A stretch of 64,000 bases of DNA, from contig JAABTQ010000002.1 of the NCBI GenBank assembly GCA_011389745.1, forward strand, positions 124,001-188,000, in the 5' to 3' direction. Below, in pieces: positions 1 to 64,000 of the stretch. This stretch comes from Desulfobacteraceae bacterium. Lineage in GTDB: Bacteria; Desulfobacterota; Desulfobacteria; Desulfobacterales; SKZT01. The notes beneath the pieces were generated by a model. The model searched no databases. It had not been told where the DNA came from and saw nothing but the letters and a program-made list of their open reading frames with translations. The translations under genes were made by a program, and so were the position numbers. Position 1 is the stretch's first letter. Every line of letters starts with the position of its first letter.

Positions 1-343
1 GATCACTCATGTTAGCGACAGGAATATTGGTCATAATGGCCCCAAAACCGATGGGTACCAACAGAAGCGGTTCGAATCTTTTTTTTATTGCCAGGTACAA
101 TAAAACAAAGCCGATGCCCACCATGGCCATACGACCGACACCATCAACCCTGTTTCCTGTTGATGGAAAAAAGAACGTGTACAGGCCGGTGGACTGACCG
201 AAATTGACCAGTAATCTGTCGATGGACGGAAGAACCTCATAGCCCGGACCGGAATCATCGGTTTCAGACCAGGATATACCTCCTGCAAAAAAACACAAAA
301 GGACCGCCAGGAAAAACAATACGAGTATTTTTTTTTTGTTCAT
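1..343 (-). CDS. oadB: Sodium-pumping decarboxylase beta subunit (partial, N-terminus only)
   Basis: An open frame runs from an ATG at 343 to the left edge, so only about 114 N-terminal residues are present. It starts with a hydrophobic signal-like segment (MNKKKILVLFFLAVLLCFF). After a hydrophilic stretch come a membrane segment and the motif FEPLLLVPIGFGAI, which is characteristic of the OadB/MmdB/GcdB family. That family couples decarboxylation of carboxybiotin to export of sodium ions across the inner membrane. It lies 24 bp after oadA, with oadG further upstream, so the three subunits form one operon. The start is supported by the GGAAAGTGCC stretch just ahead of it. The C-terminus, including the ion-binding helices, is outside the window. 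Confidence 0.85.
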   Translation of the reverse strand, partial: MNKKKILVLFFLAVLLCFFAGGISWSETDDSGPGYEVLPSIDRLLVNFGQSTGLYTFFFPSTGNRVDGVGRMAMVGIGFVLLYLAIKKRFEPLLLVPIGFGAIMTNIPVANMSD

Positions 344-367
344 GGCACTTTCCTGAGTATTTTTTAT

Positions 368-2194
368 TTACCTGAGGGTCGCAATGAGCTGACCGGATTG
401 GACCGTATGCCCTTTTTCTACTTCGACAGAAACAATGACCCCATCCTCGGGCGCTGTCACCGGCGTTTCCATTTTCATGGCTTCGAGAATCACCAGGGTG
501 TCTCCCGAATTTACCCTGTCTCCCACCTTGCAGCTAACCTCGTAAACATTGCCCGGAAGCTGCGCAAATATTTCCACCAAAGGCTCCTCAGCAGTTGCCG
601 GAACAGTTTTCACCGAGGGCATCGGAGATACGGCGGTAACTTCGCCAGTATCATCTTCAACCATGACCTGGTAGGTTTCACCTGATACGGTAATCTTATA
701 TTTCATGGGACCAACCGGCTGCGGGGCAACTTCAGCAGGTTTGGGTTGCAAAGCGGTTTTTTTGGCAGGCTCAGCTTTTTGTTCCGTAACTTTTCGAACA
801 TTGATGGGTTTGTTGCCTTTTAAAAAGTCGAGTCCTTTATTTCCACCTGTGGTTGCCAATGCACCGACAATAAAAATATTCTCATCGGTTACCGGAATTC
901 TTTCTTTTTCCAGAATCACTCTTGCTTTAGGAATTCCAGGTTCTATCACATCGAGAGGGTCACCGTCAAAAACAGGAAGGCCCATCTGTTTTTCGGCAAT
1001 ACTGACAATTTCCGGATCAGGGGGGACTGGTGTCCGTCCAAAATAGCCTAAAATCATCTTGCCGTAACCGTCCGTGATTTTTTTCCAGGGACCCTGGGTG
1101 ACATTGGCATAGGCCTGTTGGAAATAAAACTGGGAAACCGGGGTAACCGAGGTGCCGAATCCTCCACGGGCCACGCATTCGGACATGGCCTCGATAACTT
1201 TGGGGTAAAGGTGAAGCGTTCCTGTATCACGCATCATCATGGTGTTTGCGGTCAACGCCCCTCCGGGCATGGGTGACAGAATCACTTCGGATGACACTTT
1301 CTGGGCTTCGGGAGGAAAAAAATAATCTTTAAGGCATTCCTGGAGGACACGATTTGCCTCCAAGATCTTTTTCACATCAATATCCAGTGTAAAGTCGGTG
1401 CCTTTCAGGGCATGCCACAGGGAAAGCATGTCCGGCTGGCAGGTTCCGCCGGAAAGGGGAGACCTGGATAGACACACGCCATCAGCACCGGCCTCGATGG
1501 CAGCCTTGTACTGAGTTATGCCCACACCTGCTGTTTCATGGGAGTGCATCCAGATAGTATCATCATTTCCCAGAAGTTTTCGGGCCGCCTTGACGGTATC
1601 ATACACTTTTTGAGGGTTGGAGGTGCCGGAGGCATCCTTAAAACAAATGGAGTCATAGGGAAGTCCCGAATCGAGAATTTCTCGCAATGTTTTTAAATAA
1701 AATTCCGGATCATGAGCCCCGCTGCATCCCGGAGGAAGTTCCATCATTGTGATGGCTACCTGGTGATGAAGGCCGGCGTTTTTGATGCACTGACCGGAAT
1801 AGATCAGGTTGCGAACGTCGTTTAGCGCGTCAAAATTTCGTATATGGGTTATACCATGTTTTTTAAATAGTCTTGCATGAAGATCGATCATGTCTCTGGG
1901 CTGAGCAGACAAGGCTACAACATTGATTCCCCTGGCCAATGTCTGTAAAAAAGCCTCAGGACCCGCAGCCTGGCGAAAGCGATCCATCATATCAAATGCG
2001 GATTCGCCGCAGTACATAAACAATGCCTGGAACCTCGCTCCGCCACCTGCTTCCATATAAGTTATGCCGGCATGCCGGGCGGCTTCAACCGCAGGAAGAA
2101 AATCATCGGTAAGCGCACGCGCGCCAAATACGGACTGAAAACCGTCACGTAATGATGTATCCATAAATCTGATTTTTTTCATTTCAATCACCAT
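368..2194 (-). CDS. oadA: Biotin-dependent carboxyltransferase, oxaloacetate decarboxylase alpha type
   Basis: 608 residues. The N-terminal HMGL/pyruvate-carboxylase type TIM barrel begins with FMDTSLRDGFQS and carries a metal-binding MHSHETAG motif near residues 215-222. A PYC_OADA-type helical domain follows. A Pro/Ala-rich linker (about 470-500) leads to a biotinyl domain with the biotinylation site EAMKMET near the C-terminus. The enzyme moves CO2 from a carboxylic acid to biotin, and the beta subunit then releases it while pumping sodium. Neighbours are oadG upstream and oadB downstream. The segment after YMEAGGGARF does not show the usual R-x-L-x-E-D-P-W pattern but MYCGESAFD, so the substrate (oxaloacetate or another acid) is uncertain. 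An ATG at 2182 is an alternative start. Confidence 0.88.
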   Translation of the reverse strand: MVIEMKKIRFMDTSLRDGFQSVFGARALTDDFLPAVEAARHAGITYMEAGGGARFQALFMYCGESAFDMMDRFRQAAGPEAFLQTLARGINVVALSAQPRDMIDLHARLFKKHGITHIRNFDALNDVRNLIYSGQCIKNAGLHHQVAITMMELPPGCSGAHDPEFYLKTLREILDSGLPYDSICFKDASGTSNPQKVYDTVKAARKLLGNDDTIWMHSHETAGVGITQYKAAIEAGADGVCLSRSPLSGGTCQPDMLSLWHALKGTDFTLDIDVKKILEANRVLQECLKDYFFPPEAQKVSSEVILSPMPGGALTANTMMMRDTGTLHLYPKVIEAMSECVARGGFGTSVTPVSQFYFQQAYANVTQGPWKKITDGYGKMILGYFGRTPVPPDPEIVSIAEKQMGLPVFDGDPLDVIEPGIPKARVILEKERIPVTDENIFIVGALATTGGNKGLDFLKGNKPINVRKVTEQKAEPAKKTALQPKPAEVAPQPVGPMKYKITVSGETYQVMVEDDTGEVTAVSPMPSVKTVPATAEEPLVEIFAQLPGNVYEVSCKVGDRVNSGDTLVILEAMKMETPVTAPEDGVIVSVEVEKGHTVQSGQLIATLR

Positions 2195-2317
2195 TCCTGA
2201 TTATGATAGTGTCAAACTACCTTGAACAGTCATAAGCCTTGTCATACCGGCGAAGGTATTATATACCCGGAGGCGGTTTCCGTCATCTGCCCCTGACATC
2301 GATCCAGGGATTGCGGA

Positions 2318-2581
2318 TCACTGCCTTATTTTTTGCATGCGCGCCTGATGGGCCGCTACCGAGGCACTGATAATGGCAATGAGTTTGCCATTGCCAATGG
2401 AAAAAACCATATCGGATGATTTTTTCCTGCTTTTGATCATCGCCTCCCGTTTTTCTTTTTCCGTTAATGGCTTCAGGAGAAGGGTAGATATGTACATAAG
2501 TATCACCAGGAGAATCAAAAATGAAAAAACCACCAGCATGCCGACTAACGCAAGTTTCAGCCCTTCAAATATCATGATCAC
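2318..2581 (-). CDS. oadG: Sodium-pumping decarboxylase gamma subunit, OadG-like
   Basis: 87 residues with one N-terminal membrane helix (ALVGMLVVFSFLILLVILMY), a charged linker (LTEKEKREAMIKSRKK) and a C-terminal IAIISASVAAHQARM segment. This is the usual plan of OadG-type subunits, which anchor the alpha subunit to the membrane beta subunit. It is the first gene of the oadG-oadA-oadB set, with a 123-bp gap to oadA. That gap shows no gene. Family assignment rests on size, topology, the C-terminal ASVAAHQ pattern and position. Confidence 0.75.
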   Translation of the reverse strand: MIMIFEGLKLALVGMLVVFSFLILLVILMYISTLLLKPLTEKEKREAMIKSRKKSSDMVFSIGNGKLIAIISASVAAHQARMQKIRQ

Positions 2582-2650
2582 CTCTTAAATTGGTCATCTG
2601 AAAATAATTAATGCACCCAATCCTTTCAAAAAAAGGCCATCTAATTAAGG

Positions 2651-3628
2651 TCATTTATTTTCCAGAAATTCGGCGGGAAGCTCACATGTTTCTGCGGTTG
2701 TTTTTGTTTCAACGTAATGGGCAGCGGCAAGAGCCGCAATACAGCCATCAGATGCCGACACCACAATCTGTCTGGCAAACTTGGCCCTTAAATCTCCGAT
2801 AACATAGAGCCCCGGGATATTTGTTTCACATTTTTCATCCGTGATCACATACCCATCTGCATTCATTTTAATACCACGAGGCACCAATTTATTGTTGGGA
2901 TTAAAACCTATAAAAATAAATGCGCCATCCGTTGGCAAATCCCACTGCTCGGATGTTTTTGTATTCTTAAGTGAAACGGAGTTAACACCGTCATTACCGG
3001 CATTAATGGAAGTGCAGACCGTATTCCAGAGCATCTCGATTTTACATTCGGACTTGATACGCTGCTGAAGAATCATTCCGGCCCGAAGTTCCTCGCGACG
3101 ATGCACCATATAGACCTTCTGTGCAAGCTTTGCCAGGTATAAGGCCTCCTCCGCGGCCGTATCTCCTCCACCAATCACCACAACGGTTTTGTTTCTGAAA
3201 AAGAACCCATCACAAACCCCGCAGTAGGAAACGCCTTTTCCATAATATTCCATCTCACCGGAAACATTAAGCATGCGAGGAGATCCACCGGTAGCAAGAA
3301 TCACTGCATAGGTTCTGTATTCTTCTCCATTTGCCATTTTCACTGTATGATACTCCAGCCCCGGTAAAACTTCGGTCGCTTCCTCATAAATTATTTTCAA
3401 GCCATAGGATTGAGCATGCTCAGCAATTTTCTGGGAAAGTTCCGCCCCGGTAATATTTTCAAAACCAGGGTAATTTTCCACTGTATCCGACATCACCACC
3501 TGTCCGCCCATGATACCTTTTTCGATTAGCACGGTCACCAGCGCCGCCCTCATGGCATAAATTCCGGCTGAAAGCCCCCCGGGACCACCACCTACAATAA
3601 CCAAATCATGAAGTTCCTTTTGTGCCAT
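2651..3628 (-). CDS. trxB: Thioredoxin-disulfide reductase
   Basis: 325 residues. An N-terminal FAD-binding motif VIVGGGPGGLSAG (residues 10-22) is followed by the redox-active CGVC (residues 136-139) inside SYCGVCDGFF. An NADPH-binding Rossmann motif (VVIGGGDTAAEEA) and the VHRRE sequence typical of NADPH users come next, then the C-terminal FAD motif near YVIGDLRAKFARQ. The protein passes electrons from NADPH to thioredoxin in the cytoplasm. No thioredoxin gene is adjacent. The start MAQKELHDL is directly followed by the first beta strand, so there is no long extension. The gene lies 210 bp after the HsdR-N-like gene on the same strand. Confidence 0.95.
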   Translation of the reverse strand: MAQKELHDLVIVGGGPGGLSAGIYAMRAALVTVLIEKGIMGGQVVMSDTVENYPGFENITGAELSQKIAEHAQSYGLKIIYEEATEVLPGLEYHTVKMANGEEYRTYAVILATGGSPRMLNVSGEMEYYGKGVSYCGVCDGFFFRNKTVVVIGGGDTAAEEALYLAKLAQKVYMVHRREELRAGMILQQRIKSECKIEMLWNTVCTSINAGNDGVNSVSLKNTKTSEQWDLPTDGAFIFIGFNPNNKLVPRGIKMNADGYVITDEKCETNIPGLYVIGDLRAKFARQIVVSASDGCIAALAAAHYVETKTTAETCELPAEFLENK

Positions 3629-3807
3629 GGATCGAAAGTCTCCTTATTTAAATTTTCATGCGGGTAAAGACGGAGTGTGCAACAGAAGGATTGCCTAAAA
3701 AACTCCGATTTTTCAAATTTTACAAAAGATTGAAGATTTTTAGATTTAGTTCTAAACCTTAATTGCGGGTTTGTCAAAAATTTTGAAAGGCATCATTGCC
3801 CCATGCC

Positions 3808-3827
3808 GTCATTCTGAGGAGGCCAAC
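3808..3827. repeat. 20-bp dispersed repeat, copy 1
   Basis: The 20 bases starting GTCATTCTGA and ending GGAGGCCAAC are repeated exactly, in inverse orientation, at 43563-43582, about 40 kb away. Both copies lie in intergenic DNA: this one between trxB and the HsdR-N-like gene, the other in the purL-purQ island. An exact 20-mer twice in 64 kb is unlikely by chance and suggests a dispersed intergenic repeat family. Confidence 0.7.
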
Positions 3828-3838
3828 ACCGAAACTAA

Positions 3839-4402
3839 TCAACTGGTTTGAATGTTACGTTTCACGTTCACATTTTCAAGATCATAAGACCGAAAAATCA
3901 TTTGTTCCTTCGTGAATCGATTTTCGGGTAAGGGTCGGAGGGTAATATTTTTCAGAATCTTTATAGCTTCAGATTTGGATACAATGGAATCCATATTATT
4001 GCCCACCTTTTTCGCGGTAAGGGTATCGATTACCAGAGCACTTTGGCCGTCACACACCGCACAAAAGGGAGTCTGATAATTTTTTTCAAAAACACGTGCT
4101 GCGGCCAGTATCTCTCTTTCCCAGGTATCTATGGCGCCTGCTACACATTTGATCACCATAAATCGGATATTTTCCAGGGTTATGACAAGATCAACAGTTG
4201 AGCGGTAAGGCTCCCCTTTGAACGATACGACAATATCGGCGTCTACCCGGATATCGGCTTTATCATACCCTTTTTCAGTGACCAAAAATCTCTCAAGTTG
4301 TTGACGGTTTTCTTCGGAACCGATATTGGGAATTTGTTCACCGGTTATAAAATCGACAATCATCTCATATGGTTTCTGAATAGTCGTCATCATGGTCTCC
4401 AT
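3839..4402 (-). CDS. Stand-alone HsdR N-terminal-like (degenerate nuclease fold) protein
   Basis: About 187 residues. The protein looks like the HSDR_N_2 domain of type I restriction R subunits: an N-terminal helical part with SEENRQQLERFLVTEKGY, then DADIVVSF, STVDLVIT and a strand FMVIKCVAG, followed by helices. In an active PD-(D/E)xK nuclease the last strand would carry ExK; here it reads V-I-K-C, so the acidic residue and probably the lysine are missing. There are no helicase motifs and no hsdM or hsdS nearby. It follows rsfS with a short overlap and closes the nadD-rsfS operon, so a role in DNA restriction is doubtful. Starts at 4432, 4402 or 4393 are possible. The function is unknown. 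Confidence 0.7.
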   Translation of the reverse strand: METMMTTIQKPYEMIVDFITGEQIPNIGSEENRQQLERFLVTEKGYDKADIRVDADIVVSFKGEPYRSTVDLVITLENIRFMVIKCVAGAIDTWEREILAAARVFEKNYQTPFCAVCDGQSALVIDTLTAKKVGNNMDSIVSKSEAIKILKNITLRPLPENRFTKEQMIFRSYDLENVNVKRNIQTS

Positions 4403-4802
4403 TAAATTCCGTGTAGGACTGTTGATTTTCATCTTCTATTTCCATCTGCTCCATGCCTTTGGTTTTGATACGTGCAGCATCGATCCAGAGGCTTTCCAGG
4501 TCATAGAAAGAACGAACCGGTTCATAAAAAATGTGTATGATGATGTGGCCGTAATCCATGAGTACCCAGTGTCCTTCACTCATCCCTTCAGTACTCAAAG
4601 GTTTAATGTTCTGTTTTTTCAATTCGACCTGAATATGCTCCGCTATGGCTTTGACCTGGCGATTGGAGCGACCGCTGCAGATCATAAACACATCGGCAAC
4701 CGATGAAAGCTCATGAACATCCAGCACAACCAGGTGCAGGGCCTTTTTACCCAATGCCGCTTGCACGTAAATATCTAAAGAAGGATCAATTTGACGGGTC
4801 AT
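4365..4802 (-). CDS. rsfS: Ribosomal silencing factor RsfS
   Basis: 145 residues. The RsfS/Iojap core includes KALHLVVLDVHELSSVADVF, MICSGRSNRQVKAIAEHI, and the EGHWVLMDYGHIIIHIF region near the end of the core. RsfS binds protein uL14 and blocks subunit joining when nutrients are limiting. The core ends near residue 115; the last 25 or so residues form an acidic tail (EIEDENQQ and DHDDDYSE) beyond the usual family length. The start codon overlaps the nadD stop by 4 bp (ATGA), which indicates translational coupling. The tail overlaps the beginning of the next gene. Confidence 0.92.
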   Translation of the reverse strand: MTRQIDPSLDIYVQAALGKKALHLVVLDVHELSSVADVFMICSGRSNRQVKAIAEHIQVELKKQNIKPLSTEGMSEGHWVLMDYGHIIIHIFYEPVRSFYDLESLWIDAARIKTKGMEQMEIEDENQQSYTEFNGDHDDDYSETI

Positions 4803-5479
4803 AAATAAAGTCCTTTTGACTCAATATATTCTTTTACTTTTTCCGGAACCAGTGATGCTATGGTTCGGCCTTTACTTCGGTCAGTGCGAACCATTGTTGC
4901 AGAAATATCCACAGGCGTTACCTCGAAAAGGAAAACCGGCTGCTGATCCGGGTGAAAAAAGGCATTTTTGCCGGAATCAAAATGGTACCCAGGCGATACT
5001 TTTGTCACCAGAAGATCATTAAGGGTTTTCTCTTTTTTTTCCAGCTCACCGTCCATGGCTCCGGGACGAGACATAACAATAAAAGGAATGACCTGAAATA
5101 GTTCCCTGAAAGATTTCCATAATTCAATATCCAGAAATGCATCCACACCGACAATAAAATAAAGCTGTGTTTCTTTGGGAACAATCGCTTTGAAATACTC
5201 CACTGTGTCGATGGTATATGAAGGGCCTGACCGTTTCAGCTCAACATCAGAGACCGAAAGGTTCGGATTATCGGCAATGGCGATCCGTATCATTTCAAGT
5301 CTGTCCGAAGCCTCGGCTATCTGCTTTTCTTTTTTATGGGGCGGCAGGGCTGAGGGAATTAACCAGATTTTGTCCAGACCAAAACCTTCCCTGACATCCC
5401 GGGCTACCGTAAGATGCCCCAAATGAATCGGATTGAATGTGCCTCCAAAAAGTCCGATCTTTTTCAATGCCAACCTCAT
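4799..5479 (-). CDS. nadD: Nicotinate-nucleotide adenylyltransferase
   Basis: 226 residues. The nucleotidyltransferase signature GLFGGTFNPIHLGHL (residues 9-23) carries the T/HxGH catalytic motif, and a C-terminal SATMVRTDRSKG block matches the ISSTxIR motif of the family. The enzyme adenylates nicotinate mononucleotide to deamido-NAD in NAD synthesis. The gene lies 6 bp after proB and overlaps rsfS by 4 bp, the common rplU-rpmA-obgE-proB-nadD-rsfS order. The middle contains an insertion (EKKEKTLNDLLVTKVSPGYH), and overall length is normal. Confidence 0.95.
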   Translation of the reverse strand: MRLALKKIGLFGGTFNPIHLGHLTVARDVREGFGLDKIWLIPSALPPHKKEKQIAEASDRLEMIRIAIADNPNLSVSDVELKRSGPSYTIDTVEYFKAIVPKETQLYFIVGVDAFLDIELWKSFRELFQVIPFIVMSRPGAMDGELEKKEKTLNDLLVTKVSPGYHFDSGKNAFFHPDQQPVFLFEVTPVDISATMVRTDRSKGRTIASLVPEKVKEYIESKGLYL

Positions 5480-5485
5480 TGTGCG

Positions 5486-6616
5486 TCATCTGGTAATAAC
5501 GAGATTATCACGGTGGATGACTTCATCATAGGGCTTATTACCCAATATTTCTTTGATTCGATTCGATTTTAACCCTCTGATCTTTCGGATTTCCAGAGAA
5601 CTATAATTGACCAACCCGCATCCAAAAGGCTCTTCTTCTTTGGTGGCAAAGCAGACTGATGCACCAACACCGAATTCTCCCTCCACATCGGTAATGCCGC
5701 TGGGGAGAAGACTTTTGCCGTTTTTTAAAACAGCTTCAGCAGCCCCATCATCTATCCTTAGAATTCCTTTGGGTTTTAATGTGAATGCAATCCAACATTT
5801 TCTGCTGGCAAGCTTTTCCTTGTTCGGAACAAAAAAAGTTCCAGGGGATTCTCCTTCAAATAGCCTGAGTAAAATATCAGGAGCCTCACCATTGGCAATT
5901 ACCATGGGAATGCCGGCGGCGGTTACTTTTCTGGCCGCCTGGACTTTGCTCAGCATTCCTCCGGTACCCAGCGTGCCGGGAATGTCGCCCGCGATCCTGA
6001 CAATATCTTTCCCAATGGTGGAAACAACCGAAAGAAGTTTTGCACCAGGATTTTTTCTGGGATCGCAATCGTAGAGACCATCGATATCGGTCAGGTTGAT
6101 CAGTAATTGAGCATCCATCAGCAATGTGATCATGGCAGACAGATTGTCATTGTCTCCCAGTTTGATTTCTTCCACCATAATGGTATCATTTTCATTGATG
6201 ATCGGAACCACTTTCCAAGATAGCAATGTGTTAATGGTATTTCTGGAATTCAAATACCGCCGTCGATGATTTAAATCCTCACTGGTTAAAAGAATCTGTG
6301 CCACTTTTATATTGAAGCGCTCAAAAGCCTTTTCATATTCCATCATCAGCCCGGCTTGTCCTACCGCGGCTACTGCCTGTCTTTTGGGTATTTCTTCCGG
6401 ACGGCCGGGCAGTCCCAGTTTTTTTACCCCCGAAGCCATGGCCCCGGATGAAACAAAAATCAGCTCCAACCCTTGATTCATAAGATTTGAAATTTGACGG
6501 GACAAAGAACTGATCAAATTCAGGTTAAGGCCGTTTTTTGTGGTCAGCACGTTGCTTCCAACCTTAATGACCACTCGCCTGGCGCCGTTTAAATAACTTT
6601 TAAGATCCTGATTCAT
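5486..6616 (-). CDS. proB: Glutamate 5-kinase
   Basis: 376 residues. The amino-acid kinase domain occupies about residues 12-265, starting with RRVVIKVGSNVLT and including the FVSSGAMASG and IINENDTI motifs. A C-terminal PUA domain follows (about 285-370), as in full-length bacterial ProB. The enzyme phosphorylates glutamate in the first step of proline synthesis. proA is not in the window. The start [14 protein letters not shown] overlaps the obgE stop by 17 bp, and nadD follows at 6 bp, so it is part of the operon headed by rplU. Confidence 0.96.
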   Translation of the reverse strand: MNQDLKSYLNGARRVVIKVGSNVLTTKNGLNLNLISSLSRQISNLMNQGLELIFVSSGAMASGVKKLGLPGRPEEIPKRQAVAAVGQAGLMMEYEKAFERFNIKVAQILLTSEDLNHRRRYLNSRNTINTLLSWKVVPIINENDTIMVEEIKLGDNDNLSAMITLLMDAQLLINLTDIDGLYDCDPRKNPGAKLLSVVSTIGKDIVRIAGDIPGTLGTGGMLSKVQAARKVTAAGIPMVIANGEAPDILLRLFEGESPGTFFVPNKEKLASRKCWIAFTLKPKGILRIDDGAAEAVLKNGKSLLPSGITDVEGEFGVGASVCFATKEEEPFGCGLVNYSSLEIRKIRGLKSNRIKEILGNKPYDEVIHRDNLVITR

Positions 6617-7610
6617 TCAACTTATCCAAAATATCGGCAATTGTGTTTATCAGTTGTGCAAGTCCGTCTCCGGTCAATGCAGATATTTTTACCACCTTTT
6701 TTCCCGCAAAGGCGGCTTCGAAGCGCCCGACCGATTCTATGGCATCAGGAATGTCCATTTTGTTCAAGACCACCAATTGTGGTTTTTCGGCAAGTTTGCC
6801 GCTGTACAAAAAAAGTTCCCGGTTAACCGTCTCATACTGCTCCAGGGGATTTTCAGGATAGATTCCGGAAATATCGATCAGATGAATTAAAACCCTTGTT
6901 CTTTCGATGTGTTTTAAAAATCGAATACCAAGACCTGCCCCCTCATGCGCACCTTTGATTAATCCGGGAATATCGGCAACACAAAAAGCCTTCCTACCCT
7001 GAGCTGCAACTATTCCCAGATTGGGTGCCAAAGTGGTAAACGGATAGTCAGCGATTTTGGGTCGGGCAGATGAAATTTTACTGATAAGGGTGGATTTTCC
7101 TGCGTTGGGAAGGCCGATTATTCCCACATCGGCAATGAGTTTGAGTTCTAATTTTATGGATAAAAGCTGTCCGGCCTCTCCTGGTTGAGCGAACCGGGGG
7201 GTTCGCCTTGTGGAGGTAGCGAACCTTTTATTACCCTGTCCCCCTCGCCCACCATGAGCGATAATAAAATTTTCTTCGGGTTCCTTCAAGTCCTTAAGGA
7301 TCTGGCCGGTGACTGTATCGCTGACCACAGTTCCTACGGGTACCTCCAATATGAGATCTTCTCCGTTTTTTCCTGTCCTTTGGTCCCCGCTGCCACCTTT
7401 TCCGCTTTCGGCCTTAAATTGTGTCTTAAACTTAAAATGATACAGGGTACGTTTTCTCAAAGTCGCCTTGAGAATGACATCGCCCCCCTTACCTCCGTCT
7501 CCTCCGTCAGGCCCGCCTTTGGGAATAAAGCGTTCACGTCTGAAACTTACACAACCTCTCCCACCATCCCCTGACTGGACGGTGACCATCACTTCATCAA
7601 TGAATTTCAC
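6600..7610 (-). CDS. obgE: GTPase ObgE/CgtA
   Basis: 336 residues. The glycine-rich Obg domain fills residues 1-158 ([20 protein letters not shown] and further Gly clusters). The G domain has P-loop GLPNAGKST, switch region DYPFTTL, DIPG, and NKMD. There is no C-terminal OCT domain, which is common outside Firmicutes. Obg is a ribosome-associated GTPase acting in 50S assembly and stress signalling. The start is GTG at 7610, overlapping the rpmA stop as GTGA, so translation is probably coupled. proB follows with a 17-bp overlap. Confidence 0.96.
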
Positions 7611-7861
7611 TCTGCATAAACACTTACTTTTTTCCGGTCACGCCCTAACCGTTCATAGGACACGACTCCATCGACAAGGGCAAAAAGGGTATAGTCTCTT
7701 CCCATCCCCACGTTGATTCCCGGATGAATCCTGGTGCCCAGTTGACGAACCAGTATATTGCCGGCCCTTACCACATTACCACCATATCTTTTAATGCCGC
7801 GGCGCTGCGCATTGCTGTCGCGTCCGTTTTTAGAACTGCCGCCTGCTTTTTTATGTGCCAT
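7607..7861 (-). CDS. rpmA: 50S ribosomal protein bL27
   Basis: 84 residues from the ATG at 7861. The N-terminus [16 protein letters not shown] is the classic bL27 start that reaches the peptidyl transferase centre, followed by [20 protein letters not shown] longer frame reaches 7918, but the conserved N-terminus begins at 7861, so the extension is not used. There is no Firmicutes-type cleavable leader. The gene is 74 bp after rplU and its TGA overlaps the GTG of obgE. Confidence 0.97.
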
Positions 7862-7935
7862 GGTATATTCTCCCTGACCAATAACGGTCAAATATATAGA
7901 CAATATGAAAACCAACACCGATCTAAACGATCGGA

Positions 7936-8247
7936 TTATACGTTAATACTGTCAATTTTTACAGCCGTAAAACGTTGCCGGTGACCCTGCTTGCGCCGGT
8001 ATCCCTTACGTCTTTTAAATTTAAAAACAATTATTTTCGGGGCTTTGCCCTGTTCAACCACATGACCGGAAACTTTAGCACTTTCCAGTTGAGGTTGTCC
8101 GATTTGAATACTTTCACCATCGGAGTATAACAAAACATTATCAAATGATATGGAATCACCGATTTCTCCGGGGATTTTCTCAATCTTTAGTATTTCCCCT
8201 TCCCGAACCTTATATTGCTTTCCCCCAGAAGCCACTACTGCGTACAT
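7936..8247 (-). CDS. rplU: 50S ribosomal protein bL21
   Basis: 103 residues, the standard length. It begins [20 protein letters not shown] and ends with the conserved [17 protein letters not shown] block that binds 23S rRNA. It is the first gene of the rplU-rpmA-obgE-proB-nadD-rsfS operon. A sigma70-type promoter candidate lies about 70 bp upstream on the minus strand (8316-8344). Confidence 0.97.
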
Positions 8248-8315
8248 GGAAATGACCCTCCTTAGATACCAAAATAGACAAATATGCCTTAAATCCCGAT
8301 TAACTGAAATTGGAT

Positions 8316-8344
8316 ATTATTATATGGTGATTATTTTTTGTCAA
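8316..8344 (-). promoter_or_regulatory. Promoter candidate for the rplU operon
   Basis: On the minus strand TTGACA (8339-8344) is followed after 17 bp by AATAAT (8316-8321); a TATAAT overlaps it at shorter spacing. It points to rplU, about 70 bp away, in the AT-rich divergent region before the UbiA gene. Confidence 0.6.
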
Positions 8345-8379
8345 GAAAAAACATTTATCAAAAATGAATACGAACTTAA

Positions 8380-8427
8380 TTGACAAATAAGATCATATTT
8401 GGTTTGAAGGTAAACAATATTGTAAAC
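8380..8427 (+). promoter_or_regulatory. Possible promoter and operator for the UbiA gene
   Basis: A TTGACA lies at 8380-8385, but no good -10 box is found at the right distance. Just downstream the hexamer GTAAAC occurs twice in the same direction (8410-8415 and 8422-8427) with a 6-bp AATATT-like spacer, around the palindrome ACAATATTGT. The arrangement could be a regulator site close to the start of transcription. It is only a pattern; no regulator is identified. Confidence 0.3.
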
Positions 8428-8462
8428 CAAAAAGGTTGTTTTAATCGCATTTTTTTTATCTG

Positions 8463-9407
8463 ATGGACAATAATGCAACAAAAAAATCTTCGTGTTCAGT
8501 CTGGATGGCTCAGATCAGAGTCAATTTTCTTCTTCTGGCTGTTTTTCTGGTTTTAATAGGCCTGGCAGTATCCTGTAAGCATGCGGTAAGCACCAATACC
8601 GAATTCAATTTTTTTCATGCGGCCTTGATCATGACAGGAGTGGTTCTGGCACATATCTCGGTGAACCTGTTTAACGAGTATTCAGACTATTTTACAAGGA
8701 TAGATTTCAATACGGTTCGCACCCCTTTCAGCGGCGGTACCGGCATGATGGTTTCAGGAAAAACCAGCCCTCGCGCCGTTATTTTTACGGCTGTAATTAC
8801 CCTGGTCGTTGCTTTTGCCATTGGCTGCTATTTTGCCATGGTTTCCCACTGGAGCATTCTGGTGATTTCTCTGACAGGGGCATTGACCATTGTTGGGTAT
8901 ACCCCTTTTTTTCAGCGTATCATGCTGGGGGAGGTTTTTTCAGGTCTCACCCTGGGATCTTTTGTGGTTATCGGCACCTACATCGCCATGACAGCCACCC
9001 CGGACATGGATCTTGGCCGGATATTAACCCCGGGCGTGTTATTGGTCTCGATTCCTCCGGGGATACTGACTTCGTTGCTGCTTCTGATTAATGAATTTCT
9101 CGATACCGAGGCAGACAAACAAGGTGGGCGAAGGCACCTGGTGACCCATTTCGGAAAGCAAAAAGCCGCTTATATATATGCTTTTGGTTTATTTCTCACC
9201 TTTGTGATTATCCTGGCACTTCCATTTCTCGGTATGGCTTCCAAATGGATATTTCTGGCATTGATTCCTCTACCATTGGCATTTAATAACGGTTTTACCG
9301 CAATCAGGCATTATGAAGACAGAACCAGGATTATCAAAGCCATGGGGAAAAATGTATTCATTGTGCTGGGAACTGATCTTCTGATGGCCGTTGGGATTCT
9401 GATTTAG
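8463..9407 (+). CDS. UbiA/MenA-type prenyltransferase
   Basis: 314 residues with about eight to nine membrane helices. The first Asp-rich motif is present as NEYSDYFTRID (about residues 73-83), matching N-D/E-x-x-D-x3-D. The second is NEFLDTEADKQGGRRHLV, matching D-x3-D. These bind the magnesium-diphosphate of a polyprenyl donor. The family joins a prenyl chain to an aromatic acceptor in the inner membrane; the FSGGTGMM segment after motif 1 resembles MenA-like members, so a menaquinone step is plausible but not proven. It stands alone on the plus strand between rplU (divergent) and cdaA (convergent). Confidence 0.85.
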   Translation: MDNNATKKSSCSVWMAQIRVNFLLLAVFLVLIGLAVSCKHAVSTNTEFNFFHAALIMTGVVLAHISVNLFNEYSDYFTRIDFNTVRTPFSGGTGMMVSGKTSPRAVIFTAVITLVVAFAIGCYFAMVSHWSILVISLTGALTIVGYTPFFQRIMLGEVFSGLTLGSFVVIGTYIAMTATPDMDLGRILTPGVLLVSIPPGILTSLLLLINEFLDTEADKQGGRRHLVTHFGKQKAAYIYAFGLFLTFVIILALPFLGMASKWIFLALIPLPLAFNNGFTAIRHYEDRTRIIKAMGKNVFIVLGTDLLMAVGILI

Positions 9408-9481
9408 CATAATATATTGATATGTACATAACGCGGCCCTGAAAAAAACCTGGGAAAAACTCTAGGAATCAATGTTATATT

Positions 9482-10927
9482 TTACTGAAATCTTTCTTTA
9501 ATCGTATATTCGACGGCTGCCAGCGATTTGGTTTGCGGGGCCGGTTTGATGTATGTTGCCGGGTCAAAAGCCAACGGAGCCCAAACGGTGCCGGATTTGC
9601 TGATATTATCCAAGCTTATTTTTTCGGTATATATGGTTGAAATCTCATCCATGGTAAATCGCGGACCAATTATTTGGACAGTTTCCGGAATAATTTTGAC
9701 ATCACTCATCAGCAAATGAGGGGGTAAAGAACCACTCCAGTTCGATTGAATAGGTACCTGCTTTGTAATGGCTATATCTATGGTGACATCGACAAGGGGC
9801 GGCTCAACCTTTCTTAGAGAAATGCCAGGTGGCAAGGAAATGTTATTTTGCGTAATATTAAAAATATTTTCACCGGGACGAACATTGTTCAAATCTATTC
9901 TTACGGATAACTGCTCCGAGCGCAGGGATTTCAAAAGTGCACCAGACCCACTCAAATTCAGCTCTGCCGAAGTGACGGATGTATCAAAAATTTCCATTCC
10001 AGGTTTTCGATTCATATACTGGATCGGAACTTCTACGGTAAATAGGGTATAAAGTCCCTTGGAAAAGGAAAGCCAGATTCCCACAACAAAAAGCAAAGAA
10101 ACCACAGCAGCAAGACCAATTTCGAGCCTTTCCCGAGATGGATACTTCATAGGTTCTTTCGGTGAAAGCTTCAGATGTTCCATCAAAATATCGGATAGAA
10201 GCTTTTTTCGATGCACGGGTGTTATTTTGTTTCCTTTAGCCGCAATGATACGCCCACTTTCTTCGGAAACTACGATGGCAAGGGCATCTGTATTCTCAGC
10301 CACCCCCAGGGCCGCACGATGCCGTGTACCATAATAGGAGGGAATATCTTTTCGTTGGGAAAGAGGTAAAATAACCCCCACATCTGTGATTCGATCCCCA
10401 TGGACAATTACTGCTCCATCGTGAACGGGATTATCTCTAAAAAAGATGCTCAAAAGCATTTCTATGGAAAGTTTACCCTGCCATGAAATACCATTTTGAA
10501 CCTCCTCCTTGATGTCATGCTCACCAGGTAAAACGATAAGTGCGCCCACATATTTTTGAGACATTTCGAACACAGCCTCAACAATCAGATCAACCGGAGT
10601 TTTACCCTCAGGTTTCTGTGAAATGCCCCATAAAATGCTTTTGAAATCTTTGGCTTGAATAACACTACGGATTTCACTTCGAAAAACCACAATAATGATT
10701 AAAGCAGCAACGGCAGTTATGCCCTGGATGGCCCAACTGGTTAAGATCATCCCCAAATATACGGCTAGACGCTGAAAAAACCAAAGAAAAGCAATGCCGA
10801 TGAGTCCCCTGAGAACAATTGTCCCTCTGAAAAGAACATAAAACCGAAAAAGAAGATAACTATTTAAAAGGATATCAACAATATCCTGCCAACGAAGGTT
10901 GAATGGAAAAAGGATGATTTCATCCAT
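9482..10927 (-). CDS. cdaA: Fused diadenylate cyclase (CdaA) and YbbR/CdaR-type regulator
   Basis: 481 residues. Residues 1-85 hold about three membrane helices as in CdaA. The DAC domain (about 95-255) carries the catalytic DGA at 170-172 (NPVHDGAVIVHG) and RHR at 202-204 (YYGTRHRAALG), so it should make c-di-AMP from two ATP. Another membrane helix (about 268-288) follows, then about 190 residues of YbbR-like repeats outside the cytoplasm (SLPPGISLRKVEPPLVDV and LMSDVKIIPETVQIIGP are typical). In Firmicutes cdaA and cdaR are separate neighbouring genes; here they are one polypeptide. DUF2914 lies 5 bp upstream in the same operon. The Firmicutes partner glmM is not adjacent. Confidence 0.9.
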   Translation of the reverse strand: MDEIILFPFNLRWQDIVDILLNSYLLFRFYVLFRGTIVLRGLIGIAFLWFFQRLAVYLGMILTSWAIQGITAVAALIIIVVFRSEIRSVIQAKDFKSILWGISQKPEGKTPVDLIVEAVFEMSQKYVGALIVLPGEHDIKEEVQNGISWQGKLSIEMLLSIFFRDNPVHDGAVIVHGDRITDVGVILPLSQRKDIPSYYGTRHRAALGVAENTDALAIVVSEESGRIIAAKGNKITPVHRKKLLSDILMEHLKLSPKEPMKYPSRERLEIGLAAVVSLLFVVGIWLSFSKGLYTLFTVEVPIQYMNRKPGMEIFDTSVTSAELNLSGSGALLKSLRSEQLSVRIDLNNVRPGENIFNITQNNISLPPGISLRKVEPPLVDVTIDIAITKQVPIQSNWSGSLPPHLLMSDVKIIPETVQIIGPRFTMDEISTIYTEKISLDNISKSGTVWAPLAFDPATYIKPAPQTKSLAAVEYTIKERFQ

Positions 10928-10932
10928 AATTA

Positions 10933-11415
10933 TTAGTCCGTAATGCTAAATCTTAGAGTTTTTAATATCGCGCCTTTGGGCCCTACGACTTCAACCCGCC
11001 AAGGCCCTTTATCAGCCTCTCGAAGCTGAATACTTGTATACGTTCTCCAGGCAGGCGGCTCCAGGGTTAAAGACTGGGTTGTGGTTAGTCGATCTTTCCT
11101 GTACCATTTGTGATAAACAACAGTTTTTTCAGGAACCGGATCAAACACAGTAAAACAACTGATACTTTTTGCCGAAATAGAAAAGACTACAGCTGGATTA
11201 ATAGGAGAAAAATTTTTAACCTCTTCACACATATATGCCTCCTTAAGCGCCAGCTTATCCAAAACAGGAGTGGGGACATATTCTATCTCGGGCTCTTCTT
11301 TGGCATCCTGGTTATCTATGATTGTTTGGCTTTCCTGGGAAAAGGCTGTTACTTTGAAAAATGCCAAATAAACTATGATTAGGGTAACAATGAGAAATTT
11401 TGTTTTCATATGCAA
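10933..11415 (-). CDS. DUF2914 domain exported protein
   Basis: 160 residues. An N-terminal hydrophobic segment (FLIVTLIIVYLAFF) looks like a signal peptide or anchor. An acidic linker follows, then a DUF2914-like domain from about residue 55, with FDPVPEKTVVYHKWYRKDR and a C-terminal GPWRVEVVGPKGAILKTL. The function of DUF2914 is unknown; it is thought to be an extracytoplasmic beta domain. It is the first gene of a two-gene unit with the diadenylate cyclase, 5 bp apart, which makes a link to c-di-AMP or cell-wall sensing possible (inference). An alternative start is the ATG at 11409. Confidence 0.72.
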   Translation of the reverse strand: MHMKTKFLIVTLIIVYLAFFKVTAFSQESQTIIDNQDAKEEPEIEYVPTPVLDKLALKEAYMCEEVKNFSPINPAVVFSISAKSISCFTVFDPVPEKTVVYHKWYRKDRLTTTQSLTLEPPAWRTYTSIQLREADKGPWRVEVVGPKGAILKTLRFSITD

Positions 11416-11611
11416 AAATTTTCCAATAAAATTTTAAAATTATTTTCTTCTTATCATTTAAATACAATTTTCAACAACTTTATTAAAGCGGGTCAAGGCT
11501 TTTTTTAATATTTCTCAAATATTATGTGAAATCAAAAGTTTCACTTTTTAGATTATGCTTTTTTCTATCCTTGACATAAACTTTATATTGCCTTAAAAAA
11601 ATTGATTTCTT

Positions 11612-11639
11612 TTGATACTTTCATTTAAGTGGTTATAGT
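11612..11639 (+). promoter_or_regulatory. Promoter candidate for the EF-G gene
   Basis: TTGATA (11612-11617), a 16-bp spacer and TATAGT (11634-11639) on the plus strand, about 97 bp before the gene. The 320-bp AT-rich region between the DUF2914 gene and fusA must hold divergent promoters; a second TTGACA occurs at about 11573. No other gene is visible in it. Confidence 0.45.
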
Positions 11640-11735
11640 TGAAAATTAAAAAGTCAAATCAGTCCTCAAAAAAAACTATGGTCACTGTGAGGTCGTCATT
11701 TTACGATCCCATTTTACAACTAACAAAAATTAAAT

Positions 11736-13769
11736 ATGATGAGAAGATCTAAAATTAACCAAATTCGAAATATCGGAATCATTGCCCATATCGACGCAGG
11801 CAAAACTACGGTGACGGAACGTATCCTTTACTATAGCGGTAAATCTCATAAAATGGGTGAAGTCCATGATGGCGAGGCTATTATGGACTGGATGCCTGAT
11901 GAACAGGAACGGGGGATCACCATCACTTCGGCGGTCACAACTTGTCGATGGAAAGACTGTGATATTCAGATTATTGATACCCCCGGCCATGTGGACTTTA
12001 CCATTGAGGTTGAGCGAAGTCTCAGGGTACTGGATGGAGTCATCGGAGTATTTTGTGGAGTAGGTGGAGTGGAACCTCAATCCGAAACCGTGTGGCGCCA
12101 GGCTGACAAATACAAAGTCCCCAAAATGGCGTTTATCAACAAATTGGATCGCATTGGAGCGGATTTTTTCGGTGTTGTCGAAATGATAAGGGAGCGGTTA
12201 ATAGCCAACCCTTTGATTTTAGAGCTGCCCGTAGGCTCGGAAGACAACTTTACGGGTGTTGTCGACCTGCTTAAAATGCAACAGATTGTATGGAATGACG
12301 ATTCTTTGGGGGCTACATTCAACTACCAGGAAATAGCCTCGGACCTTATAGATCAGGCAAAAGAATATCGTGAAAAAATCATCGAGGCTTTGGCTGAAAT
12401 TGATGACGATATTATGGAGGCCTACATCTCAGAAAAACCTGTCACTACCGAATCCTTAATGAAAGCAATCCGCAAAGGTACCATCGAAATGAAGATAGTT
12501 CCGGTGATTTGTGGCAGTGCTTTGCGAAACAAAGGGATTCAACCCCTTTTGGATTACATTGTGGAATTTCTTCCCAGTCCTGCGGATATACCTCCAATAA
12601 AAGGCGTCCATCCAGCAACCGGAGAGGTTATTGAATGCCCGCCCTTGGAAAATTCGCCTTTAGCTGCTCTGATTTTTAAAGTTTCCATGATAGAGGGAAG
12701 GAAACTTTCTTTTGTTCGGGTCTACAGCGGAAAGCTACGTGTAGGCGATGAAGTTTACAATCCTGCCCGTAACAAAAAAGAGAAAGTGGCCCGAATTTTG
12801 AAAATGCATGCCAACAAACGGGAACGAATCGAAGAAGCAAGTGCGGGGTCCATTTTATGTGTTGTGGGACTGAAGGAATCTTCTACCGGTGAAACCTTGT
12901 GTTTTCAGGAACATCCCGTGCTTCTCGAAAAAATGGATTTTTATGAACCGGTTATCTCCGTGGCTGTGGAACCTAAAACTCATGCTGACCAGGATAAACT
13001 GGATCAGGTCCTTGAAAAATTATCTTCCGAAGATCCAACATTAAAAGTGCATCGGGATGAAGATACCGGCCAGACTATTGTATCGGGTATGGGGGAACTT
13101 CACCTGGAAATCATCATAAGCCGTATGCTTCGAGAATTTAAAACCAGCGTCAATGTTGGAAAACCTCAAGTTGTATACCGGGAAACAATCGAAATAACGG
13201 GGGAAGGCTCTGCTATTTTTGACAGGGAAGTCGCCGGTCAGCATCATTTTGCTGAAATTCACCTTGTTCTAAAGCCACGCCCAAGAGGTACCGGAAATCG
13301 TTTTTCATCACAAGTTACTTTCGAAACTATTCCGGAAATCTACATCCCGGCCATCGAAAAAAGCGTTCTGGAATCACTGGAAAGTGGAATGTTGCTTGGC
13401 TATCCGGTAGTGGATATTGATGCTGTATTGGCAGGCGGTTCATTTAAAGAATCCATGGGTAGCGAGCTTGCCTTCAAAGTCGCCTCATCAATGGCTTGCA
13501 ACGAGGCATTGAGAAATGGCAAGCCGTTTTTGCTGGATCCGATCATGAAAATTGAAATTCTCGTTCCTGAAACATCCATGGGTGAGGTTATCGGTGACTT
13601 GAACTCAAGAAATGGTAAAATTGAGTCCATTGCTGCCAAGGCCGGTGTCCAGGTAATCAAGGCTGTTGTTCCCCTTGCCAAAATGTTCGGCTATTCTACT
13701 TCGCTTCGATCGGCAAGCCAAGGAAGAGGCACTTTTTCAATGCACTTTTCCCATTTTGATCGAATATGA
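11736..13769 (+). CDS. Elongation factor G-like translational GTPase, divergent paralogue
   Basis: 677 residues with all GTPase motifs: AHIDAGKT (17-24), [16 protein letters not shown] and CGSALRNKG, plus the switch I end DEQERGITI. Domains II to V are all present. Domain IV lacks the QSGGRGQYGHV-type signature of canonical FusA and reads [13 protein letters not shown]. The gene stands alone, away from rpsL, rpsG and tuf, which also suggests a second EF-G (fusA2 class), possibly working in ribosome recycling or under stress rather than in normal translocation. Another fusA is expected elsewhere in the genome. The start could be either of two adjacent ATGs (11736 or 11739). Confidence 0.85.
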
Positions 13770-13831
13770 TATAGACGGCAATCAAATTACCCAAAAACCA
13801 ATATCTTGAAATCTGCTGCTTATAAAGTCAA

Positions 13832-15253
13832 TCATCGTTTTCTGACGGGCTGGTTTCCCTGGATTTCTTTAAGGTTTTTTCGAGTTTCTTTAAGAAGGCC
13901 TTCTATCTCCCTTTTTCGATCAGGGTCATCTGTATTTTCAAATGCTTTTTCCAAATGAAAGACGGTATTTCTGGGGTCACGTCTCTTTTCGTAGTAAAGC
14001 CCGAGATAATAATGAGCATCTGACAGATTTCCGAGTTTTCCGTAACTTTCTCCCAGGAAATAGTAAGCCTGCTCATAATCAAAATGACTTTCAATCAACT
14101 TGTTAAAAGTAGATACTGCTTCGGCAAGTTTGCCTAGTTCCATTTGAGTACGGCCGAGATAAAATAAAGTTTCAGGATCATCTTCATAAAGGCCTATGGA
14201 ACTTCTTAAAATATTGTGGGCATCCGAAAGACGCCCATCAAGAAAATAAATCCGACCCAATTCGCCTAAAAGGGCACTATCCAAAGGATTTTGTTCCAGA
14301 GCAGCCTGAAAGTGAACGACGGCCTCTTTACGAAGACCGCTTCTAGCCAGGATCAGACCATATCCATAAGAGGCCATAGCATCATCCGGATTTTGCCTCA
14401 ACGCGGTTTTAAAATACCCCATGGCCTTGGATTGATCGCCATAAAGTGCTAAAAGCCGTGTGTGCGCTTTTTTAAAACCTTCGGTAACACCTTTGGAAGG
14501 CAGGTCATTTTTGTTCTGTGACCAGGAGTCAATATAGGCAATTCGATCTTCGGCCGCCGGATGTGTCGCCAAGTAATTAGGAATATTATCGAACCATCGC
14601 TTACTACGAATTTTATCAAGTGTTGTCATCAGTGCAGTGCCATCATAACCGGAACGGGTCAGGTTTTCGAGACCGATTTTATCCGCCTGAATTTCATCCT
14701 CACGACTGTAAGCCAGCACCAGGGATTGAGCAGCAGCCATTGATCCTATTGTTACAGCCTGGCCGGCAGTCTCAAAACCACTTATACCCAGAAAAACCCC
14801 TGCGGCAAGACCTGCCAGAGTAGCAATATTAATTTTGGATGACCTGTCGATTTTATCGGAAATATGGCGGCATTGAACATGGGCGATTTCATGACCAAGT
14901 ATTCCTGCCAGTTCGTCCTCGGTCTCCATGGCTTCTATCAGTCCCCTATAAATAAAAATATGGCCGGCAGGAGTTGCAAATGCATTATAGACATCTGAAT
15001 CTATAACATAAAATTTATAAGAAAACGGCTGTGAAGGAACTTCCTTTAAAATACTTTGTCCAATGGCATTAATATAGTTAATAATAAAGGGATCTTTCAC
15101 CAAATTGAACCGGTCAAACAGGACCTTCATAAACTCCCGGGAAAGCTCTTCTTCCTCGGCAATAGTGATCGCCATGGTGGGCGTGTACAACAACAGGCTG
15201 TTCAACACAAAAATAACCATTAAAACAGCCGGAATTTTTTTGAATAAACGCAT
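13832..15253 (-). CDS. M48 family metalloprotease with TPR repeats (BepA-like)
   Basis: 473 residues. An N-terminal signal peptide (VLMVIFVLNSLLLY) is followed by an M48 catalytic domain with HEIAH at 121-125 and the third zinc ligand in REDEIQAD (about 187). From about residue 265 to the end there are five or more tetratricopeptide repeats. This is the plan of BepA/YfgC, a periplasmic protease and chaperone that helps or degrades outer-membrane proteins such as LptD. It is convergent with the EF-G gene and divergent from parA. No bam or lpt gene is near. Confidence 0.9.
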   Translation of the reverse strand: MRLFKKIPAVLMVIFVLNSLLLYTPTMAITIAEEEELSREFMKVLFDRFNLVKDPFIINYINAIGQSILKEVPSQPFSYKFYVIDSDVYNAFATPAGHIFIYRGLIEAMETEDELAGILGHEIAHVQCRHISDKIDRSSKINIATLAGLAAGVFLGISGFETAGQAVTIGSMAAAQSLVLAYSREDEIQADKIGLENLTRSGYDGTALMTTLDKIRSKRWFDNIPNYLATHPAAEDRIAYIDSWSQNKNDLPSKGVTEGFKKAHTRLLALYGDQSKAMGYFKTALRQNPDDAMASYGYGLILARSGLRKEAVVHFQAALEQNPLDSALLGELGRIYFLDGRLSDAHNILRSSIGLYEDDPETLFYLGRTQMELGKLAEAVSTFNKLIESHFDYEQAYYFLGESYGKLGNLSDAHYYLGLYYEKRRDPRNTVFHLEKAFENTDDPDRKREIEGLLKETRKNLKEIQGNQPVRKR

Positions 15254-15425
15254 TTAATGTTATCCTGATTTTTGATAAAAATCTGATTTTTTGTAAATAA
15301 TTTTTAAGATTTTGTGTTATCATCCTTTTTCATTTAATGTTGTCTGAAACAGCATCATTTGGCTGAGTAGTCGTAAATCCAATCTTCTTTTCAAAATAAA
15401 GCTTTTATGTTAGGGTCTTTTCATT

Positions 15426-16187
15426 ATGGCACAAATTATTTGCATAGCCAACCAAAAAGGCGGTGTAGGCAAGACAACCACTGCAGTTAATCTCTCAGCA
15501 GCTTTGGCTGTTTCTGAAAAACGGACACTCTTAATTGATTGTGATCCTCAGGGCAACGCTACGACAGGGGTAGGTATAGATAAAACCACTCTTGAAAAAA
15601 CCCTGTATCACGGGATGATAGGATTGGCTCCCGCCGGCAGCCTTATTGTTGAAAGCCAAATCGAAACACTGAAAGTGATTCCTTCCAGAATTGAGCTAAT
15701 CGGTTTCGAGGTCGAAATGATGGAGGTTAACGGCAGAGAAAGGGCATTAAAACATCTTATTTCCGAAGTGGAAAATAGTTTTGACTTTATCATTCTTGAT
15801 TGCCCTCCCTCTTTGAGCCTTCTGACTGTTAACGCTATGACCGCGGCAAAATCCCTTTTAATACCTCTCCAATGTGAATTTTATGCACTTGAAGGACTCG
15901 GACAGCTGCTTCAAACCATTAAAAGAATCAAACAAAGTTTAAACCCAACTCTTTCTATTGCCGGCATCCTGTTAACCATGTTTGATAAGCGAACCAATCT
16001 TTCACACCAGGTTGCCCAGGATGCGGAAAAATATTTTAACAGTCTTGTTTATAATACAAAGATACCCAGAAATGTTAAACTAGGAGAAGCACCCAGTTAT
16101 GGAAAGCCTGTACTGCTTTATGACGCTACATCCGTTGGAGCAATCAGTTACATTAATTTGGCAAATGAGATATTAAACTCTCCATAA
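15426..16187 (+). CDS. parA: Chromosome partitioning ATPase ParA/Soj
   Basis: 253 residues. The deviant Walker A KGGVGKTT (residues 10-17) with its signature lysine, the LIDCDPQGNATTG motif and FIILDCPPSL are all present. There is no N-terminal DNA-binding extension, which marks the short chromosomal Soj type. ParA binds DNA and moves ParB-parS complexes. parB follows. No parS-like palindrome was recognised by eye, and no gidA/gidB or dnaA lies beside it. Confidence 0.95.
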   Translation: MAQIICIANQKGGVGKTTTAVNLSAALAVSEKRTLLIDCDPQGNATTGVGIDKTTLEKTLYHGMIGLAPAGSLIVESQIETLKVIPSRIELIGFEVEMMEVNGRERALKHLISEVENSFDFIILDCPPSLSLLTVNAMTAAKSLLIPLQCEFYALEGLGQLLQTIKRIKQSLNPTLSIAGILLTMFDKRTNLSHQVAQDAEKYFNSLVYNTKIPRNVKLGEAPSYGKPVLLYDATSVGAISYINLANEILNSP

Positions 16188-16250
16188 ATTAACGAAGACA
16201 ATTTTTTAAACTCATTGGAGCCTTCGCCAAAAGGGATAATAAGGATAATA

Positions 16251-17159
16251 ATGGAGAAAGAAAAAATCAGTAACAGATTTGAAGGCAGAAAACTGAAAAA
16301 AATGGCTCTGGGGAGGGGCTTGGATGCTCTTCTGCCTGGTATTGAATCAATCGATAACCGACCTAATGAATATATTATGTGTGATATCGAAATGATTAGG
16401 CCTAACCGGTATCAGCCACGAATACGCTTTTCAGAAAAAGAACTGGATTCATTAACAGAATCGATTAAAGAACAAGGAATCCTTCAACCGATTTTGGTTA
16501 GAAAAGATGAGCAGGGTTATGAGTTGATTGCAGGAGAACGGCGCTTAAAAGCGGCTAAAAGAGCAGGATTGATCCAGGCACCGGCAATTGTAAGAGAAAT
16601 CACGGATGCAGAACTTCTGGAAATGTCCATTGTTGAAAATATTCAGCGGGAAAATTTAAACCCGATGGAGGAGGCCGAGGCTTACCATTGTCTGATAAAA
16701 GAATTTGGCCTGACCCAGGAGCAAGTGTCCGCTCGCGTTGGAAAAAGCCGTTCCTCGGTTGCGAATTTTTTAAGATTGCAGAATCTTCCGGAAGAGATTA
16801 AAGGCAGCATAATGAACGGTGACCTTGCAATGGGCCATGCCAGAGCCATCTTAGGTGCCGAAAATACAGCTCAACAGCGTGCCATTTGGCGGATAGTGAC
16901 TTCCAGGAACCTGTCCGTGAGGCAAACGGAAGATTTGGTGAAGACCTTTAGGGAAAAAAAACAAAAAACCGAATCTAAAGAACCAACACCCGAAGAAATT
17001 TACTTTTTTGGACTTTCAGAAGATTTATCCCGGCATTTTGGCGCTCGTGTAAAAATTAAGCGTCAAGGAAAAAAAGGGAAGCTTGAGATTGAATTTTACA
17101 ACAATGAAGATCTCAACCGTCTTATAGAGCTTTTAAAAAGCGAACCGTGCGAACTCTGA
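16251..17159 (+). CDS. parB: Chromosome partitioning protein ParB/Spo0J
   Basis: About 302 residues. The N-terminus contains the ParA-contacting LGRGLDALLPG. The ParB/Srx nucleotide-binding domain has ELIAGERRLKAAKRAG (ERR box) and NIQRENLNPMEEA; a helix-turn-helix region (LTQEQVSARVGKSRSSVANF) and a C-terminal dimerisation segment follow. ParB clamps DNA at parS using CTP. The frame extends upstream to a TTG at 16215, but the ATG at 16251 has AAGGAT 6 bp ahead and is preferred; an ATG at 16302 (MALGRGLDALL) is another option. It forms an operon with parA, about 60 bp downstream. Confidence 0.95.
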   Translation: MEKEKISNRFEGRKLKKMALGRGLDALLPGIESIDNRPNEYIMCDIEMIRPNRYQPRIRFSEKELDSLTESIKEQGILQPILVRKDEQGYELIAGERRLKAAKRAGLIQAPAIVREITDAELLEMSIVENIQRENLNPMEEAEAYHCLIKEFGLTQEQVSARVGKSRSSVANFLRLQNLPEEIKGSIMNGDLAMGHARAILGAENTAQQRAIWRIVTSRNLSVRQTEDLVKTFREKKQKTESKEPTPEEIYFFGLSEDLSRHFGARVKIKRQGKKGKLEIEFYNNEDLNRLIELLKSEPCEL

Positions 17160-17203
17160 AATAAACAGGATCATATCATCATGCTTAGGTATAGTCTATT
17201 CGG

Positions 17204-17728
17204 ATGGGAATACATATCATTATCGATGGATACAATCTTATTCGTCAGTCAAACACATTAAGCTGTATTGATCGGCAAGACATCCAGATGGGACGAGAAG
17301 CACTTATCGATTCACTGGCCTCATATAAACGTATTAAAGGACACCGGATCACAGTAGTATTTGATGGAACCGATGCCGAAGTATTTTCACAGACCAAGGA
17401 TCAGATCAAGGGTATCGATATCCGATTTTCTCGGATCGGAGAACAGGCTGATGCAGTTATCAAACAACTATCCGCCCGCTTTCGTGAAAAAGCCTTAGTT
17501 GTTACCTCAGACCGCGATGTTGCTGATTTTGCAACATTAAAAGGGGCGACTCCCATAAGCTCTCCGGAATTTGAGGAAAGACTTGTAATGGCTGCTTATT
17601 TTGAAAAAAAGGGTACGGATGACATTCAGGAAGACTCCGGATGGAACCCGACGACGAGAAAAAAAGGTCCCCAACGGCGCCTTTCTAAAAAGGACCGTCG
17701 CCGTAAATCCAAGATGCGTAAACTTTGA
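17204..17728 (+). CDS. YacP-like NYN domain RNase family protein
   Basis: 174 residues. The PIN-like NYN fold is seen from IIIDGYNLIRQ (Asp 8), VVFDGTDAE and TSDRDVADFA, giving the spaced acidic residues of a metal-dependent nuclease site. This matches YacP/Rae1 (DUF901), where Rae1 cuts mRNA in the ribosomal A site in Bacillus. The C-terminal 40 residues are strongly basic (GPQRRLSKKDRRRKSKMRKL), likely for RNA or ribosome binding. It follows parB by 44 bp. Whether it acts on the ribosome here is inference. Confidence 0.8.
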   Translation: MGIHIIIDGYNLIRQSNTLSCIDRQDIQMGREALIDSLASYKRIKGHRITVVFDGTDAEVFSQTKDQIKGIDIRFSRIGEQADAVIKQLSARFREKALVVTSDRDVADFATLKGATPISSPEFEERLVMAAYFEKKGTDDIQEDSGWNPTTRKKGPQRRLSKKDRRRKSKMRKL

Positions 17729-17826
17729 TTTCTTTTTTAAATTCGGTGCCGCAATAAAATACAGATGACTTTTTGAATTTTAATACAAATATTTTGATAA
17801 AGTAATATTATATAAGGATCATAAAA

Positions 17827-18024
17827 ATGTGTGAAGCAAATGCCTATTTAATTAAGGAAGAAGAACATGAACTTTTCATGGAAGCTGTTGATGTTATCGA
17901 ACCTGAAGAAGATGGCATTAAACTGGTTAGCATTTTTGGAGAACAAAAATTTATAAGAGGACACATTCATTCCTTGTCTTTGATAGACCGCAAGATTTAT
18001 CTGATAGAAACTCCCGACGATTAA
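17827..18024 (+). CDS. cooT: CooT family nickel-binding protein
   Basis: 65 residues. It starts MCEANAYLIKEE and continues with VDVIEPEEDGIKLVSIFGEQ, which fits the small CooT family. In that family the cysteine at position 2 binds Ni(II) in a dimer; CooT delivers nickel to carbon monoxide dehydrogenase in Rhodospirillum. A ribosome binding site (AAGGAT) is just upstream. No CODH gene is in the window; anaerobes of this group often have CODH/acetyl-CoA synthase elsewhere. It precedes the IspH-UbiA gene by 18 bp on the same strand. Confidence 0.85.
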   Translation: MCEANAYLIKEEEHELFMEAVDVIEPEEDGIKLVSIFGEQKFIRGHIHSLSLIDRKIYLIETPDD

Positions 18025-18042
18025 TTTTAAATTTTTCGGATT

Positions 18043-19776
18043 ATGAAAATAATAATCGCAAAAACCGCTGGTTTCTGCATGGGTGTCAGACGCGCCGTGG
18101 AGATGGTGCTTGATGCTTCCAGGAAAAACAATGGTCCTATCTATACCTTTGGCCCTCTGATTCATAACCCTCAGGTTTTGAATATTCTTGAGGAAAAAGA
18201 AATTCACATTCTCGGCAAAATTCCGAAAAAGGGTTCTGGAACGGTTCTGATAAGAGCCCACGGTATTCCCCCTGACAAGAGTGAACAGCTCAGAAATGCA
18301 GGGTTTAATGTTATCGATGCCACTTGTCCCCGGGTTATCAAGGTTCAGACCATCATAAAAAACCACGCAAATAAAGGATATGCCTCTATTATTGTAGGGG
18401 ATCGGGACCATGCGGAAGTCATTGGACTGTTGGGGTATGCCGGTGAAAAAAAGATTGTTATCGGCAGCATGGAACAGCTTGATAAAATTCCGGCATTTGA
18501 AAAAGCCATCATTGTCGCTCAAACCACACAGAACACCCAATTTTTCGAAGAAGTAAAAACCTGGATCCGGACACATCGCCCTGGCTATCAAATATTCGAT
18601 ACTATTTGCGGTTCCACGGAAAAAAGACAATATGAAGTCAAAGGATTGTCCCAAATAGTGGACGCTGTTATTGTTGTTGGTGGTTATACCAGCGGAAACA
18701 CACAGCGTCTTTATGAAATTGCTCAAAAATCAGGAAAACCGTCATTTTATGTTGAAAACGAATCCCAGCTTGATTTGTCATCACTATACCAAGCCAAATC
18801 CATCGGAATCACAGCCGGGGCTTCAACACCTAACTGGGTGATTCGAAGGGTTTACCGATCCTTAGAAACAATACCTTTTCAAAAGGGAAAAACGTTTAGG
18901 AAGTTTTTTTTTTCAACCCTGACCATTCTTCTTTTTTCTAACATATACCTATCTCTGGGAGCGCTATGTCTTTGTTATGCCTGCACCAGACTTCAAGGAA
19001 TAGACCATTTTTTGCCTTATGGCCTGATCGCTTATTTTTATGTGCAATCCATGCACATTTTTAACAATCTAACCGGGCGTCGGGCAAATCGATACAATGA
19101 TCCTGATAAAGCCCTTTTTTATGATAAAAACAAACAACTCCTGGCCGTTTTGGCGCTACTTTCCGGAATTGCAGGCATTTTTACGGCCATGATGTCGGGC
19201 CTCACCATTTTTTTGCTTTTTTTGCTCATGAGTTTGATTGGGCTGCTTTACAATATGAGGATCATCCCCCGGGATTTTATGGGAATAAAATCTGGGCGAA
19301 TAAAAGATATTCCGGCATCCAAGACGATCTTAATTGCCTTGGCCTGGGCGATGGTTACGGCCCTTTTTGCTCCCCTTTCAGTTTATGGTTATATAACGGT
19401 ATCATCTATTTTTGTCTTTTTATGGTCTGCAGGTTTGGTTTTTGTCCGTACGGCATTCTTTGATATTGTTGACATGCACGGAGACCGCATGGTCGGAAGA
19501 GAAACACTTCCGATTGTCCTGGGTAAAAAGCATACCATGTTAATTTTAAAAAGCACATTGGGAATACTTGCCACGACTGGTATCTTTGCAAGCCTATTTC
19601 AGTTGACCACAAATCTTGGCTATGCACTTGCGATTTTTCCGGTATTTTTTTTCATGCTGCTTATGTTATATGAAAAAGGGTATCTTATGCCCGGTCTACG
19701 CTTGGAATTTCTCGCAGAAACAAATTTTATAATAGCCGGAATGATCGCGGGGATTTGGGTCATTGCAAATGTTTAG
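18043..19776 (+). CDS. ispH: IspH (HMBPP reductase) fused to a UbiA-like prenyltransferase domain
   Basis: 577 residues, about twice the normal IspH length. Residues 1-280 are IspH with the three iron-sulfur cysteines in GFCMGVRRAV (Cys12), DATCPRV (about Cys96) and DTICGST (about Cys195), and the IRAHG, TTQNT and TAGAST motifs. This part makes IPP and DMAPP from HMBPP. Residues 285-577 are a UbiA-type membrane domain with seven or more helices; its second Asp motif FDIVDMHGDRMVGRETLP is intact, but the first motif reads NNLTGRRANRYND without the usual aspartates. There is no stop or frameshift between the parts. Fusing isoprenoid precursor supply to a prenyltransferase-like domain is unusual. 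The start ATG is 18 bp after cooT. Confidence 0.92.
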   Translation: MKIIIAKTAGFCMGVRRAVEMVLDASRKNNGPIYTFGPLIHNPQVLNILEEKEIHILGKIPKKGSGTVLIRAHGIPPDKSEQLRNAGFNVIDATCPRVIKVQTIIKNHANKGYASIIVGDRDHAEVIGLLGYAGEKKIVIGSMEQLDKIPAFEKAIIVAQTTQNTQFFEEVKTWIRTHRPGYQIFDTICGSTEKRQYEVKGLSQIVDAVIVVGGYTSGNTQRLYEIAQKSGKPSFYVENESQLDLSSLYQAKSIGITAGASTPNWVIRRVYRSLETIPFQKGKTFRKFFFSTLTILLFSNIYLSLGALCLCYACTRLQGIDHFLPYGLIAYFYVQSMHIFNNLTGRRANRYNDPDKALFYDKNKQLLAVLALLSGIAGIFTAMMSGLTIFLLFLLMSLIGLLYNMRIIPRDFMGIKSGRIKDIPASKTILIALAWAMVTALFAPLSVYGYITVSSIFVFLWSAGLVFVRTAFFDIVDMHGDRMVGRETLPIVLGKKHTMLILKSTLGILATTGIFASLFQLTTNLGYALAIFPVFFFMLLMLYEKGYLMPGLRLEFLAETNFIIAGMIAGIWVIANV

Positions 19777-19844
19777 TTTCGGACAATAAAGGAAATTAAA
19801 GGTTAACAACGCTTTTTACGATTTATAAAAATGGAGGAGTATTC

Positions 19845-20324
19845 ATGGAAATTATGGTTCTTTACTATTCCAAAGGAGGTAATACCCGAAAGCTCGCAGA
19901 GGCCATTGCCGAAGGTGTTGAGATGGTGGATGAAATGACTGCGAATTTAAAACGTACTGATGAAGTCAGCAAGGAAGACTTTGTTTCCTGCAAGGGTCTT
20001 ATTGCGGGTTCCCCGGTATATTTTGGGACTATGGCAGCCCAGTTGAAACAAATATTTGATGATTTCGTGAGTGTAAGGAAAAAGATGGAAGGCAAGGTCG
20101 GGGCGGCTTTTACCACCAGTGGCGACCCGACCGGTGGCAAGGAAACCACCATGATGTCTATTATCCAGGCACTGATGATATACGGTATGGTCATCGTGGG
20201 AGATCCCATGTCTGCCACCGGCCATTATGGAGTTGGTTGTGTCGGCGCTCCCGAAATTCAATACCAGGAAAATGGACGCAAATTGGGTCGACGAGTAGCC
20301 GAACTGGCTAAGAAAATCAGTTAA
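19845..20324 (+). CDS. Flavodoxin/WrbA-like flavoprotein
   Basis: 159 residues. The N-terminus MVLYYSKGGNTRKLAEAIAEG is an FMN phosphate-binding loop of the flavodoxin fold, followed by LIAGSPVYFGTMAAQLKQIF and TTSGDPTGGKE, which resemble WrbA/NAD(P)H quinone oxidoreductase members. It likely carries FMN and shuttles electrons in the cytoplasm. A GGAGGAG-type site (AATGGAGGAG) lies ahead of the ATG. It could serve IspH, which needs reduced flavodoxin or ferredoxin; that link rests only on position, 68 bp downstream of the IspH-UbiA gene. Confidence 0.82.
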   Translation: MEIMVLYYSKGGNTRKLAEAIAEGVEMVDEMTANLKRTDEVSKEDFVSCKGLIAGSPVYFGTMAAQLKQIFDDFVSVRKKMEGKVGAAFTTSGDPTGGKETTMMSIIQALMIYGMVIVGDPMSATGHYGVGCVGAPEIQYQENGRKLGRRVAELAKKIS

Positions 20325-20351
20325 AAAACAGTGTTGAGCTTTCGTAAAATA

Positions 20352-21485
20352 CTAAGCTCTTAGCATTTGAGGCAAATAACTGCAGAGGGGCTCCTCCGCC
20401 ATGTAGTCCCCGGTAGCTTCATAAGCTCTGGCACGGCAGCCCCCACACACTTTTTTATATTCGCAGGCACCACATTTGCCTTTCAACTCATTAAAATTTC
20501 GTAACTGTTGAAAAACCTTGGAGTTTTTCCAAATTTTCGCAAAGGATTCCCTGGTGACATCTCCGCAATTGACATCAAGAAATCCGCAAGGCTGAACAAT
20601 TCCCCGATGTGAGATGAAACAAAATCCGGTCCCCCCCAGACAACCACGAGTCACGGCATCCAGACCGTGGGTTTGAAAGGTTACGGTCTTGCCGTCTTCT
20701 TTGGCCCTTTGTCGAAGAATTCGGTAATAATGAGGAGCGCAAGTGGCTTTAAGTTGAAGAGGTGTTTTTTCTTTTTGATCGTAAAACCAGTTGAGGCTTT
20801 CTTCGTATTCTGTTGAAGTAATTTCCTGATCCACTATGTATTTACCCCGGCCGGTAGGAACCAGAAGAAAAATATGGTGGGCTACAGCGCCCAGATCAAC
20901 GGCCAGTTGCTGAATGGCGGGAATTTGATCCAGGTTTGTTTTGGTAATGGTGGTGTTGATTTGAAACTCAATACCTGCATTTTTGGCATGTCGTATTCCA
21001 CTCAAGGCACCATCGAATGCCCCCTTTACCCCTCTGAATTTGTCATGACTATCTTTTGAAGCACCGTCCAAACTGATGCTGATTCTTTTAATACCTGAGT
21101 CAACCAGCCTCTCGGCAATTTTTTCTGTTATAAGGGTACCGTTTGGAGCCATGACCATTCGAAGGTTTTTTTTGGTGCCGTATTTGGCAATTTCAAAAAT
21201 ATCCCGGCGAAGCAAAGGCTCTCCACCAGTCAAAATGACAATAGGTTCGCCCAACTCAGCTATTTGATCCAGGAGGTCAAATCCGGTTTTGGTGTCAAGT
21301 TCTCCTGTGTAGGGACCTTTAGTGGCTGCAGCACGACAATGAACACATTCGAGATTGCAGTTGCGGGTTATTTCCCAGGCAACCAGCCGTAATTTGCTAT
21401 CATTTGAGTCAGAAGACTTTGACTTTTGAATATGATTCGAATGATTTTTCAAAGGGTTGAACTCTTCAGATTTATTGGGTTTCAT
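20352..21485 (-). CDS. ahbD: Radical SAM heme synthase AhbD
   Basis: 377 residues. The radical SAM cluster motif is CNLECVHC (Cys43, 47, 50), with GGEPL and the SISLDGAS segment. A C-terminal cysteine-rich region (CGFLDVNCGD, CGACEYKKVCGGCRAR) should bind a second 4Fe-4S cluster, as in the twitch/SPASM type. AhbD decarboxylates Fe-coproporphyrin III to heme b in the siroheme-dependent pathway of sulfate reducers and archaea. Assignment rests on these motifs and on the neighbours hemB and ahbC in the same operon. The gap to hemB is about 70 bp. Confidence 0.85.
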   Translation of the reverse strand: MKPNKSEEFNPLKNHSNHIQKSKSSDSNDSKLRLVAWEITRNCNLECVHCRAAATKGPYTGELDTKTGFDLLDQIAELGEPIVILTGGEPLLRRDIFEIAKYGTKKNLRMVMAPNGTLITEKIAERLVDSGIKRISISLDGASKDSHDKFRGVKGAFDGALSGIRHAKNAGIEFQINTTITKTNLDQIPAIQQLAVDLGAVAHHIFLLVPTGRGKYIVDQEITSTEYEESLNWFYDQKEKTPLQLKATCAPHYYRILRQRAKEDGKTVTFQTHGLDAVTRGCLGGTGFCFISHRGIVQPCGFLDVNCGDVTRESFAKIWKNSKVFQQLRNFNELKGKCGACEYKKVCGGCRARAYEATGDYMAEEPLCSYLPQMLRA

Positions 21486-21554
21486 GATTTAAATCGTTTC
21501 ACTTTTAAATTTTTGCTCCTTAGTACGATATATAACATTGAGTCGGAAAACTTT

Positions 21555-22535
21555 TTAACGCCGCCCATTTAATATCTCAGCAGCTTCCATGGCAAAATAG
21601 GTAAGAATGATATCTGCTCCGGCCCGCTTGATGCTGGTAAGGGTCTCCATCATGACTTTTTTGCCGTCTATCCATCCCATTTGGTCTGCGGCCTTGATCA
21701 TGGCAAATTCTCCACTCACATTGTAAGCCGCTACCGGCAGGTCAATTTCCTGACTCACACGAAAGATAATGTCCAGATATGGAAGTGCCGGTTTAACCAT
21801 AATGATGTCGGCTCCCTCTTCCACATCCATGGTTGCTTCTCTTATCGCTTCGTTGCTGTTTGCCGGATCCATCTGATATGTTCTTCGGTCTCCAAACTGG
21901 GGGGCTGAATGTGCAGCAGCACGAAACGGGCCGTAATATGAAGAACAATATTTTGCAGCATATGACATAATGGGGATATGACTATAGCCATTGTCATCAA
22001 GAATACCCCGGATTTCGGCCACCCGGCCATCCATCATATCCGATGGGGCAACCATATCCGCACCGGATTTGGCGTGGGTAAGCGCAGTTCCGGCCAAAAG
22101 ATCCAATGTGGAATCATTGTCGACAGATTTGCCTTCAACAATACCGCAGTGACCATGATCCATGTATTGACAAAGGCATACATCGGTTATGACCAACAAA
22201 TCCGGAATTCTGTCTTTTAACGCTTTTGTGGCCTTTTGCACAATCCCATCTTTGGCATAGGCACTGGTAGCCAAAGCATCTTTTTTGTCAGGAATACCAA
22301 AAAGCATCACAGCCGGAATTCCCAGGTCATAGGCTGTTTTTGCTGTTTTGATCAGATAATCTATCGAAAGTTGGAAATGGCCAGGCATGGAATCAATGGG
22401 GTTTTTGACATTTTTTCCGCCGATGGCAAATAGCGGAAGAATAAAATCATCAACGGAAAGAACCGTCTCCCGTATCATTCTTCGGAATGCCTCATTTTGT
22501 CGCAATCTTCTTGGACGGTAATCAGGAAACAGCAT
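21555..22535 (-). CDS. hemB: Delta-aminolevulinic acid dehydratase (porphobilinogen synthase)
   Basis: 326 residues. The zinc-site cysteines are present at 120, 122 and 130 (TDVCLCQYMDHGHCG), so it is the zinc-dependent type. Active-site lysines are in YAAKYCSSYYGPFR and IIMVKPALPYLD. It joins two 5-aminolevulinate molecules into porphobilinogen, the common tetrapyrrole precursor. It sits between ahbC (12 bp upstream) and ahbD, so early and late heme genes are in one unit. Confidence 0.97.
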   Translation of the reverse strand: MLFPDYRPRRLRQNEAFRRMIRETVLSVDDFILPLFAIGGKNVKNPIDSMPGHFQLSIDYLIKTAKTAYDLGIPAVMLFGIPDKKDALATSAYAKDGIVQKATKALKDRIPDLLVITDVCLCQYMDHGHCGIVEGKSVDNDSTLDLLAGTALTHAKSGADMVAPSDMMDGRVAEIRGILDDNGYSHIPIMSYAAKYCSSYYGPFRAAAHSAPQFGDRRTYQMDPANSNEAIREATMDVEEGADIIMVKPALPYLDIIFRVSQEIDLPVAAYNVSGEFAMIKAADQMGWIDGKKVMMETLTSIKRAGADIILTYFAMEAAEILNGRR

Positions 22536-22547
22536 CAGTGGGCTCCT

Positions 22548-23726
22548 TTATGAGATTTCTTCATCGGTTAAATAGCAGGCTGGGTCTGGTGCCCAGATAT
22601 CGCCATATAACGCTTCAGCTCGAACCCGAAAATTTCCGCCGCAAACGTCAAGCCATTTGCAACTGGCGCATCTGTCCTTGACATAAAGCTTCTTTTCCTT
22701 CAATTTTCCAAGAAGTGGTTCGGAAACATCCGTCCAAATGTCGGAAAATGGCCTGTTTCTGACATTGCCAAAACTGTAATGGCGCCAGAACTGATCTGCG
22801 TAAACTTCACCATCCCAACTTACACATCCTATTCCACGTCCGGAACTGTTTCCTTCATTCATTTTCAGAAGTTCAAGCACCTTCTTTGCCTGCTCCGGAT
22901 CTTCCCGCAACAATCTTATATACAGGTATGGTCCGTCAGCGTGATTATCAACTGTCAGTACCTCCTTTGCTTTTCCCTGATCATGAAGAAGCTTAGTACG
23001 ATCCATAATCAGGTCAACCGCCTTTCGTGTTTCAGCATGACTGAGATCGTCTTTTACCAGATTGGAACCTCTTCCGGCATAAACCAAGTGGTAGAAACAA
23101 ACCCTGGGTATATCCATTTCTTCAAGCATATCAAAAATGCTGGGGATCTCGTCTACATTAAATTTGTTTATCGTGAACCGAAGACCAACTTTTATGCCTG
23201 CGTCCTGACAGTTTCTAATTCCATTGACAGCCGACTTAAATGCATTTTTGACCCCCCTGAAACGGTCGTTGATTTCTTCCATGCCATCTATGCTTATTCC
23301 CACATATGACAGACCGATTTCTTTCAGAATACGCGCCATATTGGGTGTGATCATTGTTCCATTTGTGGAAATAACCGCACGCATGCCTTTTTGAACGGCG
23401 TATTCAGCCAATTCAGGAAGATCTTTTCGAACTAAAGGTTCTCCACCTGAAAACAAGACCACTGGAACTTTGAATTCGGACAGATCATCTAATAGCTTTT
23501 TACCCTCCTGGGTGCTTAATTCATTTTCAAAAGAAACGTCCTTGGCCTGGGCATAACAATGAACACATCTTAAGTTACATCGCCGGGTGACATTCCAAAC
23601 CACGACCGGCTTTTTATCAATAGAAAACTGTAGCAAATGCGACGGAAGCCTTGAGGAGTGGCGACCATAACGAAGTGCATCAGAAGGCTCAACTGCTCCG
23701 CAATAAAGTTTTGATATTCCAATCAT
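22548..23726 (-). CDS. ahbC: Radical SAM 12,18-didecarboxysiroheme deacetylase AhbC
   Basis: 392 residues. It begins MIGISKLYCGAVEPSDALRY, a start I associate with AhbC proteins, and has the radical SAM motif CNLRCVHC (Cys50, 54, 57), a GGEPL motif and a C-terminal CASCKWLDVCGGNFR cluster region. AhbC removes the two acetate side chains of didecarboxysiroheme to form Fe-coproporphyrin III, the AhbD substrate. It is 12 bp before hemB and 15 bp after the ClpX-like gene. ahbA and ahbB are not in the window. The two radical SAM proteins are related to each other, so their order of assignment depends on the N-terminal signature. Confidence 0.86.
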   Translation of the reverse strand: MIGISKLYCGAVEPSDALRYGRHSSRLPSHLLQFSIDKKPVVVWNVTRRCNLRCVHCYAQAKDVSFENELSTQEGKKLLDDLSEFKVPVVLFSGGEPLVRKDLPELAEYAVQKGMRAVISTNGTMITPNMARILKEIGLSYVGISIDGMEEINDRFRGVKNAFKSAVNGIRNCQDAGIKVGLRFTINKFNVDEIPSIFDMLEEMDIPRVCFYHLVYAGRGSNLVKDDLSHAETRKAVDLIMDRTKLLHDQGKAKEVLTVDNHADGPYLYIRLLREDPEQAKKVLELLKMNEGNSSGRGIGCVSWDGEVYADQFWRHYSFGNVRNRPFSDIWTDVSEPLLGKLKEKKLYVKDRCASCKWLDVCGGNFRVRAEALYGDIWAPDPACYLTDEEIS

Positions 23727-23741
23727 TTTGATAGACCCATT

Positions 23742-25493
23742 CTATTTTGTCATTTTCAGCTCATTTTTTATCAGCTCGCTAAGATAATTTTCAGGATCGA
23801 GCAAGGCTTTTTTGGTAATAAAAAACCGATTCCGGCCGGTTTTATCACGCACCAGCTTGAGCCCCAACTCGAAATCCTTGGAAAGTTGTTTAAAAAAATC
23901 ATCCACATTCACAGAAGTTGTGGAGAATTGCTCAATTATAAAATCAATCGCATCTTCTTCGAGAACAATATTGATGTCATGGTTTTTAAAGAAATAAAGT
24001 TCAATTTCTTTTATCTCATCATAATAAAACTTAATCCGGCGTATGACAGTCCCTACATCCATAATATGGGTCGAATAAAAATTAGCTACCACTTCTATTC
24101 TCGATGGCGTAAGCGTTAAACCATATTTTTCGGAAAAATGCCGGCTATTGATTTGGACATAATCTCTGATAAAAGCTTTCTCTTCTTCTAAAAGGCGTTG
24201 AAACTCTTTGGCAACCTCATGGCTTCCGGCGGTGACATAATACTCTTTTCGAATTTTTTCCGGATTTTTCACCACCATCTCGGTTACCGGAAACTGATTT
24301 ATACCCAAAGAAGGGAGTGATTTTTCAAACATTAAAAGAGCACGCTCAATGGCACTGACAAGCCCTCTTGCGCCGGTATTTTCATCAAAGGCTTCCGTAG
24401 CCAAAAGCCTTAGGGCCTTTTGATCAAATTTGATATCAATTCCATAAGCGGCATAATCAAGTTTTTTCCCCAAGATGATGGGATTGTTTGGACTTTCCAA
24501 TATCTGGAATAAGTTCTCTTCTGTTAGCTTTTCAAATACTGCCCTGACCGGGAGTCTTCCCACAAATTCCGATTCAAACCCGAACTTGATCAAATCCTCG
24601 GATCTGATAAGCTTTAGAATTTCAAAATCTTCTTTGCCGGACGACAGCTTGGCTCCAAAACCAATACCTTTATCAACTATTCTCTTATGAATGATTTCAG
24701 AAAGTTCTGAAAATGCCCCGCTCATGATAAAGAGGATGTTTTTGGTATTGATAGATCGATCATCCCTCTTTCCGGTTTTTCGGAAACGTTCAATTTCCTG
24801 TATCATGGAAATTGGATCATGGGCGACCTTTATTTCCACATCGGTTTCTTCCATGGGCTTTAATAAGGCCCTTTGAACTCCTGTTCGAGATACATCCGCC
24901 CCGATAAAATTATTACTTGAAGCAATCTTATCAATTTCATCGATATAAATAATGCCATATTGAGCAAGCTCGATATCGCCGTCGGCTTCACGAACCAAAT
25001 CACGAACCAGATCTTCAACATCGCCGCCGACATATCCGGTTTCACTAAATTTGGTAGCATCGCCTTTCACAAAGGGCACGCCAATTTTTTTGGCAATAAG
25101 TTTTATCATGTAAGTTTTACCAACACCCGTTGGGCCTATCATCAAGACATTATTTTTTATGGATCCGACCATCTCATTCTGTTCCTCAGATAACTTCCGA
25201 AGCATCTTAATTCGATTAAAATGAGTACAGATTTTCGTTGATAAGATGGCCTTGGCGGTATCTTGCTGAACAATGTATTGATCCAGATAATTAACAAGTT
25301 CTTCGGGCTTGAGATCAAAATTGATTTCACGGCTTTTCGGGGGATATTCAGCCGAATCTTCCATTGACAAGTGCTGTGGTAAATTAATCGGTGATATGAC
25401 TTTCACGTTGTCACCAAACTTTTTTGCCAAAAATTCACCAATCTCTTTTTCAAGTTCTTTGGAATCGGGTATTTTAGTATTTTTTTCTTTCAT
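23742..25493 (-). CDS. ClpX/HslU-like AAA+ unfoldase without zinc domain
   Basis: 583 residues. Walker A is GPTGVGKT, Walker B IIYIDEIDKI; the pore loop GYVG follows a SET segment as in ClpX, and sensor 2 GARGL is present. The segment KGIGFGAKL keeps the IGF tripeptide by which ClpX docks on ClpP. The N-terminal 75 residues lack the four-cysteine zinc domain of ClpX, and the C-terminal 180 residues go beyond the ClpX end (FYSTHIMDVGTVIRRIKFYY region). The protein is thus a ClpX-type unfoldase with different substrate selection. It heads the ahbC-hemB-ahbD unit (15 bp to ahbC) and lies 82 bp after tRNA-Arg. No clpP is adjacent. Confidence 0.85.
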   Translation of the reverse strand: MKEKNTKIPDSKELEKEIGEFLAKKFGDNVKVISPINLPQHLSMEDSAEYPPKSREINFDLKPEELVNYLDQYIVQQDTAKAILSTKICTHFNRIKMLRKLSEEQNEMVGSIKNNVLMIGPTGVGKTYMIKLIAKKIGVPFVKGDATKFSETGYVGGDVEDLVRDLVREADGDIELAQYGIIYIDEIDKIASSNNFIGADVSRTGVQRALLKPMEETDVEIKVAHDPISMIQEIERFRKTGKRDDRSINTKNILFIMSGAFSELSEIIHKRIVDKGIGFGAKLSSGKEDFEILKLIRSEDLIKFGFESEFVGRLPVRAVFEKLTEENLFQILESPNNPIILGKKLDYAAYGIDIKFDQKALRLLATEAFDENTGARGLVSAIERALLMFEKSLPSLGINQFPVTEMVVKNPEKIRKEYYVTAGSHEVAKEFQRLLEEEKAFIRDYVQINSRHFSEKYGLTLTPSRIEVVANFYSTHIMDVGTVIRRIKFYYDEIKEIELYFFKNHDINIVLEEDAIDFIIEQFSTTSVNVDDFFKQLSKDFELGLKLVRDKTGRNRFFITKKALLDPENYLSELIKNELKMTK

Positions 25494-25575
25494 AATAGTG
25501 GATGATAAGCATCTCAGGAAAAGATCGCAATATGAACAGAGGATAAACTCGAAATCAGGTTAGCTGAAATAGGTT

Positions 25576-25651
25576 TGGTACGCCCGGCTGGATTCGAACC
25601 AGCGATCTTCAGCTCCGGAGGCTGACGCCCTATCCCCTGGGCCACGGGCGC
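25576..25651 (-). tRNA. tRNA-Arg (anticodon CCG)
   Basis: On the minus strand a full cloverleaf can be folded: acceptor GCGCCCG with CGGGCGT, an anticodon arm TCAGC-CTCCGGA-GCTGA giving anticodon CCG, and a T arm CTGG-TTCGAAT-CCAG. The discriminator is A and CCA is encoded (25576-25578). It reads CGG codons. Upstream (25652-25777) nothing else is seen between it and folC. Confidence 0.95.
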
Positions 25652-25777
25652 ACTTAGTGTGCAACAATTGCTGAATGTTATTTACCATAAAAAGTTATTT
25701 TTAGAACAAACAAATTAAGCATTCAAGATGCAAAACTTTACGAGCCCTTATCAGAAAATAAAATCCTGAGAGGCGTT

Positions 25778-27061
25778 CTAACCCTTGTCTGAAAGGGCTT
25801 GTTTAACCTCACCCACCACATAAAGTGATCCTGCAACACAGATGGCCTCATCGGATGAAACCGATTCCTTTGCATAAAAAAAAGCATCTTTTACACTCGG
25901 GATTATCTTAATGTCCTCTGCATAATCCTTTGCAAACTTATGGAGTATTTCCGGTTCCATGGCCCTGCTAATGGCAGGCTTTGTTAAAATAACACGCTTG
26001 CATAAAGGAAGAAGAGATTTCAGCATGGCTTTATAGGGTTTATCGTCTAATATTCCAATAACCAACGTTGTTTTGTTTTTGGTAAAATTTTCAGAAATAA
26101 ACTTAGCCAGTTTTCTGGCAGCCATTAGATTATGAGCGCCATCCAATAAAATATAAGGAGTTTGTGACACAACTTCCATTCGTCCAGGCCAGTCTGTTTT
26201 TAAAAGGCCCTCTTTGATATGTTCTATATTAAAATTGGTATAATGACAGTTTAATACCTCGCATGCAGCTAAAGTCAAGGCGGCGTTTTCAATCTGATGG
26301 TTTCCCTGGAGCCCTGCTTTCATATTTTCCCAGCTTGAGTTGATGCCGACATATGAAAAAGTCTCCCTGTCTTTGATTTTTCGGACCCGAAAATGTTCTC
26401 CCAGCCGAAATAAAGGGGCTTCTTTTTTTTCAGCGATATTTTTAAGGACCTCGATAGCCTCTTTTTGGCTTACCCCGGTGATCACAGGAATTTCCTGCTT
26501 TATGATACCACCTTTTTCCGCGGTAATTTCAGCTATCGTATTGCCCAGATATTGTCTGTGTTCAAGAGAAATGTTTGAAATTATGCATAATTTTGGCTTG
26601 AGCACATTGGTAGCATCCAATCGTCCTCCCATACCGGTTTCCACTATCGCCCAATCTACTTTGGCTCTGGCAAACTCATGAAAAGCCATGGCGGTAGTAT
26701 ATTCAAAAAAAGTCGGCTCTCTGTCACCCGCATAAACGTCTTTGACAGCCTCAAAAGCATGTAAAACATCCATATCCGAAACAGGAACATCGTTGATACG
26801 GATACGTTCATTGAATTTAACAAGATGAGGGGATGTATAAAGCCCAACGCAATATCCGGCTTGGTTGAAAATCGAGGACAAGGCAGATGCAATGGAGCCT
26901 TTTCCATTGGTTCCCGCAATATGGACGGACATAAATTTGTTTTGAGGATTATCCAGACCTTTTAATATCGACAGGATAGTATCGAGTCCTAATTTAATCC
27001 CAAAACGCCTTAAACCAAACATGCTTTGGAGACATTGATTGTAGCGATCCTGAAATTGCAT
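25778..27061 (-). CDS. folC: Bifunctional folylpolyglutamate/dihydrofolate synthase
   Basis: About 427 residues from the ATG at 27061 (MQFQDRYNQCLQSMFGLRRF). The ATP-binding VHIAGTNGKGSIAS loop, LYTSPHLVKFNERI and ILLDGAHNLMAA are Mur ligase family motifs of FolC. It adds glutamate to folates. The frame is open back to 27091, but that start lies within the hairpin of a terminator (27071-27104), so 27061 is chosen. It follows rpsU on the same strand, behind that terminator. Confidence 0.93.
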   Translation of the reverse strand: MQFQDRYNQCLQSMFGLRRFGIKLGLDTILSILKGLDNPQNKFMSVHIAGTNGKGSIASALSSIFNQAGYCVGLYTSPHLVKFNERIRINDVPVSDMDVLHAFEAVKDVYAGDREPTFFEYTTAMAFHEFARAKVDWAIVETGMGGRLDATNVLKPKLCIISNISLEHRQYLGNTIAEITAEKGGIIKQEIPVITGVSQKEAIEVLKNIAEKKEAPLFRLGEHFRVRKIKDRETFSYVGINSSWENMKAGLQGNHQIENAALTLAACEVLNCHYTNFNIEHIKEGLLKTDWPGRMEVVSQTPYILLDGAHNLMAARKLAKFISENFTKNKTTLVIGILDDKPYKAMLKSLLPLCKRVILTKPAISRAMEPEILHKFAKDYAEDIKIIPSVKDAFFYAKESVSSDEAICVAGSLYVVGEVKQALSDKG

Positions 27062-27070
27062 AATCACCAA

Positions 27071-27104
27071 CCAAAAAACCCGGCAGATCATAAAGCCTGC
27101 CGGG
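27071..27104 (-). terminator. Rho-independent terminator after rpsU
   Basis: CCCGGCAG (27079-27086) pairs with CTGCCGGG (27097-27104) around a 10-base loop; on the minus strand the hairpin is followed by TTTTTTGG. It ends the rpsU transcript just ahead of folC. Confidence 0.85.
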
Positions 27105-27130
27105 CTTAGTGTGTGTTAATTAACCGTTGC

Positions 27131-27331
27131 TCAGCGATACTTTCGTGATGCGGCAATACGCTGCCGTCTCAAGGCCTCCCGCTGTTTACGACGGCGGTAT
27201 TCACTCGGTTTTTCATAGCTTTTTTTAAGCTTTAACCTTTTGAAAAGACCATCATTTTGAATCTTCTTTTTAAGGATTCTCATGGCTTTTTCAAGGTCGT
27301 TGTCGTAAACTTTGACTTCAATTGCCTTCAA
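27131..27331 (-). CDS. rpsU: 30S ribosomal protein bS21
   Basis: About 66 residues from a TTG at 27331: LKAIEVKVYDNDLEKAMRIL, then KSYEKPSEYRRRKQREALRR and a basic C-terminus, as in bS21. The frame is open upstream to ATG 27361 and TTG 27373, but only the TTG at 27331 has a good Shine-Dalgarno (AAGGGGG, 8 bp ahead). bS21 sits near the 3' end of 16S rRNA and helps initiation. It is divergent from adk and followed by a strong terminator. Confidence 0.9.
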   Translation of the reverse strand: MKAIEVKVYDNDLEKAMRILKKKIQNDGLFKRLKLKKSYEKPSEYRRRKQREALRRQRIAASRKYR

Positions 27332-27498
27332 ATTGTTCGCCCCCTTTTTTCCATCGGCCATCAAAAAAACCAATTTATGGCAAGTCGATGTTTTTATAAA
27401 TTTCTATACATAAACATGTTTTTATAAATCATTTTTGTTTTTGTTTCAACCAAAAAATATTTTATTTCCTGATTATATCTATTTTTTTCAATATTATC

Positions 27499-27526
27499 TT
27501 GACACACAATTTGCTTTGGGTAATAT
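27499..27526 (+). promoter_or_regulatory. Promoter candidate for adk
   Basis: TTGACA (27499-27504), 16-bp spacer, TAATAT (27521-27526). It lies 60 bp before the adk start, which itself has a strong GAAAGGAGG site at 27571-27579. Confidence 0.7.
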
Positions 27527-27583
27527 TCTTCGCTTGTATTAACATAAATTCAATAAATTTGATAAAAATTGAAAGGAGGATGA

Positions 27584-28252
<669 letters not shown>

Positions 28253-28331
28253 TTTATATTTTTGTGTGCACCGCGGTCCCAGGCAACAATGACCAATAAA
28301 TATTTTAAGGTGTATCAATGTTAAAGAATGA

Positions 28332-28363
28332 GTCTCCGGATATCATTTTTCCGGAGACCTTTT
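28332..28363 (+). terminator. Rho-independent terminator after adk
   Basis: GTCTCCGGA (28332-28340) pairs perfectly with TCCGGAGAC (28350-28358) across a 9-base loop and is followed by CTTTTT. It is placed 80 bp after the adk stop. Confidence 0.85.
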
Positions 28364-28364
28364 T

Positions 28365-28604
28365 ATGGTGGACAGTACCTTAATACCATCCGGATTGATT
28401 CGATCGTCGGCGTTATTTGTAATGCCCAGGCCAAGAATAGTTTCCCTGTCAAAAGATTTTCCTATCCAAAAACTGACCCTGCATGGGCCATTTGCTTGCA
28501 ATATCAGTACAATCGAAAATCATGGAATCAGCTTCAAAACCATCTTTTTTTTCACCGGACATGCTTTATCTGAGGCCATCAACAATGGTAAAGCACACCA
28601 TTAA
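28365..28604 (+). CDS. Small hypothetical ORF between adk and coaE
   Basis: 79 codons starting MVDSTLIPSGLIRSSALFVM and ending at 28604, 20 bp inside coaE. I recognise no domain. Its codons look like those of the neighbours, and the end overlapping the next start is typical of a coupled gene pair. Against it, the ATG directly follows the adk terminator and has no ribosome binding site. It could also be a remnant, or the untranslated leader of coaE. Confidence 0.3.
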   Translation: MVDSTLIPSGLIRSSALFVMPRPRIVSLSKDFPIQKLTLHGPFACNISTIENHGISFKTIFFFTGHALSEAINNGKAHH

Positions 28605-29193
28605 AATTGCTGTAACTGGTGGAGCGGGTTCCGGAAAATCAACTGTTTGCAAAATCTTTAAAAAACTTGGCGTAATTGTTTTTAATGCTGACAAATTTGC
28701 CCGTGATGTTGTTCAAAAGGATACCGCCGCATACCATAAAATTATTGAATATTTCGGTAAACAAGTGGTAAAAAAAGACGGTCGTTTAAATAGGCGCCTG
28801 CTACGGGAATTTATCACTAAAGACTATCATGCTAAAAACAAGCTTGAAAGAATTTTGCATCCTGAAATCATCCTATTGATGAAAGAGAAACTGTTTGACG
28901 CACAAAAATCCGGTGAAAATATTGCCATTGAAGTCCCACTTCTTTTTGAACTGGGCTTGGAAAATCTTTTTGATTTGACAGTAATGGTTTATTCTGCAAA
29001 GAAACATAAAATTAAACGACTGGAAAAACGGGACAGTGTTACCAGAACAGACGCTTCAGACCTCATTGAACTCCAGATGGATGACCAGGAAAAGATAAAA
29101 CGCTCGGATTTTGTAATTCTAAACAATGATTCGAAAGAACAGCTTGAAAAAGATGTAAAAAAGTTATATAAAAAGATACTCAACCAAGGGTGA
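28585..29193 (+). CDS. coaE: Dephospho-CoA kinase
   Basis: About 202 residues from the ATG at 28585 (MVKHTIKIAVTGGAGSGKST). The P-loop GGAGSGKS, the following FNADKFARDVV (Asp of the DADxxAR motif) and IAIEVPLLFELGLENLF match CoaE, which performs the last step of coenzyme A synthesis. The frame is open to 28483, but the extra N-terminus has no family match. The region 29194-29461 after it, before rho, holds no gene and only weak AT-rich hairpins. Confidence 0.93.
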   Translation: MVKHTIKIAVTGGAGSGKSTVCKIFKKLGVIVFNADKFARDVVQKDTAAYHKIIEYFGKQVVKKDGRLNRRLLREFITKDYHAKNKLERILHPEIILLMKEKLFDAQKSGENIAIEVPLLFELGLENLFDLTVMVYSAKKHKIKRLEKRDSVTRTDASDLIELQMDDQEKIKRSDFVILNNDSKEQLEKDVKKLYKKILNQG

Positions 29194-29461
29194 TTTATCA
29201 ACATTCTTGAAGAAAAAAGCTTTATTTAGTCAGATACCAATAAAATAAAGATGCCTGCCTAACGGAGAAAATTACCCAATAATTCTACAATTTAACGCAA
29301 GAAAGTATCATAAAACTCCATATTTTTACCGTGCATCTGCTCAATATATCGATGATTCATACAAAGTATTTTTGGTTTTTTACAATGCCTTATCCTAATA
29401 ATGTTATTGGAGTCCACTTAATAATAAATCAATTTCAATAAAAAAAATGGGGTGAAAATTC

Positions 29462-30709
29462 ATGAATGTAGTCGACTTAAAAGATATGAAAATCAGTGAA
29501 TTGACTCAAATGGCAAAAAAATTTAACATCGAAGGTGCCGCAGGAATGAGAAAGCAGGAACTCATTTTTGCACTGCTTCAGGCCCAACTGGAAAAAAACG
29601 GCCTGATTTACGGAGAAGGTGTCCTGGAAATACTTCCTGACGGGTTCGGATTTCTCAGAGCCCCGGATTATAATTACCTACCCGGACCTGATGACATTTA
29701 TGTGTCCCCCTCACAAATTCGCCGTTTCAACCTGCGGACCGGTGATACTGTCGCGGGCCAAATTCGTCAGCCCAAGGAATCTGAGCGGTATTTCGCCCTT
29801 TTAAAAGTGGAAGCAGTCAACTATGAAGATCCTGAAATTGCAAGGGATAAGATTCTTTTTGACAACTTAACGCCTCTTTACCCAGACCGCAAAATGAAAC
29901 TTGAAGCTTCGGCAGACAACTATTCCACCCGGATTATGGACCTTTTAACCCCCATCGGCTTTGGCCAGAGGGGTCTTATCGTATCTCCTCCTAGGTCCGG
30001 TAAAACCATGCTCCTTCAATTTATCGCAAACAGCATCACCACCAATCATAAAGATATTGTGCTCATTGTGCTCCTGATCGATGAACGCCCTGAAGAAGTT
30101 ACCGATATGGAACGCAGTGTCAAAGGGGAGGTTGTCAGTTCTACTTTTGATGAACCTGCCGAAAGGCATGTTCAGGTAGCTGAAATGGTAATCGAAAAAG
30201 CAAAACGTCTTGTTGAACACAAAAAAGATGTGATTATATTGCTCGATAGCATTACACGTCTGGCAAGGGCTTATAACTCGGTGATGCCCCCCAGTGGAAA
30301 AGTGCTTTCAGGCGGTGTCGATTCTAATGCGCTTCAACGTCCAAAACGTTTCTTCGGTGCGGCACGAAATATAGAAGGCGGGGGAAGTCTTACCATTATT
30401 GCTACAGCATTGGTTGATACCGGAAGCCGCATGGATGAGGTAATCTTTGAAGAATTCAAGGGGACAGGAAATATGGAACTTCAACTGGATCGGAGATTGG
30501 CTGATAAACGTTTATTTCCGGCAATTGACATAAAAAGATCGGGCACCCGTAAAGAGGAACTTCTTCTTCCCAAAGACGTTCTAAATCGCGTTTGGATACT
30601 AAGAAAACTACTTTCATCTTTAAATCCGTCAGACAGTCTTGAATTTTTACTTGAAAAAATGCAAGGAACCAAAGATAATAAGAGTTTTTTGGATTCAATG
30701 AATGCTTAA
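29462..30709 (+). CDS. rho: Transcription termination factor Rho
   Basis: 415 residues, standard length. The N-terminal helical part ([18 protein letters not shown]) is followed by the cold-shock-like RNA-binding domain with [16 protein letters not shown]. The motor domain has Walker [11 protein letters not shown] and the Q/R-loop region ITRLARAYN, with the [20 protein letters not shown] block. It is a hexameric RNA helicase that ends transcription. It precedes rpmE-prfA, a common gene order. A 268-bp leader lies before it, which may carry autoregulation, as known for rho in other bacteria. Confidence 0.97.
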
Positions 30710-30754
30710 ACATTTTTTTAAAAAATTAAGATAACCCAAGGAGAACTGAACACC

Positions 30755-30961
30755 ATGAAAAATGAAATCCATCCGAATTATGTGAAGACAACCATCACTT
30801 GTGCCTGTGGAAATGTGATCGAAGTAGGATCTACAAAAAGTGAGATCAAAGTTGAAATTTGTTCACAGTGTCACCCTTTTTTTACCGGAAAACAAAAACT
30901 TGTCGACACTGCCGGCCGAATTGAAAGGTTTCGAAAAAAATACGCGCAGTACCAGAAATAA
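30755..30961 (+). CDS. rpmE: 50S ribosomal protein bL31, zinc-binding type
   Basis: 68 residues. Cysteines at CACGN and [13 protein letters not shown] form the C+ zinc site of bL31. An AAGGAGAA ribosome site is ahead of the ATG. It lies 45 bp after rho and before prfA. The zinc-free paralogue made in low zinc is not in the window. Confidence 0.96.
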
Positions 30962-31033
30962 GACTGATGCATTTATCTCGGAGGTGGACAATAATCATGA
31001 CCCGGTCTTTTACTGTTCTGGATAATATGAATT

Positions 31034-32125
31034 ATGTTCGATAAACTAGAAGGCGTGGAGCAACGTTTTAATCAACTGGAAAAGCTTCTCAGCGAACCTG
31101 AAATCGTTCGGGATCGTGAAGCATATGAAAAATATTCCATAGAACACTCCGAGCTCAACAAAATAGTTACCGTATACAGAGCATATATGCAAACTGCTTT
31201 GGAAATCAGAGAAAGTCAGGAGCTTTTACGTGACACTGACCCTGATATAAAGGAACTTGCGCGCAACGAGATTGAAACACTTACGAAAAAACAAGAGGAT
31301 TTAGAGCAACAACTTCAGTTGCTCCTCATGCCAAAAGATCCTTATGATGATAAAAACGTTCTGCTTGAAATTCGTGCCGGAACAGGAGGTGAAGAAGCAG
31401 GACTTTTTGCGAGTGATCTTTTTCGTATGTACTGCAGGTATGCTGAAACTCGACGCTGGAAAGTTGAAATTATGGATCAGCATATGTCCGGTGTCGGGGG
31501 CTTGAAAGAAATCATTGCCATGATTCATGGTTCCGCGGCTTACAGCCACTTGAAATATGAAAGTGGAACCCATCGGGTACAGCGTGTTCCAACAACGGAA
31601 ACTCAGGGCAGAATTCATACTTCAGCGGTAACAGTAGCGGTTCTTCCCGAAGCCGAAGATGTCGAAGTCAGCATTGACCCCGGAGAGATTAAGGTTGATG
31701 TATACCGTTCAACAGGACCCGGAGGACAGTCGGTAAACACGACCGACTCCGCAGTTCGAATCACTCACCTTCCTTCGGGACTGGTGGTGACTTGTCAAGA
31801 CGAAAAATCTCAGCATAAAAATAAGGCCAAAGCAATGAAAGTCCTTCGAGCCAGGCTTTTGGACAAGATGGTTCAGGAACAGAACGATAAGCGATCCGAA
31901 GAACGTAAGAGTCAAATCGGCAGCGGAGATCGAAGCGAACGTATCCGGACCTACAATTTCCCCCAGGGACGCGTGACCGACCATCGAATCGGATTGACCC
32001 TTTATAAACTGGAAAGCATCTTACAGGGCAATCTGGATGAAATTATCCATAGCTTGACCAATTACTATCAAACTCAGTTACTACAAAATGTGCAAGTCGG
32101 CAATCAAAGCGTCAAAGATCAGTGA
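31034..32125 (+). CDS. prfA: Peptide chain release factor 1
   Basis: 363 residues. The catalytic [17 protein letters not shown] loop contains GGQ, which the downstream PrmC methylates at Gln. The codon-recognition loop reads as in RF1 ([19 protein letters not shown]). It frees the peptide at UAA and UAG. The gene overlaps prmC by 38 bp, consistent with their functional pairing. Confidence 0.97.
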
Positions 32126-32999
32126 ATCACCCTGGACGATCCTAAAACTAATCGAGTGGACCACTTCTTATTTTGATTCCCACAAAATTGAAGGGGCAAG
32201 GGCTTCAGCGGAGATTCTTTTGGCCAATGCCCTTGGCCTTAATCGGATCGATTTATATTTGCGTTATGATCAGCCATTGAGCAGACAGGAACTATCAATA
32301 TTTAAAACACTCATTAAAAGACGAATAAAAAGGGAACCTGTAGCCTACATAATCGGAAACAAAGAGTTCTGGTCCATGGATCTGGATGTGACAAAAGATG
32401 TTCTCATCCCTCGCCCTGATACCGAATGCCTTGTGGAACAAGCATTGACCTATGTTCCGGGGAAAAATTCAAACACAATTTGGAAAATTCTAGACCTTGG
32501 CACCGGCTCGGGTGCAATCATTTTATCAATGGCGACCCAACGCCCCCAGCACCGGTATTTTGCCTCCGACCGATCGGAAAAAGCACTTGGGATTGCAGTA
32601 GGCAATGCCAAAAAATATTATCTTTCTGATACAATTCTTTTTTTTGCCGGCGACTGGTTCAATCCAATAAAAAACAATATCCATGACTTTGACATGATCC
32701 TGTCCAATCCTCCTTATATTCCAAACCAGGTCATTGCAGAACTTGAGCCGGAAATTGCATTGTATGAACCAAGGATAGCTCTGGATGGGGGAAAAGACGG
32801 CCTGGATTGCCTGCGTTTGATTATTAACCAGGCACCCTCTTTTTTAAAGCCTGCGGGTTTTTTAATTTTGGAATTAGGATATGATCAAAAGCAAAAAGTC
32901 AGTGAAATTGTCTACAATTGCTCCAAATACGATTCGATTCGTATTGTGAAAGATTACAGCGGCCACGATCGTGTTGCCATTATGAAAACAATTAATTAA
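32088..32999 (+). CDS. prmC: Release factor glutamine methyltransferase PrmC/HemK
   Basis: 303 residues. The SAM-binding motif [16 protein letters not shown] and the NPPY motif ([14 protein letters not shown]) that holds the target glutamine are present, after an N-terminal helical domain. It methylates the GGQ glutamine of release factors. It overlaps prfA by 38 bp. The 200 bp that follow (33000-33202) form the rpsB leader with no convincing gene. Confidence 0.95.
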
Positions 33000-33202
33000 G
33001 CTTATATCGGCATTGATTTTTTTAAATTAGGGTTGCGGATAGTTTCCGAATCTGATATTTATGCTCGATTTATAAATTCACACGTCCTGGACCTGTATTC
33101 TGGTGCTTATCAAAAAGATTATATATTAAATCAATTGCATAAGTGGAATACAGGGATGAAACGGGCGAAGGTTAAACCAAAACAGTCAAGGAGTTTGAAA
33201 AA

Positions 33203-34081
33203 ATGGCGTACATTACCATGAAGGAACTATTAGAAGCAGGAGTTCATTTCGGTCATCAGACCAAACGTTGGAACCCCAAGATGAAACCCTATATTTTCGG
33301 GGCTAGAAACGGCATCTACATCATTGACCTCCAAAAAACCGTCCGCATGTTTCGATCTGCCCATGATTTCATCGTCGATACAGTTGCCAATGGCAAATCC
33401 GTTCTTTTTGTTGGAACCAAAAAGCAGGCACGTGAGGCCATATACGAAGAAGCTAATCGCTGTGAGATGTTTTATGTCCATAACCGCTGGTTAGGCGGCA
33501 TGCTGACTAACTTTCAGACCATCAAGAAAAGCATTGACCGGTTAAATTACCTAAACGAAATTGAAAATGACGGGTCAATTAATCTGTATACCAAAAAAGA
33601 AGCGTTAAAACTTCAGAAAGAGCGAAAAAAACTGGATACTACCTTAGGCGGTATCCGAAATATGACTAAACTTCCCGGAGCCATTTTTATCATAGACCCC
33701 AAAAACGAATCTATTGCTATCCGGGAAGGCAAAAGGCTCAACATTCCTATTGTGGCCGTTGTGGATACCAACTGTGATCCGGAGGATATCGATTTTGTTG
33801 TTCCAGGCAACGATGATGCAATACGATCCGTTCGTCTGCTCACGTCAAAAGTAGCCGAAGCTTGTATGGAAGGTGCTCAACAATTGGCCGAGAAAAAGCA
33901 GGCCGAGATGGATAAACTTGATGAAAAAGACATGGAAACCTCGACGGTCGGGAAAGATCTTAAGCCGGGTGAAAGAAAGATTCTATCCGATGGTGTCGAA
34001 GGACCCGTGGTTGAGATTATCAAACGATCAACCACCGTTTCATCTGAGGAATCGGAAGAAACCGCTTTAGAGAATAAATAG
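33203..34081 (+). CDS. rpsB: 30S ribosomal protein uS2
   Basis: 292 residues. It starts [20 protein letters not shown], with [18 protein letters not shown] and [20 protein letters not shown] as in all uS2. The conserved core ends near residue 230; the last 60 residues form a charged, low-complexity extension ([20 protein letters not shown]) longer than in E. coli S2 (241 residues). tsf follows at 19 bp, the standard pairing. Confidence 0.97.
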
Positions 34082-34100
34082 GACATGGGAGAAAAACAAA

Positions 34101-34703
34101 ATGAGTGGAGTTAGTGCGACATCGGTCAAAGAGCTTCGGGAAAAAACCGGGGCTGGTATAATGGATTGTAAACAAGCCCTTTCCGATTGCGAAGGAGATA
34201 TGAATAAGGCGCTTGATTTTTTAAGAAAAAAGGGGCTTGCCACAGCCCAGAAAAGGGCAGGCCGGGCAACTCACGAAGGAGTTGTCCAATCCTATATTCA
34301 TATGGGTGGTAAAATCGGTGTTTTGGTTGAAGTAAATTGTGAAACAGATTTCGTTGCCAAAACCGATGCTTTTTTAGAATTTGCAAAAAATATTGCTATG
34401 CAAATAGCTGCTACTAGTCCCGTGGGAATTATCCCCGAAGATGTTCCTGCGGCAATTATTGAAAAAGAAAAAGAAATTTACAGAGCACAAGCCCTTGAGA
34501 CCGGAAAGCCTGAACAAGTTGTCGAAAAGATTGCGGAAGGAAAACTCAATAAATTTTTCAAAGATAACTGCCTGATGAACCAACAATTTATCCGTGACTC
34601 CAATTTAACAGTTGAAGATGTTCTTAACGACACTGTTGCAAAAACCGGGGAAAAAATCACTATCAAACGCTTTGCCAGATTTCAGGTAGGAGAGGAGTCC
34701 TGA
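34101..34703 (+). CDS. tsf: Elongation factor Ts
   Basis: 200 residues, the short form (E. coli has about 283). The N-terminal UBA-like domain has [19 protein letters not shown], and the core carries the TDFVA motif ([16 protein letters not shown]). It recycles EF-Tu by exchanging GDP. It is shortened in the second dimerisation subdomain, as in several other bacteria, not truncated by a frameshift. pyrH follows at 4 bp. Confidence 0.95.
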
Positions 34704-34707
34704 CATT

Positions 34708-35427
34708 TTGACACAACCGGTATTTAAAAGAATCCTTTTTAAAATTAGCGGTGAAGCGTTGATGGGTGATCAGGATTTTGGAATCAGCCCCGACATGCTC
34801 AAGTACGTATCCGGTGAAGTCCGTTCCGTTGTGGAACTTGGTGTGCAAGTTGCTATTGTTGTCGGCGGCGGCAATATTTTCAGAGGAGTCGCCGCCAGCT
34901 CTTATGGTATGGACCGTGCCTCAGCAGATCACATGGGAATGCTGGCGACAGTAATAAACAGTATCGCACTACAAAATTTCCTGGAAGACAACGGAATACA
35001 GACCCGTGTACAGTCCGCTATTAACATGCACGAAGTGGCGGAACCTTATATTTTACGTCGAGCCATTCGACACCTGGAAAAGGGCCGTGTGGTTATTTTT
35101 GCAGCCGGAACAGGAAACCCCTATTTTACGACTGATACGGCTGCTGTTTTAAGGGCTCAGGAAATCCACGCCGAAATTCTTATCAAGGCAACCAAAGTGG
35201 ATGGCCTGTACGATGCCGATCCCATGAAGCACCCTGATGCAAAAATGATTCACATGATAAGCTATATGAAAGTACTAGAAAGACAGCTTCATGTTATGGA
35301 CATGACAGCCATCTCCCTGGCCATGGATAATCATTTGCCGCTTGTAATTTTTAATCTTAAAGGAAAGGGCAACATTCGCAAAGTCATTTGTGGAGAAAAT
35401 ATCGGAACCCGTATCAACAATGAATAA
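34708..35427 (+). CDS. pyrH: Uridylate kinase
   Basis: 239 residues. The amino-acid kinase fold shows [23 protein letters not shown] and [13 protein letters not shown], typical of bacterial UMP kinase. It makes UDP from UMP. The start is a TTG at 34708, placed 10 bp after an AGAGGAG site and 4 bp after the tsf stop. It is part of rpsB-tsf-pyrH-frr. Confidence 0.96.
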
Positions 35428-35483
35428 AATGCAATATAGCTTTAGCTGTTATCAATTTTAATAAGAAAACCAAGGTAGCGTTT

Positions 35484-36041
35484 ATGATCGAAGACATTTA
35501 CGAAGAAACCCGAGAACGAATGAGCAAATCCATCTCTGCGATGAAAAGCGAGATGACTCGTATTCGAACCGGCCGAGCCTCTGCTTCCCTCCTTGATGGG
35601 ATACGCGTTGATTATTACGGCACCCAGACTCCTTTGAACCAAATGTCATCGGTTTCAGTACCCGAAAGCCGCTTGATTGTCATCCAGCCATGGGATGTAT
35701 CCGTTATAAAGGAAATAGAAAAAGCGATATTTAAGTCGGATTTGGGACTGACACCATCAAGCGATGGAAAAATTATTCGAATTTCCATACCGCCGCTTAC
35801 CGAAACCCGCCGCAAAGAACTGGTTAAAATGGTAGCCAACCTTTGCGAAGAATACAAAATTGGAGTTCGAAATATTCGACGCGATTCTAATGATATTCTG
35901 AAAAGTTTGAAAAAAGATGGTGACATTTCCGAAGATGATGCTTTCAAGGCTCAGGAACAGGTTCAAAAAATTACCGATGAGCATATAGAATTAATCGATA
36001 AACTATATCAGGAAAAAGAAAAGGAAATTCTTGAATTTTAG
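35484..36041 (+). CDS. frr: Ribosome recycling factor
   Basis: 185 residues, the normal length. Motifs are MRIRTGRAS-like TRIRTGRASASLLDGIRV, PPLTETRRKELVKM and RNIRRDSNDILK. With EF-G it splits ribosomes after termination; the divergent EF-G at 11736 may be its partner (inference). Its last codons overlap the start of uppS. Confidence 0.97.
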   Translation: MIEDIYEETRERMSKSISAMKSEMTRIRTGRASASLLDGIRVDYYGTQTPLNQMSSVSVPESRLIVIQPWDVSVIKEIEKAIFKSDLGLTPSSDGKIIRISIPPLTETRRKELVKMVANLCEEYKIGVRNIRRDSNDILKSLKKDGDISEDDAFKAQEQVQKITDEHIELIDKLYQEKEKEILEF

Positions 36042-36774
36042 GGGCTCATCCATAAAACCAGTGGATCTGGATTTGAGCAAAATACCAAAGCATATTGCTA
36101 TTATCATGGATGGCAACGGTCGCTGGGCTAAGAAGCGTCTTTTAAATCGGATCAAAGGTCATGAAAAGGGAGCTGAAACAGTAAAGACCGTGGTTCGTGT
36201 TTGTCAGGAAATTGGAATTGCCTATTTGACATTGTTTGCCTTTTCCACTGAGAATTGGCAGCGCCCTAAGAATGAAGTCATGGCCTTGATGTCGCTGCTG
36301 AAAAAATTTATCGTTGAAGAACAGCAAAGTCTCATGGACAAAGATATTCTCCTTAATGCTATCGGAGAGCTGGAAAAATTGCCCCAAGATGTCCTTGAAG
36401 TCCTTATGAAAACCATAAACCGGACCCAAAATAACCAGGGAATGCAAATCAATCTGGCTTTAAGTTATGGTGGACGGGATGAAATTGTTCAAATGGTTCG
36501 TCAGATCGCAGGGAAGGTGCATTCAGGAGCTATGAAGCCTGAATCCATCAGTATGGAAGTTGTGTCTGATCATCTTTACACACAAGGGATCCCTGACCCG
36601 GACCTCCTGATTCGTACCAGTGGTGAAATCAGAATCAGTAATTTTTTGCTCTGGCAGATTGCCTATTCAGAAATTTGTGTTACTGAGACCTTGTGGCCTG
36701 ATTTCGGTGAAGATGAATTTTTGGCTATAATTAAAAATTACCAGGCCCGTGAGAGAAGATTTGGAAAAGTATAG
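36031..36774 (+). CDS. uppS: Isoprenyl transferase (undecaprenyl diphosphate synthase)
   Basis: 247 residues. The catalytic Asp is in IAIIMDGNGRWAKKR, with FAFSTENWQRP and RTSGEIRISNFLLWQ, all UppS signatures. It builds the C55 carrier lipid for peptidoglycan and other glycans. The start is TTG at 36031 with AAGGA 5 bp ahead, overlapping the frr stop; a GTG at 36061 is a weaker alternative. Substrates come from the DXP pathway, of which dxr (three genes on) and ispH are in this window. Confidence 0.95.
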   Translation: MNFRGSSIKPVDLDLSKIPKHIAIIMDGNGRWAKKRLLNRIKGHEKGAETVKTVVRVCQEIGIAYLTLFAFSTENWQRPKNEVMALMSLLKKFIVEEQQSLMDKDILLNAIGELEKLPQDVLEVLMKTINRTQNNQGMQINLALSYGGRDEIVQMVRQIAGKVHSGAMKPESISMEVVSDHLYTQGIPDPDLLIRTSGEIRISNFLLWQIAYSEICVTETLWPDFGEDEFLAIIKNYQARERRFGKV

Positions 36775-36775
36775 T

Positions 36776-37591
36776 ATGCATCGTAAACGCTGGATAACCG
36801 GTTTAGTCGTTCTTCCTTTTCTTATTTACCTGATCTACGCAGGAGGAGTGGCATTTGCTTCCATGATTGCAGTTGCCGCCGTACTGGCTTTGTGGGAATA
36901 CTTTCGCATTGCATCAAATTCACAGGATGACAATTTTAGAAAAATAGTTACCCCCATTGGCTATCTAACAGCTATATTAATGGTGGCCGCAAGTTATAAA
37001 TTCTCAGCCGAAATGATTATTGTCGTGTTGGGAGCCAACATCATTATATCCGGGCTTGTTTTTCTATTTTTTTTCAACTCAACTCCTCAAATGATCGAGA
37101 GTTTTCGCATACAGATACAAGGTGTCGCATATATCCCTTTATCTCTGTCCATTCTGGTATTGATTCGTAATGGTTCCGACGGTATTTCCTGGATCTTTTT
37201 TTTGCTTATTATTATTTTTGCCGGAGATATCAGCGCATTTTATTTTGGAACTTATTTTGGCAGACATAAACTTAGCCCATCTGTAAGCCCTGGAAAGACC
37301 GTCGAAGGATCAATAGGTGGTTTTATTGCGAATATAGCGGTTGGAGCCGTGTTTAAATTTTTACTATTTCCACATGTGTCCTGGGGTTATTGTTTTTTCT
37401 TTTTCATTTTAATCGGTGTCGCAGGGCAGGTGGGAGACCTTTTTGAATCCGCACTGAAACGAATGTCGGGTGTCAAAGATTCCGGTATCATCCTCCCGGG
37501 TCATGGAGGCATTCTGGACAGAATCGATGCCCTGCTTTTTGCAACTCCGGTCATGTATTTTTTTATAATTTTCGCACAGTCTGCCCGCTAA
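36776..37591 (+). CDS. cdsA: Phosphatidate cytidylyltransferase
   Basis: About 271 residues with seven or eight membrane helices. The C-terminal signature ALKRMSGVKDSGIILPGHGG continuing to LDRID matches the CDP-diglyceride synthetase pattern. It makes CDP-diacylglycerol for phospholipid synthesis at the inner membrane. ATG 36776 (MHRKRWITG) directly follows the uppS TAG and is preferred over a GTG at 36749 inside uppS. Confidence 0.95.
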   Translation: MHRKRWITGLVVLPFLIYLIYAGGVAFASMIAVAAVLALWEYFRIASNSQDDNFRKIVTPIGYLTAILMVAASYKFSAEMIIVVLGANIIISGLVFLFFFNSTPQMIESFRIQIQGVAYIPLSLSILVLIRNGSDGISWIFFLLIIIFAGDISAFYFGTYFGRHKLSPSVSPGKTVEGSIGGFIANIAVGAVFKFLLFPHVSWGYCFFFFILIGVAGQVGDLFESALKRMSGVKDSGIILPGHGGILDRIDALLFATPVMYFFIIFAQSAR

Positions 37592-37646
37592 GATTTGTGA
37601 TGATCCTCGATACCAGCAAGCACAACATGGATTTAAGGAACTTTTC

Positions 37647-38810
37647 ATGAAACGACTCTCGGTTCTTGGTTCCACCGGCTCCATAGGCTGCAATACCTTA
37701 AAAATAGTCCAAAAATTTCCTGATCGATTTCAAATCGTTTCTCTTGCAGCAAAAACCAATGTGGCACTGCTGGCTCAACAGATAGAACAGTTTAAACCCA
37801 ATTTGGCCGTAATGTATGACAAAAAACATGCAGAGCTATTAAGACAAGCTATCCCTAAAAAGCAACCAGTCCAAATTCTTTTCGGACATGAGGGTTATCT
37901 TAAAGCGGCAGCCCAAAATGATGCAGATATCGTGGTCACCGCTTTTGTCGGTGCGGCAGGACTTTTACCGACTCTTGAAGCGATTGAAGCAGGAAAACAC
38001 ATTGCTTTGGCCAATAAAGAAACCCTTGTGATGGCCGGTGAGCTGGTCATGAAAAAAGCCTTGGACTCCGGAATTAACATTTTACCCGTAGACAGTGAAC
38101 ACAGTGCTATTTTTCAATGCCTGGAGGGACATCGTAAGTCCGACTTAAAAAAAATACTGTTGACGGCTTCAGGAGGTCCTTTTTTAAATCGGCCTAAGTC
38201 CGACTTTGAACGAATCACACCGGAAGATGCCCTGAATCATCCTACGTGGCAAATGGGAAAAAAAATCACCATCGATTCAGCTACTCTCATGAACAAAGGA
38301 CTGGAAATCATTGAGGCGAAATGGCTTTTTGATGTTACCCCCAAACAAATCCAGGTGATTGTACATCCTCAAAGCATCATTCATTCTCTGGTCTCCTATT
38401 GTGACGGGTCCATAATCGCTCAGCTTTCAAAACCCGATATGACAGGAGCTATTGCTTATGCTCTTTCCTATCCGGAAAGATTGGATATGGACAACTCATT
38501 TTTGAGCTTACCAGGCATTGGCTCTCTGACTTTTTCCGAGCCTGATCTGGACAAATTTCCCTGCCTGGCTTTGGCCATGGAGGCATGCCACACCGGTGGA
38601 ACATTACCTGCGGTCATGAATGCAGCCAATGAAAAGGCTGTCGGTTTTTTCCTGGAAAATATGATCAGTTTTATTCAGATTCCCAAACTCATTGAAAAGG
38701 TGATGAATCAACACCAGGTGATACCTTCTCCGGGGCTTGATGAAATTCTGCAATCAGACCAATGGGCAAGAAACACCGCTGAACAAGTAATTAATGAATT
38801 TGAAAATTAA
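37647..38810 (+). CDS. dxr: 1-deoxy-D-xylulose 5-phosphate reductoisomerase
   Basis: 387 residues. The NADPH-binding LGSTGSIGCNTL, ALANKETLVMAG, the metal-site VDSEHSAIFQCLEG and MNKGLEIIEAKWLF motifs are present. It forms MEP in the non-mevalonate isoprenoid pathway, feeding IspH and UppS. It lies between cdsA and rseP, the frequent uppS-cdsA-dxr-rseP order. Confidence 0.97.
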   Translation: MKRLSVLGSTGSIGCNTLKIVQKFPDRFQIVSLAAKTNVALLAQQIEQFKPNLAVMYDKKHAELLRQAIPKKQPVQILFGHEGYLKAAAQNDADIVVTAFVGAAGLLPTLEAIEAGKHIALANKETLVMAGELVMKKALDSGINILPVDSEHSAIFQCLEGHRKSDLKKILLTASGGPFLNRPKSDFERITPEDALNHPTWQMGKKITIDSATLMNKGLEIIEAKWLFDVTPKQIQVIVHPQSIIHSLVSYCDGSIIAQLSKPDMTGAIAYALSYPERLDMDNSFLSLPGIGSLTFSEPDLDKFPCLALAMEACHTGGTLPAVMNAANEKAVGFFLENMISFIQIPKLIEKVMNQHQVIPSPGLDEILQSDQWARNTAEQVINEFEN

Positions 38811-38846
38811 CATTATAATCTATCTTCGGGTACTTAAAATAAATCT

Positions 38847-39914
38847 ATGACCACAAGCATATTCGCATTCGTTATCGTGTTAGGTGTTCTGATCTTTTTT
38901 CACGAACTAGGACATTTTCTGGTAGCCAGATTATTTGGTGTTGGAGTTCAAACTTTTTCGCTCGGATTCGGTCCCAGAATTCTGGGTAAAAAAGTGGGAA
39001 TCACTGATTACCGTATTTCCGCTATTCCATTGGGCGGATTCGTCAAAATGGTGGGCGAGGAACCCAATGCCGAACTCTCCCCTGAGGAAATACCGCTTTC
39101 TTTTACTCACAAGCATGTCCTGAAGAAAATATTCATTGTGGCCGCCGGGCCATTTTTCAATCTTTTATTGGCTGTCATTATCTTCTACGCTATTTTCCAA
39201 ATTTCAGGCCTTTACATCCGGCTACCCTCTGTCGGAAGCGTGGAACCCGAAACCCCCGCCTATGTGGCCGGGCTTCAGGCCGGTGATAAAATTACCTCGA
39301 TTAACAACATGCCTGTGGAAAACTGGGATGAGATGGCCAAAATTATTTCTGAAAGTCAGGGAGACCATCTTCTTTTTAGCATTATCAGAAATGGTGAAAC
39401 CATCCAGATAGGCATTACACCCGAATCCAAAGAGGATAAAAACCTGTTTGGAGAAAATATCACCCGGTATGTGATCGGAATCACATCTTCCACCGACGTT
39501 ATTACTAAAAAATTAAATCCTATTGAGGCGTTTTCAGAAAGCATTATCCAGACATACCGGATCACGGAACTTACTATTGTCAGCATCGTCAAACTAATAC
39601 AAGGGACTTTGTCCACCAAAACCCTGGGCGGTCCGATTATGATCGCCGATCTTGCCGGGCAACAGGCAAGAGAGGGTGCTCTGAATCTTGTTTTTTTTAC
39701 AGCATTGCTGAGTATCAATTTGGCCATCCTGAACTTTTTGCCTATCCCCGTGCTGGATGGCGGACACCTTCTCTTTTTTTTCATCGAATTGGTAACAGGT
39801 AAACCGGTTAATATCAAAGTCAGAGAGATCGCACAGCAAGCCGGTATCTTTATTTTGATTCTTTTAATGATTTTTGTGTTTTACAATGATATTACCAGGT
39901 ATATTTTTAATTGA
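38847..39914 (+). CDS. rseP: RIP metalloprotease RseP
   Basis: 355 residues. The zinc motif HELGH is at residues 19-23 in the first membrane helix; a PDZ domain lies around residues 115-190 (TPAYVAGLQAGDKITSIN); and the C-terminal NFLPIPVLDGGHL holds the third metal ligand. It cuts membrane anti-sigma factors or remnant signal peptides inside the membrane. One PDZ domain is clear, against two in E. coli RseP. Confidence 0.95.
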   Translation: MTTSIFAFVIVLGVLIFFHELGHFLVARLFGVGVQTFSLGFGPRILGKKVGITDYRISAIPLGGFVKMVGEEPNAELSPEEIPLSFTHKHVLKKIFIVAAGPFFNLLLAVIIFYAIFQISGLYIRLPSVGSVEPETPAYVAGLQAGDKITSINNMPVENWDEMAKIISESQGDHLLFSIIRNGETIQIGITPESKEDKNLFGENITRYVIGITSSTDVITKKLNPIEAFSESIIQTYRITELTIVSIVKLIQGTLSTKTLGGPIMIADLAGQQAREGALNLVFFTALLSINLAILNFLPIPVLDGGHLLFFFIELVTGKPVNIKVREIAQQAGIFILILLMIFVFYNDITRYIFN

Positions 39915-39972
39915 GCAGGCGGTATTTTTAATAATCCCAAATATTAATCATGGTTAAAAAAACGTTGCGATT

Positions 39973-42963
39973 ATGCCCCACCGACTTGAAATCACCATAA
40001 AACCTCATCTGTTTGATGCCGAAGGGGAAGGAGTTCGCCGTAAAGCATCGGACTATTTCGGAATTGACCTTCAAAGCGTCAGAACTATTCATATTCTAAC
40101 CATAGATGCAGATCTTTCGGACAGGCAACTGCACATGCTTCAACAGGAAGTTTTTACCAATCCTGTCACCCAGATATCCTCATATGATCCGCTTCCTGTT
40201 GAATTTGACCGAATCATCTGGGTTGGCTATCGCCCCGGAGTCCGGGACAATGCCGGAAGTACCGCCATGGAGGCTGCTGAAGATATTCTGGGAATCAAAT
40301 TTGCCCTGCATCAGGCCATTTATACCTCTAAGCGCTTTTGTCTAACAGGCAAGAATTTAACCGCAGAAAATGCCGATAAAATTGCCGGTGAACTTTTGGC
40401 AAATGATATTATACAGCAGTGGCGAATCTATGGAAAAAACGACTGGGATCCTTCCAAAGGAATCGGCTATATTTGCCCTCGGGTAATACTCAACCATGAG
40501 CCTCGGATTGAAACGATTCCTATTGACAGCGATCACACATTGCAAGTTATCAGCGATCAACGACGGCTTGCGCTCAATCCGAGAGACATTCCAACTATCC
40601 GAGCATATTTTCTTGATGAAGATGTAAGGGCGGAAAGACGATTGGTCGGCCTTGATCAACCCACTGATCTTGAATTGGAATACATTTCCCAGGCCAGAAG
40701 TGACCATTGCAATCATAACACTTTCCAGGGTCGGTTTTTTTACAAGGATCTATCCACCGGAGAAAGCAACGTGGTGGATAATCTTTTTAAAACCTGTATT
40801 GAAGCGCCCACCTTAGAGCTTATGAAAAAAAAGCCCTGGGTCGTTTCCGTACTCTGGGATAATGCCGGGGTTGGGAGATTTGATGAAAACCATTATTATG
40901 TCATTACCGGAGAAACCCATAATTCTCCCTCCAACATGGAAGCCTACGGAGGTGCGATAACAGGTATTGTAGGCGTATACAGAGATCCTCTGGGCACGGG
41001 CAAGGGGTCTAAGCTGGTGATGGGCAGTTACGGATTTTGTGTGGGAGAGAGGGATTACAACGGACCGCTTAAACCAAAACTACATCCCCGACGTCTTTTA
41101 GACGGGGTTATCGAAGGCGTCAGAGATGGAGGAAATAAAAGCGGCATTCCCACTCCTTTTGGCCAGGTGATATTTCATCACGGCTATATGGGAAAATGTC
41201 TTGTATTTGTCACTGCCGTGGGATTGATGCCGGCGATGATAAGAGGAGAACCTGCGGAACAGAAAAAAACCTCTCCCGGACAATTGGTTATTATGACCGG
41301 AGGAAGAGTCGGAAAAGATGGAATTCACGGGGTTACCGCAGCGTCCGAAACCTTTTCCGATCATACACCGGCAGGACATGTGCAAATCGGTGACCCTTAT
41401 ACACAAAAGAAGATGCATGATTTTATCCTGGAAGTGCGTGATGAGGGACTGATCCAATATATTACCGATAACGGAGGAGGAGGGCTTTCCTCTTCGGTGG
41501 GAGAGTCCGCAAGATTCAGCAACGGTTGTAAAATCGAGTTGGAAAAAGTGCCGTTAAAATACCAGGGGCTTGACCAATGGGAAATCTGGATATCCGAATC
41601 CCAGGAACGAATGACTTTGGCTATTAATCCGGAAGACTTCGATCGATTCATGGAATTATCCCGCAAACACGGTGTCGAAAGCACGGTTATCGGGCAATAC
41701 ACAGATTCCGGAAAACTTCATATTACCTATGAAAATAAACCCTGCGCCTATGTCAACATGGATTTATTGAAGTCGGGTTTTCCCCAGTGGGAGTTTGAGG
41801 CTCACTGGCAACCTGCTGAACACAGGGGGTTTTTTGAACCGGTTATCGGAGAGCCGGACAATTTCAAAAAACTGATACTCGATTTGTTATCGCGTCCCAA
41901 TATCTGTTCAAAAGAATGGATCGCGCGCCAGTACGACCATGAAGTACAGGCAACCAGTGTTATCAAACCGCTTGTTGGCGCAGGACGTGATATTCACACC
42001 GATGCCGCAGTTATTCGGCCTGTATTAAACTCCCAAACAGGGCTCGCATTTTCACAATCACTTATCCCGGAATACTCGGCCATCGATGCATACCATATGA
42101 CCGCATGCACCATTGATGAGGCAATTCGCCGGGTAGTGGCCGTTGGTGGTGATCCCTCTCATATCGGAGGGGTGGATAATTTTTGCTGGCCTGATATCGG
42201 ATTCGATCCCAGGAGAAATCCGGATGGAAAATTTAAGGCAGCTCAGTTGGTTCGGTCTTGCCAGGCGTTACGGGATATTTGTATGGCATATGAAATTCCT
42301 CTGCTGTCCGGAAAAGACAGTATGTATGTGGATGGCCACTTATCCGGACCTTATGGTGGAACCCACAAAGTTTCGGCACTCGAAACCCTTCAGTTTTCCG
42401 CCATATCATTAGTCAACGATGTGGCCCGGTGTATGACTCTGGACAGCAAAATGCCGGGAGACCTTGTATATGTTTTAGGCATCACACGGGACGAACTGGG
42501 CGGCTCGGAGTATTACCAACACCTGGGCTATGTTGGACTCAATGTGCCTGAAGTGACCCCCTCAAAATTTTCTCTGCTGTATCGGGCGCTCTTCAGGGCT
42601 ATTGACAAAGAACTGGTCGCTTCGGCCCATGGGGTATATCGGGGAGGATTAGGCGTTCATTTGGCTATGGTGGCCATGGGTGGGCATCTGGGCATGAAAA
42701 TCGACCTCTCACTCATTCCGTGCGAAGGCGTTGAGCGGGTCGATACCCTGCTGTTTTCAGAAACTCCCGGCAGATTTGTCATTACTGTGGCACCGGAAAA
42801 CCAGGAAACATTCAACAAGCTTTTTAAAGGCATTCCTTATGCCTGCATTGGTAATGTTACCCAAAAAACCGATCTTGTAATTCAATTACAAAACCGTGAG
42901 ATTTTCCATGCCGACATCTTTGAATTGAAATCGGCCTGGAAAAGACCGTTTAAAAATTTATAA
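39973..42963 (+). CDS. purL: Phosphoribosylformylglycinamidine synthase, PurS-PurL fusion
   Basis: 996 residues. The first 90 or so residues form a PurS-like domain (HRLEITIKPHLFDAEGEGVR), followed by PurL halves with GETHNSPSNMEAYGGAITG, the FQGRFFYKD segment and the second repeat with LLSGKDSMYVDG and HGVYRGGLGVHLA. There is no C-terminal glutaminase domain; that activity is the separate PurQ at 43659. The complex turns FGAR into FGAM in purine synthesis. It is longer than Bacillus PurL (about 740) and shorter than E. coli PurL (about 1295). Confidence 0.93.
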   Translation: MPHRLEITIKPHLFDAEGEGVRRKASDYFGIDLQSVRTIHILTIDADLSDRQLHMLQQEVFTNPVTQISSYDPLPVEFDRIIWVGYRPGVRDNAGSTAMEAAEDILGIKFALHQAIYTSKRFCLTGKNLTAENADKIAGELLANDIIQQWRIYGKNDWDPSKGIGYICPRVILNHEPRIETIPIDSDHTLQVISDQRRLALNPRDIPTIRAYFLDEDVRAERRLVGLDQPTDLELEYISQARSDHCNHNTFQGRFFYKDLSTGESNVVDNLFKTCIEAPTLELMKKKPWVVSVLWDNAGVGRFDENHYYVITGETHNSPSNMEAYGGAITGIVGVYRDPLGTGKGSKLVMGSYGFCVGERDYNGPLKPKLHPRRLLDGVIEGVRDGGNKSGIPTPFGQVIFHHGYMGKCLVFVTAVGLMPAMIRGEPAEQKKTSPGQLVIMTGGRVGKDGIHGVTAASETFSDHTPAGHVQIGDPYTQKKMHDFILEVRDEGLIQYITDNGGGGLSSSVGESARFSNGCKIELEKVPLKYQGLDQWEIWISESQERMTLAINPEDFDRFMELSRKHGVESTVIGQYTDSGKLHITYENKPCAYVNMDLLKSGFPQWEFEAHWQPAEHRGFFEPVIGEPDNFKKLILDLLSRPNICSKEWIARQYDHEVQATSVIKPLVGAGRDIHTDAAVIRPVLNSQTGLAFSQSLIPEYSAIDAYHMTACTIDEAIRRVVAVGGDPSHIGGVDNFCWPDIGFDPRRNPDGKFKAAQLVRSCQALRDICMAYEIPLLSGKDSMYVDGHLSGPYGGTHKVSALETLQFSAISLVNDVARCMTLDSKMPGDLVYVLGITRDELGGSEYYQHLGYVGLNVPEVTPSKFSLLYRALFRAIDKELVASAHGVYRGGLGVHLAMVAMGGHLGMKIDLSLIPCEGVERVDTLLFSETPGRFVITVAPENQETFNKLFKGIPYACIGNVTQKTDLVIQLQNREIFHADIFELKSAWKRPFKNL

Positions 42964-42993
42964 TTGTAATTCTGAGGGAGCAACTCGAGGAAT

Positions 42994-43368
42994 GCAGCAA
43001 TTCTCATTTTGGCCATACTAACGATATGAAACCATAATTTTATTGCACAGCCTTATGCGCTGAAGGCACAAGACATATCAGCCCAGGGCAACGCCCTGGG
43101 TTTGATACACCCTATGATTTTAGCCCTGTAAGGGCGTGACATTAAAGGTTTTTTAGTGCAACAATTCTGATTAAATGTTACGCCCTTACAGGGCTGAATT
43201 AAAAAAATACAAACTACCCAGGGCGTTGCCCTGGGCTGATATGTAAAGGCCTTTCAGGCCTGACCATATCACATCCATATCAGGGCTTGAATTTATTTTC
43301 CATTTTCAAATCCTGGGCGTTGCTATTAAACTTTAAGTAATTGACCTTTTCAAAATGAGAATTGCTGC
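42994..43368. repeat. 17-bp inverted repeat around the palindromic island
   Basis: GCAGCAATTCTCATTTT (42994-43010) recurs as its exact reverse complement at 43352-43368. The pair frames the 172-bp nested palindrome and sits inside the gene-free region 42964-43658 between purL and purQ. The arms may be the ends of a small mobile or miniature element. Confidence 0.6.
43073..43244. repeat. 172-bp nested palindrome, REP/RAYT-like element
   Basis: The outer arms 43073-43100 and 43217-43244 are perfect 28-bp reverse complements (starting ACATATCAGCCCAGGGCAAC). The inner arms 43122-43137 and 43180-43195 (AGCCCTGTAAGGGCGT) are perfect over 16 bp, and both pairs share the same centre (43158.5). Each outer arm is itself a hairpin (CCCAGGGC / GCCCTGGG). 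The 21-bp segments between outer and inner arms have equal length but differ in sequence. A further small palindrome AGGCCTTTCAGGCCT follows at 43246. It has the build of a REP-type intergenic element. No transposase gene is nearby. Confidence 0.85.
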
Positions 43369-43562
43369 GCGGAATGACAATTCCTTGACAGACATTACCT
43401 TGGTTAATACCGTTTAAAATCGAGGCGACCGAAGAATCTCCGGTTTCATGGGGCAGGATGATAACCAATGCCCCGGTAGCAGGCAAATGGTAAACCGTGC
43501 CATACAAGAAGTGAAAGATTCTTCGTCGGCCGGAAATTCAGCGCCAACTGACATTGGGTATG

Positions 43563-43582
43563 GTTGGCCTCCTCAGAATGAC
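43563..43582. repeat. 20-bp dispersed repeat, copy 2 (inverted)
   Basis: Exact reverse complement of 3808-3827. It lies in the stretch 43369-43658, which otherwise shows no convincing gene: frames there are short and made of repeat-like sequence such as GCGACCGAAGAATCTCCGG. Confidence 0.7.
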
Positions 43583-43658
43583 AGCCTGATACCTGGTCCA
43601 CTTTAATTTTGGGTAACGACAGGGGCATCGCCTGGGAAAGGATGAAAGGATATATAAA

Positions 43659-44477
43659 ATGAGCAAAACACGAGCATTGGTACTTACCGGATTTGGTTTG
43701 AACTGTGATCATGAAACCGCTTTTGCCTTCAAATCAGCCGAAGCCATATCCGAAAGGGTGCATATCAATTCTCTTATCACTGGGGAAGTCTCCCTGGACA
43801 ATTATAATATCATGGCTTTCGTAGGCGGTTTCAGCTGGGCTGATGATCACGGGGCCGGTGTGATTCAAGCGGTCAGGATGAAAACCAAATTGGGAGACAA
43901 ACTACTTGCATTTATCGAAGCCGGCAAGCTGATCCTCGGTATATGCAACGGTTTTCAGACAATCGTCAATCTTGGTCTTTTGCCGGGTTTTGAAAATAAT
44001 TACCAAAATCGTTGTGTTGCGTTAACCTGGAACGATTGCGGCAGATTCCGTAACGACTGGGTTCATTTGAAAGTCAATACCGATTCTCCCTGTATATTTA
44101 CACGGAATTTAACGCATTTGGAGCTTCCTGTCCGCCACGGGGAAGGCAAATTTTTGGCTGACGAGCCGGTTTTACGTCAGCTTTCCGATCACTCAATGGC
44201 GGTACTTCAGTATGCCCTTCCCGATGGAACCCCCGCCGGTGGAAAATTTCCTTTCAATCCAAACGGCTCTTTGAACGACATTGCCGGTATTTGCGATCCC
44301 ACGGGAAAAATTTTCGGCCTGATGCCCCACCCTGAAGCATTAATTCATCCGACTAACCACCCCGATTATACCCGATATCACCAAAAAGCCACACGTACCG
44401 GAAAAAACCTTGATGAATGCGGCATGCCACCTCTCGGACTCAAAATATTTGAAAATGCCGTTTCTTATTTTTCATAA
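43659..44477 (+). CDS. purQ: Phosphoribosylformylglycinamidine synthase glutaminase subunit
   Basis: 272 residues. A class I amidotransferase with the nucleophile Cys96 in LGICNGFQT and the catalytic His in LMPHPEALIHP. It gives ammonia to PurL for FGAM formation. The protein begins MSKTRALVLTGFGLNCDHET, with a start preceded by AAAGGATGAAAGGA. It should act with the PurS-PurL fusion, although about 700 bp of repeats separate the genes; separate expression is possible. Confidence 0.93.
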   Translation: MSKTRALVLTGFGLNCDHETAFAFKSAEAISERVHINSLITGEVSLDNYNIMAFVGGFSWADDHGAGVIQAVRMKTKLGDKLLAFIEAGKLILGICNGFQTIVNLGLLPGFENNYQNRCVALTWNDCGRFRNDWVHLKVNTDSPCIFTRNLTHLELPVRHGEGKFLADEPVLRQLSDHSMAVLQYALPDGTPAGGKFPFNPNGSLNDIAGICDPTGKIFGLMPHPEALIHPTNHPDYTRYHQKATRTGKNLDECGMPPLGLKIFENAVSYFS

Positions 44478-44683
44478 CCCTCAGGGATCGGAAATCAAAA
44501 TCCTCATTATCTCATTATTCAACTCTTTTTTTCTGAAATACTCTATATCCAGACACTAAACCTTTCCGGTACAATTATTGCATAAGAATATTTAGAAATT
44601 CGCTGGAAATAATGCATACACTGAAATACCCTATGCCCAGCGTTACCCTGTGCAAGAAAGGATCATCTTTAAAGGTGAAAAAT

Positions 44684-45154
44684 ATGAAAAATACGTGTTT
44701 CGGAAACTGTAAAGGATTTACCCTGATTGAATTGATGACGGTCATTGCAATCATGGCCATCATGGCTGGTATCGCAATTCCTAATTATATGGAATGGTCT
44801 AGAGCCGCCAGACTGAGAGGCGCCACAAATGACCTGACATCGGACCTTGCCATGGCCCGGCTTCGCGCAATCAAAAGTAGTACTTTGGTCAAGGTGGTAT
44901 TTGCCACTGATGGTTACCAGGTTTTTATTGATGATAATGACAACGATGCTTTAGATTCCGGGGAAGTTCTCCTGAGAAACAAACAATATCCGGCCGGTGT
45001 GACAATGAGCAGCACTACATTTGGAAGTAGCCGGGTTATTTTTCAAAGGACCGGAAGAATCTTTGGCGGTACCGTCACACTGAGCAGGGGCGGTAATCAG
45101 CAAACAAATATTGTTGTCAATCCAGTTGGACGTATACGGGTAGAAACATCATAG
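44684..45154 (+). CDS. GspH/FimT-type pseudopilin
   Basis: 156 residues from the ATG at 44684 (MKNTCFGNCKGFTLIELMTV). The prepilin peptidase site is GFTLIELM, cut after the Gly, with the Glu at +5 and a long hydrophobic helix (IAIMAIMAGIAIPNY). The C-terminal part resembles the GspH/FimT globular domain (RVIFQRTGRIFGGTVTLSRG). It would be a minor pilin that starts type IV pilus or type II secretion fibre assembly. The frame extends to 44612 without a family match. It is the first gene of four minor pilins. Confidence 0.88.
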   Translation: MKNTCFGNCKGFTLIELMTVIAIMAIMAGIAIPNYMEWSRAARLRGATNDLTSDLAMARLRAIKSSTLVKVVFATDGYQVFIDDNDNDALDSGEVLLRNKQYPAGVTMSSTTFGSSRVIFQRTGRIFGGTVTLSRGGNQQTNIVVNPVGRIRVETS

Positions 45155-45177
45155 TCATCAATGTGTGAGAAATATAC

Positions 45178-45747
45178 ATGAGGCATATACTTATGAAAAA
45201 ACATAAAGAAAACGGTTTCAGCATGATTGAGCTTTTGATTTCGATGGCCATTTTTTCCTTATTGGCGGGAGCCATCAGCGGGGTTTACGTATCAACCAGT
45301 CGAACTTCCACGCTTCAGAATGCCTCAGCCGGTGTTCAGCAAAGCGTGCGTGCGGCACTTGAAATAATGGTGCAAGATATCCGCATGGCAGGGTATTATA
45401 ACCCAACCGGAGCCGACCCAAATCCGGCCTCGATTGAAGTTGCCGATCTCAACAAAATCCGGATAACATCAGATAGGAATGGAGATGGTGATGTTGATGA
45501 TCTTTTCGAAAGAATCACCTACGAATTTACCAATAACCAACTAAGACAAATTCTCTATGAAGGAACCGGCAGCCAAAGCAGCCAAACCATCATCGACAAT
45601 GTCACGGATTTACAATTTACCTACTCAGGCACTAACAACAGTATTGTGGACATTACCTTAACCGTTGAAGAAAATGCCGGATACGGCAATACGGTTTCAC
45701 GCACTCTGGAGACACGTGTATATTGTCGCAACCTGGACATCAATTGA
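45178..45747 (+). CDS. pilW: PilW-type minor pilin
   Basis: 189 residues. The prepilin site ENGFSMIELLISMAIFSLL is followed by SVRAALEIMVQDIRMAGYYN, a hallmark of PilW-like proteins. The repeat-like RNGDGDVDDL acidic stretch may bind calcium. It lies 23 bp after the FimT-type gene and just before pilV. ATG 45193 is an alternative start. Confidence 0.85.
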   Translation: MRHILMKKHKENGFSMIELLISMAIFSLLAGAISGVYVSTSRTSTLQNASAGVQQSVRAALEIMVQDIRMAGYYNPTGADPNPASIEVADLNKIRITSDRNGDGDVDDLFERITYEFTNNQLRQILYEGTGSQSSQTIIDNVTDLQFTYSGTNNSIVDITLTVEENAGYGNTVSRTLETRVYCRNLDIN

Positions 45748-45770
45748 TATTTATTTACCAGCACAAGAAT

Positions 45771-46169
45771 ATGGAAAAAACAATGAAAACACTAGGTCAG
45801 CCAAATACAAAGATTAACAATGATAAAGGTTTTACCATCATCGAGGTGATGATCGTAATAGGGATCTTCGCTATCGGCATTTTGGCGGTGGCCAGTATGC
45901 AGGTTTCGGCCTTTCAGGGAAACAGATCCGCCACGCTTCGGACAATTGCCATAACCCTGGCATCGGAACGTATGGAAAATTTGATTTCCCAAGACTATGG
46001 GGCCATTGTCAGTGACAGCCAAGCCGAGGACAATTTTGATATTTCGTGGACTGTAACAAACGACTCCCCTTTACCTGACACAAAAACCATCACAGTTACG
46101 ACCACCTGGAACGACAGAGGAGAGTCCCGGAATGTGAATTTGAGCTATATTCTCGCCAAATTAAAATAA
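45771..46169 (+). CDS. pilV: PilV-type minor pilin
   Basis: 132 residues from the ATG at 45771. The site DKGFTIIEVMIVIGIFAIGI with the IGILAVASMQ helix is typical of PilV, and ASERMENLIS in the middle is common in the family. An upstream extension to 45723 would overlap pilW and is not used. It continues the minor pilin set. Confidence 0.85.
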   Translation: MEKTMKTLGQPNTKINNDKGFTIIEVMIVIGIFAIGILAVASMQVSAFQGNRSATLRTIAITLASERMENLISQDYGAIVSDSQAEDNFDISWTVTNDSPLPDTKTITVTTTWNDRGESRNVNLSYILAKLK

Positions 46170-46281
46170 AGAGCTCCTTGATGAAAAAGATGCTTTCAGG
46201 ATAATTTTTTTTGGGTTCAGTGTTCAGGTACTCTATATTTACAGCCAACATAATAAACTGGAAAAAGTGAGGGTAAGAAAA

Positions 46282-47409
46282 ATGAAATATCTCGACTACA
46301 AAAATCGTATAGACCGGCAGGATGGCAGCATCATGGTTACGGCCCTGATGATCATGTCAATATTGAGCATCATCGGGATATACGCCAACAACATAGCCAC
46401 CACCGAATTGCAGATAACAAGCAATGTTGAGACCAGCAACATGGCATTCTATGACGCCGATGCCGGTGTGCAACACACCCTGGCACAAATCAAGCAGGAA
46501 CTAAATGCAGGTACCAATATAAGCAACATTAATCTCACCGACAACACATACCAGGCTCCCAATGGCTTTTCCTTTGACGCCACAAAGATTGGAGCATGGT
46601 CCGGAAGCGGTCCACATCGATTTGTGAGCACCGGCCACGGTCCGCGAGACGCAACTCATACCATTGAAGTCTCCTTTACCAATACACCCGAGGTCCATCC
46701 GGCGTTCAAGGTAGGGATACTCTCTGATGGAAATATTGATATTAACGGCGCTCCGGATATGACTGGGAGCATACATGCAAATGGCGATGTCGTACAAACT
46801 GGTGGCGGTATAATCCGAGGCAACGTGAGTGCGGGTAACTCTGTATCCATTGGTTCCACCGTAGAAGATGGAGGCGTTTACGCAAACGCTGACCTTATCG
46901 AAGTGCCTAAGGTGACATCCGAGGATTTTATTTCATGGGAAACCATTGCAAAAAATGATCCCAACAATCTTTATGTAAATGGAAATTACACTTTTGGGGA
47001 CACAGGCAATTTAAACGGTAAAATTATTTTCGTAAATGGCGATGTCACAATTCCTAATTCAGGTTCCGATTCAATTATCAATGCTACTATTATAGCCACG
47101 GGTGATGTCACTTTCAGGGGGCAATCGACCTTGGAATCACCCGGAGGGCCTGTTGGGGTCGTTGTCATAGCCGGCCAAGACATTCTTTTTAACGGAAGCG
47201 GGGACAGCTGGGGAGCATTCTGGTGCAACGGCAGTTTTAGACGAAATGGCAGTAGCAACGTCAATGGAGCGATTGTTGCCGGTAATGCGGTAGCAGATTT
47301 GGATATCACATTTAACGGTGCTTTTGAATTCACCCATTCGGATAATATCAATAGTAACATCATACCAAAGGAAATATCGGTCAAACTTGCCAGTTGGTCA
47401 GATCAATAA
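46282..47409 (+). CDS. PilX-type protein with a long beta-helix-like C-terminal domain
   Basis: 375 residues from the ATG at 46282. The N-terminus DRQDGSIMVTALMIMSILSI has the PilX_N pattern, where the usual prepilin Glu is absent, followed by YDADAGVQHTLAQIKQEL. From about residue 150 there are many short repeats of type GxxxxNGDV, VNGNYTFGD, FVNGDVTIP, GDVTFRGQS and FNGSGDSWG, which suggests a right-handed beta-helix or bactofilin-like stack. It likely sits at the pilus tip or in assembly. No pilY1 follows; the next gene is on the opposite strand. Confidence 0.75.
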   Translation: MKYLDYKNRIDRQDGSIMVTALMIMSILSIIGIYANNIATTELQITSNVETSNMAFYDADAGVQHTLAQIKQELNAGTNISNINLTDNTYQAPNGFSFDATKIGAWSGSGPHRFVSTGHGPRDATHTIEVSFTNTPEVHPAFKVGILSDGNIDINGAPDMTGSIHANGDVVQTGGGIIRGNVSAGNSVSIGSTVEDGGVYANADLIEVPKVTSEDFISWETIAKNDPNNLYVNGNYTFGDTGNLNGKIIFVNGDVTIPNSGSDSIINATIIATGDVTFRGQSTLESPGGPVGVVVIAGQDILFNGSGDSWGAFWCNGSFRRNGSSNVNGAIVAGNAVADLDITFNGAFEFTHSDNINSNIIPKEISVKLASWSDQ

Positions 47410-47440
47410 ATACTAACTCCGCCATACTTTTTTAATTCCA

Positions 47441-47503
47441 TGCTCCTTTTGTAGGGTAGGATTCAAGTCAATAAAATTGATCTTTTATCTACAAACAGGA
47501 GCA
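47441..47503. repeat. Long stem-loop between the pilin genes and the next operon
   Basis: TGCTCCTTTTGTAG (47441-47454) pairs with CTACAAACAGGAGCA (47489-47503) with one bulge, leaving a 34-base loop. It lies 32 bp after the PilX-type gene and before the convergent minus-strand operon. It may be a bidirectional terminator or a REP-like relic; no strong T-run follows. Confidence 0.5.
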
Positions 47504-47558
47504 TTTCTTATCGATTTCCTGGCAAGCGCAACTCACTACCCGCCACAGAGAGGAAGAG

Positions 47559-48122
47559 TTATTGTTCCTCGGTAATGTCATACCACCAGCCAGGTAAATC
47601 TCCTTTGTAAAGATCCATGATTTCCTTTTTCAAAATTTCCTGTTCCGCCTGAAGTTCTTCAATCTGTTTTCTGGTGTCATCCATGGTCGTCTGATTATTT
47701 TCACGCATTGCAGAATAGTAAGTTTTGACGTGAGCTACAATCTCTCGATGATTGAGCCTAAGATGCTCCTGGTATTGTGCCACATCGGCCTGTTGTAATT
47801 CTTCTGTTTCTGCTGTTTTGTCAACCTCCGGTTCTGCTTGCTCCGAAGGTAAGGTTTCATTTACGGGAGGATCTGTCCGGATTATTTCCCTGGGAACGGA
47901 CATATCCGTATCTGTAATATTAGTAATCATATCCCTATTAATTCCCACCACCCCGCCATATTGATGATATTTAATCTGCCCGTTTTCTTCCCAGTAATAC
48001 CCTGTAACAATGCTGGTACCATTTTTTAATTCAATACGATACGCCGCCGGACAATCAATGGCCATCAACAACCCCGGCAATATCGCCATCATCCATACCC
48101 ATTTTCTCATAAACCGTTTCAT
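47559..48122 (-). CDS. Exported coiled-coil protein of unknown function
   Basis: 187 residues. A signal peptide (KWVWMMAILPGLLMAIDCPA) is followed by a small beta domain (YRIELKNGTSIVTGYYWEEN, then GGVVGINRDMI), an acidic Pro-rich linker and a C-terminal coiled coil (TMDDTRKQIEELQAEQEILK). The beta part resembles short SH3-like domains in periplasmic proteins of this group. The gene follows the OPT-like gene by 80 bp on the same strand and ends the long minus-strand run. Its function is not known. Confidence 0.65.
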   Translation of the reverse strand: MKRFMRKWVWMMAILPGLLMAIDCPAAYRIELKNGTSIVTGYYWEENGQIKYHQYGGVVGINRDMITNITDTDMSVPREIIRTDPPVNETLPSEQAEPEVDKTAETEELQQADVAQYQEHLRLNHREIVAHVKTYYSAMRENNQTTMDDTRKQIEELQAEQEILKKEIMDLYKGDLPGWWYDITEEQ

Positions 48123-48202
48123 TAAATGACCTCCTTGAATATAACCTATTAAAATCCGATTTTAAGAAAACCGATATGGTATTACCGTTGGCTTTCCTTT
48201 GA

Positions 48203-50176
48203 TTAATATGCCAAGCGCCCCAAAGATTTCATTATCAGCGCAAAACCCATGGCGAACATACCGGTCAGGCCCATACCGCAGGAAAAACCCGCCAGAAGCA
48301 CCGGGGCATATTGACGCCACATGGCGCCGTATTTTTTCAGGAAAAAAAATCTTCCCAACAACGCCCCGATGACTTCAAGAATTAAGCCGTGGGGAGTGCT
48401 TTGTCCAAGCCCTCGGACCACCCCGTAGATCAAAAGTACCGGCAGCCCAAGAATTGACAAAACAATATAGATAATGACCCCAAATCCCATTCCGGCAAGC
48501 ATGTAAATAAAGTTTAATGCCTGAAAGAAAAGAGAGTTTCCTTCAAGCGTAGAGGTTTGCATCAGCAAAGTATTAAGCGCCTGAAGATGCCAAAGCTCCT
48601 GTGCGTAAGGATAACTGGCCGATGGTATGGGGGCCAGACGCCAAATAAACTGGGAAAACAGAAGGCTGGATATCATTACGACAGGAAAAACCACAATTTC
48701 GGCCTTGATGATACCCCTGATGCTGGTGCCGGTCAATTCGATCATCCGAAAATGCACGGTTGCCTCACCGTAATTATGGATTGGGATCGGGGCATACCAG
48801 ATCTCAATACCCTGGTAGCCGAAAAACCTTGCGCCCGCGATAAAACTGGCTTCCCGAACCAGTGGAAGGCCGACAAACTGCCCGGCGATTCCTTCCATAC
48901 GAGCCGTAATATAAGAAACGATCGGTGTGTAAACAAAACCGTATCCAAGAAAAAATATCCATGGGAAATTAGGAACCAGCCAAACACAAAGCCACACATA
49001 GGCCAGCGTTGAAAACACGTATATCGCAATAGAAATCCAGAAATTAAAATCTCCCCGTCCGGGAGGGGGATTAAAAAGATCCTTTAGCGTACCTCTTTGA
49101 ACACCTCCTTCACCATTTGTTTTATGGGTGAAAGAGCGTATCACGAAATAAATACCAACGGCGGCAATCGCCAGACCAAGGCCGATACCAAAGCTCATAT
49201 AAAAATCAAAGTTATTGGCAAATACCGTGTCTACGGTTTGCATACCCGGATGCCATCGAGTCAGGATGCCGTGCTTGTATAGGATCGGATTTGCCACCAC
49301 GGTAATGATCAGCCCCACAAACCCACCTATCACTGCCCAAAATGGCAGCACCATACCGACAAAGAGAAGTCCCAGATCAAGCTGAATTCCGGTAGCTACG
49401 GCAGGAAGCACACCTTCGGTATGACCGGTAAGCTCGATCCATGGAATAGGAATAATCCTTATGGGTTCCGTAAAGAGCAATCCCGACAATGTAGGAAGAA
49501 GCACATAAACGCCACCAAAAATCAGTCCAATCACACCACCGATTGAAAAAACACGCCATTTCCAGCTTTTATGTTTTTCTTCGGTGGATTCGGCAAGAGC
49601 CATGGTTCCGAGTGCTGCTACCGGTGCCATAGGAAAAGGAAGTTTTTCCACATCGGAGGTAATCCGAAACAGGGCATATCCCAGGCCAAAGTGATCGATT
49701 CGCTGAATAATCTGAGAGCCGACAAGAAGCAGGATTGGTATGAGCCAGTCGCGATGGTAGAACGTTCTTTCCACCAGCGAAAGAGATTCCGCAGCAGGCG
49801 CTACCCAGTGAGGAATATACTCGGTAAGTCCCAGCATTTTGGCAGCGTCCGACTGCACCAGATACTGATTCCACAAAAGCCCCTGAAAAGGTGATGCCAG
49901 TGCGGCTCCGGCCATGTAATAGAGAAGAAAAATCTCCTGTTGTTTCAGCTCGGTAAATGAGCGTTTGGCCATCTCTGCAAACAGAATGATGGTCACCCAC
50001 CGGGCAGCAGGGCCGATCCCCTGACCAATAACAAGCTGCAGGTACATACTGCCGGGCATCATGAGAAAACCGATAAAAATGGCCCCGACAACGGTTTTCC
50101 AGTCAAACCCTTCTTCAAAGTGATCCGGTGGTTTTAAAAGATCTCTGTATTCTTTAAGTTCTTTGTCGTCATACAT
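48203..50176 (-). CDS. OPT-like polytopic membrane protein (DUF6784-like)
   Basis: 657 residues with about 14 predicted membrane helices. The N-terminus is hydrophilic (MYDDKELKEYRDLLKPPDHF). Features such as FDWKTVVGAIFIGFLMMPGS, the HFGLGYALFRITSDVEKLPF loop and YFVIRSFTHK recall oligopeptide-transporter (OPT) relatives. The substrate is unknown. It lies 29 bp after a second large membrane protein, with which it may form a heteromer. No conserved catalytic motif was recognised. Confidence 0.7.
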   Translation of the reverse strand: MYDDKELKEYRDLLKPPDHFEEGFDWKTVVGAIFIGFLMMPGSMYLQLVIGQGIGPAARWVTIILFAEMAKRSFTELKQQEIFLLYYMAGAALASPFQGLLWNQYLVQSDAAKMLGLTEYIPHWVAPAAESLSLVERTFYHRDWLIPILLLVGSQIIQRIDHFGLGYALFRITSDVEKLPFPMAPVAALGTMALAESTEEKHKSWKWRVFSIGGVIGLIFGGVYVLLPTLSGLLFTEPIRIIPIPWIELTGHTEGVLPAVATGIQLDLGLLFVGMVLPFWAVIGGFVGLIITVVANPILYKHGILTRWHPGMQTVDTVFANNFDFYMSFGIGLGLAIAAVGIYFVIRSFTHKTNGEGGVQRGTLKDLFNPPPGRGDFNFWISIAIYVFSTLAYVWLCVWLVPNFPWIFFLGYGFVYTPIVSYITARMEGIAGQFVGLPLVREASFIAGARFFGYQGIEIWYAPIPIHNYGEATVHFRMIELTGTSIRGIIKAEIVVFPVVMISSLLFSQFIWRLAPIPSASYPYAQELWHLQALNTLLMQTSTLEGNSLFFQALNFIYMLAGMGFGVIIYIVLSILGLPVLLIYGVVRGLGQSTPHGLILEVIGALLGRFFFLKKYGAMWRQYAPVLLAGFSCGMGLTGMFAMGFALIMKSLGRLAY

Positions 50177-50205
50177 TCCCGTTTACCCATTTTTGTCGGA
50201 AAGGA

Positions 50206-52254
50206 TCAGTCCGGCAACACCAGATAGCTTGCGTCGCTGAACAAGCCAATTACGGCCCAGAGACCACCCATGAGAAACTCACCAATTATCAGACCGATAA
50301 ATAAAAAACGCAATTTTTTAAACAACGCAACTCCGCCGTAGCGCATACACAGGGCATTACATAGCCATCCGGCGAAAAAACTGAACCACAAAATCCTCAT
50401 GGCGGAACTGTAAGCGGTCAGGTATCCGATAGGATGGATAGGCCACCAGTATAACCGATGATAACACACCACCAGAACCAACATGACGATTGCTCCGGCA
50501 ATGGTAAAAATGGTCACCCAATGACCAGGCTTGGAGGGCAATTCCACCATTGTATTGACATTTTCATATACGGCCAGTGTTGTTCTCGATGCCCAATCAA
50601 GCCCGAGTTCGCGAACGCCGAACTTGTAACACAACGCCAGCATCGCAACAAAAGAGACCACTACTCCGATGATAAGCGTGATGATGATAGCTCCTATGAT
50701 GAGCCTTCGATTGATAACATTCCGGGTGACCTCCCTTGCATGAACCAAAGAAGGCATGAGCGATTCCCGGAGGTCAAGAAAAAGTACTTTTTGGGCAACC
50801 GCAGCAACAAGCAGGCCGACGCTGGTAAAAAAATTAGGACCAAAAAAAACAAAAAGCCCATCGATGGGCGCTGCAGTCAGGGTAAAATAGGCAAGCCCTC
50901 CCTGACATATGACTCTGGCGGAAACCAGCATGATCATAAAAAAGGCCCCGACCAGTAAAATGGATGGAAGTACCGGTATTCCAAAAAAGCAGCACCAGGT
51001 GATAATTCCGGAAATACCTAAAAAAAATCCCCAGAAGGAAAGCGGTATGGAAAACCACTCGGACCCTGAAGGTTCTTTTTTCCATGGCATGAATGATCGC
51101 CTGAAAACATCCACCAGGTGAAACCTTGCCAGCCACAGGATAAAAATAAAAAAGACACCATAGGCACCAATCATCTGCGTTTCCTCGGGCCTTGACAGGG
51201 TCGGACCGAATGTAATGCCTAATGCTGCAGCAGGAATGTTATAGCCGAGGATACTCAGCATTCCTATAAGAAGTCCTCCCATGATAAAAAAAAACCAGAA
51301 CGAAAAAGAGATCTGTTTTGAAGTTAAAAAAGCAAAACCAATAAAAGCCGGGTATATATATATATTTAATTTATAAAAGGCTGCAAACAAACCGTGCTGG
51401 GGAAAATATCGCCCTGCAAGAATCAAAGTGGGAATTTGAGGAACGCCTGGAAAATAAAAATTGAGACCGTTCAGGGTATGGATAAAAATGGGTATTATCA
51501 TGCCAATAATCATAAACCTGTTGCCGAAAAATCGGCCCAGCCCATCGCCATCCAGGTGCTCCTGCATTAATTGCGGCACCCGGAGCAATGGAAAATTCAT
51601 CCGCTCATTATGAAGCCATTGACGACTCAGCAGGTTAACCAAACACAGCATGGTAAAATAACTGAGAAAAACAAAACACCCCCAGGCCAAAAGCGGACCG
51701 ATCCAGGCATCCCATGGGATTTGCAACAACACCTCCGACCAGGACATCTGACGCCCCCCCAACAAGCCATTATAAAGGCTTTTCACCGCCATTTCACTTT
51801 GGGGATACAAAGCTTTGGGCATCAAGGGATGAAGGGTCTCATCCCAACGGTTTTCCACTGTAGCAAAATGAAAAGGGGCGGTCAGGTTGATAAAAAATGT
51901 GCGAACCAACCCTGTATATGCTATGCCCGACACCAATACCATCAGTATCCAGGCGGTCAGAAGTTCCTTTCCGGTCATCCAATTGTATTTATGAAATAAC
52001 TTTCGCAGCACAGCTACAATAACGGTGAGCCAGACAAGAACAAAAAAAGGGGCCAGAGGAAAGTGGCCACCACCTAAGGGCGTTGCATGTCGGTGTGCGT
52101 TGTTGAAAGGTGTCACAATACAAATGGCTAACGCAATCACCATCCCGATGACAATGGCACGGAGTCGGATGCCACTTTCTGATTTTGGGGAATCAGGCAT
52201 TTCGGGTTTGTTCTCCGATTGTGATGTGTTGACAATTAGACCGGCACTTGGCAT
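50206..52254 (-). CDS. OPT-like polytopic membrane protein (DUF6785-like)
   Basis: 682 residues with about 14 predicted helices. The hydrophilic start (NTSQSENKPEMPDSPKSESG) is followed by IVTPFNNAHRHATPLGGGHF, FPLLRVPQLMQEHLDGDG and the YIYPAFIGFAFLTSKQISFS segment, which I associate with the DUF6785 type. Family naming is from memory and should be checked. It overlaps the M28-FtsX gene by 19 bp and precedes the partner OPT-like gene by 29 bp, so the three are translated together. Confidence 0.68.
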   Translation of the reverse strand: MPSAGLIVNTSQSENKPEMPDSPKSESGIRLRAIVIGMVIALAICIVTPFNNAHRHATPLGGGHFPLAPFFVLVWLTVIVAVLRKLFHKYNWMTGKELLTAWILMVLVSGIAYTGLVRTFFINLTAPFHFATVENRWDETLHPLMPKALYPQSEMAVKSLYNGLLGGRQMSWSEVLLQIPWDAWIGPLLAWGCFVFLSYFTMLCLVNLLSRQWLHNERMNFPLLRVPQLMQEHLDGDGLGRFFGNRFMIIGMIIPIFIHTLNGLNFYFPGVPQIPTLILAGRYFPQHGLFAAFYKLNIYIYPAFIGFAFLTSKQISFSFWFFFIMGGLLIGMLSILGYNIPAAALGITFGPTLSRPEETQMIGAYGVFFIFILWLARFHLVDVFRRSFMPWKKEPSGSEWFSIPLSFWGFFLGISGIITWCCFFGIPVLPSILLVGAFFMIMLVSARVICQGGLAYFTLTAAPIDGLFVFFGPNFFTSVGLLVAAVAQKVLFLDLRESLMPSLVHAREVTRNVINRRLIIGAIIITLIIGVVVSFVAMLALCYKFGVRELGLDWASRTTLAVYENVNTMVELPSKPGHWVTIFTIAGAIVMLVLVVCYHRLYWWPIHPIGYLTAYSSAMRILWFSFFAGWLCNALCMRYGGVALFKKLRFLFIGLIIGEFLMGGLWAVIGLFSDASYLVLPD

Positions 52255-55200
52255 TCACATTTTAAAAACTCTTCTCTTTCCGGAGTTTCGACTATAAGAC
52301 CTTTTTGTCTCTGAGCTTGATCAAGCACCTGTTCATAGTGCTTCTTTTCCTCATCATCCAGGCTTCGCCATAATAAAAGCTGTTTTCTAAATGCATGAAG
52401 AAACCCCTTGTTAATTCTTCTCCAGGCATTGGATTCTCCGGATTCTCTGGTTAAGGTCACTTTGATTTCCAGGTAACCGGTCTCTTCGGTAGATGGGCAA
52501 AATCGGGTTTGAACCTGCTGCATAATACCAAAATCAAAGGGGGCGAGCCATACCTTTGTATCAATATCCAACCAGGAATCTTGGCAACACTGGTTGTTAT
52601 TGCGGCAATCAGGCTTGTTTTCTTTCAATCTTTGCGGAATGGGACAAACAAACCCAAAGCCGATATTTCCAGTTGAAAAAATCCCATGGGACACATCTTT
52701 GTGTGAATTGAAATAATCATAGATAAACCCCCCGATACTTCGATGCTCACTATAATTCATTAAAAATGGGAAATCGACCTCAAGGGTATTTCCTTGGGCT
52801 TCAGGAAGTTTCCAGGACCGGTTGACATCGGGGATAGCAATATTGGCCGCCACCCTGGACGGATAAATCACGGATATCAGCACCACCAAAATAACAAGAA
52901 ACATGGCGGCAACTCCGGCCAGGGAAGAATAATTTACCGTAATGCCCGACCATAGCCATGTCCCCGCAAAAATACTGGCCAAAGTCTGAGCCATCAGGTA
53001 ACCAAGGACAACACTTAATACTGCAAAGGCTAAAGACTCGGCCACAAATAAAAAAGATACGTGTGATGGCGCAAGACCTACGGATGTATAGATGCCGATC
53101 TCACGTTTTCTTTCATAAACGCTTCCGATCATGGTGTTTAATACAATAAAAATAGAAATAATCAAAGGAATCAAAATATTGGGCACACCACTATAGCTCA
53201 GTGTGTCGCTTGCATTGTATATAAAGGTACCGTCATCTTCGCCTGAAAATAAGGTAAGCCCGAAACGATCCACCAAATTCGTGGCGGTTTTGCGCATATC
53301 CTCTTTTGAATGGTAACTTACGGCGACGGCTTTCAATTGTCCACCCGATGCCAAAAGTGTCTGATAGGGTATGATGAGCGTCAAATCCCCTGAGATATGG
53401 TTATATAGACTTTGAAATGCACGCACATCTTCTCCTGATTCCATGGCATCCATTTCCGCTTCGGTAAGTTCCACGACAGCTGATTCCCTGGGAAAAATAA
53501 CGGGGGTCAGCGGTTCGCCGTCCAAATCCGTTCGCTCATGAAACTTCTCTCCTGAAAAAGTTCCCACAACCTTAAATGGTTTTCCCCATAGTCGAACTTC
53601 AGTTTCATCGGGGTGTTCGGGATCAATGCCTAAATTTTCCGCCATCCTCATGGAGATCAAAACCACATGTCGTTCATCCTGTGTGAACCACCGGCCCCCC
53701 GCAAGAATATCATCCATCCCGGACACCTGACCCTCATCAGCGGATAGACCGATCATTGCGCTGGCTTCAAAGAGTTTTTTTCCAAGGGTTATAGGAATTC
53801 GTTCAGACCGTGTGCGGTCTTCGGGTTCGAGCCAAACCCGCGGTACAGCCACCCCTTTATCTTTGAAACTGTTTGAGATAATTCCAAAGGCTTCCGGAGG
53901 AAGGCTTTGCCAGTTGACATTTTTCAATAAAAATCCCGAATAGGGTGATTCAGGTTGATACTGAAGCCTGGCATGAAGCCTGGATGATTTAACCGATGTA
54001 AAACTCATGATGGTAAAGGTCAGAATGACCAGCGTGGTGCATGTCAAAATGGTACGGATTCGCCTGCGCCGAAGATTGCTCACCCCCAAAAAAAATGCCG
54101 CAATAAAGGCTTTCCAGCGACTCATTTCGGCACCTTGTCCCCTCCAGGCTTTTCTTTGAAGCTGAATCATCTCATCTTCGAACCGGAAAAAAATTATCAG
54201 GGAAACCATAAAAGAAAGCCCGATAATAAAGAACGCAAGAATGACCACCATTGGGCTGTATGCCAGTTGAAATGCCGGATGAACCTGATAAATTACAGCA
54301 ATTAAAATGATCAAAATCGCCAGAAAAGCAACGATCCGTTTATATATATTGGAAAACGAAAAAAGGAGCCGCTCCATACAAAATGCAAAAGGAACAAAAA
54401 GGGCCACATAAAACAGCACACCGAAAAGAACATCTTTCTGGGTTTTTTCAACCTGGTCATAAACCCTTGCTGCAAGAGCCCATGAACGGGCTGAAGCCTC
54501 CGAAAAATGATCATATTCGTATTTTTCAAGGGATGATTCGGCCAACCTTAAAGCCTCGACTCCTTCCTTCTGAAGGTCACGAATTTTCTCATCCACAACA
54601 CCGTGGTTTTCCAGGTTCAGGATTCGTGGTTCCAGAAGATTCCACATGTCCTTTGCCACCATAAAGTCGGTACGATGAATTAAGGGCCAATTTTCTGCCA
54701 AATAGCCGATACCTTCAGGATTATTTTGATCCGCATTGGTTAAAAGCAGTTTTTTGCGGAGCAATGAGTCCGACAAAATGAGCTTCAGAGGCGTACCCGG
54801 TTCAAGATAAATTGAGGCAATAGTGGATGATCGGGTATCCATCCTGGAGTACCAGTACCGCGTGGGTTCGGATTCGCGGCGACCATCTATCAGTTGAATT
54901 CTGGTCATGTATGCAAAGGTTCTGGGTTCCAGGAGATTGAAAATGGTGGTTTCCTTGCAGGAAAACAGTATCAGATCCGTTTCCATATAAGGACGCTGCA
55001 TTTTAACGCGATAGGCATTTTTTCCCGTCCCGGGTTTGTCAATTGCCCAAACCACCTCACCGGTTTCGGGTTCGAACCTATACCCTTCAATAATAACCTT
55101 GTGATATGAGTTTTTAGAATCTGCTATCCCCCGGAGCTGGAAATTGCCCATGGCATCCACAATGGCATTAAACCGGGCCGGACCTTGAAAAAAAAGCATA

Positions 55201-57182
55201 GTAGTTCCAGGTGCCGGCTGATCCGGAAAAAGCTCGCCATGGCGCAAAAATTTAGCCCTTCCCGTAACCGTGGAAAAGCCATCACGCGGATATTCTCCAT
55301 TTTGAAGTACGGGTGCGCTGGTTATGGCACCGATAAGAGCCGACACCATTTTGCTTTGTTCAAATGCATACTCGACATTGACCTTTTCGAAGGTGTCATG
55401 GGGCGTACCCCACATGGACCTGCCATCGTTTACCGTCACGAGGGTAAAACCATGGAAACCCGCAATGGCGCTAACCTCCCCACCCAATTGAGGTTTATCA
55501 AGAAAATAAGTGTCCCACGGTCTAATCCTGCTGGGTCGAAGTGTATCATGATATAAAGATTTATATTCGGAATGGGTTGCCCAATTTTGGAGTACATCAT
55601 TTATAACCGCATATGCCGGGATACGGTTGATTCGGGGACGCAATGGAAAAAGCCAACCCTGGTTAAAAGCACCAACTCCGTCACCATGGCTTGAAAGATG
55701 CAAGGAAATGACAGCTCCAAGCTCCAATCCTGCAACCGTGGATCGAAAAGCCTGAGTGCTTTTAAGCATTTTTTCCTGAATTTCAGCATCTTTTAAAATT
55801 GCCTCAAAATCGTTTATTGCCATGGGTATGAGCGTGTTTATTACCTTTGTTTCCTCATCAGAAAGCTTATTGAAATCTACACGCCATCCAAGCTGCCGAA
55901 GCATGAACCGACGATCTGCAAGGCCCTGGATGATTCCTTCGTCGGACACATCTTTTTTCTCCATACGCAAGAGCATTAAATCACGCGCAATCTGATCCAC
56001 CTCTGTTTTAATACGATCCGATAACGCGTCTTTAATCGAATCTTCGGCTCCTTCCATACCAGGCACGATCAAAGATGGACCCTGGATGTTTGCGTTATGA
56101 AGAATCTCGATCATTTTACGGGACTGGCCGATGGTTTTTTTCAGGTCTCTCAGCATGTCCCTTTGAAGCTTCGAGCGGGCCCGAATACTCCAGATCATCT
56201 CTCTCATGCCCGTAAGGGTTTGTGCATGTCCTGATGTGGCCACCAAAAGAACGGACCTTTCCGGAGGGCTTTCCTTAAGGTCTCGGGCGTAAGCAAGAAG
56301 TGTGGCAATGCTGCCGGCCTCATCGGCTCCGGGAGAAATTCCCAGCACATAAGAAGTACTGTCGTAAAAACCTTCAACGATAACCAGTTCTTCCTTGAGT
56401 TCCGGGTGTGATCCCTCTACAAGGCAATATATATTTTTTCCGGAGACATTTTCCCAGCGCGTATCCGAAATAAGCCTGACAGTCTCAACGCCCGAATTAT
56501 CCCGGTCATTTTCAATTTCCCCGAACAGCTCAACAGCCTTATCCAACGATATCCTGAATCTGGGAAAACGAATGGGTGTAATTTCGAACTTTTCTTCAAA
56601 AAAACTTTTTATCGAATCTCCGCGATCCAAATATATGAGTGCCTTCGCACCCAAAGAAGCTGCATTGAGCCAGTTTTTTCCCGAATCCAGTTCCATAAGT
56701 ACTATGGTGCCATCAATCTTTTTTCCGGATAATTCCGAGAGTTCTCCCTGGCCAACGTAAACAAGAGGGGCCTCGATCCCTGGAGGACCGATGGTATTCG
56801 GCGAAATGGCGTTTGCACGGATCGGATCCAAAGTAATGTTCTGCCCGGAAGACAACACGGTCAATGTGCTATTATTGTGAAGCAGGGTAGGAACTAAAAA
56901 AAGATGGTTTTTGACCTCGCCTAAATCCAGATCGGCAAGTGACTGTTCGATAAATTCAGCTGCTGAATTAAAACCTGCCGTGCCGGTAGAACGATCATCA
57001 AAACTTGACAGGGTCTTGATGTCGGATACAAAACGATTTTGGGTTGACCCTGAAATTTCCCCATGTGCCGGCACAGCAGGTGAACACATCCACACCAGAA
57101 TAATACTCAAAACCCGGAACAGATACAAACCCGAAGTATTATTCATTGATGCAATTTTTTTTTTGAATAATCTGCCTACCAT
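52236..57182 (-). CDS. M28-peptidase-like ectodomain fused to FtsX permease and C-terminal domain
   Basis: 1648 residues. A signal/anchor helix (about 18-40) is followed by an M28-type domain with a PA-like insert (about 135-230); the core has GFYDST (271-276), PGADEAGS (284-291) and TPHDTFEKVN later. A carboxypeptidase-regulatory-like segment comes next, then three membrane helices near residues 950-1050, an FtsX/MacB half (helix near TILTCTTLVILTFTIMSF, periplasmic loop, three helices with VYERKREIGIYTSVGL), and about 200 cytoplasmic residues with seven cysteines. The usual His of GAHYDS is Phe272 and the EE pair is H319-A320, so peptidase activity is doubtful. It follows the ATPase gene with overlap. 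ATG 57146 is an alternative start with a standard signal peptide. Confidence 0.85.
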   Translation of the reverse strand: MVGRLFKKKIASMNNTSGLYLFRVLSIILVWMCSPAVPAHGEISGSTQNRFVSDIKTLSSFDDRSTGTAGFNSAAEFIEQSLADLDLGEVKNHLFLVPTLLHNNSTLTVLSSGQNITLDPIRANAISPNTIGPPGIEAPLVYVGQGELSELSGKKIDGTIVLMELDSGKNWLNAASLGAKALIYLDRGDSIKSFFEEKFEITPIRFPRFRISLDKAVELFGEIENDRDNSGVETVRLISDTRWENVSGKNIYCLVEGSHPELKEELVIVEGFYDSTSYVLGISPGADEAGSIATLLAYARDLKESPPERSVLLVATSGHAQTLTGMREMIWSIRARSKLQRDMLRDLKKTIGQSRKMIEILHNANIQGPSLIVPGMEGAEDSIKDALSDRIKTEVDQIARDLMLLRMEKKDVSDEGIIQGLADRRFMLRQLGWRVDFNKLSDEETKVINTLIPMAINDFEAILKDAEIQEKMLKSTQAFRSTVAGLELGAVISLHLSSHGDGVGAFNQGWLFPLRPRINRIPAYAVINDVLQNWATHSEYKSLYHDTLRPSRIRPWDTYFLDKPQLGGEVSAIAGFHGFTLVTVNDGRSMWGTPHDTFEKVNVEYAFEQSKMVSALIGAITSAPVLQNGEYPRDGFSTVTGRAKFLRHGELFPDQPAPGTTMLFFQGPARFNAIVDAMGNFQLRGIADSKNSYHKVIIEGYRFEPETGEVVWAIDKPGTGKNAYRVKMQRPYMETDLILFSCKETTIFNLLEPRTFAYMTRIQLIDGRRESEPTRYWYSRMDTRSSTIASIYLEPGTPLKLILSDSLLRKKLLLTNADQNNPEGIGYLAENWPLIHRTDFMVAKDMWNLLEPRILNLENHGVVDEKIRDLQKEGVEALRLAESSLEKYEYDHFSEASARSWALAARVYDQVEKTQKDVLFGVLFYVALFVPFAFCMERLLFSFSNIYKRIVAFLAILIILIAVIYQVHPAFQLAYSPMVVILAFFIIGLSFMVSLIIFFRFEDEMIQLQRKAWRGQGAEMSRWKAFIAAFFLGVSNLRRRRIRTILTCTTLVILTFTIMSFTSVKSSRLHARLQYQPESPYSGFLLKNVNWQSLPPEAFGIISNSFKDKGVAVPRVWLEPEDRTRSERIPITLGKKLFEASAMIGLSADEGQVSGMDDILAGGRWFTQDERHVVLISMRMAENLGIDPEHPDETEVRLWGKPFKVVGTFSGEKFHERTDLDGEPLTPVIFPRESAVVELTEAEMDAMESGEDVRAFQSLYNHISGDLTLIIPYQTLLASGGQLKAVAVSYHSKEDMRKTATNLVDRFGLTLFSGEDDGTFIYNASDTLSYSGVPNILIPLIISIFIVLNTMIGSVYERKREIGIYTSVGLAPSHVSFLFVAESLAFAVLSVVLGYLMAQTLASIFAGTWLWSGITVNYSSLAGVAAMFLVILVVLISVIYPSRVAANIAIPDVNRSWKLPEAQGNTLEVDFPFLMNYSEHRSIGGFIYDYFNSHKDVSHGIFSTGNIGFGFVCPIPQRLKENKPDCRNNNQCCQDSWLDIDTKVWLAPFDFGIMQQVQTRFCPSTEETGYLEIKVTLTRESGESNAWRRINKGFLHAFRKQLLLWRSLDDEEKKHYEQVLDQAQRQKGLIVETPEREEFLKCECQVPV

Positions 57183-57955
57183 CTTTCGCCGACACTACCT
57201 ACTGAAATAGTTAAATCTTCACGTTCTTCTATTTTTTCAATTCGTCCGTCACGAATCCAGATTACCTGATCGGATACATTGAGCATTTTAATATCGTGAG
57301 TGGCTGAAATAACTGTGACTTTACGTTCCCAACTCAAATTTTTCAGGAGAGCAATAATTTCCTCACCTGTATTCAGGTCAAGATTTCCGGTAGGCTCATC
57401 TGCCAGAATGATAGCCGGGTTATTTGCCAATGCCCTGGCAACCGCAACTCTCTGCTGCTGGCCACCGGAAAGTTCAAAAGGTTTATGTTGATAACGATCC
57501 CCGAGCCCCACAAGGTCAAGTAATTCCATGCCTTTATCAATTGCCGCTTCATTACCCATACCCCCGAAAATCATTGGTAAGGTAACATTTTCAAGAGCTG
57601 TCATGACCTGGATCAGGTTAAAAGTCTGAAAAATATATCCGATTTTTCGACATCTTAGCCATGCTAATTCATATGCATCCAACTGGGCGATATCTACTTC
57701 ATCAATAAACACCTTTCCTGATGAAGGTTTATCAAGACCCCCGATCATATTAAAAAGCGTACTTTTTCCGGAACCCGAAGGCCCCATGATGGATACGTAT
57801 CGCCCCGCAAGTATATCAAGATCCACTCCTTTCAGGGCCTGGACATCGACTTTTCCGAGTTTAAATGTTTTTGTCACCTGGGAAACCCGGACAATTTTTC
57901 TTTCAACAGCCTCGGTCAATTCACCTTTGAGGGCTTTGGATTGTTCATTCAACAT
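57176..57955 (-). CDS. ABC transporter ATPase, LolD/MacB type
   Basis: About 259 residues from the ATG at 57955 ([19 protein letters not shown]). Walker [11 protein letters not shown]-loop [10 protein letters not shown], signature [15 protein letters not shown], Walker [13 protein letters not shown] and H-loop SATHD are all intact. This type works with FtsX-like permeases that do mechanical work or lipoprotein export. The frame is open to 58042 but that overlaps the permease gene and has no family match. It sits between the short permease and the M28-FtsX gene. Confidence 0.93.
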
Positions 57956-57974
57956 GTTATTACTTACCGTATGG

Positions 57975-58673
57975 CTAATGTTCAGCCCGCATGGCTTCCA
58001 CCGGCTGCATTCGTGCAGCAATGATCGCCGGATAAAAAACACCTGCGAGACTCAAAAAAAAACCGACTCCCGTGGCAAATGCCATGGAAAAAAACACATC
58101 GCTCAATAAAACATGTGTCAAGGAAGCGTTTCCGAACCGAATGACGCTGTTTAACAAAGAAAAGAAGCCTCCGATCAAAGCCCCTGCCATAGCTCCGACA
58201 ACACCCTGCATTCCGGCTTCCAACAAAAAAAGTCTAAGAATGAACCGATCCAGGGCCCCCAGACATTTCATGGTACCGATTTCCCTGAACCTTTCAGTAA
58301 CGGCCATTAGCTGGGCATTGACAATTCCAACCACACAAACCAAAATGGACAAAATAACAATCCACCGCTGTTTTGGATTTGTCTCAGCGCGAACATCTTC
58401 AGGCCCCAGATCATAACCGGCCCGGATAAGCTGCCGCCGAAAATCCGGATCTCCTGTTGAAAGAAGTCCATTGGCCACATCATTGCTTACGCGGACAAAA
58501 CTTAAAAATGAAATGGCCAGTACAAGGCTTAATGTGGTAATCAAAGACCGGAAAAAACGAACCCTGATTTGTTTAAAGGAAATAGCAAGAGATTGTTTAA
58601 AAGGAAGAACTACCTGGCGCTCTACCGGCTCGGAGCTTTGCTTATCAACCTTATTTGATGTGTGTTTGCTCAT
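57975..58673 (-). CDS. Short FtsX-family permease
   Basis: 232 residues. A cytoplasmic N-terminus, a first helix (SLITTLSLVLAISFLSFV), a periplasmic loop of only about 55 residues, then three helices including VILSILVCVVGIVNAQLM, TERFREIGTMKCLGALDRFI and the C-terminal VFYPAIIAARMQPVEAMRAE. This is the FtsX core without the large MacB domain. It would pair with the FtsX half of the 1648-residue protein as a two-permease ABC complex. The ATPase follows 19 bp later. Confidence 0.88.
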   Translation of the reverse strand: MSKHTSNKVDKQSSEPVERQVVLPFKQSLAISFKQIRVRFFRSLITTLSLVLAISFLSFVRVSNDVANGLLSTGDPDFRRQLIRAGYDLGPEDVRAETNPKQRWIVILSILVCVVGIVNAQLMAVTERFREIGTMKCLGALDRFILRLFLLEAGMQGVVGAMAGALIGGFFSLLNSVIRFGNASLTHVLLSDVFFSMAFATGVGFFLSLAGVFYPAIIAARMQPVEAMRAEH

Positions 58674-58692
58674 AATTCTCTATTCAAATCTT

Positions 58693-59517
58693 TTATCCAC
58701 CAGCCTTAGCTTCAGAAAGTTCCTTGAGATGAACCGTTTTTATGCCCGATTTATTTGCAAAAGCTTGAAAAAGAGATTCAATAAAAATAAAAGCATGATC
58801 ATTCATACGCTGATGATGTATCATAATACCACACAGCCCATTTGCAAGGGCTTGCCCAAGTTCTTCGAACAAATTTTCCCATCCTGTTTCAGGATCATTT
58901 TCCTTGCGGGTGTGCAGGTCTACATTGACATTATACTCTGCTATTCCTTCGGGGTTTCCCGGTTTGTCTCCTGAATTTCTTGAAATGGCCTTATATCTCA
59001 AATTTTTGAGTTGTTTGATAGTATTGTAGTCGCATCGGTTCCAGGGAGGCGTGAAAATCGGATAGAAATTTTCCCCCATGATTTTTTTCAAACGCTCCAT
59101 GCCATTTTTCAAATCGGCTTTAATCTGTGAAGATGATCGACTCTGACCGAATTCGTATTTTTTTCCTCTCCCGGAATGGTTAACATGGCACCATCCATGC
59201 TGATGCCAACACCATAATGAAAAAATATTACCGGTCAGCGCTTTGAGATGATCCCATCTTTGGTGGGTAAGCCATACCGGAACCACTGCCAGGGAAAGAG
59301 GTATTTTATATCGGTAAAAAAGAGAAATAAGCCTGGAAAAATTTTCAGACGGCACACCTACGTCATCGGCACGAAAAAAAATGAGAACGTCTTTGGGTTG
59401 GGAAGCCTCATTATGCGCGGTGTTCACGCAAGCCTCCAAACGTGAAAGAAAATTCTTTGGAAGATTTTTCCAAATTGGAGAAACCGTGTGGGGCATTTTA
59501 ACTCCCTGACAAATCAA
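58693..59517 (-). CDS. Polysaccharide deacetylase family (NodB-like) protein
   Basis: 274 residues. The NodB-type motifs are FFRADDVG (metal Asp pair), WHQHGWCHVNH (metal His pair) and FTPPWNRCD, and the C-terminal part has GIMIHHQRMN. It should remove acetyl groups from a sugar, in the cytoplasm or at the membrane; no signal peptide is seen. It overlaps the MurG-like transferase by 4 bp and precedes the ABC genes by 19 bp, so it ties glycan genes to the transporter. ATG 59496 is an alternative start. Confidence 0.82.
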   Translation of the reverse strand: MICQGVKMPHTVSPIWKNLPKNFLSRLEACVNTAHNEASQPKDVLIFFRADDVGVPSENFSRLISLFYRYKIPLSLAVVPVWLTHQRWDHLKALTGNIFSLWCWHQHGWCHVNHSGRGKKYEFGQSRSSSQIKADLKNGMERLKKIMGENFYPIFTPPWNRCDYNTIKQLKNLRYKAISRNSGDKPGNPEGIAEYNVNVDLHTRKENDPETGWENLFEELGQALANGLCGIMIHHQRMNDHAFIFIESLFQAFANKSGIKTVHLKELSEAKAGG

Positions 59518-60671
59518 GAATTAATTAAATTTTTTATCCACTCGGCGGTGTTGGTACTTCCTTTAAGGTCAATCATACCAGCTGGGGCCTCTTTATGCAA
59601 CAAACTCTCACGAATAAAAAAAGCCATCCGATCCGCAGTCAGATCACCATCGGTTAAAATCGTAAAAGGGGCCATTTTAGCAAGACGTTCGGCCCTGACC
59701 CTTTGTTCTCGATTCTGTGAAAAAGGCCACACAATTGCCGGAGTTTTTGCGGCAAGAATATTCATACATGTGTTATAGCCCGCCATACTCACAGATAAAT
59801 CCGCTGACTGCAAATAAGAGAGAAAATCAGGGGTAAATCTGCTGACTGCAACATTTTCATTTTCCAATCGCTTTAGCTTTGAAAAATCCTCGAGGCTCAT
59901 GAACGGGCCGGAAAAAACCTCCATATGCAAATCCACATCATCTTTGAGAATATGAACAGCTTCAAGTGTGGCCTCCAAAAGCGAACATCCCACTTTTCCA
60001 CCCCCGGCACTGGCAACCACCAGTTTTTTTTCCGACGAGATATTCAGTCTTTTGCGTATTATCCGGCAGGCATCTGCAGGCGGCTTTGATGTAACAAATC
60101 CGGTATAAACAAGGGGAATTTGAATCTCATGGATACGTGAAAAGGATTCATCCAACCGAAAAAGTTCCGGATCGGAATGAACCAAAAGCGCATCAAAACT
60201 CCTGTTAAGTATATTGATGACTCTTTTTTCATATTTATCAGGATCTTTTTTTTCTACGAGAATGTCCCGAAGGCTGCAGACCGAACGGCACCGATTGAGG
60301 GTTTTCATTCTGACATGTTCCAGCGCCGAATCAAGTTCAAACCTAAAGGCCTTGCGCCCGAAAGGATAAAGCTCAACAATAAACATATCAGGATTTTCAA
60401 ATTCTAACAGCTCCAACAGTATTTTTTTTCGGTCTGACTTGACCTTTTCCGTCGAAGAGGTTTTTTCGGTGGTAAAAAGCTCGGAGAAATCCGGGTTCAT
60501 CATGAGACCGGGAAGGCAAACCTCCCGGATATGTTCAGCAAGCGCTACGTCAGGCCTGGGCCCTCCGGTCACAAGAATTACGTCATGTTGATCAAGTGCC
60601 CTGCAAATTTCGAGACTTCTGAAAAAATGACCGATCCCGAGCACATGTTGGCAATAAAAGATAATTTTCAT
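59514..60671 (-). CDS. MurG-like (GT28 type) glycosyltransferase
   Basis: 385 residues. The N-terminus CQHVLGIGHFFRSLEICRAL has the glycine-rich GHxxR pattern of the GT-B fold. The C-terminal half shows VVASAGGGKVG and SADLSVSMAGYNTCMNILAA, with IVWPFSQNREQRVRAERLAK for donor binding. It resembles transferases using UDP-sugars. A paralogue begins at the right edge (63677) with the same SM-A/G-GYNT motif. It overlaps the deacetylase by 4 bp and is 6 bp after the phosphatase. Confidence 0.8.
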   Translation of the reverse strand: MKIIFYCQHVLGIGHFFRSLEICRALDQHDVILVTGGPRPDVALAEHIREVCLPGLMMNPDFSELFTTEKTSSTEKVKSDRKKILLELLEFENPDMFIVELYPFGRKAFRFELDSALEHVRMKTLNRCRSVCSLRDILVEKKDPDKYEKRVINILNRSFDALLVHSDPELFRLDESFSRIHEIQIPLVYTGFVTSKPPADACRIIRKRLNISSEKKLVVASAGGGKVGCSLLEATLEAVHILKDDVDLHMEVFSGPFMSLEDFSKLKRLENENVAVSRFTPDFLSYLQSADLSVSMAGYNTCMNILAAKTPAIVWPFSQNREQRVRAERLAKMAPFTILTDGDLTADRMAFFIRESLLHKEAPAGMIDLKGSTNTAEWIKNLINS

Positions 60672-60677
60672 GGATAT

Positions 60678-61298
60678 TCAATCCAGACTAACCGCATTTA
60701 TAGCTTCTATTCCGAGCTCACCGTTCTCCCATGCCAGGATATGAAAGTGGTAAGGTTTGATCAAAGATGCCTCATCCGTTTCAAAATTTCTATTCAAAAT
60801 GCCATAAATGATTGCCCTTAGCACTCCTCCGTGAGAAACCACAAGAATTTTTTGTCCGGGCCGGCGAACAGCCATGTCATGAAAAGCGTTTAGGCTTCTT
60901 CGCCACACGGTTAATCGATCTTCACCTCCAGGGGGACAAAACTTCCATCCTGAAGCCATTTGACGCTCCAACTCTTTTGGTTGCTCCAAGATCAGATCCT
61001 GGTGTGTTTTTCCATTCCATACTCCCCAGTCCTGCTCATTAAGCCGTATATCTTTTTCTATGGGAAGGTTCAAATCTTTATTAATGATTTCAGCAGTTTG
61101 CCACGTTCGGCTAAGGCCGCTCACAACAATCCGATCCCACGTTTCGGCATTCTTAAGAAATTTTCCCCACTTTTCGACCTGCTCAATTCCTTCCGGGCAC
61201 AAGTTGGTGTCAATACTACCCTGAATTCGCTTATCCAGGTTCCATTGGGTTTTGCCATGCCTGATCAGGCCAAACCATGTTTTAAAGTCGGAAATCAT
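60678..61298 (-). CDS. Histidine phosphatase (phosphoglycerate mutase-like) family protein
   Basis: 206 residues. The catalytic RHGKTQWN motif near residue 14, RIQGSIDTNLCPEG, VSGLSRTWQTAEII and VVSHGGVLRAI are all present, so the two His and two Arg of the site are kept. In glycan operons such enzymes often remove a phosphate from sugar-phosphates (for example GmhB- or alpha-ribazole-type). The substrate here is unknown. It overlaps the GT4 gene by 4 bp. Confidence 0.85.
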   Translation of the reverse strand: MISDFKTWFGLIRHGKTQWNLDKRIQGSIDTNLCPEGIEQVEKWGKFLKNAETWDRIVVSGLSRTWQTAEIINKDLNLPIEKDIRLNEQDWGVWNGKTHQDLILEQPKELERQMASGWKFCPPGGEDRLTVWRRSLNAFHDMAVRRPGQKILVVSHGGVLRAIIYGILNRNFETDEASLIKPYHFHILAWENGELGIEAINAVSLD

Positions 61299-62419
61299 GT
61301 CTCTAAGTTTTTTTGTTTGATCTGTTTTAGCATATGGTCGACCCTGCGGTAATTAATATCAAGATCATGCTTTTCTCTGACATATTCACCGGCTGATTTT
61401 CCCATGTTTTTTGCAAGGTGACGGTTGTCCAGCAGATTTTTAATTGCGCTTAAAAAAGGGGGTTCTGAATATAATGGGGTCAAAAAACCGGTTTCACCAT
61501 GCCGAACCACCTCCGGTATTCCCCCATTGTTAAAAGCCACGACCGGCAGACCGCATGATTGCGCCTCTAAAAATACCATCCCTAAAGATTCACGAATTCC
61601 CGGGAAAACAAAAAGATCTCCGGCTGAGTAAAATCGATACATCTGATTTCTTTGAATTTTACCTGCAAAAATAACCTTTCCGGAAAGATACTGTTCCGCC
61701 AGACTTTTAAGAAAGTGCTTCTGGCTTCCATCTCCTGCAATAACCAGAAAAAGATTTATTCCTTGTTTAAAAAGTTTACCGCATGCCCTGATAACCCAGG
61801 ATAGCCCCTCTGTTTTGACATCCGCGCGAAACATGGCGGCTGAAAGCACCACGGGTGTATTCCCAACGTTCCAATGGCGACGAAGCTCGTTACGGGCTCC
61901 GGGGTCAAATTTAAAATCCTTTGGAAAAATACCGGGAGGCACATAGCTGAGACGATCTTGGGGAATGATTCGCCGGAGATTAATTTCATCTTCTTTGCGA
62001 TTGCTGAAAATATGCGATGCCGCCCGAAGCGCCTTTCGGTTTAATAAAAAACCAGGACCTGCTCGCAGATCTCTTCGCCTTTTTGTCGAATAAATGCCTT
62101 GGAATACCACATATGGTATTTTTTGCCTCTGAGCGACATAAGGCCCCAGCATATCAGGAGCTTTATAATATGTATGGTAGGTCAGCCAAATATCAGGTAA
62201 AAAGTTTTTGACCAATTTTTCAGCTCGCTGCTGTTCCATCAATATTGAAAACCATTTCCAGGGTTTCCAGTAAATCCATCGCGTTCGTAAAGGGCTTACG
62301 GTTTTTATCTCATGGCCAAGATCAGCTAAAAATCCGTAAAGTCCTTTGGCAATAATTAAATCTCCCGATGGATTAGGGTGGGTAAGCGGTTTAAAGGGTG
62401 CATAAAAACAGATTTTCAT
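61295..62419 (-). CDS. GT4 family glycosyltransferase
   Basis: 374 residues. A GT-B fold with an N-terminal FKPLTHPNPSGDLIIAKGLY and the C-terminal E-x7-E motif GIRESLGMVFLEAQSCGLP followed by VVAFNNGGIPEVV, the standard GT4 donor site. A retaining transferase that adds a sugar from a nucleotide donor in the cytoplasm. It overlaps the preceding GT4 gene and the phosphatase by 4 bp each. Confidence 0.9.
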   Translation of the reverse strand: MKICFYAPFKPLTHPNPSGDLIIAKGLYGFLADLGHEIKTVSPLRTRWIYWKPWKWFSILMEQQRAEKLVKNFLPDIWLTYHTYYKAPDMLGPYVAQRQKIPYVVFQGIYSTKRRRDLRAGPGFLLNRKALRAASHIFSNRKEDEINLRRIIPQDRLSYVPPGIFPKDFKFDPGARNELRRHWNVGNTPVVLSAAMFRADVKTEGLSWVIRACGKLFKQGINLFLVIAGDGSQKHFLKSLAEQYLSGKVIFAGKIQRNQMYRFYSAGDLFVFPGIRESLGMVFLEAQSCGLPVVAFNNGGIPEVVRHGETGFLTPLYSEPPFLSAIKNLLDNRHLAKNMGKSAGEYVREKHDLDINYRRVDHMLKQIKQKNLET

Positions 62420-63675
62420 ATAGAAATATCTAAAACCCTCGCCAGATCCTGAATAAGCTTTCGGTTATCAAAAAATTTTGTAACTTTCTCCTTTGCCGCC
62501 ACAATGATGCGATTTCGCAGGTTTTTATCCTGAAGAAGTCTGAGCATGGCATTGGCCAATGCTTCGGGACTTTCCGGAGGAACAAGGAGCCCTGTTTCTT
62601 CATGCCTGATCAGTTCGGGTATGGCCGAAATATTTGTGCCCACCACCGGCACCCCCATGGCCATGCTTTCAACAAAAACATTGGGAATACCGTCACGATC
62701 TCCATTTTCGGCAACTTCTGATCCTAAAACAAAAAGGTCGGCTTTTCGAAATTGTTCCAGGACAGTTTGATGCGGTCGGGTTCCCAGCCACTGCGAGACA
62801 TCTTCTAATCCGAGAGTTTTGATCAGGGAAAGAATTTTTTGCCGCTCGTCTCCGTCTCCGATCAATGTGTGATGAAAGGAAAGACCTTTTGTTTTAAGTA
62901 TGCGCAGTGCCTTGTAAATTGTCGTGAGCCCCTTTTTGGAGGTGATTCGGGCAACCGTCAAAAGTTGAAACGGTGGTGTGGGTTTTAGGTTTTTCTTGCT
63001 TTGGACGGCCTCGCTTGAAAAAAACTCCATATCGATCCCATGATAGATGCGATGAATCGGGGTTGCAACTGCTAACCGATCACCACGGGAAACTTGTTTT
63101 AGGTGTTTCCGATTGTATTCCGTGCAAGTTACCACAAACCTGGCCAACCCGATTTTTTCACGTAGCCGGCGGCTGTCTGATGTATAGATATCCTTTGCAT
63201 GGGCTGTGAAACTGAAGGGAATACCGCTTAAAAACGATGAAAACATCGCAACCGATGTGGGGGAATGGGCAAAATGGGCGTGAAAATGCCTCACTCCACT
63301 TGTCGGAAGAAATTTATTCACCAGATAGCCGGCCTGGAAAAGATGTTTTAACGTGGCGGATTTTTTTGTGCGCCTGAAGCGAATCACCGCTTTCCGAAAC
63401 GCTTCTGAGTAAAGCCGGGGTTGTTTTTTTGCTAATTGCATGTTGTGATATAAAAATTTTGGAAGAGGCTTTAACAGGGTTTCAGGAAGATAATCCACCT
63501 TCGCCCTGATTTTTTTGATGCTTTCATGGCAAAAACTCTCCCGGGGCTGTCTCATGGAAAAGATATGAATTTTAAAGCCGAGACGTTCCAACAGTAAAAT
63601 TTCATTAGAAATAAAGGTTTCGGAAATTCTGGGGTACCCTTTCAGGATCATTCCCAGTGTTGACGACCGGGTCAA
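62416..63675 (-). CDS. GT4 family glycosyltransferase
   Basis: About 419 residues. Motifs are LKGYPRISETFISNEILLLE, HAHFAHSPTSVAMF, LTVARITSKKGL and GIPNVFVESMAMGVPVVGTN, which are typical of GT4 colanic-acid type transferases. The longest frame starts at 63705, but the TTG at 63675 has AGGAGG 5 bp ahead and follows the TGA of the upstream gene by one base, so it is the best start. An ATG at 63651 is another option. Confidence 0.9.
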   Translation of the reverse strand: MTRSSTLGMILKGYPRISETFISNEILLLERLGFKIHIFSMRQPRESFCHESIKKIRAKVDYLPETLLKPLPKFLYHNMQLAKKQPRLYSEAFRKAVIRFRRTKKSATLKHLFQAGYLVNKFLPTSGVRHFHAHFAHSPTSVAMFSSFLSGIPFSFTAHAKDIYTSDSRRLREKIGLARFVVTCTEYNRKHLKQVSRGDRLAVATPIHRIYHGIDMEFFSSEAVQSKKNLKPTPPFQLLTVARITSKKGLTTIYKALRILKTKGLSFHHTLIGDGDERQKILSLIKTLGLEDVSQWLGTRPHQTVLEQFRKADLFVLGSEVAENGDRDGIPNVFVESMAMGVPVVGTNISAIPELIRHEETGLLVPPESPEALANAMLRLLQDKNLRNRIIVAAKEKVTKFFDNRKLIQDLARVLDISI

Positions 63676-63676
63676 A

Positions 63677-64000
63677 TCAGTCCTCCTTGTCTCTGAATAC
63701 ATCAAGACGTTTTCTCATGGCTCCGATTCCATTGAGAGAAAAAAGTGAAATAGCCTCCCAATATCTCTCGGGGGATTCAAGCATCATAAAAATTTTATCT
63801 TTCATGCTTTTAACCGTAAGATTACACCAGGGAATGTATTCCAGAAGATTGTGTGCCTGGAATGCTTTAGCACGGATAAGCTGTTCTTTTCTCGGAGTCT
63901 CGCGAGGAATAACCAGATTAATGGTCCCCTGGCTTAAAATTTCACACAGAGTGTTATAGCCTCCCATGCTGATGGCCATATCGGCTGCGGCTAGAAGTTT
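63677..64000 (-). CDS. MurG-like glycosyltransferase (partial, C-terminus)
   Basis: The frame is open to the right edge, giving about 107 C-terminal residues. It reads ADMAISMGGYNTLCEILSQG and later VIPRETPRKEQLIRAKAF, matching the GT-B donor-binding region of the transferase at 59514. It is the upstream member of the same minus-strand run and its stop abuts the GT4 gene. The N-terminal acceptor domain is beyond the window. Confidence 0.82.
   Translation of the reverse strand, partial: KLLAAADMAISMGGYNTLCEILSQGTINLVIPRETPRKEQLIRAKAFQAHNLLEYIPWCNLTVKSMKDKIFMMLESPERYWEAISLFSLNGIGAMRKRLDVFRDKED

Follow-up and report, generated by a model that had tools for sequence, protein, structure and literature searches.

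IspH, the final enzyme of the MEP pathway, is normally a soluble protein. In Clostridia and Fusobacteria it occurs fused to ribosomal protein S1 (IspH-RPS1), a fusion that, like the one analyzed here, has been retained over long evolutionary time, although the partner considered here is a membrane domain. The closest described system is the IspH-UbiA family of Rao et al. (2015, Chem Sci, PMC4746011), who described 47 such proteins, mainly from Desulfobacterales, placed all of them in sulfate reducers, and assigned the second domain to PT_UbiA_5 (function unknown), with two DXXXD repeats said to be present. These authors proposed either membrane localization or supply to a prenyltransferase (the “Rosetta stone” reading); their attempts to express an active full-length fusion failed. 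In later literature, the only mention of the fusion that we found was within a reference list; an eLife paper on the lipocone does not deal with it.

In the archaeal prenyltransferase AfUbiA, Mg2+ is held by N68 and D72 of motif 1 and by D198 and D202 of motif 2 (PMC4106721). The substitutions N68A, D72A, R22A, and K146A abolish binding of GPP, D198A and D202A weaken it, and mutants of MenA altered at the equivalents of N68, D72, D198, D202, and Y139 lose function (PMC4106721).

The predicted protein examined here is an orthologue of the published fusion in its ordinary Desulfobacterales form, sharing domain order, bacterial order, and length with the proteins of Rao et al. Since the fusion had been published together with both of the roles that the sequence-only reading of this DNA suggested (membrane localization and a nearby prenyltransferase), the novelty of the find had been overestimated in that reading; what is new is the loss of the D72 and D76 equivalents and the lineage pattern of that loss.

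The fusion and its two halves

The window, i.e., the whole 64,000-nucleotide stretch of Desulfobacteraceae DNA that was analyzed, carries the fusion as a single frame that starts with ATG and stays open for 577 codons without an internal stop (Table 1). Both Pfam domains score above their cut-offs, LYTB over residues 3 to 274 (PF02401; E value, 2.1e-89; 299.8 bits versus 24.5) and UbiA over residues 310 to 543 (PF01040; 51.3 bits versus 34.2), so that a full IspH does run unbroken into a UbiA domain, as had been read from the letters. Past the end of IspH, the first ATG is that of M337; since it lies inside helix 2, we saw no sign that the UbiA part is translated separately.

Table 1. Features of the fusion locus, by position in the window
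Feature	Position	Strand	Remarks
CooT-family gene	17827..18024	+	Directly upstream of the fusion; conserved neighbor in Desulfobacterales
IspH-UbiA fusion ORF	18043..19776	+	577 aa, stop codon included; the genome's only IspH
IspH (LytB) domain	18043..18873	+	Residues 1-277
UbiA-like membrane domain	18892..19770	+	Residues 284-576; nine helices
Degenerate motif 1, NNLTGRRANRYND	19063..19101	+	Residues 341-353; N341 kept; D72 equivalent is G345, D76 equivalent is N349
Motif 2, D474-IV-D477-MHG-D481	19462..19485	+	D198 and D202 equivalents kept
Flavodoxin-like gene	19845..20324	+	Directly downstream of the fusion; in the window genome and L001 only; named by sequence reading

That an assembly or sequencing artefact joined two genes is vanishingly improbable. 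We found no evidence in favor of such a join, and the same architecture recurs in the nearest relative (L001, at 73% identity) and in independent genomes numbering well over 100, which excludes a sequencing error and led us to reject split genes. Nor are the two parts always separate in homologues. When the search across Desulfobacterota that had been proposed was run on 395 genomes sampled from the phylum, IspH was matched in 377 of them, and at least 147 of the 395 carried a fusion (the match reaching the UbiA part, or a frame of fusion length). A UbiA-domain profile gave fusion-length matches in a further 32 of 120 genomes of a Fibrobacterota sample, an example being Chitinispirillaceae record L031; because of these, the placement of all fusions in sulfate reducers seems too narrow. 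Many members of one phylum and some of a second have IspH tied to the membrane by a UbiA fold. In one fusion (L011:6001-7974) the frame extends to 658 aa with an unrelated C-terminal tail, probably through a frameshift or an assembly join.

The IspH half matches TIGR00216 at 286 bits (cut-off, 187.85), and residues C12, C95, C189, H41, H73, H123, E125, T161, S217, and N219 are invariant in 24 fusions. By comparison with E. coli IspH, we take the three cysteines to be those of the [4Fe-4S] cluster and H41, H73, H123, and E125 to belong to the active site. In an AlphaFold model of the fusion (pLDDT, 85.8), residues 1 to 278 match E. coli IspH (3f7t) with a Z score of 32.5 and an rmsd of 1.7 over 278 aligned residues. 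Compared with IspH/LytB proteins (PF02401 and TIGR00216), the window protein thus shares the full-length domain, all cluster cysteines, and the active-site residues but carries an extra C-terminal membrane domain. As the single IspH copy in the genome, with these residues intact, this half would be the cell's sole HMBPP reductase and presumably must be working.

The C-terminal half is well supported as an integral membrane domain of the UbiA fold with nine helices. PF01040 was matched by all 40 family members checked, and residues 291 to 577 of the model match the archaeal UbiA structures 4od4 (Z, 19.4) and 4tq3 (Z, 18.8) over 256 to 265 aligned residues. Searched alone with phmmer against PDB sequences, this half gave no match, and a profile was needed to reach AfUbiA. 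Its least variable columns include H338, N341, Y403, K/R427, W435, R469, D481, G485, T488, and G494 as well as motif 2. The UbiA half is under purifying selection yet evolving faster than IspH (pairwise dN/dS of 0.10 to 0.29 versus 0.06 to 0.22). For the pair formed by the window protein and L001, the values are 0.148 and 0.058, respectively, which are rough because dS is saturated.

Loss of motif 1 ligands across lineages

The sequence-only reading had reported an intact motif 2 and an altered motif 1, and both observations were correct. Motif 1 of the window protein reads N341-NLT-G345-RRA-N349-RYN-D353, so that the catalytic pattern N-x3-D-x3-D is broken at G345 and N349; the DxxxD of motif 2 is present at D477 and D481. 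That reading had measured motif 1 against a form with a further Asp at position 2. The absence of Asp from positions 5 and 9 stands, but an Asp at position 2 is not needed by canonical UbiAs, as seen in AfUbiA (NALYDRDVD) and in the MqnP-like UbiA of the same genome (NRVIDASID).

In the motif 1 alignment, which the earlier reading had also proposed, the AfUbiA segment NALYDRDVDRLHD, taken from an HMM alignment, was paired by us without gaps with NNLTGRRANRYND. At the ~13 to 17% sequence identity to solved UbiAs on which these equivalences rest, N341 corresponds to N68, G345 to D72, N349 to D76, Y403 to Y139, K421 to the diphosphate-binding K146, D477 to D198, and D481 to D202; at R22, the other basic residue that binds diphosphate, the alignment is too uncertain to use. 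The domain thus shares with AfUbiA (4tq3) and ApUbiA (4od4) the fold and the equivalents of N68, Y139, K146, D198, and D202 but has Gly and Asn in place of D72 and D76 and is fused to IspH. We also considered whether motif 1 has shifted by one helical turn, with residues 349 and 353 as the working pair. This is unlikely because the gapless alignment of NALYDRDVDRLHD with NNLTGRRADRYND matches N68, R77, and D80.

The loss of motif 1 residues appears across whole lineages and is not a local accident. Counted in a nonrandom, best-match-first sample, with clade names taken from named records and kinship labels, Gly occupies the D72 site in 39 of the 43 fusions from Desulfobacterales, and 40 of the 43 have Asp at the D76 site. 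In all 31 fusions from Fibrobacterota, the D72 site holds Ser, Asn, Cys, or Val and the D76-site Asp is missing as well; in other Desulfobacterota the D72 site is Asp in 74 of 96 fusions and the D76 site is mostly Ser, Ala, or Gly, with Asp lost in nearly all. Both motif 1 aspartates are found in only 4 of 140 fusions, and all four AfUbiA Mg ligands are kept in 35 of the 140. The closest unfused relatives that we found, standalone Fibrobacterota UbiAs (e.g., L185 to L197), share the Tyr, Lys, Trp, and motif 2 with the window domain but, unlike it, retain both D72 and D76 (13 of 13). As judged from these alignments, crippling of the canonical diphosphate site extends throughout Desulfobacterales. 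The nearest relative, L001, still has Asp at the D76 site; the window protein is more reduced than its neighbors, since N349 removes this equivalent too.

These counts bear on the two DXXXD motifs reported by Rao et al. In most Desulfobacterales fusions, the DXXXD of motif 1 is out of register, formed by residues 349 and 353 (ADRYND; 40 of 140 fusions) and lying four residues off the AfUbiA register, and in the window protein N349 abolishes even this, leaving motif 2 only. It is this statement, not the family itself, that looks in need of correction.

Decay, loss, and possible roles of the UbiA half

In the f41 and f37 families, IspH leads into a hydrophobic domain whose helices remain but whose motif 1, like much of its first half, can no longer be recognized; these strongly diverged fusions are L206 to L209 (f41; genomes G030, G066, G126, and G152) and L222 (f37; G026). 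Because f41 splits off from the main fusion clade in the IspH tree, its fusion may be of independent or very ancient origin. The main fusion group of that tree comprises 60 rows with support of 97/91, the bootstrap being not fully settled, and nested inside it are solo IspH proteins, among them L140, L217, L218, and L219. One of them, L140 (G203, from the same bacterial order), has the same gene order and a stop codon right after IspH, at the old domain boundary; this is a clean loss of the UbiA half. No separate UbiA_5-like gene was found in 80 IspH-only genomes, which gave just weak matches at the level of canonical UbiAs and matches to f41 proteins that are themselves diverged fusions. The genomes of the solo-IspH lineages likewise yielded none; this absence is not proof, because the f37 domain, which is strongly diverged, goes undetected by that profile as well. 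The simplest reading of these sequences would be that the UbiA half was lost several times and IspH was kept. Together, the active-looking, half-decayed, fully decayed, and domain-less forms make a natural series for testing the role of the membrane domain.

The sequence-only reading had offered two ideas, that the UbiA domain uses another substrate or that it anchors IspH to the membrane. What we found, a membrane domain with a crippled canonical site, supports that reading in part. We lean, on balance, toward a catalytically decayed domain that tethers IspH to the membrane and probably still binds a ligand. By alignment, the UbiA half has lost the Mg2+/diphosphate ligand D72, and here also D76; because AfUbiA and MenA mutants at equivalent sites fail, canonical Mg2+-dependent prenyl transfer has most likely been given up. 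The domain would then be kept to place IspH at the cytoplasmic face of the membrane, beside the users of IPP and DMAPP. The weakest step of this proposal, suggested by conservation, is that the residual pocket (N341, Y403, K421, K427, W435, R469, D477, and D481) probably binds an isoprenoid or phosphate ligand. The single IspH, the three other UbiA-family genes of the genome, the clade-by-clade losses in motif 1, the retention of D72 and D76 in standalone relatives, the nested solo IspH proteins, and the dN/dS of the domain all favor this proposal; against it, motif 2, Y403, W435, K427, R469, G485, and T488 are nearly invariant, more so than a plain anchor needs. That same conservation of polar, nonstructural residues (D477, D481, K427, R469, H338, and N341 are nearly fixed across a very diverse set) makes it distinctly improbable that the domain is a pure, ligand-free scaffold in which conserved residues merely hold the fold, even though progressive decay, strongest in f41 and f37, and repeated domain loss speak for such a scaffold.

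Doubtful, too, is the view, already put forward by Rao et al. (PMC4746011), that the UbiA half is an active prenyltransferase with a noncanonical site, in which motif 2, N341, K421, and K427 would hold the diphosphate and IspH would feed it locally by “Rosetta stone” channeling. Motif 2 and the pocket residues are nearly invariant, IspA and DXS are neighbors in one clade, and about a quarter of the fusions keep all four Mg ligands, so that some members of the family may act as enzymes. Substitutions near motif 1 need not be fatal either, given that the UBIAD1 variants D112A and D112G are still active on some substrates (PMC4398444), D112 being set beside motif 1 by region only. However, D72 is lost in Desulfobacterales and Fibrobacterota fusions and D76 nearly everywhere else, D72A kills both GPP binding by AfUbiA and MenA function (PMC4106721), the domain has been dropped in several lineages with no relative detected elsewhere in those genomes, and local supply would first require elongation of IPP and DMAPP by IspA. 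Because the catalytic motif erodes lineage by lineage, a pairing of two consecutive active enzymes is doubtful for much of the family. A longer shot, overlapping with the preferred tethering reading, is that the UbiA half acts as a built-in isoprenoid sensor, which would bind a prenyl diphosphate or another isoprenoid without transferring it and adjust the fused IspH. Human UBIAD1 is a sensor of GGPP and a regulator of HMG-CoA reductase, which belongs to the other isoprenoid pathway (PMC9314443), and a bacterial sensor of this kind, if real, would be a single-chain parallel to UBIAD1-HMGCR.

Genomic surroundings

The neighbors of the fusion vary by clade, and we found no strong linkage to one partner gene. 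The conserved order in Desulfobacterales is M48 protease, ParA, ParB, NYN protein, CooT, and the fusion; in other clades the fusion follows IspA-DXS-TlyA, has Dus on one side and a GT2 glycosyltransferase on the other, or adjoins other genes. The context is a housekeeping one that includes isoprenoid genes and names no acceptor for prenyl transfer. E. coli IspH is known to accept electrons from flavodoxin, the class to which the downstream gene is likened.

The window genome has four UbiA-family genes, the fusion included. In the remaining three, N-x3-D or a close variant is preserved; by score, one is MqnP-like, one MenA-like, and one generic UbiA-like, all under the curated equivalog cut-offs except for the generic TIGR01475 in the case of the MqnP-like gene. 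Since these three, among them the MqnP-like and MenA-like ones, keep the motif 1 aspartates, quinone prenylation is independent of the fusion domain. The MenA-like gene (NEYSDYFTRID) lies at window positions 8463 to 9407, ~9 kb upstream of the fusion, and the MqnP-like one adjoins a UbiD-like gene (L036).

A GT2 glycosyltransferase gene lies directly or a few hundred bases after the fusion in ~26 loci (including L056, L061, L074, L081, L082, L086, and L095); in many of these, a tRNA-dihydrouridine synthase gene precedes the fusion. One clade (L060, L063, L070, L071, L077, L089, L093, and L097) has genes upstream that we named, by sequence reading, as those of an HpnG-like hopanoid-type nucleosidase and a CruF-like carotenoid protein. 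In the window, positions 20352 to 23726 on the minus strand hold two radical SAM genes flanking HemB, which looks like a cluster for alternative (siroheme-type) heme synthesis.
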